Assembly (NCBI GenBank): GCA_937944055.1 | Contig: CALDZJ010000041.1 | Span: 1 to 42,422, forward strand | From: an uncultured Verrucomicrobiales bacterium | GTDB lineage: Bacteria; Verrucomicrobiota; Verrucomicrobiia; Verrucomicrobiales; Akkermansiaceae | Direction: 5' to 3' | Length of the DNA: 42,422 bases | Shown: positions 1 to 42,422 of the stretch, piece by piece | Layout of the letters: every line of letters begins with the position of its first letter | Numbering within the stretch: the first letter of the stretch is position 1 | Made by a program: the position numbers and the translations under genes | The notes under the pieces: generated by a model | Database searches by the model: none | What the model saw: only the letters and a program-made list of their open reading frames with translations | What the model was told of the DNA's origin: nothing

Positions 1-3000
1 CGGAATACGATCGATACTCTTCCAAAGAAACGACGTAGGATCTATCGTTGACGTTTCCATTGATCTGCATCCAAGGCCAACTTTCCGAGGGAGCAGTGAT
101 CGGAGTTTGCAACAGGTTGACTATACCGGACGAAGCTCCAAAAGCATCCGGACTGGCGCGAGTGACAATGTTAAAACTGTCTTCATTCGCTTGCGAACCG
201 GGTCCGCTCCGAATTCCTAAAACTTCTCCTCGGTCGTTAATACGGGTCCAGTTGATGCTCTCTCCGGCAGCCAACTGGTCACCGAAATCATTATAGTCAG
301 AGCTAATCGTCACCCCATCCCAAGGCTCGGAGTTATTTAGAACTCCAACGGTGTAGCTTCCATCAAATTTTTGCCAACGGGCCAAAATCCAGTATCCATT
401 TTCCGAAATATCAATGATACTCTGATAACCATCGCCAACATCATAAAGAAGAGGGCGAGGTTTTTGGTTGGGGTAATCGGTCTCCCAGAGCACGATTCGT
501 CTGCGATAATTCGGGGTGTAACTATACCCAATGATAAAACCATTTTCGGTCAGTTTGATCGCGGAGGCTTGCTTTCCGACAGTCAGAGGCTGGAAATGAG
601 TGAGGGTTGGCGGGCCTCCCGCCGATCCAGGAGATACAATCACAGGGCGCCTTAGTAGGTCAGATGCGTTTAGATTGATTAAGTAGGAGTCTTGGTCGGG
701 AACTTTACTTACTAAGGTTGCACTTTGGGATGGGAGAGCCGGAAGCTCAAGATGAGACATTTGATAGAGTCCTGTAGGAACGGTTCCGATCTCATACTCG
801 CGAAGGTTGCTGACCCGATCACGATCTGGATCTTGGTTAGCATTTGAGGGGTCACGAGCGTCCAGCCCCCACTCGACTTCCCAAGAATCAGGCATGCCGT
901 CAGCATCAGTATCGGCAAGGACGGGATCAGTATTATGTTTAAACTCATCACGATTACTTAGCCCATCTCCATCAAAATCTAAAATTCCATCATCTTGACT
1001 AAAAGGGTCAAATCCGAAGCTGTTTTCATAGCGATCAGGAATGCCGTCAGCATCAGTATCGGTCACAGGTTGAAGAACGAAGCTCGTATAGACGTCATCA
1101 ACAATACCATGAGCTAAGATTTCTCCTCGCTCATTAATTTTAGACACATAGGTGTGAAAGATCTCTTTCTCAGGACTGTTGATAATGTCATCCAAAGCAT
1201 AGAAGCTTGATAAACCCCGCCAAATCCCATCGGTCGAGGTGTCGCCATCTTTAACGAAGCCTAAAACTTCGCCTTGGTCATTAAGCGATCTCACCTCACT
1301 CGACAACCCCGCTGGTGTTGCTAGAAAGTCAAAGGTGACGTCTCCGCTGTCTGTATTGAAACGAGAAAGGAAGGCTCGGTTCACAAGCTCTCCAGTGCTT
1401 TGATCGAGCACCCGAGTGTGGCCCGCAAAAATTCCCGAAGGACTCATTGCTCGAACATAGGCCTCACTTCCCCCATCTGGACGACCGACATTACGATATC
1501 CTTGACTTGGACTCCAGGTGAAGAGATGGGCCTTGGTGCCAGATGGTCTCATTGTCCCAGCTACCGTGACGTCGCTCTTTTGGCTCATATAAGTCTGCGT
1601 GGAAATACTCCCTGGTAAATAGGTGTCTAAAACCCACGTGCCAGATGTAGTCTTTTTGAAAATTGCGCTTTCCGAAGCATGTCCGACGTTTCGAACGGGT
1701 GCCAGAAGGTAACCTGATGGATGGATTGTAAAATTCCCCCAACCCAAAGCCTTGAGATTTCCTAGGGAAACTGGTCGAGTTGTTCCTAACTGGCGATCAT
1801 GAACAAAAATTTGATGAATAGAATTGATCTGGCGTGTTCCACAGACAAAACGTCCATCGTTAGAAATCGCCTGAATCGATCCACTGGTCAGCCCAAAGGA
1901 ATCGAAACGGTGAACGCCCTGAGCATCCCAGTAAGCTGGGATTCTCACGTGAGAGGTGGAAGATCTCCGCAAACTCCCTCCAAATACCCCAGAGGCATGT
2001 GCGCGAAGACTGGCTGGCCATTCACCATACTGAGTAGTGCTATGACGCGTAAGGCTTTCGGCCTTCACTGAGCCGGGAGTCAAATCTTGAGGGGTCCATT
2101 GAAACACTTCACTCTCCGAAGGCCCTGCGACAAAGGTCCCAAAGTATCCTGTTTCATCATCAGCCATGAGAGAGAGTGAGCCTCCAGCATTTTGGTAGTG
2201 ATCTGGAAGTGACAAAACCTGAAAGGCAGGAGCGCCTTGCGGATCGGTCCCGAGCTTAAACTCTTCTAAATTCGTAAAGCCATCTCGATCAGGATCGTAA
2301 GCGGCATCCGCTGGATCTTCCCAATTCAGCCCGTGATGCACTTCCCACACATTAGGCATGCCGTCGCCATCAGTATCGATACCGGGACGGAGGTCAGGCA
2401 CTTGACCTGTGGTCGCGGAAGGAACTTCGGCCACGGTAGGGTTCCGCTTCAGCCTAAATTCGGCTAAATTGGTATAACCATCGCCGTCCTCATCTTGATT
2501 GGCGTCTAGAGCCGAATTGGGGTTAAAACCATAGTAGTTTTCCCAATCATCAGAAAGACCATCGGCATCAGCATCTTGATCAAGTCGCAGGAGAAAAGGT
2601 TGCCGACTATATCCTCGATACCCTAAAATCACACCATTGTCGTTGATCCTCGCATAATTTGGGGCTTGCGTAGACGCAGAATTATCATGGAAAGAGGATA
2701 CAGGGGCAATCTGTCCCCCACTTGAGAAACGGTAACTACTGCTCAGGGTGTAAGAGCCACCCACGGATGTTCTGACCGAGAAAAGAAGCTGGGGGCGATT
2801 ATTGAGCCCAAGAAGTTGAACCCGCTTATCGTCAACTTGGCGGAACGAGTGGAAGTCCCCATCAAAGAAATAAGAATCGATGATGGGATTCCAAGCAGGC
2901 CCCTCCACTTCGTAATCACAGCCAAATTCGCCAAAGTCATTCATCTGAGCGGTGAAAAGAGAGACTGCGGTATCTTCATCAAAGAGATTCGGATAGGAAG

Positions 3001-4037
3001 AGGCGAGAGAGGTATCAAAATCAGATAATCCCGGTAAGCGAAGAAATGCTTTAGGCGTGCCATCTGCTGGACTCAGGTAAACGCCGAGCATTTCCCGATA
3101 GTTATTGAGACAAAGGAGGCGCGGTTGGTCGAGGTCACTCGCCAATTCAGTGATGGTTTCACCATTTGCACTCACGACAGCTGAGACAATGGGGGCAGAT
3201 GAAACTGATTGTAAAAGAACATCACCCAGATCATTAATACGATAGCCTAAGACAACTCCAGTCATCGAGCTAGGAGGCGCAATCTCTTGAAAGCCGTCTT
3301 TCGCAGACCATCGAAAGGCTCTTTGGAGACCATCGAAAGGCTCTTTGGAGACCCCCTCCGGGAGGAATATACCCTCCAACAACTTCACCATATTCATTCA
3401 CATCCCAGAGATTGAGGGACGAACCAGAAGGCTTGGCGATTTCCACGGGGCCAGTATCCCGATGCCAGAGAATCCCTGATCGCCCCGAACCGAAGGATGT
3501 GTTTTTTAGCGCACCACTAAGCAGAATATAACCCGAAGCGGTGAATTTTAGATATTGTCGAGACCCTGCTTTTAACACGCCACCTAAGTCGAGCCCCTCT
3601 TCTACCCAAACTCCCAGAGGAGATGTCCCATGCTGGAATTCCTGAAGAGCGGTCAGGCCGTCAAAATCAAAATCCGAGGAAGCATCGGTCGGATCATTGG
3701 GATCGAGAGAATGAGAAAGCTCCCACGTATTAGGAATTCCATCGCCATCAGTATCACTGCTCGTGCTATTGAGCGCTTCCGCAGTCATAACCCCGTCTTG
3801 CTTTCTCTGAGACTCGACTGTTTCCGACTGCGAAATTGTTGGGGGAATCTGAACCTCCTCTTTATCCAACGAACTCAACATCCAAGCCAAAAGGCCACCG
3901 CCAAGAATCCCAAACAGAAAATAATTTGTAAGGCGAATTACAGGATTTTTCCGAAGCATTCTCTTGAGATAGCAGATCAAATCTTTGTGGAAACAAAAAT
4001 CATACAATCTCATTTCTAATTTCTCGTAAAAAGCCAT
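1..4037 (-). pseudogene. giant HAF-repeat / thrombospondin type 3 repeat surface protein, frameshifted and 3'-truncated by the window edge
   Basis: Read on the minus strand, one frame is open from 4037 down to a TAG at 3270-3272 (255 residues). A second frame is open from about 3340 to position 1 without a stop. The two join if one copy of a 22-bp tandem duplication (3305-3353) is removed, giving about 1,338 codons in view. The N-terminus has a membrane segment (NYFLFGILGGGLLAWML), so the protein is exported or anchored. Five calcium-binding TSP3-like motifs are visible, such as DTDGDGIPNTWE, DTDGDGMPNVWE and DTDADGMPDSWE. Between them are many INDxGEVLG-type segments followed by AFRW-like ends, which match the HAF extracellular repeat family. 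The start is uncertain: Met 27 (3959) places the hydrophobic segment at the N-terminus better than Met 1. The 3' end lies outside the window. The first 4 kb is visibly less GC-rich than the rest. No enzymatic role is evident. Confidence 0.85.
3305..3353. repeat. 22-bp tandem duplication causing a frameshift
   Basis: Two perfect 22-bp copies stand at 3305-3326 and 3327-3348, followed by 5 bp of a third. 22 is not a multiple of three, and the reading frames on the two sides differ by exactly the shift one extra copy would cause. Removing one copy makes the surrounding protein continuous (…LQRAFRWS joined to AKDGFQEI…). It may be a recent slippage mutation, a reversible on/off switch or an assembly artefact. 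Confidence 0.95.
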
Positions 4038-4061
4038 GATTCATTGATCTATCAATGAATC
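4038..4061. promoter_or_regulatory. perfect 24-bp inverted repeat upstream of the giant repeat protein
   Basis: The 11-nt arm GATTCATTGAT is followed by CT and its exact reverse complement. It abuts the ATG at 4035-4037 and lies about 79 bp upstream of the alternative start at 3959. There is no T-run, so it is not a typical terminator. It could be an operator or a leader hairpin hiding the start region. This is the only perfect palindrome of this size noticed in the window. Confidence 0.6.
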
Positions 4062-4410
4062 GAACGACGAAAAAATGTCGATCACCAAGCCTAAACCCGG
4101 CATCATTTTTTCTCCATAACCTAGGAAGGTGCATCGCTACTTAACACGACCATTCTCAATACAAATAATCTCGGTAAAATCAGAAGCGCCAGAAAAGACC
4201 TTTCGAGCGAACGAGTCGATTCTTTTTGAATGAGAAGCTTGCGAAGAAAAAACTGCCTCGCGCTTCACCGCCCTGAAATAACTTCTCCTGCTGTTCATCA
4301 GCTTCAGGCCACTTTGGAGGCCAGATAAAAGGCCAACATTATTCTTAGACGTTTTCGGCATTGCCTCGCCCTGAGAAGACAGGCATTCTCCGGCGACACC
4401 TTGCCCCTCC
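4062..4410. other. intergenic region between divergent genes
   Basis: This 349-bp stretch separates the giant minus-strand gene from the plus-strand lipoprotein. Apart from a weak small ORF listed separately, it shows an A-run near 4071 and a T-run near 4108 that could pair. No tRNA, repeat element or convincing promoter was recognised. Confidence 0.5.
4137..4361 (-). CDS. possible small hypothetical protein (74 aa)
   Basis: A minus-strand frame begins MPKTSKNNVGLLSGLQ and ends IICIENGRVK. An upstream in-frame start would lengthen it to 4445, overlapping the lipoprotein gene on the other strand. It is basic, has no signal peptide and matches no family I know. A GAGG lies only 2 nt before the ATG, too close to be a good ribosome site. 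It is listed because it sits in an otherwise empty region; it may well be a chance ORF. Confidence 0.2.
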   Translation of the reverse strand: MPKTSKNNVGLLSGLQSGLKLMNSRRSYFRAVKREAVFSSQASHSKRIDSFARKVFSGASDFTEIICIENGRVK

Positions 4411-4791
4411 GTGAAACTTTTTATCAGTCTGATCTCCCCATTCATCTTGCTGTCTTGTTCTGACTTGACGCCTGAGGGTGAAGAAGCGCCCGCCCCCGCG
4501 CCACCACCTCCTGAATCTGTCTCTCAGACTCCCAAGCCTAGCCCCGCCCCTGCTCCAGCTTCTAAGGTCATTCCCGAGTCTTCGCCCACCCCTGTCTCGA
4601 CCAGTTCCACCCGACCTGGCCCTGAAAACCCCCTCGGGTTTTTAGACCCTGACACCACGGGAGAGCTCATGACTGAAGCGAAGAAAAAGACCCTCACGAG
4701 CGCGAACTCGCAACTCGCCCCTCCTCCGGAAGTCGAGGGTGACAGCGCGATCGAGATACCTGCTCCTAAGCTCCCTGAGATTAAAGATTAA
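4411..4791 (+). CDS. proline-rich lipoprotein (126 aa)
   Basis: The GTG start gives MKLFISLISPFILLSCSDL, a short signal peptide ending in a lipobox with Cys16 as the probable lipidated residue. The mature part is dominated by Pro, Ala, Ser and Glu (runs such as PAPAPPPPES), as expected for an unfolded envelope linker. It ends PKLPEIKD. The stop lies only 9 nt before the RNA methyltransferase gene, so the two are probably co-transcribed, although no functional link is obvious. No family assignment is possible. Confidence 0.7.
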   Translation: MKLFISLISPFILLSCSDLTPEGEEAPAPAPPPPESVSQTPKPSPAPAPASKVIPESSPTPVSTSSTRPGPENPLGFLDPDTTGELMTEAKKKTLTSANSQLAPPPEVEGDSAIEIPAPKLPEIKD

Positions 4792-4800
4792 GTCCAGATC

Positions 4801-6018
4801 ATGCCTCAAGAACGCCCCCGCAAATTCAAAGCGGAACCCTATGAATGGCACGAGATCGTAGAACTCGAGATCGTGGCCCTCTCCAATCTCGGAGCCGGCA
4901 TTGCAAAACCAGAAGGCTGGGTCGTCTTCGTCCCCTTCACTCTTCCGGGTGAAAAAATCCGCGCCAGAGTCTGGCGAAATGAAGCGAACTGCTCCCACGC
5001 CGATCTTGTCGAAATCCTCACGCCCTCGCCCGATCGCATCGAGCCAAAGTGCCCTCACTTTGCGACCTGTGGTGGTTGCCAATATCAGCACCTCCCCTAC
5101 GAGAAGCAGTTGGATTGGAAAACCCGCCAAGTGGGCGAGCTGCTCACTCACATGGTCGGGGTGGAAGCGGAGGTCAGCCCCACCATTCCTTCTCCCAGGG
5201 AGTGGGGATATCGCTCGAAGATCACGCCCCACTTCCAGCGCCCAAAGCCGGGCGAGGACTTCCCCATCGGCTTCCTTGAGTTTAACCGCCGCCACCGGCT
5301 CGTCGATGTTTACCATTGCCCCATCGCAATGGATGTCATTAATGCGAACCTTCAGCCAATCCGTGATGATGTCCGCAAACGCGCCGCCGAATATAAGAAA
5401 GGGGCCACCCTTCTTCTGCGCGCCACTGGGAACCGAGTCGAAACCAATCACCGCGCCCCCGTTTCTGAAAAAGTAGGACCTCTCACTTTCAACTTCCTCG
5501 CGGGAGATTTCTTTCAAAACAACCCCTTCATCCTCGAGGCCTTTACTGAGCACGCAGCCGAGCAAGCAAAGGGCCCTGAGCAGAAATATCTCCTCGATGC
5601 CTACTGCGGCTCCGGGCTCTTCGGCCTGAGCCTCGCCAAGCACTTCGACCAAGTGATCGGCATCGAGCTTTCTGAAACCTCGGCCGACTGGGCCCGTCGG
5701 AACGCGCTCACCAATGGCATTAAAAATGCTAATTTCATCGCGGCCTCAGCGGAGAATCTCTTCGCTGACATCAACTTCCCGCCGGAGCAAACCAGCGTCG
5801 TGATCGATCCTCCACGTAAGGGCTGCAGTGAGGATTTTTTAGAGCAGCTCTTCCGCTTTGCCCCCCGTAAAGTGGTTTACATCTCCTGTAATCCAGCGAC
5901 CCAAATGCGGGATTTAAAAAGCTTCATCAGTGAGGGATACCGCATCAATAGCATCCAGCCCTTCGATCTCTTCCCCCAGACGCGGCACCTTGAATGTGTC
6001 ATCTCGCTGAGCCGCTAA
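4801..6018 (+). CDS. TrmA/RlmC/RlmD-family 5-methyluridine RNA methyltransferase
   Basis: A 405-residue SAM-dependent enzyme that methylates C5 of a uridine in 23S rRNA or tRNA. An N-terminal TRAM-like RNA-binding domain (about 15-75) is followed by an iron-sulfur cluster motif, CPHFATCGGC (Cys84, Cys90, Cys93) with Cys173 as the likely fourth ligand. The SAM-binding segment is LLDAYCGSGLFGLSLA (about 264-279). The motif IDPPRKG (335-341) and the catalytic nucleophile Cys363 in YISCNPAT follow. The C-terminus keeps the family ending PQTRHLECV. Length is normal for the family. Sequence alone does not separate RlmC, RlmD and TrmA; the cluster cysteines favour an Rlm-type 23S enzyme. The gene follows a lipoprotein gene by 9 nt. 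Confidence 0.9.
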   Translation: MPQERPRKFKAEPYEWHEIVELEIVALSNLGAGIAKPEGWVVFVPFTLPGEKIRARVWRNEANCSHADLVEILTPSPDRIEPKCPHFATCGGCQYQHLPYEKQLDWKTRQVGELLTHMVGVEAEVSPTIPSPREWGYRSKITPHFQRPKPGEDFPIGFLEFNRRHRLVDVYHCPIAMDVINANLQPIRDDVRKRAAEYKKGATLLLRATGNRVETNHRAPVSEKVGPLTFNFLAGDFFQNNPFILEAFTEHAAEQAKGPEQKYLLDAYCGSGLFGLSLAKHFDQVIGIELSETSADWARRNALTNGIKNANFIAASAENLFADINFPPEQTSVVIDPPRKGCSEDFLEQLFRFAPRKVVYISCNPATQMRDLKSFISEGYRINSIQPFDLFPQTRHLECVISLSR

Positions 6019-6094
6019 TCAGCCCCCTAGGCGTGGGGAGTTGACAAATATCTGGGCATCTCTGCGCCCTCTCTTTAAGCTCGCCTTTAATCTC

Positions 6095-6925
6095 ATGAAA
6101 CTTCTGCTTTTCACCCTCCTGAGCATCCTCCCTCTCGCTTCACTCTCGGCACAAGAGCTCGGAGCCTTTGCCTCATTTACCGAGGAGGAAAGCTCCACGA
6201 GTTGGGGCTTCTTAGAATTAGAAACCTTCACGGCGACCCCAGCCACTTGGAACGAGAGCGGGGAGATTTCAGGCTCATTTGACCAAGACTCCCCAATCTC
6301 ATTCTTCGCAGATTCTATCACCTCGGATGGCGTCTTCGTGGGCGACTACACCATGGCGGGAATTGATACGCTTTCTTGCGATGTCTTTGTGGAGGATGCC
6401 CGTAATTTTAGCGGAGCGGAATTTTTCATCTTAACGAGCGAGGGAGACATCTACTTCAGCGTCACCTTCAGCATTCCCACCTCGGGCTGGTCCACCCTCA
6501 GCCATTCCATTTCAAATGATCAATGGCTGACCTTCCGCGGAGATACGAACGAGCTCATCCCCGCCATCTTTACTCCAGAATCCCTCCGTGACGTGATCGA
6601 AGTCGGCCTTAATTTCTTCGCCTCCTCCACTGAGGCCGATGGCGAAATGATCGCGATTGATAACTTTGCCCTTCTCCCCGACCTCAGCCCCCCTTCGCTC
6701 AAGATCACCCCAGGAGCCGGAGAGACCCTCGTCTCCTTCACGCAGATCACCGGCATCAGCTATGATCTCGCAATGTCCACAACCCTTCAGCCTGCGGATT
6801 GGACCGGTCTTGATCGCGATACCTCAGACCTCCGAGGTGAGGGAACTTTCGAGCTTGGCATCACCGCTCGCCCCAAGGCCTTTTTCAGAATCACCACCTG
6901 GCCACTTCTCATCGAGATCCCTTAA
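6095..6925 (+). CDS. secreted hypothetical protein (276 aa)
   Basis: The ATG at 6095 gives MKLLLFTLLSILPLASLSAQ, a clear signal peptide with probable cleavage after LSA. A longer in-frame start at 6041 (TTG) would place 18 residues before the signal peptide and is rejected. The mature part is acidic and rich in Thr, Ser and Phe, consistent with a beta-rich extracellular domain (for example DGVFVGDYTMAGIDTLSCDV). Its C-terminal third resembles the short beta-sandwich found at the end of many Verrucomicrobia exported proteins (LAMSTTLQPADWTGL…FFRIT). No catalytic motif was recognised. argG follows after 45 bp. Confidence 0.75.
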   Translation: MKLLLFTLLSILPLASLSAQELGAFASFTEEESSTSWGFLELETFTATPATWNESGEISGSFDQDSPISFFADSITSDGVFVGDYTMAGIDTLSCDVFVEDARNFSGAEFFILTSEGDIYFSVTFSIPTSGWSTLSHSISNDQWLTFRGDTNELIPAIFTPESLRDVIEVGLNFFASSTEADGEMIAIDNFALLPDLSPPSLKITPGAGETLVSFTQITGISYDLAMSTTLQPADWTGLDRDTSDLRGEGTFELGITARPKAFFRITTWPLLIEIP

Positions 6926-6970
6926 AAAAAACTTTCGCCAATTCCCCTTCTCTACCCTATCCCAAGCGCG

Positions 6971-8257
6971 ATGAAAATCGTGGTCGCATACTCGGGAGGT
7001 CTTGATACCTCCGTCCTCCTCCTCTGGCTCAAAGAAAAATACAACGCCGAAATTATCGCCTACTGTGCCGACGTCGGCCAAGCAGAGGAGCTCGATGGGC
7101 TCGAAGCCAAGGCCCTCGCTACCGGAGCCTCCAAATGCTACATCGGTGACCTCAAGGAAGAGTTCGCCGCCGACTACATCTTCCCCATGTTCCAGGCCAA
7201 TGCAGTCTATGAAGGCCGCTACCTCCTCGGAACCTCCATCGCTCGCCCTTGCATCATTAAAGGCATGCTCGAGGTCGCCCGCGCGGAAGGGGCTGACGCC
7301 ATCGCCCACGGCGCCACTGGAAAAGGAAATGATCAAGTCCGCTTCGAGCTCGCTCTCAATGCCCTCGCTCCCGATATCAAAATGATCGCCCCTTGGCGTG
7401 ATGACTCCTTCCGCGAGCAATTCCCCGGCCGAGCTGAAATGATTCAATACTGCACCGACAACGGAATCGACGTGCAAGCCTCCGCCTCCAAACCCTACTC
7501 GATGGATCGCAACCTCCTCCATATCTCCTTCGAGGCCGGTGCCCTAGAAGACACTTGGTACGATGGCACGACCGAGACGGATAAAGAAATGTATGTCCTC
7601 TCGGTCTCTCCAGAAGACGCCCCAGATGAGGCGGAATACCTACAATGCCTCTTTGAAAAAGGGAACATCATCGGGCTTAAGAATGACTCCCTCGCCAGCT
7701 ACATCTCCGAGCTTGGGGACTTCGAGGTCAAGGGTGAGCAAGACGGCTACACCCTCCTCACTCCCTACGGCGTGATGCGCGTGCTAAACCATCTAGGCGG
7801 GAGACACGGCATCGGCCGGGTGGACATCGTCGAGAACCGCTTCGTCGGCATGAAGTCCCGTGGCATCTACGAGACCCCCGGAGGCACCATCCTCCTCGCC
7901 GCCCACCAAGACCTAGAGACCCTCACGATCGACCGTGACGCCCAGCACCTCCGTGATGGCCTCATCCCAGACTACGCCAAACTCGTCTACAACGGCTTCT
8001 GGTTCGCCCCCGAGCGCAACGCCCTCCAAGCCCTCGTCACCGAGACTCAAAAAACCGTGAACGGCGAAGTCCGCCTGAAACTTTATAAAGGCAACATCAT
8101 GAACGCCGGACGCCGCTCCCCGAACAGCCTCTACGATGAGGACATTGCCACCATGGAAGGCGGCCAAGAAGAAGCCTACAACCAGAACGACGCCAGCGGC
8201 TTCATCGCCCTAAACGGCCTCCGCCTGAAGCAGTTCGCCCGCGTCAATCACAAGTAA
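6971..8257 (+). CDS. argG: argininosuccinate synthase
   Basis: A 428-residue enzyme joining citrulline and aspartate with ATP to give argininosuccinate, the penultimate step of arginine synthesis in the cytoplasm. The N-type ATP pyrophosphatase loop YSGGLDTSV is at residues 8-16. Further family landmarks are GTSIARPCI (about 87-95), [14 protein letters not shown] (about 114-127) and SYSM-like [11 protein letters not shown]. Length is slightly above the usual 400-445 range midpoint. No other arg gene is adjacent. The stop is followed after 2 nt by a palindromic element and then a strong terminator, so the transcript ends here. Confidence 0.97.
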
Positions 8258-8259
8258 AC

Positions 8260-8286
8260 GTGGCGGAGACCTCCGGTCTCCAAGCC
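8260..8286 (+). repeat. 27-nt palindromic (REP-like) element, copy A
   Basis: The foot GTGGC, arm GGAGACC, loop TCC, arm GGTCTCC and foot AAGCC follow the argG stop codon after 2 nt. It is identical over 27 nt to the copy at 37687 inside uvrA. As it lies in the argG 3' untranslated region just before the terminator, it would form an extra hairpin in the mRNA. Confidence 0.85.
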
Positions 8287-8298
8287 AAGCCTCAAGCA

Positions 8299-8333
8299 AA
8301 AAACCGGAACCTGAGAGGGTTCCGGTTTTTTAT
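8299..8333 (+). terminator. Rho-independent terminator of argG
   Basis: A perfect 13-bp stem (AAAAACCGGAACC paired with GGTTCCGGTTTTT) encloses the loop TGAGAG and ends in a T-run. It separates argG from the efflux pump gene. Confidence 0.95.
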
Positions 8334-8361
8334 TCTTCTTCTCAAATTCCCAAGAATGAAC

Positions 8362-8389
8362 AGGACAGCTTCAAATCCTCCGTTATAAT
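8362..8389 (+). promoter_or_regulatory. promoter of the RND transporter gene
   Basis: A consensus -10 box TATAAT (8384-8389) stands 16 nt after a -35-like AGGACA (8362-8367). The -10 ends only 8 nt before the ATG at 8398, so transcription would begin at or next to the start codon and give a leaderless mRNA. Confidence 0.6.
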
Positions 8390-8397
8390 CCGCACAG

Positions 8398-11300
8398 ATG
8401 ATTCGCTGGTTCGCTAAAAACGACATCGCCGCCAACTTCCTATTGGTCGCGATCTTGCTAGCAGGCCTTTACACCGCTTTCAACAAAGTCCCCCTCGAAG
8501 TCCAGCCTTCCTTTGATATTGGCGAGGTCGAGGTGCGGATGAAATTTCGCGGAGCGAGCCCGCAAGATGTGGAACAGCATGTGGTCATCCCCATCGAGCG
8601 AGCCCTGCGTGATCTCCCCGGCGTGAAACTCATCGACTCAGACGCCCGCAGTGAACTCGCGGTGGTGGATGTGGAGGCAGAAGATGGAGTGGATCTGCGA
8701 GAACTCCGCGATGAGGTGCAAGCTCGGGTGGAAGCGATCAATACCTTCCCCGATGAGAGTGAAGCGCCCCGCATCAGCATTCCGAACATCTCCAACTATC
8801 AAGAAGTTCTCACCATCGCGATCACCGGAGAGCTGGGCGAAGTCGAGCTCTATGAAGCGGCCCGACGAGTCGAAAACGAGGTTCTCAATCTGCCTGAAAT
8901 TTCCCGCACTGACATGCGTGGTAATCTCCCGCTCGAAATTAGCATTGAGGCCGATGATCAGAAACTGCTCGATCATGGCCTCACCTTTCAGGACTTAGTA
9001 GAGGCGATCCAGCGCTCCTCACTCGCTCTCTCCGCAGGCTCGGTCAAAACCCCAGCCGGCTCCATCATGATTCGCACTGATGGTCAGGCCTATCGAGGAG
9101 AGGACTTCGGCAAAATCATCGTCACTTCTGAAGACGGAGCACAACTCCAGATCGATGAACTCGCCAGTATTCAAGATGGCTTTGAAGACGCCCAAATCTC
9201 CACCCGCTTTAACGGCAAGCCCTCCATCATGATCGACATCCTCCGCTCGAGCGATGAAAACGCGATCCAAATCTCCGACGCCGTTCACCGATACATCGAC
9301 CACTCAGCCCGCCTTCTGCCAGATGGAGTCCAGCTCTTCGCCTGGGATGATGAATCGATCCGCATCCGTGGCCGCCTCTCTACCTTGGGAAATTCTCTCC
9401 TCGTGGGAGCGGGCCTTGTCCTAATCATCCTCGGTCTCTTTCTGCGGCCCATGCTCGCCCTCTGGGTAGTCATTGGCATTCCCGTAAGCTTCGCGGGAGG
9501 GGTCTTACTCATGCCCTACTTCGGCGTCACGGCGAACACGATGAGCCTTTTTGGCTTCATCATCGTGCTCGGCATCGTGGTCGATGACGCCATCATTACC
9601 GGAGAGAATATCTACACGCGCTTGCGCGAAAAACTCAGCCCCTTAGAAGCCACCGTCCTAGGCACCAAGGAAGTGACCACCCCGGTGACCTTTGGTGCGA
9701 TCACCACGATCGTGGCCTTTATCCCTCTCGCTTACTTCCCCGGATTTTGGGGACAGTGGACGAAGCAAATCCCTCCCATCGTTGCCGGAGTCCTCATCTT
9801 CTCACTCATCGAGTCAAAACTCATTCTCCCATCTCACCTGAAACACCTCAGCACAAATCGTAAAAAGATGGGCCTCTTCGCCCGCTTTCAGAAAAAAATC
9901 GCCGATTCTCTGGAGCTCCTTATAGAGAAAGTCTACCGCCCATTTCTAAAGCTCGCCGCCTATCACCGCTACACCACGATCTGCCTGTTCATTGCGCTCG
10001 CGATGGCGGGCGTGGGCTATTTTAAAAGCGGCGCGATGGGCTTCGTCGATATGCCAAAGGTCGAGCGCTACCGGATCTCCGCCTACCTAAGCATGGTCGA
10101 TAATACCCCCTTTGCGGAAACCCAAAAACAGATTGACCGCATCGTAGCGGCCGCCGAAGAACTGAAGGCTGAGCTCACCGACCCCGGGAGTGGAGAGTCC
10201 CTGGTCCGCAATATCATGAGTAGCACTGGAGCCTCCCGCCACGGCGGCCCCGGTGACCCCGAGCAAGGCTTCGCCTCCTTAGAAATCATGCCTCCAAGCG
10301 AGCGCAGTGAACCCGGGCCCAGCAATTCGGAAATCGCAAAACTCTGGCAGGACCGCGTGGGAAAAATTCCCGCCGTTCGGGACTTCCGCGTCTCAGGTGA
10401 ATGGGGCAGCCGCAGGCGCGGACGTTCTGAACTTAACCATCTCAGCGTGGAACTCCGTGGACCCGATAGCGAGTCAAAGCGCTCCATCGCCGAGGAGCTA
10501 GAACTCCTCTTCGAAGCACAAGAAGGCATCGAAAGCGCCCACGCAGACAATCAACGCCAGCGAGAGGAATTTGCGATTTCACTCAAGCCGCGAGCCGCCG
10601 AACTAGGCATCACGCAGCGAGGACTCGCCCAGCAAATCCGCCAAGCATTCTACGGCGAGGAAGCACAAAAACTACAACGCGATGGCGAAGAAATCAGAGT
10701 CATGGTCCGGCTCCCTAAAGACAAACGCGAGTCCCTCTTCACCTTCGAGAACCTGAGCATCCGAGCACCGAATGACTCCGTCATCCCCTTTTCCACCGTC
10801 GCCACCGCCACCCTCCAAGAAGCACCCGGAAAAATTAAAAGATACAATGGCGCACAAGTCTCCTACGTAAATGCCCGCCCTGAATCTGACGAGGTGGAAA
10901 TCTTAAACATGGCCCAGCGCCTCGAGGGGGACATTTCCGCGATTGTCGCCCAGGACCCTAACCTCAGCTGGATCTGGTCCGGCTACATCAAGGAAGACCG
11001 GGAGACCGGGAGCCGCTTCACTTGGCTCTACGCCGCTCTTATCCTAGTTCTTTACGCCCTCCTCGCCATTCCCTTTAAATCGATCCTCCAACCCCTCATC
11101 GTCCTTCTAGCCGTCCCCTTCGGCGTCATCGGAGCCTATGCCGGCCACATCGCACTAGACATCACCCCCTCGTGGCTCTCGATCTTTGGCATCATGGCCC
11201 TCACCGGAGTCGTCGTGAATGATTCACTCGTCCTCGTGGACTTCATCAACAAGAAGCGCCAAGAGGGGATGGACCTCATGGAGGCCGTCCTTATTTCTGG

Positions 11301-11562
11301 AGTCCGCCGCTTCCGCCCCATTTTTCTCACCTCCATCACCACCTTCGTAGGCCTTCTCCCCCTCATGCTAGACCGCGCGATTCATGCCCAATTTCTGAAA
11401 CCGATGGCGGTCTCACTCGGATTCGGGATTCTTTTTGCCACCGCCATCACCCTTCTCCTCATCCCTTGCGCCTACCTTCTGCTAGAAGACCTCAAGGCTC
11501 TCGTCCGCCCTCTCATCAAGTGGTACACAAAACCATTCCGCGATGAAGGAGCAAAGGACTAA
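8398..11562 (+). CDS. RND-family efflux transporter permease (AcrB/MdtB-like)
   Basis: A 1054-residue inner-membrane proton-driven pump. The first membrane helix (NFLLVAILLAGLYTAFNKVP) is followed by the first periplasmic porter loop. A run of helices includes GIVVDDAIITGENIYTR, which carries the paired aspartates of the proton relay. A helix near 525-545, the second porter loop and a final five-helix bundle (VLYALLAIPFKSILQPLIVL to LLIPCAYLLLEDL) complete the usual 12-helix duplicated fold. Length is typical. The usual membrane-fusion protein and outer-membrane channel genes are not adjacent, so it must use partners encoded elsewhere or work alone. The substrate cannot be deduced. It appears to be a single-gene unit with its own promoter. 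Confidence 0.93.
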   Translation: MIRWFAKNDIAANFLLVAILLAGLYTAFNKVPLEVQPSFDIGEVEVRMKFRGASPQDVEQHVVIPIERALRDLPGVKLIDSDARSELAVVDVEAEDGVDLRELRDEVQARVEAINTFPDESEAPRISIPNISNYQEVLTIAITGELGEVELYEAARRVENEVLNLPEISRTDMRGNLPLEISIEADDQKLLDHGLTFQDLVEAIQRSSLALSAGSVKTPAGSIMIRTDGQAYRGEDFGKIIVTSEDGAQLQIDELASIQDGFEDAQISTRFNGKPSIMIDILRSSDENAIQISDAVHRYIDHSARLLPDGVQLFAWDDESIRIRGRLSTLGNSLLVGAGLVLIILGLFLRPMLALWVVIGIPVSFAGGVLLMPYFGVTANTMSLFGFIIVLGIVVDDAIITGENIYTRLREKLSPLEATVLGTKEVTTPVTFGAITTIVAFIPLAYFPGFWGQWTKQIPPIVAGVLIFSLIESKLILPSHLKHLSTNRKKMGLFARFQKKIADSLELLIEKVYRPFLKLAAYHRYTTICLFIALAMAGVGYFKSGAMGFVDMPKVERYRISAYLSMVDNTPFAETQKQIDRIVAAAEELKAELTDPGSGESLVRNIMSSTGASRHGGPGDPEQGFASLEIMPPSERSEPGPSNSEIAKLWQDRVGKIPAVRDFRVSGEWGSRRRGRSELNHLSVELRGPDSESKRSIAEELELLFEAQEGIESAHADNQRQREEFAISLKPRAAELGITQRGLAQQIRQAFYGEEAQKLQRDGEEIRVMVRLPKDKRESLFTFENLSIRAPNDSVIPFSTVATATLQEAPGKIKRYNGAQVSYVNARPESDEVEILNMAQRLEGDISAIVAQDPNLSWIWSGYIKEDRETGSRFTWLYAALILVLYALLAIPFKSILQPLIVLLAVPFGVIGAYAGHIALDITPSWLSIFGIMALTGVVVNDSLVLVDFINKKRQEGMDLMEAVLISGVRRFRPIFLTSITTFVGLLPLMLDRAIHAQFLKPMAVSLGFGILFATAITLLLIPCAYLLLEDLKALVRPLIKWYTKPFRDEGAKD

Positions 11563-11668
11563 CGCTGTGATAAGGTTGAGAAGAAATTTAAGTTTGCTTA
11601 ATTAAAAACTCGTCTCAGCACCTCTTCTTTGCTAATTTCACAGGGCTGTTCCTAACACCCTGATTTAT

Positions 11669-12289
11669 ATGGCAAGCTCTCTCCAGCGAAAACAACACAT
11701 CAAAGTCCGTGAAACTCAGATGGAAATCCCTTCTGACCGGCCCGCCTTCACTGAAGATTTTGAGGGGAAACTCTCAGAAGCACAGTCCCAACTTGAAATT
11801 CTCCAGAACCAAAGACGGGAACTTGAACGCCAAAAAATCGCCCTAGAAGACCTGAATCATCGCAAGCAGGAATTCCTGAACGGCCAGATCGAGCTCTCTG
11901 AGAAGTTCTCAAATGCCGTCACCACCATCGAGAGAGAACTCTTTGAAATGAAGCAAGAAATGGAGGACCTCGACCAAACTCGCGCGGCCTTTGTCAACCA
12001 TCTCCAAAGGATCGAGAGCCTAAATCCTGAAGCTTGGCCAAAAGACACCCTCAGCGTGGAGCTGCAAAAATCACTCTCCATCCTCGACAAGGCGGAAGAC
12101 GAATATGAACAAGCCGTCTCCTACTTCACCGGGACCCGGAAGAGCAGCATCTTCGGAGCCTCCTCTCACTCGCTAGGAACTCACAGCAGTAGCTCTGACT
12201 TCCAGACCATGCTCCGCAACGGCATGGCCTTTAACCTGCCCGTGATTATCCTCGGCTCACTGGCCCTCCTTATCTTTCTTTTCAAATAA
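11669..12289 (+). CDS. coiled-coil protein with C-terminal membrane anchor (206 aa)
   Basis: Residues about 30-105 are a long heptad-rich coiled coil (FEGKLSEAQSQLEILQNQRR onward, rich in Glu, Gln, Leu and Lys). A Ser-rich linker follows, then a single hydrophobic C-terminal segment (NLPVIILGSLALLIFLFK). There is no signal peptide, so a tail-anchored cytoplasmic protein is likely. It is not recognised as a named family. The next gene, 20 nt downstream, encodes another small tail-anchored protein, suggesting a two-gene operon whose products may act together at the membrane. Confidence 0.75.
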   Translation: MASSLQRKQHIKVRETQMEIPSDRPAFTEDFEGKLSEAQSQLEILQNQRRELERQKIALEDLNHRKQEFLNGQIELSEKFSNAVTTIERELFEMKQEMEDLDQTRAAFVNHLQRIESLNPEAWPKDTLSVELQKSLSILDKAEDEYEQAVSYFTGTRKSSIFGASSHSLGTHSSSSDFQTMLRNGMAFNLPVIILGSLALLIFLFK

Positions 12290-12309
12290 CCTCCCCTCCC
12301 CGCTTCACG

Positions 12310-12651
12310 ATGTTTTTCCGAAAAATGAAACGCGAACCGGCGCCAGCCACCCCAGATGAACTCTCAGAAATCGACCTCGAGATTCAGAAATATGAATCAT
12401 TGATCGAAGATGCCCCACGCAAGCTTCTCGAGCAGCGGGAACGAGAGCGCAATACCATTCCTCCTCCGGATGACTTCGCAGAACGCCGCCGCGAGCGCCG
12501 CTTCTACGCGGAACTGAGCAAAGGACAAATCATCAACGAAAAGCGATATCACACTCGGAACACTATCCTCTTCGTCCTCCTTGCTGCCGCCACCGTTTCG
12601 GTTTGTTGGTGGATTTATAGCTCACTCGTGCGCTACGGAATTATCTCCTAA
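12310..12651 (+). CDS. small tail-anchored membrane protein (113 aa)
   Basis: A charged N-terminal region rich in Glu and Arg (residues about 1-75, for example DLEIQKYESLIEDAPRK) is probably helical. One membrane helix follows near the C-terminus (TILFVLLAAATVSVCWWIYS) with a short tail. It follows the coiled-coil anchor gene by 20 nt and is probably co-transcribed. No known family was recognised. Confidence 0.7.
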   Translation: MFFRKMKREPAPATPDELSEIDLEIQKYESLIEDAPRKLLEQRERERNTIPPPDDFAERRRERRFYAELSKGQIINEKRYHTRNTILFVLLAAATVSVCWWIYSSLVRYGIIS

Positions 12652-12734
12652 TTTGAGGCACTCGAACTTTCTGAGAAAAAAAATCGAAATTATTGGAATA
12701 ATTCGAGAATTTATTATCTCTTACCTACGCAACT

Positions 12735-12827
12735 ATGAAAATGAAACTCATACTCATTGCCATTGGTGCGCTCGGACTTGCTTCCTGCGCCCCATCCGCC
12801 GCTCCGTCATCACCAACTCCAGCCTGA
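12735..12827 (+). CDS. tiny lipoprotein (30 aa)
   Basis: The frame reads MKMKLILIAIGALGLASC, then APSAAPSSPTPA and TGA. It is a signal peptide with lipobox LASC followed by a 12-residue Ala/Pro/Ser tail. Its overall form is shared with the tiny lipoproteins at 35261 and 35514, which supports it being a real gene despite its size. It is reminiscent of entericidin-like peptides, but no homology can be claimed. A strong terminator stands 63 nt downstream. Confidence 0.65.
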   Translation: MKMKLILIAIGALGLASCAPSAAPSSPTPA

Positions 12828-12889
12828 GGCGCCACTTCGACATGAGGTGGAAGCCTCTAGAGCATCCGTGTGATGACTCAATAAAACCT

Positions 12890-12919
12890 GGCCGGGGTGA
12901 CTCATCCCGGCCTTTTTTT
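12890..12919 (+). terminator. Rho-independent terminator
   Basis: A 10-bp stem starting GGCCGGGGTG and closing CATCCCGGCC (one G-T pair) has the loop ACT and is followed by seven T. It ends the tiny lipoprotein transcript before rplS. Confidence 0.9.
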
Positions 12920-13029
12920 GCCCAGATCCCTCGCACTCCGCAAAAATCATCCCCCCTCCATTAAAAAAACAGTTGCAAAGGGAGAGCCCATCCCGTAGTT
13001 CCTGCCCCCCGTTAAGCGCTATTACGACC

Positions 13030-13374
13030 ATGGATATCATCAGCAAGATCGAGAAAGAACAAATGAAGTCTGAAGTCACCGACTTCAAAGTAGGTGATAC
13101 TGTTAAAGTCCACAACCGCGTGGTAGAAGGCGGAAAAGAGCGGATCCAGATGTTCCAAGGCATCGTCCTCGCGATGGGCGGAACGGGCGTAAATAAGGCC
13201 TTCACCGTCCGTAAAATCTCTTATGGAGTCGGCGTCGAGCGTGTCTACCCTCTTCACAGCCCTCGCATCGCTAAAGTAGAAGTGATGTCTCGCGGTAAAG
13301 TCAGGCGCGCAAAACTGCACTACCTCCGCGATCGGGTCGGTAAGCGCGCGATTCAGGTGAAAGCCGCTGAATAA
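13030..13374 (+). CDS. rplS: 50S ribosomal protein L19
   Basis: 114 residues, [19 protein letters not shown] to [11 protein letters not shown], located at the 30S-50S interface of the ribosome. Family landmarks are [51 protein letters not shown] and [11 protein letters not shown]. The ATG at 13030 matches the usual L19 start; an upstream in-frame start at 12973 would add 19 residues with no family support. The usual neighbours (rimM, trmD, rpsP) are absent. A terminator follows. Confidence 0.95.
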
Positions 13375-13436
13375 GGCCCATCCATTCACAGAGTTAAAAC
13401 AGCCCTTCTTGGCTCTTTGCTCTGATCAAATCTCTG

Positions 13437-13472
13437 AGCCGTTGAGAGAAATTTCTCCCAGCGGCTTTTTTT
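13437..13472 (+). terminator. Rho-independent terminator of rplS
   Basis: The arm AGCCGTTGAGAGA (13437-13449) pairs with TCTCCCAGCGGCT (two G-T pairs) across a short loop, followed by a T-run. Confidence 0.9.
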
Positions 13473-13523
13473 GCTCTTTTTTACACTTCACCTCCCCTCC
13501 TCTCTCTTCCACTCTCCCGCATC

Positions 13524-14525
13524 TTGCGCGTTCATTGGGCAGTTGTTATTTTTGCCGTGATTGGGACCATCCTTCTCACTTGGCACTTTCGTACCCGCCA
13601 CTTGGATTTCATGACCCCTGATGGAGTGGAACTCCCCCCAGAGGATCAGGGACTCGATCTCGCCCGTGGCCCTCTAAACCAGCAACCCGAAATTGGCAAT
13701 CACCTTGAAGGATCAGAAGTACTCGGGAATCCTGAAGAACCGGAAGAAAACATCGTTGCCGAAATCACCGCCCAAGACCTCGGTGACCTAGATGCCAGTC
13801 CGGGGCTCGATACCTATCGCGCATTCGGCCGAGAAAACCCAGCCGACCGCCTCTTCGAGCTTTCCTCCACCCTCAGAGCGCGCGGCCAGTTTCAGCGGGC
13901 TCTCCTAGCCTTCGAGCGCATCATTGACACCGCCGAGGCTGATGCCACCGCCCTCGGAGAAGCCGCTCAGGGGATCAGCACCCTTGCTCCCACCCTGCCA
14001 CGCTGGATCATCGATCCCACCCAAGAGAACGCTCTCATCCTGCACCTCGGGACCGCCCAAGAAGCCCCTGATGAGATAAAAGCCGCTCTTCTTGAAGTGG
14101 CCACTCTCATTCGCGACTCATCAAGCGACCAACTGGAAATCACCCCTAAGATCATCACCAATGGGCGCTCCGAAGTCCTCCCCGATAGCCCCATCACGCT
14201 TTGGATGAGTATCCCAGATAAAAAGGACCTCAGCACCCCAGTAATGAGCCTCCGAATCTCAGAGCAGACCGAGCAAGCGATCGATGACATCGCTCTCGCC
14301 GTTTTCCAAACCGTCCGCTCCCACCTGAGCAATCACGCCACCCTTAGCTACCCCTCTCCGCCGGAACTCCAGGCCCCCGGGAGGACCCTCCTCACCACTC
14401 ATATCACCCGCCTAATGTGGCGCGATTTCGCACAATCTCTCAAGGAACCGCCCTCCGTAGAACCAGAACCAAAACCAAAACCAGAGTCAGAGTCAGAGTC
14501 AGACGCCGCGGCCTCCCCGAATTAA
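13524..14525 (+). CDS. membrane-anchored hypothetical protein with TPR-like segment (333 aa)
   Basis: It begins at TTG (MRVHWAVVIFAVIGTILLTW) with one N-terminal membrane helix, so the bulk should be periplasmic. Residues about 105-140 (ADRLFELSSTLRARGQFQRA) look like a tetratricopeptide hairpin. The C-terminal tail is a low-complexity Glu-Pro/Lys-Pro/Glu-Ser tract ending SESESDAAASPN. The family is not recognised. It heads a run of three same-strand genes (to 16598) whose products all appear to be envelope proteins; the next gene starts 49 bp later. Confidence 0.75.
   Translation: MRVHWAVVIFAVIGTILLTWHFRTRHLDFMTPDGVELPPEDQGLDLARGPLNQQPEIGNHLEGSEVLGNPEEPEENIVAEITAQDLGDLDASPGLDTYRAFGRENPADRLFELSSTLRARGQFQRALLAFERIIDTAEADATALGEAAQGISTLAPTLPRWIIDPTQENALILHLGTAQEAPDEIKAALLEVATLIRDSSSDQLEITPKIITNGRSEVLPDSPITLWMSIPDKKDLSTPVMSLRISEQTEQAIDDIALAVFQTVRSHLSNHATLSYPSPPELQAPGRTLLTTHITRLMWRDFAQSLKEPPSVEPEPKPKPESESESDAAASPN
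14461..14502. repeat. hexanucleotide repeat tract in coding sequence
   Basis: Seven consecutive 6-nt units run through variants of AACCAG/AACCAA and then three identical AGTCAG units, coding the Glu-Pro, Lys-Pro and Glu-Ser dipeptides of the protein tail. Changes in unit number would keep the reading frame. Confidence 0.85.
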
Positions 14526-14574
14526 GCCTAAGATCCCCCCTCGGAGGATCGTTCACCCCCCAGAAATAGAACCC

Positions 14575-15414
14575 ATGTTTACGAAGGCGCTTCCCGCTCT
14601 CCTCCTCAAGCTTTCGCTCTCACTCAGCCTCTGCCTCTTCATGCACGCTCAAGAAGAAGAGCCAAAACAAGACAAAGAGAAGGAAACTCATTCTGCAAAA
14701 GATCGTAAAACACCCTCAGCGGAGATCAAAAAAATCAGCGAAAGCGAGTACCAGATCGGGAAAATTACGATCGATCAAGTCAAACGGGAAGCGAGCTTTG
14801 GAGCTGGCCTCAATATGGTCGAGGGCCTCATCGAGTACTTTCTCGTCACCACGAAGAGTGACAAAGTTCACGAAACGCTCTTCCTCACCGACATTTCACC
14901 GCTCAATCTTAACATCGCAATGAAGCTTCTCGGAATCAAAGAATCGAAGGAACTCTTCGAGATCATCGATGAGGAAACTTGGAAACCCACTGGGAAATTC
15001 CCCGCAGTGAGCCCAGAGCTTCACGCCGCCTCCCTCGTAGACATCTTCGTGGAATGGGGCGAAGGGGAACAAAAAAAACGCCTCCCCGTCAACCAACTCA
15101 TTCACCATATCGACTGGCCAGAAGATGCTCAGACCCCTCAGCCAAACCAAAAAGTAGAGGTTCAAGACATCCCGCTCAGCGTCATGGAACCCGGCCCTTG
15201 GCTCTCCACCGGCTCCTACCTCAATGAAGGCCGCTTTAAAGCGGAAGTCGATGGGATGATCATCGGCATCTACACCGCCGAGCAAGCGATCATAAACTTT
15301 TCTGGCAAAGATCGCCATCTGGGTGACGTTTGGATACCGCATCAGAAAAACGTTCCACCGCTGGGAACCGTCGTGAAAATCATCATTAAACCACACCACC
15401 AAGCAGCAAAATGA
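14575..15414 (+). CDS. exported YdjY-domain-like protein (279 aa)
   Basis: A signal peptide (LLLKLSLSLSLCLFMHAQ) is followed by a charged Lys/Glu linker to about residue 55. The main domain runs from IGKITIDQVKREASFGAGLN through EGLIEYFLVTTKSDKVHETL to FLTDISPLNLNIAMKLLGI. This pattern (small beta hairpin, GxIEYxLV, HETL, AMxLLG) is that of YdjY-type proteins common in planctomycetes and Verrucomicrobia, whose function is unknown. The C-terminal part has GKDRHLGDVWIPHQKNVPP. It overlaps the next gene by 4 nt (ATGA), indicating translational coupling. Confidence 0.65.
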   Translation: MFTKALPALLLKLSLSLSLCLFMHAQEEEPKQDKEKETHSAKDRKTPSAEIKKISESEYQIGKITIDQVKREASFGAGLNMVEGLIEYFLVTTKSDKVHETLFLTDISPLNLNIAMKLLGIKESKELFEIIDEETWKPTGKFPAVSPELHAASLVDIFVEWGEGEQKKRLPVNQLIHHIDWPEDAQTPQPNQKVEVQDIPLSVMEPGPWLSTGSYLNEGRFKAEVDGMIIGIYTAEQAIINFSGKDRHLGDVWIPHQKNVPPLGTVVKIIIKPHHQAAK

Positions 15415-16598
15415 AGAAACTCATCTCCACCACCCTCTTCACTCTCTCCGCTCTAGCACCGCTCATCCCCCTTCACTCTTCAGCACAGGAAGACGCCCAA
15501 AAAGAGCTCCCCCAAAACATCAAAGGCCTCCACCTTTCTCTCAAGCTCGAGGCTCAAGAAACGATCAAAAAAGGGAATAAATTCCTCCTCTCCCAGCAAC
15601 ATGATGAAGGACATTGGGGTGACCCTAGGCTCCCGGCTTTTACAGCCTACGCGCTGCGCTGTCTGCTCGTCGATCCCGCCTATGACCCGAAAGGGGCGAG
15701 CTCCGCTTCCGTCCAAAAAGCACTCGACTGGCTCCTCAGCCAGCAAAAAGTAGATGGCGGCATCTACGGAAAAGGAATGGCCACCTACAGCACCGCCTCC
15801 GCCATCATGGCCCTCTGGGTCGCCGATCCACAAAAATACAAAGAGCAGATCATCAAAGCGCGGGGCTTCCTCATCAATCAACAAACCGATTGGGGAGTCA
15901 AAGGCGCAAATGATACTGAGTTCGATGGCGGCATCGGGTACGGCGGCACTTACGCTCACTCTGATCTCTCCAATACCCATCAAGCGCTCGAAGCTCTCTA
16001 CCACACCCGCGCTCTCGCCACCGACAGCGGGGAAGAAAATGTCCAAGAGCTCGACTGGGGGGCCGCCCTCGCCTTCGTCTCCCGCTGCCAAAATCTCCGC
16101 GCCACCAATAAGATCGAGAACTCCGGCGACGATGGTAGCTTTGTCTACTTCCCCGGAAATTCAAAAGCAGGAGAGGCTGTCGACAGTAAAACCGGGCGCG
16201 TTGCCCTGCGCGGATACGGCTCCATGTCCTACGCGGGCCTCCTCTCCCTCGTCTATGCCGATCTCGATGCGGCCGATCCACGGGTCAAAGCAGTGAGCAC
16301 TTGGATTAATGAGAACTACACTCTGAAAGAAAACCCCGGCCTCGGTGGACAAGGACTTTTCTACTACTACCACGCCATGGCCAAGAGCCTCGTCGCGGCT
16401 AATATCGCAGAACTCAAAGGGCAAGATGGATTAGCCATCGATTGGCGCTCTGACCTCGCCTCCACCGTCATCAACAAACAACGCGAAGACGGTTCTTGGA
16501 TCAATACCGAGGCCAGCCGCTGGATGGAAAATGACCCCATCCTCGTCACCAGCTATGCCATCATGACTCTCCAACAAATCCATTCATCCCTCAATTAA
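15411..16598 (+). CDS. exported prenyltransferase/squalene-oxidase repeat protein (395 aa)
   Basis: A signal peptide (MKKLISTTLFTLSALAPLIP) is followed by an all-helical repeat domain of the squalene cyclase/prenyltransferase fold. QW-like motifs recur: LLSQQHDEGHWGD, LLSQQKVDGGIYG, LINQQTDWGV and VINKQREDGSWI. Being exported and lacking an obvious DXDD-type cyclase motif, it is unlikely to make hopanoids. Such proteins are widespread in PVC bacteria and their role is unknown. It is translationally coupled to the upstream YdjY-like gene, and a terminator follows, so the 13524-16598 genes look like an operon. Confidence 0.8.
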   Translation: MKKLISTTLFTLSALAPLIPLHSSAQEDAQKELPQNIKGLHLSLKLEAQETIKKGNKFLLSQQHDEGHWGDPRLPAFTAYALRCLLVDPAYDPKGASSASVQKALDWLLSQQKVDGGIYGKGMATYSTASAIMALWVADPQKYKEQIIKARGFLINQQTDWGVKGANDTEFDGGIGYGGTYAHSDLSNTHQALEALYHTRALATDSGEENVQELDWGAALAFVSRCQNLRATNKIENSGDDGSFVYFPGNSKAGEAVDSKTGRVALRGYGSMSYAGLLSLVYADLDAADPRVKAVSTWINENYTLKENPGLGGQGLFYYYHAMAKSLVAANIAELKGQDGLAIDWRSDLASTVINKQREDGSWINTEASRWMENDPILVTSYAIMTLQQIHSSLN

Positions 16599-16643
16599 GG
16601 CCGCTCAGACAGAGTCAAAATCCAGTCCTCTAAAAAACACATC

Positions 16644-16671
16644 AAACCCGTGCTCGCTCACGGGTTTTTTT
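16644..16671 (+). terminator. Rho-independent terminator
   Basis: A 9-bp perfect stem (AAACCCGTG with CACGGGTTT) has the loop CTCGCT and a T-run. It ends the envelope protein operon. Confidence 0.92.
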
Positions 16672-16717
16672 GCGCCCCCCCTAATCGTCCAAGCCAGCGG
16701 GGAGCCTCACCCACCTT

Positions 16718-17458
16718 CTAAAACAAGCGCCCCTGCTCCCCATCCTTCTCGCTGACCGGCCGGATCGGCTTCCTCTCAGCCGCCGCCCCTTCCTCCCGTA
16801 CCCCGAGCGTCGCAATTTCATAAACCACACGACGCCGCCCCTTCCCAGTAGACACCTCATTGCGGGAAATTTTAGTCCCCAGAAGCTGCTCCATCATCTG
16901 CACCTCCATGCGAACCGCGCTCGGATATTGCGCGTAGATCTTAGCCATCGGACTATGAAATTCCTCGATGCGAAAGCCCGTGGAGGGATCATAATGGCAG
17001 CGACTAAACCAGCCGGCCTTATCCCGCACATCTGCTAAACGAGTCGCCTTCTCGACCATTGATTTTCCAGCCCGGACCCTCGGCTGCCACTGTTCACGTA
17101 GCTTTTGAAAGTGGTGGAAAAGCAGCTTCTCGGGAGCTGAATCCCCATAAATTTGTCTCACCCCCTCCATCACCGCTAAGGTCAACTCCACTCCGGCTTC
17201 TGGAAAAAGTCCCTCACACTTCGGCTTTATCCGATAGAGCTTCTCCGGCCTTCCCACCTCTTTTTTTTCTCGTGGGATTCGCCATTCCTCTAAAAAGCCC
17301 AGCTCCGTGAGTTTCTGACAATGCTGCTTCACCCCCATGTAGCTCATCCCCAGCTCGCGCGCTAATTCTGACACCGGCATCCCGTCAGAGAGCTTGAGCG
17401 CCTCTAATATAGCCGCCCAAGACGCCCGCATGGTCTCTCTGTGCACCGGTGAAAACAT
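16718..17458 (-). CDS. SufR/DeoR-like winged-helix transcriptional regulator lacking the Fe-S cysteines
   Basis: 246 residues. The N-terminal winged helix (about 12-75: ILEALKLSDGMPVSELAREL, then MSYMGVKQHCQKLTELGFL) is followed by the wing GRPEKLYRIKPKCEGLFPEAG, which matches the SufR-type pattern GRPxxxYxLTxxGxxLFP. In SufR the C-terminal domain binds an iron-sulfur cluster through cysteines. The matching positions here read FHSPMAKIYAQYPSAVRMEV and RRRVVYEI, so the expected cysteines are replaced. The protein may therefore sense something else. It is divergent from the lysine 2,3-aminomutase gene, whose promoter carries a palindrome this regulator could bind. Confidence 0.75.
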   Translation of the reverse strand: MFSPVHRETMRASWAAILEALKLSDGMPVSELARELGMSYMGVKQHCQKLTELGFLEEWRIPREKKEVGRPEKLYRIKPKCEGLFPEAGVELTLAVMEGVRQIYGDSAPEKLLFHHFQKLREQWQPRVRAGKSMVEKATRLADVRDKAGWFSRCHYDPSTGFRIEEFHSPMAKIYAQYPSAVRMEVQMMEQLLGTKISRNEVSTGKGRRRVVYEIATLGVREEGAAAERKPIRPVSEKDGEQGRLF

Positions 17459-17566
17459 CTCTTCTCATTCAGAAACTAACCCTCCCAGCTCGCTTCTAAA
17501 ACCCTAAACCCCGCCAAGATTGATCTTCTAATAAGAAACCCTCGCTCCGTCTCCTGCCGCTCCGCA

Positions 17567-17582
17567 CTTTGACAAGTCAAAG
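17567..17582. promoter_or_regulatory. candidate operator palindrome overlapping the kamA -35 box
   Basis: The perfect inverted repeat CTTTGAC-AA-GTCAAAG contains the TTGACA box at 17569-17574. It lies between the divergently transcribed winged-helix regulator and kamA, so the regulator is the natural candidate to bind it and repress kamA. Confidence 0.6.
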
Positions 17583-17597
17583 ACCATCCGCTAAGGT
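17569..17597 (+). promoter_or_regulatory. kamA promoter
   Basis: A consensus -35 TTGACA (17569-17574) is followed by a 17-nt spacer and a -10-like TAAGGT (17592-17597). The -10 ends 9 nt before the TTG start codon, predicting a transcript with almost no leader. Confidence 0.65.
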
Positions 17598-17606
17598 TCC
17601 CCCAGT

Positions 17607-18755
17607 TTGACTGAAATTACCTTCACCCCCTCCGCTCCCGGCTACTGGGCAGATGCGAACGTTTCCCAAGAAGACTGGAATTCTGCCAAGTGGCAGCTCA
17701 AGAACCGCATCTCCTCGCTCGCCGATATCGAGAAGCACCTGACCCTCTGTGAAGAAGAACGCGCTGGCATCCTCCTCACCGGCACAAAGCTAGCCACCGC
17801 AGTCACCCCGCATTACTTCAATCTCATCCACCCCACCGATCCTAACTGCCCCATGCGCCGCCAGGTCATCCCACGCATCGAGGAAACTCACACCGATCCC
17901 TCTGAACTCGCAGATCCCTGTGGCGAAGACTCCCACATGCCCGTCCCCGGCCTCGTCCACCGCTATCCAGACCGCGTTCTCTTTCTCGTCACAGATCGCT
18001 GCGCGGCCTACTGCCGTTACTGCACCCGCTCCCGCGTCGTCTCTGGCGTTTCAGATCAAAAACTCGAAACCCAATGGGACGCCGCCATCGAGTATCTGAA
18101 AAAAACTCCCCAAGTCCGCGATGTCCTCCTCTCTGGCGGGGACCCTCTTCTTTTTTCCGATGCTAAGTTAGAAAAACTCCTCAGCAAACTGCACGCCATC
18201 CCCCACATCCAGTTCATCCGCATTGGCTCCCGCATCCCCATCTTCTTACCCCAGCGCATCACGCCAGAACTCTGCGCAATGCTCAAAAAGTTCCACCCCC
18301 TCTTCCTCTCTATTCACACCAATCACCCTGCCGAGCTCACCTCAGAAGTACGTGATGCACTGGGCCGCCTTGCTGATGCCGGTGTTGTTATGGGAAATCA
18401 ATCCGTCCTCCTTGATCGAGTGAACGATTCCGTTGAAGTTCAAAAAGAACTCGTTCAAAAACTCCTCATGTGTCGAGTCCGGCCCTATTATCTCTATCAA
18501 GGTGACCTCATCCAAGGCACCGCCCACCTCCGCACAGGCATCTCTAAGGGCATCGAAATCATCGAAGGCCTCCGTGGGCACACCTCCGGATACGCCATCC
18601 CCCAATACGTGGTCGACGCACCCGGCGGCGGAGGAAAAATCCCAGTGAACCCGCAATACGTCGTCGAATCGAACACCGAGCACACCATCCTCCGCAACTA
18701 CGAGGGCAAGGAATTCACCTACCCCGAGGCAAAGCCCAGCAAGATCGTAAGATAA
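17607..18755 (+). CDS. kamA: lysine 2,3-aminomutase family radical SAM enzyme
   Basis: A 382-residue radical SAM, PLP-dependent enzyme interconverting L-lysine and beta-lysine. The cluster motif CAAYCRYC supplies Cys132, Cys136 and Cys139. The SAM-binding segment LLSGGDPL follows. The PLP lysine is Lys344 in APGGGGKIP, and Asp300 and Asp337 match the residues that hold the substrate amino group in characterised KamA. Cys in QCDL is Gly here (YQGDLIQGTAHLRT). The start is TTG, as no ATG occurs before residue 83. It is shorter than clostridial KamA at the C-terminus. EpmB is an alternative, but retention of the PLP lysine and both aspartates favours KamA. No beta-lysine acetyltransferase gene (ablB) is adjacent. 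Confidence 0.88.
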   Translation: MTEITFTPSAPGYWADANVSQEDWNSAKWQLKNRISSLADIEKHLTLCEEERAGILLTGTKLATAVTPHYFNLIHPTDPNCPMRRQVIPRIEETHTDPSELADPCGEDSHMPVPGLVHRYPDRVLFLVTDRCAAYCRYCTRSRVVSGVSDQKLETQWDAAIEYLKKTPQVRDVLLSGGDPLLFSDAKLEKLLSKLHAIPHIQFIRIGSRIPIFLPQRITPELCAMLKKFHPLFLSIHTNHPAELTSEVRDALGRLADAGVVMGNQSVLLDRVNDSVEVQKELVQKLLMCRVRPYYLYQGDLIQGTAHLRTGISKGIEIIEGLRGHTSGYAIPQYVVDAPGGGGKIPVNPQYVVESNTEHTILRNYEGKEFTYPEAKPSKIVR

Positions 18756-18802
18756 GCCCATCAGCGACTTCCCCCTCCCCTCATTCACTGCCACGCTCCG
18801 GC

Positions 18803-19624
18803 ATGCTTAGTTTGGAGATCATCGGCTACCTTTCCATCTTCCTGATGGGGCTAACCTTAGGACTCATCGGCGCAGGTGGATCGATTTTGACGGTCCCTAT
18901 CTTAGTCTACCTTTTCGCCCTTTCGCCCACCCTCGCCACCGCCTACTCGCTTGCGCTAGTAGGTGCCACCGCGCTGGCTGGTGGGCTTAAGCACCTCATG
19001 CATGGGAACTTTGACCGCGAGGCCTTTCTCGTCTTCGGCCTCCCCTCCATCCTCAGCGTCTACCTATCACGGCGCTTTTTGCTCCCTGCCATCCCGCCCG
19101 ACTTAGGCTCCATTGCCGGACTGGAAGTCACGCGTGATGGACTCATCATGCTCGTCTTCTCTTTTCTCATGCTCGCCGCCGCAAGCCTGATGATCCGAGG
19201 TCGCCGTAGCGGATCGAAAAATGAGACTAAGGAAAATCTCAATGACAGCGCTCGGCCCCGCCACCTTATTGCCGCGCTTGAGGGCAGCATCGTGGGAGCC
19301 GTCACTGGCCTAGTGGGAGCGGGCGGCGGATTCCTCATCGTCCCCGTCATGATTTGGCTACTCAAGCTCCCGATCCGTATCGCGGTGGCCACCTCACTGC
19401 TCGTCATTGCCGCGAAGTCTCTCATCGGCTTCGCAGGTGACTTACAGATCGGCCAGCCCATTGATTGGACATTTCTCCTCCAGCTCTTCGCGCTCTCCCT
19501 TCTGGGGATTCTCACAGGCTCACGCTACTCTCAAAAAATCCCCACCGCACATTTGCAGAAAGGATTTGGCTACTTCATTCTCATTGCTGGGATTTTAATC
19601 CTCGGAAAGGAATTCAGCGCTTAA
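18803..19624 (+). CDS. TauE/SafE (TSUP) family sulfite/organosulfonate exporter
   Basis: A 273-residue inner-membrane protein with about eight hydrophobic helices in two homologous halves. Each half carries the family glycine motif: LTLGLIGAGGSILTVPILVY near the N-terminus and VTGLVGAGGGFLIVPVMIWL after the cytoplasmic linker (RGRRSGSKNETKENLND). TSUP proteins move sulfite, sulfonates or related anions. It converges on the cysteine desulfurase-persulfide dioxygenase-rhodanese fusion gene, ending 54 nt from it, which fits export of sulfite or thiosulfate. Substrate is inferred from context only. Confidence 0.85.
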   Translation: MLSLEIIGYLSIFLMGLTLGLIGAGGSILTVPILVYLFALSPTLATAYSLALVGATALAGGLKHLMHGNFDREAFLVFGLPSILSVYLSRRFLLPAIPPDLGSIAGLEVTRDGLIMLVFSFLMLAAASLMIRGRRSGSKNETKENLNDSARPRHLIAALEGSIVGAVTGLVGAGGGFLIVPVMIWLLKLPIRIAVATSLLVIAAKSLIGFAGDLQIGQPIDWTFLLQLFALSLLGILTGSRYSQKIPTAHLQKGFGYFILIAGILILGKEFSA

Positions 19625-19678
19625 GCGCGCGCCGCTCCACCCGCCCCGGGAGAGTTCTCACATTCTAAATTACGCCCC

Positions 19679-22081
19679 CTAAATCGCGTACTCCATTTCC
19701 ATCTCACCGCCAAGGCCAGCTCCCAGAGCCGCCCCGTCACGCGAGACTGATTCACTCAGAGCCAAGCCACCCACTAGGCTCCAAGAATTGGGAAAGCCAC
19801 AACGCTGGAGGACCTCCGCCGCGCGCTCACTACGTGTGCCACTCCGGCAAAGACAAATCACCTCCACTGCCGAGGGGTCTGCATGCTCCTTGAGAAGAGT
19901 GTGCAAGTAATCAGCAAAGCGCGTGAGGGGAACATTTCTTGGAGCCTCAGTCAGCCCGAGATCAAGCCAATCTTGCGCAAAGCCGAACTCCTGCGGCTCC
20001 CGCACATCCACGATGATTGCACCCTGATGCTCTTTGAAAAACTCCTTCCGATCTTCCGGAGCAATGTTCAGAGAGGTTTGGAATTCTGAAGACATCGAGA
20101 TATTCCCACAGACCAATTCCGTGCTCGCCTCATCATCGATGCCCTGATCTAGAATCGGCTTCTCGCGGCTAAACTCCTCCAAGGTCATCGGATTCTTCTC
20201 ATCAAGTAAACGCCTCAAGAAGCAATTCCCCCGCTGCTCGCTCGCCAAGGTCGTCACGAAACCGCTGTGGTAATCATGAGTAGGGCAAATGACAGAACTC
20301 GACCCAAGGAGGGACGGCAGACTCTTCAGAGAATGGTAAAGCGCCTGCATCGAGCTACTCCCGAAATCCGTGCGGCCAATTCCCCCCATCAAGACAGTGT
20401 CTCCAGTAAAGGCCAATTCCACCTGCTCAGGTAAAAGTGCCTCATTTAACGGTCTTCCTAAAAGATAAGCACAGCCCACCACCGTATGACCCGGCAACTC
20501 AACTCGTGCGATGACTTTACCGCCTCCCAACTCCATAATGGGCGCGCTTTCACCAGAGCCCACCCGCACTGACTGAGTCGGGACGGGCCAGCCCAAAGGA
20601 TCATCCGTCCGTGCTCCAGGCGCGAGAAGATCTGAAAAACGCTCGATCAACTCCACCCGTGGAGACTCATGATCAACATGCATATGCGTGTCCAGAATCG
20701 CCGAAATGCGGCTTCCTTGGCAGCGGATCATAAGCTCGATGCGGTCAGCCAATTCGATGAAGGGATCGATGATCACCGCAGACTTCGCCTCCGCATCGAA
20801 ATAAACCCAAGTACACATGGAATCACGTTTCAGCTGGATCAAGCCCGTTATCGGAGAGATCGGAGGAGCCTCTTCCTCCCGCACGATCAAGCAAGAATTC
20901 CGCAGCGCCTTCCCCGCTTCCACAATCCGCTCGCAAGCTAGATTGACCTCAGATTCCGTAATGAGAGGGCCAAAAGAAAGCCGGATCGCACCATCGGAAC
21001 GCCACTTGGGCAGCCCCATCGCCTCTAATACATAGGACCCCACCAGGGCGGAGCCACATGCAGAGCCAGAACTCACACGCACATCCGCCGCATCAAAGAG
21101 GTCTAAAATTTCCTTACTCGTCAGCCCAGCCACCGCAAAGTTGATCGTCGTCGGCACCGCCTGCTCGAAGGGAGTATTAAAAACAATCTTAGGGAAAGCC
21201 TGCTTCAAGCTCTCGATCAAGCGCTCCCGATAGCCCAGCATGACCTCGTGCGCGTTAAAGGAGCCCTTTTTCATCGCCTCAAAGACCGCATGAATCGCCG
21301 CCACTCCCGGAAGATTTTCCGTCCCCCCACGGGCTCCGCTTTCCTGCCCACCTCCCGCGATGAGCGGCTTAAAAGGAGTTCCCTCACGCACGTAAAGCAG
21401 GCCGATCCCCTTAGGCGCATAGAGTTTATGGCCACTCGCCGGAGCGTAATCGATCGATAAATCAGTCAAGTTCAGATCCCGCTTCCCGACTGCCTGCACC
21501 GCATCCACCATCCAAAGAGCGCGTGGGCTAGTGGGACGAAAGGCCTCCTCCACCGCGCTGAGATCCTGCGCGACGCCCGTTTCATTATTCACCGCCATCG
21601 TGCAAATCAAATCCGTCTGAGCCGCGTGACTCGCAATGAACTCAAGATCCAACAAGCCCTCTTCATTCACGGGAATCTCTAGAATCTGATGAGACATTCC
21701 CAAAATTTCACACCAATGCCGCAGCGCCTGAGGCACCGCCTTATGCTCAGTCGCCCCAAAGAGAAAGAAGCGCAGCGCTGAATCACCACTCGCCGGCCCA
21801 TCTTCACTTTTTTGACGATCCCGAATCTCGCAAATCGCCGAAAGAATCGCGGTCTGGATGGCCTCAGTCGCGCCACTCGTAAAGACAATGCGCCCACTCC
21901 TCGCTCCCATCACCTCGAGAGCCGCCGCCCGGGCCTTTGTCAAAACACTCCGCGCCCGCAGCCCCGCCACATGAGAAGAACTCGGGTTACCAAAAAGATC
22001 CTCCATCGTCTCCAGAGCCGCCTTAGCCGCAGCCGGAAGCACAGGAGTGGTCGCGTTCGCATCGAGATAGACATCTTTCAT
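19679..22081 (-). CDS. cysteine desulfurase - persulfide dioxygenase - rhodanese triple fusion
   Basis: About 800 residues in three domains (numbering from an upstream ATG at 22108; the start chosen is Met10, MKDVYLDANATT). Domain 1 (10-405) is a class V PLP cysteine desulfurase: His122 (ATEHKA), PLP lysine Lys228 (ASGHKLY) and catalytic Cys351 (SSGSACGSA). Domain 2 (about 415-635) is a metallo-beta-lactamase fold of the ETHE1 persulfide dioxygenase type: THMHVDH (475-480), LPGHT (His541), FTGDTVLMGGIGRTDF (Asp570) and CPTHDY (His611). Domain 3 (about 675-795) is a rhodanese with IIVDVREPQEF and active-site loop CRSGTRS (Cys754). All three sites look intact. Inferred role: desulfurase-generated persulfide is oxidised to sulfite and may be converted to thiosulfate by the rhodanese. 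The TauE-type exporter gene faces it. Confidence 0.9.
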   Translation of the reverse strand: MKDVYLDANATTPVLPAAAKAALETMEDLFGNPSSSHVAGLRARSVLTKARAAALEVMGARSGRIVFTSGATEAIQTAILSAICEIRDRQKSEDGPASGDSALRFFLFGATEHKAVPQALRHWCEILGMSHQILEIPVNEEGLLDLEFIASHAAQTDLICTMAVNNETGVAQDLSAVEEAFRPTSPRALWMVDAVQAVGKRDLNLTDLSIDYAPASGHKLYAPKGIGLLYVREGTPFKPLIAGGGQESGARGGTENLPGVAAIHAVFEAMKKGSFNAHEVMLGYRERLIESLKQAFPKIVFNTPFEQAVPTTINFAVAGLTSKEILDLFDAADVRVSSGSACGSALVGSYVLEAMGLPKWRSDGAIRLSFGPLITESEVNLACERIVEAGKALRNSCLIVREEEAPPISPITGLIQLKRDSMCTWVYFDAEAKSAVIIDPFIELADRIELMIRCQGSRISAILDTHMHVDHESPRVELIERFSDLLAPGARTDDPLGWPVPTQSVRVGSGESAPIMELGGGKVIARVELPGHTVVGCAYLLGRPLNEALLPEQVELAFTGDTVLMGGIGRTDFGSSSMQALYHSLKSLPSLLGSSSVICPTHDYHSGFVTTLASEQRGNCFLRRLLDEKNPMTLEEFSREKPILDQGIDDEASTELVCGNISMSSEFQTSLNIAPEDRKEFFKEHQGAIIVDVREPQEFGFAQDWLDLGLTEAPRNVPLTRFADYLHTLLKEHADPSAVEVICLCRSGTRSERAAEVLQRCGFPNSWSLVGGLALSESVSRDGAALGAGLGGEMEMEYAI

Positions 22082-22156
22082 CGCCCTAGAGAACCGAAAA
22101 CACGGCATTTTTGCAATGCTAGAAAGCGGAAGAACGAGAGCTCATTCCCTGCCCAT

Positions 22157-22597
22157 TCACGGGAGAAATCCCTGACTCGGACCCAGCCAAGTCACACCCG
22201 GCACATTCCGCAAAATCAAAAAAATGAGCAAGGTGGCGAGCACCCACCATAAAAAGTTCAACCGCCAGCGGAAGCCCCCTAAGCAAGCGAGCTGCGGAAA
22301 ACGGAGAGCAACCGCACTCATAACGATCCAAGTGAGCCCCAATATCACCGTCATGACAAAGAACGCATTATTTTGAAAAGCCTCCAGCCAGCGCCCCTCT
22401 CCCAGCGCCAGCGCCGCTCGCGTAGCACCACAACCCGGACAAAGCAGCCCCGTTTTCTCATGAAAAACACACGGAGGAAGACTTCCCACAAGCCAGCGCG
22501 CCGCAGCCACTCCCAGTAAAATCAGTGGCGCAAAGAGCACCCATGGTGGCCACGCACCCCGCTGAGCCCCCCCCACTCTCACCACTCGATGTTCCAT
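22157..22597 (-). CDS. DUF2752 membrane protein (146 aa)
   Basis: The start MEHRVVRVGG is chosen because it leaves only a 19-nt overlap with the upstream gene; longer starts read through that gene in the wrong frame. Three or four hydrophobic helices are present. The diagnostic DUF2752 motif LLCPGCGATRAALALGEGR carries the paired cysteines and is followed by LEAFQNN. Function is unknown; the CPGCG motif suggests metal or redox chemistry, which is inference. It is paired with the GYF/DUF4190 gene, a common pairing in this group of bacteria. Confidence 0.85.
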   Translation of the reverse strand: MEHRVVRVGGAQRGAWPPWVLFAPLILLGVAAARWLVGSLPPCVFHEKTGLLCPGCGATRAALALGEGRWLEAFQNNAFFVMTVILGLTWIVMSAVALRFPQLACLGGFRWRLNFLWWVLATLLIFLILRNVPGVTWLGPSQGFLP

Positions 22598-23157
22598 TCT
22601 CCGCCCAGCATGATCATCGCGAAAACAAGCAAGCCGATGTAGCCACAAATCAAGCCCGCCACCGCCATCCCGCGCCCCTCCTGCTGGTTCCCCTCCGCCT
22701 TTAACTGCCGCCCCGCAAGATGGCCACAAATCACAGCCGGAACTCCAAAGAACACCCCGCCACAAAAACAAAAAAACACCAGAGACAACACCCCACAAAT
22801 CAGACTCGCAATCGCCAAGCCGTTCGTCACAGGCAAGGCCGGCCCCGGAGGAGAAGCCCCGCCAAGATTCACCGCAGGCGGCGCATAAGGCGACTCTGAT
22901 GAAGCTCCAAAATCTGCCTGAGCGCGGGCCTCCCCCCGCTCAGAGGGCGGGAGAACCGGAGGAGTAGCAGCCGCAGGAGGCAGGGCCGCTCCCGCTCCCA
23001 GCTCCGGCAACTCGATGAGTGGCTTCCATGAAGGCATGCCCTCAGTCCAGATCAGATCACGCGGCCCGATCTCTCCAGAACGGATCAAGGCGCGGAGCGC
23101 CGATTGATCGAGCGGGCCGTATTGTTGACCACTCTTTCCGTAATACCACTCACCCAT
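22579..23157 (-). CDS. GYF_2 and DUF4190 domain membrane protein (192 aa)
   Basis: The N-terminal GYF_2 domain (residues 1-50: MGEWYYGKSGQQYGPLDQSA, WTEGMPSWKPL) is followed by a Pro/Ala-rich linker. The DUF4190 two-helix membrane domain (about 112-190) begins GLAIASLICGVLSLVFFCFC and includes AVICGHLA and the second helix GMAVAGLICGYIGLLVF. GYF_2 domains are thought to bind proline-rich peptides. The stop overlaps the DUF2752 gene by 19 nt. The start lies 15 nt downstream of the fabI stop, so it may be co-transcribed with fabI. Confidence 0.88.
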   Translation of the reverse strand: MGEWYYGKSGQQYGPLDQSALRALIRSGEIGPRDLIWTEGMPSWKPLIELPELGAGAALPPAAATPPVLPPSERGEARAQADFGASSESPYAPPAVNLGGASPPGPALPVTNGLAIASLICGVLSLVFFCFCGGVFFGVPAVICGHLAGRQLKAEGNQQEGRGMAVAGLICGYIGLLVFAMIMLGGEWNIEW

Positions 23158-23172
23158 CTCAGAGAGGGAAAT

Positions 23173-23949
23173 CTACATCCCCATAATCTGGTAGCCTCCA
23201 TCCACGTACAGGACTTGGCCCGTGATCGATGCCGCACCCTCGCTCGCTAAGAAGACCCCAGTCGCGCCGAGTTCATCCGTCGTGCAGGAACGCTGCAAAG
23301 GCGCATGCTCCTCGTAGTGCTTAATCATCGAGCCAAAGCCTGAAATCCCACGTGCCGCAAGGGTCTGCACGGGGCCCGCACTGATACAGTTCACCCGGAT
23401 TTTCTTCGCCCCTAAGTCTGCCGCAAGGTAGCGAGTGGAAGCCTCCAAACTGGCCTTCGCCACCCCCATCACATTATAATGAGGCACCACCTTTGCTGCG
23501 CCATAGTAGCTCATCGCCACGATGCTTCCCCCATTCGGCATCATCGGCACGGCACGCTGCGCGAGAGCCACCAAGGAATAAGCGCTAATGTCATGAGAGA
23601 TACTGAAAGCCTCCCGAGTGGTGCTCAAGAAATCACCCTCCAGCGCCTCCTTCGGAGCAAAGGCCACCGAGTGCAGAACCAGATCAATCGTATCGGTATG
23701 CTCCTTCACCTTCTCAAAAAAGGCCTCAATCTCCTCATCACTTGTCACATCACAAGGATAAAGAGGCACATCCTCGCCGAAGGTCCCCGCTAACTGCTCC
23801 ACATTATCCTTCAAGCGGTCGCCCTGATAATTGAAAATCAACTTCGCTCCCGCATCTGACCAAGCCTTCGCAATTGCCCAAGCAATGCTCCGCTTATTCG
23901 CAACCCCAAAAACAACTGCGGTTTTCCCGCTCAGTGGCTTATCACTCAT
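23173..23949 (-). CDS. fabI: enoyl-[acyl-carrier-protein] reductase (NADH)
   Basis: A 258-residue short-chain dehydrogenase carrying out the last reduction of each fatty-acid elongation cycle. The nucleotide-binding start is AVVFGVANKRSIAWAIAKA, typical of FabI with its Ser-Ile-Ala. The catalytic set Tyr148, Tyr158 and Lys165 sits in SYYGAAKVVPHYNVMGVAK with the FabI-specific Tyr-x6-Lys spacing. The ending DGGYQIMGM is typical. The start MSDKP is preferred to an ATG 12 codons upstream, which would read through a leader hairpin. Length matches the family. Confidence 0.95.
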   Translation of the reverse strand: MSDKPLSGKTAVVFGVANKRSIAWAIAKAWSDAGAKLIFNYQGDRLKDNVEQLAGTFGEDVPLYPCDVTSDEEIEAFFEKVKEHTDTIDLVLHSVAFAPKEALEGDFLSTTREAFSISHDISAYSLVALAQRAVPMMPNGGSIVAMSYYGAAKVVPHYNVMGVAKASLEASTRYLAADLGAKKIRVNCISAGPVQTLAARGISGFGSMIKHYEEHAPLQRSCTTDELGATGVFLASEGAASITGQVLYVDGGYQIMGM

Positions 23950-23964
23950 TAAAAAGAGCATCCC

Positions 23965-23982
23965 CCAAGCGCCTCCGCTTGG
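23965..23982. repeat. leader inverted repeat upstream of fabI
   Basis: The perfect 7-bp arms CCAAGCG and CGCTTGG with a CCTC spacer stand 16 nt before the fabI ATG. There is no T-run. It may be a leader hairpin; it is not a copy of the 27-nt element because the arms are in the opposite order. Confidence 0.5.
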
Positions 23983-24006
23983 CAATAATTTTGCGCCCTC
24001 GCTGCT

Positions 24007-24032
24007 GAGTAATTCTACGGAGAAATTCTACG
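24007..24032. repeat. 13-bp tandem direct repeat between hisF and fabI
   Basis: GAGTAATTCTACG is followed directly by GAGAAATTCTACG, differing at one base. It lies in the fabI upstream region, 8 nt beyond the hisF stop, and could be a duplicated binding site or simple slippage. Confidence 0.7.
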
Positions 24033-24039
24033 ATCTTCC

Positions 24040-24807
24040 CTAAACCATCGGCCTAACCGGGATGCCACGTCCTTTGAAAAACTCCTTCGCCTCAGGCACC
24101 GTGTGTTGGCCAAAATGAAAAATACTCGCCGCTAAAACGGCATCAGCCTTCCCCTGATCCAGCACATCTACCATGTGATCGAGATTCCCCGCGCCACCAC
24201 TTGCGATCACCGGGATCCCCACCGCCTCACTCACCGCCCGGGTCAACTCGATGTCGTAGCCATCCTTCGTCCCGTCTGCATCCATGCTCGTGAGCAGAAT
24301 CTCACCCGCACCCCGGTTGTAAACTTCCTGAGCCCACGCGATGGCATCCAGCCCCTCCACCGGCTTACGCCCGCCATGCGTGTAAACGCCCCACTTCCCA
24401 GGCCCGATTTTTTTCGCGTCGATTGCGACCACGATGCACTGATTCCCAAAAGCCTTTGCCCCCTCATCCACCACCTCTGGGCGCACAATCGCAGCGGTAT
24501 TCACCCCCACCTTATCCGCACCCGCTAATAACATACGGCTCATGTCCGCCACCTCCCGGATCCCCCCTCCCACCGTTAAAGGCACAAAGCACTGTGCCGC
24601 AGTCTCGCGCACCACATCCACCATCGTATCACGCCCATCACTGGATGCCGTAATGTCCAAAAAAACAATCTCATCCGCCTGCTGTTCATTATAAGCCACC
24701 GCTGATTCTACCGGATCTCCAGCATCCACGAGGTTCACAAAATTCGTCCCCTTGACCACACGTCCGTTCGTAACATCGAGACAAGGAATAATTCGCTTGG
24801 CGAGCAT
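24040..24807 (-). CDS. hisF: imidazole glycerol phosphate synthase, cyclase subunit
   Basis: A 255-residue TIM barrel that, with HisH, forms imidazole glycerol phosphate and AICAR in histidine synthesis. Catalytic Asp11 ([14 protein letters not shown]) and Asp130 (VVAIDAKK) are present, with phosphate-binding loops LTVGGGIR and VIASGGAGN. The N-terminal [12 protein letters not shown] is standard. Length is typical. No other his gene is adjacent, so the pathway is scattered. Its upstream region carries a copy of the 27-nt palindromic element 18 nt before the start. Confidence 0.97.
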
Positions 24808-24825
24808 GCAGACGGTCTAACCTAA

Positions 24826-24852
24826 GTGGCCGCGCTTTCCAAGCGCCATGCC
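24826..24852 (+). repeat. 27-nt palindromic (REP-like) element, copy H
   Basis: Foot GTGGC, arm CGCGCTT, loop TCC, arm AAGCGCC and foot ATGCC. It differs from the copy at 38680 (inside uvrA) at 2 of 27 positions. It lies between divergent hisF and the transglutaminase gene, where hisF promoter elements must be. Confidence 0.8.
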
Positions 24853-24917
24853 AAAGCAACTCAAAACACCACCACAAATTTTCTGGCGCTTCCTCCCGGA
24901 AGAAGCATCTTGAAGAC

Positions 24918-25751
24918 ATGGCTCAGCCCCCACATTTCGGCTCTCTGCTGAAACTCCTCGATGATGATAACGAGGCCGTCCAGCAAGGAGTCCAAGCCGC
25001 TCTCATGAACTATCAAGGCGACGCCAGTGATGACCTCGCCGCCCTAGGCATCCACCTAGAAACCAAGGAAGCTAAGCTCCTCTCAGGTTCCCTCCATCCC
25101 GGCCGCCAAAAAACCCTCCGTGAGCAATGGATCATGCCCACCAATCGCCTCCGCTACCCCGACTCCGATCATGACCTCCTCGAGTCGACCCTCCGCCTCC
25201 TCTCCGATTTTCTCCACGATGGCGTCACCTTGCGCCCCAGCCTCTCTGATGAACTCGACCTCCTCGCCCGCGATGCCCAGACCGAGGTGGGCACCCCCTT
25301 GGAACTCGCTCACTGGCTCTTCAAGTCCGGCCGCTTTGTCGGAAATCGTGTCGCGCCCTATGACCCGCGAAACTCCGACCTCGCGTGGTGCCTCGAAGAG
25401 GACCAAAGCAACCCCATCGGGCTCTCCCTGATTTACATCCTCGTGGCCCACCGTCTGGGGCTCCCAGTTTACGGAGCGAACTACCCCGGCCACTTCCTCA
25501 CCCTGATCGACTCCGCCGAGGGGCCCACCTTGATCGATTGCTTTCACCGCGGGCGGCCCGTCCTCGTGCGCAAGCTCCTGGCGGATCACCCCGAGCTCTC
25601 AGACAGTGCTCGCAAGGCCGTGCGCCAGCCCTGCGCTCTCGCCGCCATCCTCCACCGCGTTCTCGCCAATCTGAATCTCTCCTTTAACAAAGTAGGCCGC
25701 TTTGATGATGCCGCCCTGATCCAAGAACTCATGAAAACGATCCGCGCATGA
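24918..25751 (+). CDS. SirB1/transglutaminase-like family protein (277 aa)
   Basis: A helical N-terminal region precedes the transglutaminase-core-2 domain. The pattern NPIGLSLIYILVAHRLGLPV followed by YGANYPGHFLTL matches the SirB1 family, which keeps the fold but whose activity is unproven. The usual nucleophilic cysteine position before the SLIY motif reads Gly-Leu-Ser, so protease or transglutaminase activity is doubtful. The stop overlaps the next ATG (ATGA), showing coupling with the hydrolase gene. Confidence 0.8.
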   Translation: MAQPPHFGSLLKLLDDDNEAVQQGVQAALMNYQGDASDDLAALGIHLETKEAKLLSGSLHPGRQKTLREQWIMPTNRLRYPDSDHDLLESTLRLLSDFLHDGVTLRPSLSDELDLLARDAQTEVGTPLELAHWLFKSGRFVGNRVAPYDPRNSDLAWCLEEDQSNPIGLSLIYILVAHRLGLPVYGANYPGHFLTLIDSAEGPTLIDCFHRGRPVLVRKLLADHPELSDSARKAVRQPCALAAILHRVLANLNLSFNKVGRFDDAALIQELMKTIRA

Positions 25752-26608
25752 CCATCGCAGAACAGCAGCCCATCATCGCCGGGCGCGCCCTTCACCGCCT
25801 CATCCTCTCGCCAGATGACCAGACCACGATCCAAGGAGGCCTCATCTTTTTCCATGGGCAAGGCGATTTCATCGACCGCTACCCGCCCCTATTAAAGCCC
25901 TTTGTCCGCGCAGGTTACCAGTGCATCCTCACAGATCTTCCCGGCCACGGCCGCTCCCCCGGCACCCGTGGAGACGTGCCCAGCATCACTCTCGTCAATG
26001 AGCTTTTACAATCCTCCCTCGCTCAGCTCACCGGTCCCATCATCCTCACAGGCCACTCCATGGGCGGGCTCCTCGCGCTGCATTATCTCTTAAAATTCCC
26101 TGAGCGGTTCTCCGCCGCCTGGGTCAGCTCTCCCCTGCTCGATCCCATGCGCCAAGCGCAGCCATGGATGCGCCGCGTCCTCCCCTTCGTATCCAAAATC
26201 TTCCCATGGCTCACCCTTAGCACCGGAGTCCGCAGCGAGGATTGCGGAGACTTTGCAGAAGATTCCGCGCGCCATGCTCAGGAGATCAAGCCGCTCTACC
26301 ATAGCCGCATCTCCCTCGGCTGGGGACGCACTCTCCGTGACACCGCCGACCAAGTCCGCGCCCAATTCCAAAATCTCCACCCCGACATCCCCATCCTCTT
26401 CACCCAAGGCAGCAGCGACCCCATCTGCCCTGCCGAAATCTTAAGCGAACGCCTCCAAAAGCTCCCCGAAAATCAAATCACCTACCAAGAAATCCCCGAT
26501 GCCCTGCACGAGCCCTTCTCCGGCTCCCGCCAAGAAGAATTCCTGAACCTTCTCGATCACTGGATCAAGCAAGGCGTGGAGGCCTCCCGCCCCCGAAAGC
26601 TCTCTTAA
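25748..26608 (+). CDS. alpha/beta hydrolase, monoacylglycerol lipase-like (286 aa)
   Basis: The oxyanion segment GLIFFHGQGDFIDRYPPL is followed by TDLPGHGRSPGTRG and the nucleophile elbow TGHSMGGLLAL with Ser about 103. Later acidic and histidine members are probably in LFTQGSSDPICPAE and DALHEPFSG, completing a Ser-Asp-His triad. The arrangement matches the Hydrolase_4/monoacylglycerol lipase family; no signal peptide is present. The actual substrate is unknown. It overlaps the SirB1-like gene by 4 nt. Its stop codon lies in a 15-bp tandem duplication shared with the convergent gpmI end. Confidence 0.87.
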   Translation: MTIAEQQPIIAGRALHRLILSPDDQTTIQGGLIFFHGQGDFIDRYPPLLKPFVRAGYQCILTDLPGHGRSPGTRGDVPSITLVNELLQSSLAQLTGPIILTGHSMGGLLALHYLLKFPERFSAAWVSSPLLDPMRQAQPWMRRVLPFVSKIFPWLTLSTGVRSEDCGDFAEDSARHAQEIKPLYHSRISLGWGRTLRDTADQVRAQFQNLHPDIPILFTQGSSDPICPAEILSERLQKLPENQITYQEIPDALHEPFSGSRQEEFLNLLDHWIKQGVEASRPRKLS

Positions 26609-26626
26609 ATCAAGCTCTCTTAAATC
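26597..26626. repeat. 15-bp tandem duplication at convergent gene ends
   Basis: AAGCTCTCTTAAATC occurs twice in succession, with 7 further bp of a third copy. The first copy carries the hydrolase stop and the second carries the gpmI stop on the other strand, so the duplication separates two stops that would otherwise overlap. Confidence 0.9.
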
Positions 26627-28152
26627 AAGCTCTTCCCGGTCATCTCCTCCGGGGCATCAATCCCCATCATATCAAGGAGGGTTGGGGCGACGTCGGCTAA
26701 GATGCCATCAGACACTTTCCGCGCGGAGGCATCCTCGGCGACATACCAAAGGTGCACCAAGTTAGTGGTGTGAGCGGTGTGCGGTGAGCCGTCCGCATTT
26801 TTCATGAATTCACAGTTTCCATGATCCGCGGTGATCAAAAGCTTTCCACCAAGGCGCAAAGTTTCTTCGGTCACTGCTTTCACCGCATCATCGATGCGGG
26901 TTACCGCTTTCTTCGCAGCCTCAACCACACCCGTGTGCCCCACCATATCAGGGTTGGCGAAATTAATAATGACGAGGTCGTAATCCTTCAAGTGACTGAC
27001 GACGTATTGCTCGACTTCTTCCGAGCTCATCTCGGGCTTGAGGTCGTAGGTTGCGACGTCCTTTGGCGAGGGAACCACTTTACGATCCTCGAGAGCGTAG
27101 GGCCTTTCTTCCCCACCATTAAAGAAGTAAGAAACGTGAGGGTATTTTTCAGTCTCGGCGATGCGTAATTGCTTTTTTCCTGCGAGCGCGACGGTCTCGC
27201 CGAGGGTCATTTTAATCGTCTCGGGAGGGAAGATCGCCGGGCAATCGTAAGTCTCATCATACTCGGTGAGGGTGACGTAATTAACTTTCGGAATCTTCCC
27301 CGCTCGGAATCCATCAAAGTCCCCTTTGCTCAAGAAGACCTCAGAGAGTTGGCGTGCGCGATCGGCGCGGAAGTTGAAAAAGAGGACCACATCACCATCA
27401 TTAACACGCTGGCTTTCATGCTCACAAAAGATCATCGGCATGATGAATTCATCAGTTTTTTCTTCGGCGTATTGCTCGGCGATTGCTTCACTGGCGAGGA
27501 GTTCTGAGCGCTTGCCTTTCCCATGCACGATGGCCTCCCAGGCTAATTTGCTACGCTCCCAGCGCTGGTCCCGATCCATCGCGTAGTATCGGCCGATCAC
27601 GGTCGCGATGCGTGCATCATACTTTGCCAATTCATCTTCGACATAGCTGACGTATCCCTGCCCACCAGTTGGTGAGGTGTCTCGCCCGTCCGTGATGGCA
27701 TGCACCATGATGTCATCGCAGCCGCTTTGCTTAGCCACTTTAGCCAGCGCGATGAGCTGATCTTGGTGGCTATGGACGCCGCCATCAGAGACGAGTCCCA
27801 CGAAGTGAAGCCGCTTTCCCTTGGCCTGAGCAAGAGCTTCTTGCAGCACCTTATTCTCCTTCAGAGTGTCATCCGAGATCGCCTTGTTGATGCGGGTCAA
27901 GTCTTGATAAACGATGCGCCCCGCGCCTAAGTTTAAGTGACCAACTTCGGAGTTCCCCATTTGACCTTCCGGCAAACCGACATCTAATCCGGATGCGGAA
28001 AGATGGCCTTTCGGGTAGAGAGGCTCCATCGCATCATGAAAGGGGGTGTCTGCTAACTCGACGGCATTCCCATCCTTTTCGGCGCTTTTTTTCCCGCCGG
28101 GATTGAGTCCCCAGCCATCACGGATGATTAATACGACAGGTTTGTGAGCCAT
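26620..28152 (-). CDS. gpmI: 2,3-bisphosphoglycerate-independent phosphoglycerate mutase
   Basis: A 510-residue two-domain manganese enzyme of the alkaline phosphatase fold, interconverting 3- and 2-phosphoglycerate in glycolysis. Metal ligand Asp12 (IIRDGWG) and the phospho-accepting Ser68 (MGNSEVGHLNLGAGR) are present. Further landmarks are DGGVHSHQDQL, ITDGRDTSP, FFNFRADRARQLS, NFANPDMVGHTG and ITADHGNCE. The end GKSLI is standard. It runs convergent with the hydrolase gene. The upstream thioesterase and HerA-like genes are on the same strand, with a 72-bp gap containing an inverted repeat. Confidence 0.97.
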   Translation of the reverse strand: MAHKPVVLIIRDGWGLNPGGKKSAEKDGNAVELADTPFHDAMEPLYPKGHLSASGLDVGLPEGQMGNSEVGHLNLGAGRIVYQDLTRINKAISDDTLKENKVLQEALAQAKGKRLHFVGLVSDGGVHSHQDQLIALAKVAKQSGCDDIMVHAITDGRDTSPTGGQGYVSYVEDELAKYDARIATVIGRYYAMDRDQRWERSKLAWEAIVHGKGKRSELLASEAIAEQYAEEKTDEFIMPMIFCEHESQRVNDGDVVLFFNFRADRARQLSEVFLSKGDFDGFRAGKIPKVNYVTLTEYDETYDCPAIFPPETIKMTLGETVALAGKKQLRIAETEKYPHVSYFFNGGEERPYALEDRKVVPSPKDVATYDLKPEMSSEEVEQYVVSHLKDYDLVIINFANPDMVGHTGVVEAAKKAVTRIDDAVKAVTEETLRLGGKLLITADHGNCEFMKNADGSPHTAHTTNLVHLWYVAEDASARKVSDGILADVAPTLLDMMGIDAPEEMTGKSLI

Positions 28153-28175
28153 TGCAGCACCGTGTTAGGGCTTCC

Positions 28176-28214
28176 CGCTCCATCCGAAAAGCCAAAACCC
28201 AAGGCATTGGAGCG
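28176..28214. repeat. inverted repeat between the thioesterase and gpmI genes
   Basis: The 7-bp arms CGCTCCA and TGGAGCG are 25 nt apart and an inner GCC/GGC can also pair. It may act as a weak terminator or processing hairpin after the thioesterase gene; there is no clean T-run. Confidence 0.4.
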
Positions 28215-28224
28215 AGAAAGGCTC

Positions 28225-28632
28225 TTAGGATGACTCCTGCCATTCTTGGGGAAGCCTCTGCGGTTTCCCGCTCGGCATCTGCACGAGGGCGAGCGCTTGG
28301 CGGCAGTGAATGAGCGGTCGAGCTTCTCCTTTTCGGAGAACGGTGAACTCGCAGAAAAATTTCACTTTGCCCATCTCAGTGACCTGTCCGTGGATCTGCA
28401 AAGTATCGCCAAGCCGAGCTGGGGTTTTATAGTCAATCTCGGTCCTCACGACCACGGGGAAGAGCTGAGTCTGCGCCATCGTGGCTAGATCCATCCCCAT
28501 GATTCCGGCCAGCTTCGTGCGGCAGGTCTCGATCATGCGGAGGTAGGCGATGTTATGCACCACGCCTCCGCAATCGGTGTCGAAAAACATCACCTCTTCC
28601 TCAGTCGTCAGCTTTAAGTCCGCAAGAGTCAT
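28225..28632 (-). CDS. YbgC/4-hydroxybenzoyl-CoA-type thioesterase (135 aa)
   Basis: A single hotdog-fold domain. The active-site segment VMFFDTDCGGVVHNIAYLRM corresponds to the family pattern with the catalytic Asp at residue 20, followed by the helix IETCRTKL. The segment IDYKTPARLGDTLQIHGQV is also typical. It should hydrolyse an acyl-CoA thioester; the substrate cannot be told. It starts 3 nt after the HerA-like ATPase stop, so the two are co-transcribed. Confidence 0.88.
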   Translation of the reverse strand: MTLADLKLTTEEEVMFFDTDCGGVVHNIAYLRMIETCRTKLAGIMGMDLATMAQTQLFPVVVRTEIDYKTPARLGDTLQIHGQVTEMGKVKFFCEFTVLRKGEARPLIHCRQALALVQMPSGKPQRLPQEWQESS

Positions 28633-28635
28633 GAT

Positions 28636-31053
28636 TTACCAAACGGGATTTTTATCAGAATCGTAAGGGAGCCAAAGCAGGGAAACCGAGCGGATATCGA
28701 TGTCCTTTTTATAGGGCTTGATCGCTTCAGTTTCGAGCTCGGTGGATGAGGCGTCAAATTTCCCTTCTAATTGATGGATGTCCTCAGCCAGCTCTGCTTC
28801 TAAATCAGCAAGATCACCGGCGATGAGTGCTAGCCGTTCTTCAGCGACTTTCACATCACGCCGCTGCTTTAAGACGCGGCCCGCTGCAGCCACTCCGCTC
28901 CGCCGTGATTTACGCCCTCCAAGGAGACCTCCCAGCAGGCCACCCAGCATCGAGGCGCCGGCTTGCCAAGTGGAGCTACTAGCCTCCGCTTCTTCTTTCT
29001 CCACTGCGAGTTCAGCCCGCTCGAGCTGACTGGTCTTTGTGCGGATTTTAGAGGCGTAACGATCACGTAATTTATCAATCGCCTCATCTCGTTCCTCTCG
29101 CCCTTTGATGGAAAGGCGGGCTCGGAAATCGCCCTCGGACTCGCCAAGCTGTGAGTACATTTTATAGAGTGGCGAGTAGAAGAGCTTCACCCGCTCATTA
29201 CGGTAGATCCAATCTTCAAACTCATCCTCCACTCCTTGATAGTTATCGGCATTCATGGCGTAGCCCGCTAGTTCCGCAAAGCCCGCGCCTTTTCGCGGTT
29301 CATCATCCAAGGATTTCAGAGGCAAGGTGCAGCCGCAATCAGTGGACCAATCGATCGCTTTTGCTCCAATCGGATTAACAAAGCGAACGATCCGCGAGCC
29401 ATCGAGACTGGCCTTACTTGAGGAAAAATGCACATGGGCATCCCGCAGTAAAGCTGGATGGTAGGTGATCTCTTCCGCCTCCCCAGCAAAGGGAACGAAG
29501 CGCTCTACCACGCCTTGCCCTACCGAGGGCCGTTCATTTTTTTCGGGAGCGGCAGAGGCTCGGCTCATCGCCATGCCCATCCCTTCTGCGGGAGCAGCGA
29601 GAGCCGTTTGCGTCTTCTCAAAGCGGTCCCGCTTTGGGTCCATCAAGGTTTTAATCTGACGCCGCGTGAGAGGACCGCGCAGATAGCTCATGACCCAGCG
29701 CACATGGAAGACCACCGGCCCATCTTCATGCACATTGTTCATCAGGAAAACTCGGCTATCGAGCCCAGAGAGCATGGTCTCCATCTGCTTCCGATTAAAG
29801 CCCCCTCCTTGGGCATCAGCAGCACCCGCTAGCCCATCTAGGACACGCGCCTTATCCCTTTCTGTTTGCATCCGTCCTAAGAACCAAGTCCCCATATTAG
29901 AGAGCGCCTTGTAATCCAGATCGACCGGATTTTGGGTCGCCACCAAGACGCCGAGGCCGAAGGCACGAGCTTGCTTCAACATCGTCATGAGTGGTTTCTT
30001 ACTGGGCGGATTCGCGGTCGGCGGGAGATAACCATAAATCTCATCCATGTAGAGTAGGGCGCGCAGGCTAGTCGTTCCAGACTGCCTCCGCATCCATGAA
30101 AGCATCTGATTAAAGAGGAGCGAGACGAAGAACATGCGCTCACTATCACTGAGGTGGGCAATTGAAAAAATCGAGATGCGAGGCTTCCCATCCTCATCAT
30201 ACATCATGCGTTGGATATCGAGCGGCGGACCTTCCAGCCAAGTGGAGAAACCGGGGCTAGCAAGGAGGGCATTGAATTTCAGGGCCAGCTTCTGGCGATC
30301 CTTCGTCCCTAAAAAGGACTCCAGATCAATCACCCCCACTTTATCAAAGGGCGGTTTTTGGATATTCCGAATGAGTGACTCCAAAGTGAGGGACTGTTCC
30401 GCGGCCCAGCAGTGATTAAAGATCGAGCCTAAAAGGATCGCTTCAGGAGACTGGATCGGGTCGGCATCCACCCCCACGAGAGAGAGGAGTGAAGACACCG
30501 TGGACTCGATCCGCTCGCCTAAAAGCTCACCATCATCCATCACCTCGAAGGGTGGGACATCGAGCGAGCTTAAGATGGAAACGGGAATCCCCGCCTTACT
30601 GCCGGGAGTGAAGATATTGATGTCCACCTTCTCCTTTAGCTGGCGGACACGCTCCGGAGACTGGTGCCAATCAGCGATTCCCTTCTCCCACATCTTGGCC
30701 GTTTTTTCCGCGAAGGCATCCGGCTTCATCCCTTTTTTCCGTGCGTCATCCTCGTTAATCCAAGGGCGAAAGTCCTTCCCTGCAAAATCAGGGAAGGTAA
30801 GGAGGAGATTTGAAATATCCCCCTTCGGGTCGATCACGATCGCCGGGATCCCATCCATCGCAGCCTCTTCTAAGAGACCGAGGCATAAGCCTGTTTTACC
30901 GGATCCGGTCATCCCCAAAACCACGCCGTGAGTGACGAGATCTTTAGAATCATAGAGCAAGAGGTCATCGCCCACCTCGCGCTGATCGATATCATACTCC
31001 TTTCCGAGATAAAAGGATCCCATCTTTTCGTAGTCGCTCACGGTTTTTTCCAT
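28636..31053 (-). CDS. HerA/FtsK-like ATP-binding protein with coiled-coil C-terminus (805 aa)
   Basis: The Walker A motif GMTGSGKTG lies at residues 47-55 and IVIDPKGDISNLLL follows. The probable Walker B is LLYMDEIYGYLPP, and VATQNPVDLDY is the sensor segment. This is the HerA/VirB4-type (DUF87-like) ATPase core. From about residue 640 comes a charged coiled coil, interrupted by a glycine-rich hydrophobic stretch (MLGGLLGGLLGG) that could insert into a membrane. The C-terminus is SVSLLWLPYDSDKNPVW. The NurA nuclease that partners archaeal HerA is absent. A housekeeping role or a role in DNA or protein translocation cannot be told apart. Confidence 0.75.
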   Translation of the reverse strand: MEKTVSDYEKMGSFYLGKEYDIDQREVGDDLLLYDSKDLVTHGVVLGMTGSGKTGLCLGLLEEAAMDGIPAIVIDPKGDISNLLLTFPDFAGKDFRPWINEDDARKKGMKPDAFAEKTAKMWEKGIADWHQSPERVRQLKEKVDINIFTPGSKAGIPVSILSSLDVPPFEVMDDGELLGERIESTVSSLLSLVGVDADPIQSPEAILLGSIFNHCWAAEQSLTLESLIRNIQKPPFDKVGVIDLESFLGTKDRQKLALKFNALLASPGFSTWLEGPPLDIQRMMYDEDGKPRISIFSIAHLSDSERMFFVSLLFNQMLSWMRRQSGTTSLRALLYMDEIYGYLPPTANPPSKKPLMTMLKQARAFGLGVLVATQNPVDLDYKALSNMGTWFLGRMQTERDKARVLDGLAGAADAQGGGFNRKQMETMLSGLDSRVFLMNNVHEDGPVVFHVRWVMSYLRGPLTRRQIKTLMDPKRDRFEKTQTALAAPAEGMGMAMSRASAAPEKNERPSVGQGVVERFVPFAGEAEEITYHPALLRDAHVHFSSSKASLDGSRIVRFVNPIGAKAIDWSTDCGCTLPLKSLDDEPRKGAGFAELAGYAMNADNYQGVEDEFEDWIYRNERVKLFYSPLYKMYSQLGESEGDFRARLSIKGREERDEAIDKLRDRYASKIRTKTSQLERAELAVEKEEAEASSSTWQAGASMLGGLLGGLLGGRKSRRSGVAAAGRVLKQRRDVKVAEERLALIAGDLADLEAELAEDIHQLEGKFDASSTELETEAIKPYKKDIDIRSVSLLWLPYDSDKNPVW

Positions 31054-31103
31054 GGGATTGTCATACCTGAGGAATTGGGAATTTCTAAATCCAAAATTCT
31101 CTT

Positions 31104-31109
31104 TATTAT
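31104..31109 (+). promoter_or_regulatory. -10 box of alr
   Basis: TATTAT ends 6 nt before the GTG start of alr, in the short gap to the divergent HerA-like gene. No convincing -35 was found at 16-18 nt. The position again implies a leaderless message. Confidence 0.45.
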
Positions 31110-31115
31110 CACGGC

Positions 31116-32201
31116 GTGACTCAGTCCCCTCCCCGCGCTTGGGCCGAAATTGATTTGGCCGCTCTTCAGCACAATCTTCGCATCGCTCGTGAAAGATCGG
31201 GCCAAGAGGTCATGGCCGTCATTAAGGCCGGTGCTTATGGTCACGGATTGGTGGAAGTTGCTAAGGCTCTGGATCCTGAAAAGCTCCCCTTTCTTGGCGT
31301 AGCAAATGCAGGGGAAGCCCGCCGACTCTATGAAGCAGGGATCCAAACTCGCCCTTACATTCTCGGGGCCACTCTCCCAGCCGAGCGGGAAGAAATCGCA
31401 GCACGCGGTTGGACTCCCTGTCTCTGTTCCTTGGAAGAAATGGAACACTTTAACCGCCTCGGCCAAAATTCACCCATTTCCGCGCACCTCGCCCTCGATA
31501 CCGGAATGGGCCGCGGCGGCTTCCTTCCTCAGCAAGTCGGAACCGCGCTCGAGAAACTCAAAACCTGCCCCGGCATCATCCTCACCGGAGTCGGCTCGCA
31601 CCTCCCCGTCGCCGATGAGGACCCCGCTTTCACTCGCTCCCAATTCGAGCTATTTGATTCACTCGCTGAGAGCATTCCTCAGCAGTCCTCGCCCTTTCAC
31701 ATTCACTTAGAGAACTCGGCCGGGCTTCTCGATTATCAGAGCCGTAGCACGAACCTCATCCGCCCCGGCCTCCTCCTCTATGGCATCTCACCTCTGCCCG
31801 AGCATCAAGCACTGATCCGGCCCGTGATGTCGCTCAAGTCCCGCGTCTCCGTAATAAACCACCTCCCGGCAGGCCACGGCGTTTCCTATGGCCGCACCCT
31901 CTTAACGCGTGACACCAAGGCCGCCGTGCTCGGCCTCGGCTATGGCGATGGTTACCCACGCGCACTCTCAGAAAAAAATGCCCAAGTGCTCATTAACGAG
32001 ACCCTCTGCCCCCTTCTTGGCCGTGTCACAATGGATCAAATCATCGTCGATGTCACCGATCTCAGCCACTGCCAAGCAGGCGACGAAGCCACCCTTTTCG
32101 GTAAAGATCTTCTCGTCTCCGAGCTCGCTGAAAAGTCAGGAAGCATCGCGTGGGAACTCCTCACCCAGATCACTCCACGGGTCGAGCGCATCTACCGCTG
32201 A
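31116..32201 (+). CDS. alr: alanine racemase
   Basis: A 361-residue PLP enzyme supplying D-alanine for peptidoglycan. The PLP lysine is Lys37 in VIKAGAYGHG (the usual sequence has Asp where Gly is found). The opposite catalytic Tyr is probably in GHGVSYGRT. GLGYGDGYPRAL and LLGRVTMDQIIVDVTD are the typical C-terminal segments. The start is GTG at 31116. The 3' end overlaps the convergent comEC gene by 10 nt. Presence of alr fits a cell wall containing peptidoglycan. Confidence 0.95.
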   Translation: MTQSPPRAWAEIDLAALQHNLRIARERSGQEVMAVIKAGAYGHGLVEVAKALDPEKLPFLGVANAGEARRLYEAGIQTRPYILGATLPAEREEIAARGWTPCLCSLEEMEHFNRLGQNSPISAHLALDTGMGRGGFLPQQVGTALEKLKTCPGIILTGVGSHLPVADEDPAFTRSQFELFDSLAESIPQQSSPFHIHLENSAGLLDYQSRSTNLIRPGLLLYGISPLPEHQALIRPVMSLKSRVSVINHLPAGHGVSYGRTLLTRDTKAAVLGLGYGDGYPRALSEKNAQVLINETLCPLLGRVTMDQIIVDVTDLSHCQAGDEATLFGKDLLVSELAEKSGSIAWELLTQITPRVERIYR

Positions 32202-34429
32202 AGGATCACCTCCTCACCCGGTCTGAGGTATGACCACACACGCAATTCATCACGGCTGAAGTCTAGCATCACCGCTCCGCTCTCCCATTGATTAAAGAGC
32301 TGATAGCCCTGCGATCTCACCCGCTTGACCCATCGCCGTTTCGGCATCTGAAATTTTGGTAATTGCCCCGCGCTGGTGATGATGATTTTCGCCCCCGTTG
32401 CCTCCAAGAATGCCTGTTGCCCAGACACCCCCCATTCATGCTGCCCCATTAAGACCACATCAGCTTCGAGATTCACCCCCGCCTTCACCAGATCTTGCTC
32501 CCCACCGATCCCCAGATCTCCCGTCACCAGAACCCGCCACCCTTTCCAATGCACCCTCATTACCATCACGCGATTATCGGCGATTTCTCTCTCAAACGGA
32601 CTCCCCTCGCTCACAATTTCCACAAAAACCTCCTCACTTAAGTCATAGCGTTCCCCTGCTTTCCCAAGCACTTTCAGGCAAGAGCTCTCCTCTGCCTTAG
32701 CCAAAAATTCCCGATAATTTGGGCTCAATGCCTCCTCCACCGGCAGCAGCACTTTTTCCAAACCACCTCTTTCTAACAAAGACGGTAAAGCCCCCACATG
32801 ATCCCCATCCGGGTGCGTCAAAAACACCGTCTTCAAGCTCACATTCCAACGCCCTAAGATCCCTGCCAGCTCTCTCTCAAAAAACCGCTCACCTCCCACA
32901 TCCACCATCACTCCTCCTCCCACGTTTAAAAAAGAAGCAGCCCCTCCATCATGACAATCAAACACCACCCAGTCGGCCGGAGCCATCTCCCGCGCCTGCC
33001 AATGACCAAAGGGGACTTTTGAAAAACCCCTCGCCAAATGATACGCTCCATTCCCGACCGCCTCATTCACCCGATTCACCCCGAAGCTCAAAGTCTGGCT
33101 CAGCGTCCCGAGTAGGACCGATAAAAAAGCGAGCGCCAAAATCACCCAGGTCGCTGGAATCAGAAACAGACTCGCGACCACCGCAATCGGCGTCACGAAG
33201 CCGAAATGCCATAACATCAGCGGGAGTGACCCCAGCCAAGCCACGAATGAGCTCGCACTCAACTCCGCCAAAAATTTACGAGCCTTCATAAACTTCATTT
33301 GTCGATCCGTGAGCAAACGCGATGGAAAAAAAGGATCTAACTCAGCAATCTTCCCCGTCACTCTTAAGGCATAAGCAACCCCCAGCCCAATCGTCAGCAA
33401 AACCCCATACGATAGCTGAAAACCCACCTCATAAACTTGCGAAGGCCTCCACAAAATCACCACCATTGCACTGAGCGCCAGCGCATTGAAAAGCGAAGGC
33501 CTCCGCCGCAGAACAAAGGCCCCCAAAAAACAAATCGCCATCACAGTGGCTCGGACCGCTGGCGGCCTTAACCCCGTCACCATCGCATAGCTCAGCATCA
33601 CTAAAATCACCCCAAGCACAGCCACTCGCCGCGGGATCGGCAAATTCCCAAAAACCACCCAAAATAAACTTCCCACCAAAGTGACATGCAGCCCGCTCAC
33701 CGCGAAAACATGCATCGCCCCACTCTCACGAAAGGCCAGACTCACCGCAGAATCGCGCGGAGGTTTCTCACCCAAAACCATCGCCTGAATCACCTGCCGT
33801 CCCGCTGACTCCTCTGAGAGCCCCAGCGTCATCCCCCTCCTTAAGCTCTCCCGTAAAAACTCAGCCCAGCGGTAGAAACCAGCAGACCAAGCCCAGCCCC
33901 GCTCCTCTTCCGCATGCACTTGAAAACCCCCAAAAACACCTGCCCGCCGCCACCTCTCAAGCCTCTGAAAACTCCCAGGATTCCGCTCTCGCTCCGGCAC
34001 AAAAAACTTCCCCATTACCGATAAAATCTGCCCCGCCGCATAGCCGGAAGCATTCATCACCACCACCCTGCGCTCCCCCTCCTTCGTCCTGAGCTTACCA
34101 TAGCGCTCCCTTCCCAACTGAGTCACCCGCGGACCCACCTGCAAAGAACCCGTGACGAATTCACTCATTGGCTGAGCCAAACTCTCACGCACAGGCTCCT
34201 CTAATCGCTCAAAGCGGATCGCCACCACCAAAGCGCACAGCACAATCAAGAAAAGAGAAACTCGCCGCGCCCCCACGATCAAAAATGCCAGCGCCAACAC
34301 GCCAAAAGCCCAGCCTTGAGCCTCAGCCCATGCCGCTCCCGCCAGACAGCCCAAGGCCAGCGGCGCGAGCGGTGCCAGCGCCACCACCCGAGCAAAAACC
34401 TCCCGTGATTTCCCCCAAGCCGCGATCAC
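32192..34429 (-). CDS. comEC: ComEC/Rec2 competence DNA channel protein
   Basis: 745 residues. N-terminal helices and a DUF4131-type soluble region (to about 215) precede the competence domain, with the diagnostic MHVFAVSGLHVTLVGSLFW, then a run of membrane helices. The C-terminal metallo-beta-lactamase-like domain (about 500-700) has FLTHPDGDHVGALPSL, VTGDLGIGGEQDL and VLMGQHEWG. ComEC carries transforming DNA strands across the inner membrane. The start is GTG and overlaps the upstream gene's stop (GTGA). Full domain content suggests the gene is functional. No other com gene is in view. Confidence 0.93.
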   Translation of the reverse strand: MIAAWGKSREVFARVVALAPLAPLALGCLAGAAWAEAQGWAFGVLALAFLIVGARRVSLFLIVLCALVVAIRFERLEEPVRESLAQPMSEFVTGSLQVGPRVTQLGRERYGKLRTKEGERRVVVMNASGYAAGQILSVMGKFFVPERERNPGSFQRLERWRRAGVFGGFQVHAEEERGWAWSAGFYRWAEFLRESLRRGMTLGLSEESAGRQVIQAMVLGEKPPRDSAVSLAFRESGAMHVFAVSGLHVTLVGSLFWVVFGNLPIPRRVAVLGVILVMLSYAMVTGLRPPAVRATVMAICFLGAFVLRRRPSLFNALALSAMVVILWRPSQVYEVGFQLSYGVLLTIGLGVAYALRVTGKIAELDPFFPSRLLTDRQMKFMKARKFLAELSASSFVAWLGSLPLMLWHFGFVTPIAVVASLFLIPATWVILALAFLSVLLGTLSQTLSFGVNRVNEAVGNGAYHLARGFSKVPFGHWQAREMAPADWVVFDCHDGGAASFLNVGGGVMVDVGGERFFERELAGILGRWNVSLKTVFLTHPDGDHVGALPSLLERGGLEKVLLPVEEALSPNYREFLAKAEESSCLKVLGKAGERYDLSEEVFVEIVSEGSPFEREIADNRVMVMRVHWKGWRVLVTGDLGIGGEQDLVKAGVNLEADVVLMGQHEWGVSGQQAFLEATGAKIIITSAGQLPKFQMPKRRWVKRVRSQGYQLFNQWESGAVMLDFSRDELRVWSYLRPGEEVILQR

Positions 34430-35172
34430 TTGGTGCGTGGCCCGCTTGTTTCACTCATCTCGCGCAAGCGATGCGCGGCATTTGCAGCATGCCGCGTCCC
34501 CTCCAACTTCTCCGTCACCTCTCTTAAAATCTTAGCCAAGCCCTCTCGATCACCCAGATCCTCCTCATAAATCTCCGCGATCCGAAACATCATGAAAGCG
34601 GCATCATCCTCGGGCCACTCATGATCATCCAAAGCCTCATTTAACGTACTCACAGCCACCACCGGGCTCCCCAAGCTCGTCCGCTGGATTTTGGCAATTT
34701 CCAACACCGGGAATCGTTCATCCCGATTTTCCAACCACGCTTTTCGATACACTCCGATCGCCTCAGCATATTCCCCCGCCGCCACCGCCGCCCTCGCTTC
34801 ATCCAAGGGATCATCCTCCACCTCAGCGCTAGAGCCCATCACCTCCTCCCCAATTTTATCAACGAACATCGGCAACACATAAAGAACCGCCAAAACTCCT
34901 CCATAAATGATCGAGATTAACATCGGAGCGCCCACTTTTAACATCGCCGAAGTCTCCACATTCCCACCCTCCGCTAATTTCACCTCGGCATAAGGGTCAA
35001 TATCACTATTCATGAAGGCCTCCTCCGCCGCCCTTTCCGCCTCCGCAGCCTCCCGCTTAGAAGAATTCCACGCGAAAATTGTATACGAAACTAACAAGGT
35101 CAAAATGACGGCATGCATGAACAACTTCTTATTCTCAACCACCCTGAACTTTACCCACGAAGGCCAAGACAT
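34426..35172 (-). CDS. membrane protein with TPR-like repeats (248 aa)
   Basis: The start MSWPSWVKFRVV is chosen because a GAGG lies 7 nt upstream. An ATG 11 codons earlier lacks a ribosome site. The first membrane helix is MHAVILTLLVSYTIFAW and the second is MLISIIYGGVLAVLYVLPMF. After about residue 120 come two TPR-like hairpins (ARAAVAAGEYAEAIGVYRKA and AAFMMFRIAEIYEEDLGDRE). Translation is coupled to comEC by a 4-nt overlap. The function is unknown; it may help assemble or regulate an envelope complex. Confidence 0.75.
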   Translation of the reverse strand: MSWPSWVKFRVVENKKLFMHAVILTLLVSYTIFAWNSSKREAAEAERAAEEAFMNSDIDPYAEVKLAEGGNVETSAMLKVGAPMLISIIYGGVLAVLYVLPMFVDKIGEEVMGSSAEVEDDPLDEARAAVAAGEYAEAIGVYRKAWLENRDERFPVLEIAKIQRTSLGSPVVAVSTLNEALDDHEWPEDDAAFMMFRIAEIYEEDLGDREGLAKILREVTEKLEGTRHAANAAHRLREMSETSGPRTK

Positions 35173-35202
35173 GCAAAGCCTCAAAGCTCCCGAACCAGAA
35201 AA

Positions 35203-35235
35203 CAAAAAAAAGAGCTACGGACAGAACCGCAACTC
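35203..35235 (-). terminator. Rho-independent terminator of the 52-aa lipoprotein gene
   Basis: On the minus strand a 9-bp stem (GAGTTGCGG with CCGTAGCTC, two G-T pairs) has the loop TTCTGT and is followed by eight T. Confidence 0.88.
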
Positions 35236-35260
35236 TCTGAGAAAAATTGGTAAATCCGTC

Positions 35261-35419
35261 CTACTTTTGGTTCAGCACGGGGATTTCTGGCTGGCCGCCA
35301 AATCCTGGAAGTGGGCGCAATGGCGGCACTGGCTCCTCACTTGTGCAGCAGCCACAAGAGCTGAGACCAAGAGAACCGAGCGAAAAGGCAGCAAGAGCGA
35401 AAATTTTAAGGAATTTCAT
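35261..35419 (-). CDS. small lipoprotein (52 aa)
   Basis: The frame reads MKFLKIFALAAFSLGSLGLS, then SCGCC and a Pro/Gly-rich tail ending PVLNQK. The lipobox is LSSC with lipidated Cys at residue 22, followed by two further cysteines (SCGCC). A strong terminator follows 25 nt downstream and another terminator lies upstream, so this is a separate small transcription unit, which supports a real gene. The family is unknown. Confidence 0.75.
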   Translation of the reverse strand: MKFLKIFALAAFSLGSLGLSSCGCCTSEEPVPPLRPLPGFGGQPEIPVLNQK

Positions 35420-35448
35420 AAGCTTGAATTGAGTGAAAGGTTTTCGAG

Positions 35449-35491
35449 AAAAAAAGAGCCGGAGAGATAGCCTTACTACCTACCCCGGCTC
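35449..35491 (-). terminator. Rho-independent terminator of the 41-aa lipoprotein gene
   Basis: On the minus strand the arms GAGCCGG and CCGGCTC enclose a 22-nt loop and are followed by seven T. It separates the two tiny lipoprotein genes. Confidence 0.75.
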
Positions 35492-35513
35492 AAATTTTAA
35501 TCGCTGGTCTAGA

Positions 35514-35639
35514 TTACTTAGAAGGAATCGAGACAGGAGCAGGAGCAAGAGGAGCAAGGACGTCAGGAGCACTTCCGCAAGAAGTGAGTGAGAATCCAGC
35601 AAGAGCTGCAACGAGGCTGAGGATAGTAGCAATTTTCAT
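35514..35639 (-). CDS. small lipoprotein (41 aa)
   Basis: The frame reads MKIATILSLVAALAGFSLTS, then CGSAPDVLAPLAPAPVSIPS and a final Lys. The lipobox LTSC has Cys at residue 21 and is followed by a Pro/Ala-rich tail of 20 residues. An A-rich AAGAAA segment lies upstream of the ATG. A terminator follows. Shape and composition match the 30-aa lipoprotein at 12735, although they are not obviously homologous. Confidence 0.75.
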   Translation of the reverse strand: MKIATILSLVAALAGFSLTSCGSAPDVLAPLAPAPVSIPSK

Positions 35640-35861
35640 TGTTATTTCTTAATGTTGTTTTTTTTGTTTTAGAGAAAGGGGATTCATCCCCCTCATCTTG
35701 GGAGGTTCGGAGAGTGTTACTAACCGTTCCAAGTTGCCGAAAGAATAGGTAAGTCCCTATCCCATGCAAGTGATTAAGGAATCTTTTCTAAACTTTCCAA
35801 GCTGAGTTCCTTTGAAAACTGGGATTGCATCAGCGAAAATGCGCGATAACGTCCGCCCTCC

Positions 35862-36863
35862 ATGAAAAGTCCCGCTCATGTTGCCATCGTCGGTGCCACC
35901 GGCGCCGTCGGTCGAGAAATGCTCATCTGTCTCGCCGAACGTGATTTCCCCCTTTCAAAGCTCACCCTCTTAGCCTCCGCAAGATCAGCAGGCCAGACGC
36001 TCACTTTCCGAGGAGAAGAAATCGTCATTCAAGAACTGCGGGAAGACTCTTTCCAAGGCATCGACATCGCCCTCTTCTCTGCCGGAGGTGGCATTTCCGA
36101 AACCTTTGCCCCCATCGCTGCCGAAAGTGGCTGCATCGTCATCGATAACTCCTCCGCCTTTCGGATGGATCCTGAGGTTCCCCTCGTCGTCCCCGAGATT
36201 AATCCTCAGGCCGCTCAGCAGCATCCGCGCAATATCATCGCGAACCCAAACTGCTCCACCATCATCACCCTCATGGGCCTCGCCCCACTTCATCGAGCCT
36301 TCGGCTTAACCGGCCTCATTGCCTCGACCTATCAAGCCGTCTCAGGAAGCGGCGCGCAGGGAATCGCCGAGCTCGAGAGCCAAGTCCAGTCCCTCGTCGC
36401 CGGCACCCCGATCGAGAAAAAAGTCTACCCCCACCAAATCGCGCACAACGTCATCCCCCATGTCGACGTCTTCCAAGACAGCGGCTACACGAAAGAAGAG
36501 CAAAAAATGCTCCACGAAGGACGTAAAATTTTAGACCTCCCAGAACTCAAAGTCACCTGCACCTGCGTCCGCGTGCCCGTCATGCGTTCACACTCGATCT
36601 CTGTAACCGCAATCTTTGAAAAAGACCCCACCCTCGCAGAAGCTCAGGCCGTTTTTCGAAATGCCTCCGGAGTGGAACTGCGAGATGACCCCTCGCAGGG
36701 ACTCTACCCCGTCCCCCTCGACACCATCGGAAAAGATGACTGCCTCATCGGGCGGATTCGCAAAGACCAAGTCCTCCCCCAGGCCCTCGCCCTCTGGATC
36801 GTCGGCGACCAAGTGCGCAAAGGAGCCGCACTCAACGCGGTGCAAATCGCTGAGCTTCTCTAA
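35862..36863 (+). CDS. asd: aspartate-semialdehyde dehydrogenase
   Basis: A 333-residue NADP-dependent enzyme making aspartate semialdehyde for lysine, threonine, methionine and diaminopimelate. The Rossmann start IVGATGAVGREML is followed by the catalytic Cys131 in NPNCSTI. The segments STYQAVSGSGAQGIAEL and RVPVMRSHS are typical of the Gram-positive/PVC-type enzyme. Length is typical. uvrA follows after a 97-bp gap with its own promoter-like sequence, so the two are probably separate units. Confidence 0.96.
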   Translation: MKSPAHVAIVGATGAVGREMLICLAERDFPLSKLTLLASARSAGQTLTFRGEEIVIQELREDSFQGIDIALFSAGGGISETFAPIAAESGCIVIDNSSAFRMDPEVPLVVPEINPQAAQQHPRNIIANPNCSTIITLMGLAPLHRAFGLTGLIASTYQAVSGSGAQGIAELESQVQSLVAGTPIEKKVYPHQIAHNVIPHVDVFQDSGYTKEEQKMLHEGRKILDLPELKVTCTCVRVPVMRSHSISVTAIFEKDPTLAEAQAVFRNASGVELRDDPSQGLYPVPLDTIGKDDCLIGRIRKDQVLPQALALWIVGDQVRKGAALNAVQIAELL

Positions 36864-36960
36864 TCCATTCCCTCACCCGCTGAGCGGCTCAGTCGCCCCT
36901 TCACCATCATTTGCAGCCTAAGCCACTTGCGCAGCCCCCTCCGCACGCTACCTTGGCCCC

Positions 36961-39900
36961 GTGCCTAAGAAAGCTGCTCCCAAGCCCTCCCAAAACGTGA
37001 TTCACATCCGGGGGGCCCGTCAGCATAACCTCAAAAATCTCGATCTAGAGATCCCCATTGGCGAGCTCACGGTCATCACGGGGCCTTCTGGCTCTGGGAA
37101 ATCCTCACTTGCCTTTCACACCCTTTACGCCGAGGGCCAGCGTCGCTACGTCGAGACCTTCTCGCCCTACGTGCGCCAGTTCTTCGACCGCATGGATAAG
37201 CCCGAGGTCGACCGGATCGACGGCATCCCCCCCGCCATCGCCATCGAGCAAAAAAACACCATCCGCACCACCCGCTCCACCGTCGGCACTCTCACTGAGG
37301 TTAATGACTACCTAAAGCTTCTCTACCCGCGCCTCGCCACCGGCTACCACCCAGAAAGCGGCGAAGAAGTCCGCCCAGACAGCCCCCAATCCATCCTCAC
37401 ACACTGCCTCAAAAACTTCACCGATCAACAAATCCTCGTCCTCTTCCCCATCCCCGTCCCCCAAGACACCAAAGCGACAGACCTCTTCCCGTTTCTGAAT
37501 TCCCAAGGCTACCTTCGCATCTTTTTTAAAGGCGAGATCATCCGTACCGACTCCCCGCCCAAGCTACGCAAACTCCCCACCGAGGTCTGGATCATCCAAG
37601 ACCGCCTCAAGGTCTCTTCTCGTAATAAATCACGCCTCACCGAGTCCTTCGAGCAAGCCCTCGCCCTAGGCAAGGGCCGCTGCAACGTGGCGGAGACCTC
37701 CGGTCTCCAAGCCCACTCTTTCTCCACCTCCTGGGCTCCCCTCGTCAAGCCCACCTCCTCCCTCTTCTCCTTCAACTCCCCTCTCGGAGCCTGCAACAAC
37801 TGCCGCGGCTTCGGGCGCGTCATCGGCATCGACCTAGACAAAGCCATCCCGAACCACCTCCTCTCCCTCCGCGATGGAGCCATCAAGCCCTTCCAAGGTC
37901 AGCGTGGAGAAGATTGCCAGCGCGATCTCCTCCGCAACTGTAAAACCGCCGGCATTAATCCCAATGCTCCATGGAATGAACTCACCCCAGCACAGCAACG
38001 CTGGGTCAAGTACGGCGAACGCAGTAATAAATCATCCCTCTCCTCGCTTGAGCAATCAGAAACCCTGTGGAGTGAGGGCCGGTGGTATGGCATCCAAGGC
38101 TTCTTCGACTGGCTAGAAACCAAAGCCTACAAGATGCACGTCCGCGTCTTCCTCTCCCGCTACCGAGCCTACACCGAGTGCGCAGAATGCCAAGGCACCC
38201 GTCTCCAGCCAGACGCCCTCCACTTTAAGATCCTCGGTAAGGCCCTCCCAGAACTCTGGCAAATCCCCCTTGATCAACTTCTCTTCTTTTTCGAAGGAGT
38301 CGCCAGCGCTCATGCCCCGCTCGATAAAACCACGGAGTTAGTCCTCAATGAGATTACCTCCCGTCTCCACTACCTCTGTGAAGTAGGCCTCGGCTACCTC
38401 ACCCTAGATCGCCCCGCCCGGACCCTCTCCGGAGGCGAAATCGCCCGGGTCAATCTCACCACCTGTCTCGGCTCCGCTCTCACGCAGACTCTTTTCGTCC
38501 TCGATGAACCCACCGTGGGACTCCATGCCCGTGACATCGCCCGCCTCACCAAAGTGATGCACGATCTCCGCGATAAAGGGAACACCCTCGTCGTCGTCGA
38601 GCATGATGAAGCGGTGATGCGCCAAGCTGATCACCTCCTCGACATGGGCCCCCAAGCCGGCGAAGCCGGTGGCACCATCGTGGCGGCGCTTTCCAAGCGC
38701 CAAGCCAACTCCAAATCCTCTCTCAAAACATTCCCCAACTCCATCACCCTCCCCTACCTCCTCGGCACGAAGTCGATCCCCACCCCCAAGCACACCCGCA
38801 AACCCAAAGCCCACCTAAAAATCCGTAAGGGCTCCTGTCACAACATTGAAAACCTCTCCCTCGACCTCCCGCTCGGACTCTTCGTCTGCTTCACCGGAGT
38901 CTCCGGTTCCGGGAAATCAACCCTTGCTCACCCCATCATTTTTAACAATCTCGCTCGCCACTTTGGCATCACGATCGATGAGGCTCCAGCCCCTGCTGAG
39001 CTCTCCGGAATGGATGAGATTAATGGCGTCCAACTCATCGACCAATCTCCCCTTTCCCGCACTCCTCGCTCCACTCCGGCCGTCCTCCTAGGCGCCTTCG
39101 AGCATCTGCGCCAGCTCCTCGCCCTGACCAAAGCGGCAAAACTCAACGAGCTCACCCCTGGCTATTTCTCCTTTAATTCCGGCCCCGGACGCTGCCAACG
39201 CTGCGCTGGTAACGGCTTTGAGAAAGTGGAAATGCAGTTCCTCTCAGACCTCTACCTCACCTGCCCAGAGTGCAATGGCACCCGCTTCACTCAGGCCGCT
39301 GAATCCTATAAATACCACGGAAAATCGGTCGTGGATTTCCTCCGCTTCACCGCCACTGAAGCACTGCACTTTCTGGAAGGGATCGATGCCGAGACGAATA
39401 AAGAAAAACTCCTTCTGGGCAAAGCCCGCTTCGCCCTCCAGCCCCTTATCGAGACCGGACTCGGCTATCTACGACTCGGCCAAGCGCTCAACACCCTCTC
39501 CGGTGGCGAGGCCCAACGCCTCAAGCTCTGCCAACTCCTCACCTCCACCAGCGGCAGTGTGAACTCCCTCCTCATTCTCGATGAACCCACCACGGGGCTG
39601 CACTTCATCGACATTGAAAAACTCCTCACCATTTTCCACCGCCTCGTAGATATCGGATACTCGCTTGTCGTCATCGAACATCAAAGCGACGTCATCAAAA
39701 ATGCTGATCACGTCATCGAGCTAGGCCCCGCAGCCGGTCAAAACGGAGGCCAAATCGTTTACGAGGGCCCACCCGTGGCGGAGACTTTCAGTCTCCCCGC
39801 CCCTCCCTCTACCAAGCCGCCAAAATTAAAAATTAGAAAATCCAAACCGGAAATTTCCATCCACGGCCTCCGCCATCACAATCTCAAAAATATCGACGTC

Positions 39901-42422
39901 ACCATTCCTCACAATGAATTCGTAGTGGTCTCCGGCCTCTCAGGTTCAGGGAAATCCACCCTCTCATTCGATGTCATTTTCGCCGAGGGCCAACGGCGCT
40001 TCCTAGACTCCATGTCTCCCTACGCTCGCCAATTCGCGAGCCAACTCGAGAAGCCAGACCTAGATCTCATCACCGGCCTCCCGCCCACCGTCGCGATCGA
40101 GCAGCGCATCTCACGCGGGGGCGGAAAATCGACCGTAGGCACCGTCACTGAAATCTACCACTTCCTCCGCCTCCTCTACGCCAAAATCGGCATCCAACAC
40201 TGCCCACAATCGGGCGAGGCCGTCATCTCTCAAACCCCCGAGGCGATCGGTGAACAACTCGGCAAGCTCCTCAAAAAGCACACACAAATTCGCCTCCTCT
40301 CACCCGTCCTCAAAGCACGCAAGGGCTTCCACAACGAATACGCCGCCGCTGCTGAGAAAGCCGGTTTTGAAGAAATGTTCATTGATGGTCAACTCATCGA
40401 GACCGCCAACTTTCAGCCACTGGCCCGCCATAAGGCGCACGATATCGACTTCGTCGTAGCGGTGCTTTCCAAGCGCCAAGCCGGTTCAGAAATCTCTGCC
40501 CACCTCGCCACCGCCCTCCAATACGGCAAAGGCACCTTCCGCGCCCTCACCGCAAAAGGTGATCTCCACACCTTCTCCACCCAGCGCGTCTCGGCCACCA
40601 CCGGCGAATCTTTCGAGGAACTCGACCCCCACCACTTCTCGTTCAACTCACCCCGCGGTTGGTGTAAAACCTGCCGTGGTTACGGACACCTCACCAGCCG
40701 CACCCTAGATCTCAAAGGCTACAACTCCGAGGCCGAAGCCGAGATTCACGAAGAAAAACGCGCCGCCAAGGCCGCCCCTGAAGAACAAACAAGCTGCCCA
40801 GATTGCCACGGCGCGCGCCTCCGCGAAACCTCCCGCCACGTCTTTCTCCCCATGGCGGAGACCTCCGGTCGCCAAGCCAAAGCAAAAAGTAAAAAAGGAC
40901 AAGGAGACCAGAAGTCTCCGTCACTCTCCCTCCCCCAAATCACCGCACTCACGGTCAAAGACGCCCGATCCATCCTTCAATCCCTCAAGTTCAAAGGGCG
41001 CGACCTTGCCATCTCACGGGACATCACGCCCGAGATCATCCAGCGGCTCGAATTTCTCGATCACGTCGGCCTCGGCTACCTCCAGCTCGACCGCTCCGCC
41101 GTCACTCTCTCCGGGGGAGAATCCCAGCGCATCCGCCTTGCCGCCCAGCTCGGCTCGAATCTTCAAGGCGTCCTCTACATCTTAGACGAGCCCACCATCG
41201 GCCTTCATCCCCGCGACAACAGCGCCCTCCTTGGCACCCTCCAAGAACTCAAGAATAAGGGCAATAGCCTCCTCCTTGTCGAACACGATGATGACACCAT
41301 CCGCGCCGCCACCCACCTCATCGACCTCGGCCCCGGCGCCGGAGTGGAAGGCGGAGAAGTCGTCTTCGAAGGCAAGCCCACCAAAAAATCCGGCAGCAAA
41401 AATTCCCCCACCATCCAAGCCCTCCAAAATCCCCTCGCCCACCCCAGCCGAGGCGAACGCCGCAAAATCCTCAAAGCAAAAAAGAACTGGCTCCAACTCA
41501 AAGGCTGCACCGCCAACAACCTCAAAAATATCGACGTAGAAATCCCCCTCGGCCGCCTCACCGTCCTCACCGGAGTCTCCGGCTCCGGCAAATCCTCCCT
41601 CATGCGCGGCTGCATCAGCGTGGCGGGGACCTCCGGTCTCCAAGCCCAACCCACATCCAAAACCCCTCCCTACAAATCCGCCACCGGCTTCCAAAACTTC
41701 AAATACAAATACGAAGTGGACCAATCTCCCATCGGCAAAACTTCCCGCTCGTGCCCCGCCACCTACGTCAAACTCTTCGACCACATTCGCGCTCTCTTTG
41801 CTCAGCTCCCCGAGTCCCGCATGCGCGGCTACACCGCCTCCCGCTTCTCCTTCAATAATAAAGACGGCCAATGCCCCGAGTGCAAAGGCAATGGACGCAT
41901 CAAGCTGGAGATGGACTTCCTCCCGACCACCTGGATCGATTGTGAAGCCTGCCTTGGCGATCGCTATAACCCTGCCACCTTAGAAATCCGCTACAACGGC
42001 CTCACGATCGGTGACATCCTCCGGCTCAGCATTAAGACGGCAGCCGAGTTCTTCTCCGCTCATCCCAAACTACAAAAACCGCTCAGCCTCCTCGCCGAAA
42101 CCGGCCTAGGCTACCTTACGCTTGGCCAACCCAGCCCCACCGTCTCTGGTGGCGAAGCTCAGCGCCTCAAGCTCGTAACCCAACTCACGAAAGGCCGCCC
42201 AAAAATCACGGATGCCGGCCCGAGCAACACCAATCTTTACCTCATCGAGGAGCCCACCATCGGCCTTCACCAACAGGACGTAGCCCGGCTTAATGATGTC
42301 CTCCATCGACTCGTCGATGAGGGGCACACCGTCATCGTGATCGAGCATCACATGGACCTCGCCGCTGAAGCAGACTACCTCATCGACATCGGCCCAGAAG
42401 CAGGACCAAAAGGAGGCCAAAT
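36961..42422 (+). CDS. uvrA: double-length UvrA excinuclease subunit, 3' end outside the window
   Basis: Over 1,820 residues are in view from a GTG start, about twice the usual UvrA. Four ABC modules are present with Walker A motifs [27 protein letters not shown] and TGVSGSGKS, and signatures LSGGE (three times) and VSGGE. Zinc-finger cysteine pairs occur in each half ([56 protein letters not shown]). This is a tandem fusion of two UvrA, as known in Chlamydia, giving a covalent dimer that scans DNA for lesions with UvrB. The fourth module reads [10 protein letters not shown], with Glu replacing the Walker B Asp. Seven 27-nt palindromic elements lie in the coding sequence. Confidence 0.93.
37687..37713 (+). 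repeat. 27-nt palindromic element, copy B (in uvrA)
   Basis: Codes VAETSGLQA (residues 243-251) in frame. It is identical over 27 nt to the intergenic copy after argG. It sits in the variable loop that follows GKGR in the first UvrA unit. Confidence 0.85.
38680..38706 (+). repeat. 27-nt palindromic element, copy C (in uvrA)
   Basis: Arms GGCGCTT and AAGCGCC around TCC with the standard feet. It codes VAALSKRQA (574-582) in the loop following AGEAGGTI, where UvrA proteins normally read VVAEGTP. Confidence 0.85.
39775..39801 (+). repeat. 27-nt palindromic element, copy D (in uvrA)
   Basis: Arms GGAGACT and AGTCTCC around TTC. The last base of the left arm and first base of the right arm both differ from copy B, in a compensating way. 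It codes VAETFSLPA (939-947) at the junction between the two UvrA units. Confidence 0.8.
40456..40482 (+). repeat. 27-nt palindromic element, copy E (in uvrA)
   Basis: Foot GTAGC, arms GGTGCTT and AAGCGCC (one G-T pair), loop TCC, foot AAGCC. It differs from copy C at 2 positions. It codes VAVLSKRQA (1166-1174) in the place of the usual VVDRL strand. Confidence 0.8.
40852..40878 (+). repeat. 27-nt palindromic element, copy F (in uvrA)
   Basis: Foot ATGGC, arms GGAGACC and GGTCGCC (one mismatch), loop TCC, foot AAGCC. It codes MAETSGRQA (1298-1306) and is followed 19 nt later by an inverted copy. Confidence 0.8.
40898..40924 (-). repeat. 27-nt palindromic element, inverted copy F' (in uvrA)
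   Basis: On the minus strand: foot GTGAC, arms GGAGACT and GGTCTCC (one mispairing), loop TCT. With copy F it forms an inverted pair with both GTGG-like feet outermost, the layout called REPIN in other bacteria. The plus strand codes a Lys/Gly/Ser-rich insert here. Confidence 0.65.
41620..41646 (+). repeat. 27-nt palindromic element, copy G (in uvrA)
   Basis: One base different from copy B (arm GGGGACC, giving a G-T pair). It codes VAGTSGLQA (1554-1562) in the loop after the fourth Walker A helix. Confidence 0.85.

Follow-up and report, generated by a model that had tools for sequence, protein, structure and literature searches.

REPs are known from both uvrA genes of Opitutus terrae, a verrucomicrobium most of whose GTAG-20 elements carry a GTGG foot; in two Xanthomonas species recB holds REPs at roughly one position but of different kinds (Di Nocera et al. 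2013, PMC3733652). The same source counts RPE-4 and RPE-6 among the CGTC repeats, which it did not find beside tyrosine transposase genes. REPs also occur in frame inside tnpAREP genes, according to a study that set aside a few unexpectedly long proteins, regarding them as fused genes or faulty annotation (PMC6006769). The foot helps to choose the cleavage site, and in one of the systems studied cleavage persists with a GTGG substrate (PMC8266576). The elements described below share with GTAG-superfamily REPs a GTRG foot, a palindrome of 20–40 nt, several arm families per genome, occurrence as singlets and inverted dimers, and in-frame sites that include verrucomicrobial uvrA (PMC3733652). They differ from the O. 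terrae REPs in genus and arms, in the presence of six direct copies and one inverted copy in one gene, and in that several coding copies appear to replace native codons without added length (PMC3733652). REPs inside verrucomicrobial uvrA are thus already published and the core finding is of a known kind, contrary to the initial annotation of this DNA, which knew of no such description for the group. What appears to go beyond the published record is the location of RAYTs in frame inside housekeeping genes, and the gain of elements that usually proceeds without nine added codons.

The window analysed, a stretch of 42,422 nt, is contig C41 of a 2.59 Mb draft genome in 108 contigs (labelled G000; 92% complete). 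Its elements follow the architecture GTGGC-N7-TCC-N7-NNGCC, 27 nt in all, with a foot, 7-nt arms and mostly a TCC loop. The features are as follows.

8260..8286, + strand: intergenic copy, 2 nt past a stop codon and followed by a hairpin that looks terminator-like by eye
24826..24852, + strand: intergenic copy with arms CGCGCTT/AAGCGCC
36961..42420, + strand: uvrA2, a double-length uvrA paralogue; 1820-aa frame, open at the window end
37687..37713, + strand: element copy 1 (uvrA2 site 1), GGAGACC type, phase 0, peptide VAETSGLQA
38680..38706, + strand: element copy 2 (uvrA2 site 2), GGCGCTT type, phase 0, peptide VAALSKRQA
39775..39801, + strand: element copy 3 (uvrA2 site 3), GGAGACT/AGTCTCC, TTC loop, CCGCC foot, phase 0
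40456..40482, + strand: element copy 4 (uvrA2 site 4), GTAGC foot, GGTGCTT/AAGCGCC with a G-U wobble, phase 0
40852..40878, + strand: element copy 5 (uvrA2 site 5), ATGGC foot, phase 0
40903..40924, − strand: inverted uvrA2 copy, forming with copy 5 a doublet that is also present in G010
41620..41646, + strand: element copy 6 (uvrA2 site 6), GGGGACC type, phase 0

In profile searches the uvrA2 product matched the NCBIfam UvrA model with 1817 bits and also an 1809-aa UvrA model, the latter below its cut-off; a second homologue lies in a 955-aa frame on contig C108. The initial annotation had listed seven copies in uvrA and two in intergenic DNA (8260 and 24826), and all nine are present at a level above chance. 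The 22-nt GGAGACC core gave six window matches with up to three mismatches, as against none in 100 dinucleotide shuffles. A looser scan (feet with up to three mismatches, six of seven arm pairs) gave 20 matches, whereas 40 first-order simulations averaged 4.4 and reached at most 9, and for this reason its weak matches are taken to be mostly chance. Together with the reversed-pattern controls described below, these shuffles and simulations rule out chance palindromes as the source of the copies. The six direct uvrA2 copies do lie on codon boundaries, all in phase 0 of the frame 36961..42420. The annotation had also given the two arm families the same feet and loop, with a compensatory pair change in one copy; the change, from C-G to T-A, is found in the copy at 39775, and the TTC loop and CCGCC foot of that copy depart from the rule. 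Site 2 is also occupied in G010, G002, G005 and G009.

The family is dispersed over the whole genome. With up to three mismatches, the GGAGACC consensus has 20 copies in G000 and the GGCGCTT type five, while the reversed consensus patterns have no match in the whole genome. A free-arm pattern with at most one mismatch gave 27 matches against four for its reversed control; in at least five of these the arms do not pair, and such matches seem to be due to chance. When further diverged copies are included the total is about 30, so the genome-wide search with arm covariation that the initial annotation had proposed shows a pattern that is not confined to a few places. Inverted pairs lie on contigs C52, C53, C78 and C99 as well as in uvrA2. 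Roughly half of the copies are inside ORFs and so do not have the extragenic location expected of REPs; membership is not excluded by this, because published REPs include intragenic members (PMC3733652). Besides uvrA2, the ORFs concerned are alaS (three direct copies, one inverted), mutS, purL, an ABC-F ATPase gene (phase 1), an hrpA-like gene (inverted) and the 3' end of a TatD-like gene; alaS, mutS and purL were named from matches to solved relatives and the ABC-F, hrpA and TatD genes by eye.

Phase 0 is occupied by 12 of the 14 same-orientation ORF copies of G000 (uvrA2 six, alaS three, mutS, purL, ABC-F, and two at the 3' end of the TatD-like ORF), a count that leaves aside the four copies in opposite orientation (uvrA2, alaS, hrpA-like, TatD-like) and those in ORF ends judged spurious. 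The fixed reading frame previously claimed is therefore seen in uvrA2 (6/6), and genome-wide it is only a bias. GTGGC words in 24 window ORFs, chosen from 41, fall into phases 0, 1 and 2 in the numbers 24, 21 and 8. The phases of available targets were therefore rejected as a full explanation of the bias (12/14 versus 24/53, P about 0.002, a value to be read in the light of copies within one gene not being independent). Neither consensus element has a stop codon in any of the six frames, and their sites in uvrA2 and alaS are loops that vary among relatives. In addition to its GTGGC-type copies, alaS of G000 has an in-frame doublet of the leuS-type REP in one variable loop (L146:4817-4864).

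The foot-loop-foot pattern was then searched in 27 genomes of the same genus. In most of these the whole-genome count is hardly higher than that of the reversed control, and arm pairing served to separate copies from chance. The test covers 12 genomes other than G000, among the matches listed, with G007 (one row), G014 and the 21 G000 strings, which had been chosen as elements, set aside. At least six of seven arm pairs are formed in 34 of 126 distinct 27-mers, compared with a mean of 7.4 and a maximum of 16 when arms are shuffled. Such pairing is seen in 21 of the 25 matches listed for G024 (GGCGGTT, GGCGACT, GGAGACT, GGAGACC and two more arm types), in 10 of 19 for G006 (seven of them CGCGACC) and in 6 of 14 for G016 (GGAGACC/T); among the remaining nine genomes, five have one to three paired-arm copies each and four have none. 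Arms also differ between species at a single site. At uvrA2 site 6 they are GGGGACC in G000 and CGCGACC in G006, and at site 3 GGAGACT in G000 and CGGGGCG in G010. Loop B of alaS has CGCGACC arms in G006 and the GGAGC-GCGGGCG-TCC type in G000 and G010, and loops A and C of G013 carry a GTAAC-AGAGACT-CTC type. Across the genus, feet and loop appear to be kept while arms differ by species yet still pair, so that it is evidently the structure that is conserved and not the sequence. A different class of repeat inside genes was also encountered, of the type TTCAGAGTTCAGCGTTC, which forms coding repeats in the same alaS loop at loci L179, L177, L164, L178 and L176 (G002, G005, G006, G009 and G018, respectively).

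Each copy had been proposed to add nine codons, and an alignment of UvrA with that of close relatives had been suggested. The same loops do lack the hairpin in most species read, but their lengths are mostly not nine codons shorter. Measured between anchors, uvrA2 site 1 has 14 aa as against 13–16 in most relatives (G010 20, G016 28), site 4 has 19 as against 16–19, where the element takes the place of native sequence of comparable length, and site 6 has 24 as against 17–18 (26 in G006, which has an element). In alaS, loop A has 17 aa compared with 6–7 in most relatives, five others being longer, and loop C has 15 compared with 11 in most. The other places (uvrA2 sites 2, 3 and 5, alaS loop B and site D) were judged by eye. 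Compared with relatives, some 10 residues fewer are present at site 3 and some 23 more at site 5 with its doublet, and alaS site D equals G013 in length and is one shorter than G016. In purL, the stretch NPVDSHEV...GFN is 32 aa long in 24 of 24 genomes, including G000, which carries the hairpin there; no solved relative covers this PurL linker. The element core is common to G000, G005 and G009, with a diverged form in G002. In mutS, eight of 13 relatives read without the hairpin are equal in length, four are one residue longer and one is three longer, in a comparison that leaves out G016, G006, G020, G008 and G024. These length comparisons in uvrA2, alaS, mutS and purL rule out a nine-codon insertion as the general mode, and the proposal fails at most sites.

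The purL hairpin evidently stands in place of native codons with no added length, and mutS looks like a length-neutral replacement of the same kind. A live rival, especially for mutS, is that the insertions are ancient, date from the ancestor of the genus and have decayed in most species, so that the overwriting in mutS and purL is only apparent. Element-like peptides (VSQTSGLHA, ISETSGLHA) do occur at the mutS site of relatives, partly similar codons are present there in most of the 13, RQ is found at the matching place in some purL relatives, and uvrA2 site 2 is common to distant members of the genus. Decay is nevertheless unlikely as the general account, given the constant purL length in 24/24 genomes, 20 of which lack the ALSKRQ core, including the closer relatives G010, G013 and G016, and given that MutS is only two residues off the best-matching solved MutS (7ai6, which we take to be that of E. 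coli) at the element site. Replacement without change of length at several sites argues against a simple insertion model; length-neutral exchange would be easier to obtain from an annealed single-stranded REP or from template switching than from transposition.

As the initial annotation had advised, the genome was searched for Y1_Tnp (PF01797), and five loci were found in G000: the free-standing L002 with GGAGC-type REPs, L001 inside leuS, and three longer Y1 proteins. The GTGGC hairpin is absent from the readable flanks of all five, three of which lie near contig ends with flanks partly missing, and metH, host of a cognate-looking RAYT elsewhere, was not found in the G000 assembly. Three direct repeats beginning CCGTTATTTGTCTGTCTAATAAAAAGAAAGC adjoin a long Y1 gene (L004:1796-1982). 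In two relatives, the GTGGC type of hairpin does border a RAYT. The metH RAYT of G010 has a GTGGC-CGGGGCG hairpin on either side, one copy direct and the other inverted with a single change, and uvrA2 of G010 contains this hairpin as well. In G024 the metH RAYT, the sole Y1 match in that genome, has GTGGC-GGAGACT at one edge, and the GGAGACT arm type lies at two further places. After the metH RAYT of G013 come three copies of a hairpin of GTARC type whose loop is CTC, and a variant of this hairpin occurs twice in alaS. Among the loci compared, the RAYT-flanking hairpin of G020 is seen only at its RAYT; G006 combines a dispersed CGCGACC family with no more than two Y1 matches, both weak, and in G002 elements are present but no Y1 match. 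The leuS RAYTs of G000 and G010 and the metH RAYT of G010 are bordered by inverted REP copies.

We conclude, with a probability of roughly 0.8, that these 27-nt hairpins belong to the REP-like elements and are passengers of RAYT-type (TnpAREP) transposases, enzymes that act on single-strand DNA. With regard to the earlier claim of REP elements mobilised by RAYT proteins, the dispersed family, conserved feet, covarying arms and RAYT-edge hairpins of G010 and G024 speak for it, and the bare readable flanks of the G000 Y1 loci do not. Mobilisation of the GTGGC hairpins by such RAYTs would thus be expected, and since no Y1 locus of G000 shows the hairpin in its readable flanks, the cognate RAYT of that genome is probably missing, lost, unassembled or acting in trans. 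The RAYT would recognise the foot (GTGG/GTAG) together with the folded hairpin on one strand; foot, loop and pairing alone are kept, so that arm sequences are specific to the species. Entry may occur when a short single strand of REP DNA anneals at a replication fork or gap, or when the template is switched, so that at several sites the element would be copied over native codons rather than cleanly inserted. In this order of Verrucomicrobiota both passengers and RAYT genes lie inside open reading frames, and survival under selection would be limited to arrivals that are in frame and tolerable.

Elements of the Rickettsia type, spreading by an unknown, transposase-independent route with the RAYTs as an unrelated coincidence, have the same habit of in-frame palindromes, and the lack of a visible GTGGC-flanked RAYT in G000 would suit them. 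RPE-1, RPE-4 and RPE-6 are indeed palindromes in frame in protein genes, likened here by description and not by sequence (cited in PMC3733652). This origin is improbable, however, since foot (GTRG) and hairpin match those of REPs and hairpins border RAYTs in G010 and G024, and in variant form in G013. A function at the RNA level, under which the hairpins of uvrA and other genes would be maintained as structures in the mRNA and would be mobile only incidentally, would agree with the arm pairing seen in coding copies but is highly improbable, as almost identical copies are scattered over unrelated genes and over intergenic DNA and the hairpin is absent from the same loops in most species read.

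The RAYTs themselves lie, across the order, in frame inside housekeeping genes and lack their own stop codon. Single open frames of at least 436 aa hold host and RAYT insert together, so these RAYTs are not stand-alone genes. In the only leuS found in G000 (L001, C55:14779-17907) the RAYT lies in the editing domain, bordered by inverted GGAGC-GCGGGCG-TCC REPs. A leuS RAYT with inverted REP borders is present in G000, G010 and G026, where others have an editing-domain loop of about 13 residues; none was found at this site in 19 other same-genus genomes read (5/27 were not read). The metH RAYT is present in five of 17 genomes read. Among the 150 RAYT matches listed order-wide (288 genomes), 42 lie in open frames of at least 450 aa. 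Of 278 genomes with a leuS match, at least 20, in nine genera, have a leuS that bears a RAYT; this survey could miss diverged RAYTs, and 19 of the 20, plus G026, were read individually. Other hosts read are carB (4), hsdR (5), add (4), a glycosyltransferase (5), an ADH/GFO gene (2) and clpB (1). Pfam scans of eight fusions gave Y1_Tnp and host domains in one frame in all cases, with Y1 over the cut-off in seven, the exception being CarB L305 (PF01797, 21.2 bits versus a cut-off of 23); hosts beyond these eight were named by eye or likeness. The matches to the LeuRS editing domain and the CarB oligomerisation domain stop short at the insert. Among 12 inserts picked by the NHVH motif, a Y..NP-type motif is also present in 11 and absent from L316. 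The NCBIfam model for REP-associated tyrosine transposases matched the leuS insert at E 3.4e-21 (75.7 bits), the CarB insert at 67.0 bits and the free-standing RAYT L002 at 77.8 bits, all under the cut-off of 80. A predicted structure of the LeuRS–RAYT fusion has a mean pLDDT of 53, with 535 of 1046 residues below 50 and the RAYT stretch at about 56–85. Assembly chimaeras were rejected, as the in-frame RAYTs recur with open frames in many separate assemblies.

Like the RAYTs of REPtrons, these carry HUH and Tyr motifs and, in leuS and metH, are bordered by the species' own REP type (PMC6006769, PMC8266576); unlike them, they have no separate stop codon and are embedded as in-frame segments in LeuRS, MetH, CarB, HsdR and others. 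A literature search of partial coverage found no earlier report of RAYTs inside host genes. In inteins and homing elements, too, an entire enzyme gene is read in frame with the conserved host gene around it, at the same site in many species and with patchy distribution. The in-frame RAYTs resemble them in in-frame placement, shared site and patchy distribution, but have REP borders instead of an intein domain: no intein splicing domain was matched by Pfam in the eight fusions at E 0.001.

The dN/dS ratio of the RAYTs was 0.03–0.12 in nine of 11 pairs that could be computed and that of the hosts 0.04–0.20, rough values since several dS exceed 1; on this measure the in-frame RAYTs appear to be under purifying selection. 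In a RAYT tree, from which six of 25 free-standing loci were left out and in which L086 is a poor, long-branched row, RAYTs group by host gene (14 changes versus 38.3 when shuffled, 0/200 as low). Those of leuS form at least two lineages, one of them together with the metH RAYTs. On a host tree of 56 LeuRS, RAYT presence needs 15 changes (shuffled mean 16.6, 109/500 as low), 10 of the 15 being forced by starred branches and the empty rows being hand-chosen. On the leuS-RAYT tree, whose deeper forks are only moderately supported, four changes are required to place the eight RAYTs of genus g27. Between G069 and G116 the RAYTs are 79% alike and the hosts 71%. Repeated gain at one address, together with loss, fits these patterns and may describe the history of the RAYTs, and old parallel RAYT lineages are an alternative for which the same trees leave room.

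We tentatively propose, at somewhat less than even odds, that the RAYT–REP system of Verrucomicrobiales has adapted to coding space, with RAYTs living as non-splicing in-frame domains at homing-like addresses, above all the LeuRS editing-domain loop, and REPs overwriting codons in the manner of an annealed oligonucleotide. How REPs reach new sites is poorly understood, and the coding copies allow a codon-resolved comparison with relatives. Residence inside LeuRS, MetH, CarB or ClpB would explain the long retention of a single-copy transposase, because its loss must be in frame and its expression comes with the housekeeping gene. The RAYT sites would also mark natural domain-insertion points tolerated by these enzymes. 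Two further observations concern the LeuRS loop. In G004 (L201) the leuS gene has at this loop an insert of about 52 aa that is not RAYT-like by eye, and in G230 (L337) a REP-like remnant, GGTPEL, lies at a RAYT-free LeuRS site, a footprint-like trace such as would be expected after in-frame loss of a RAYT.
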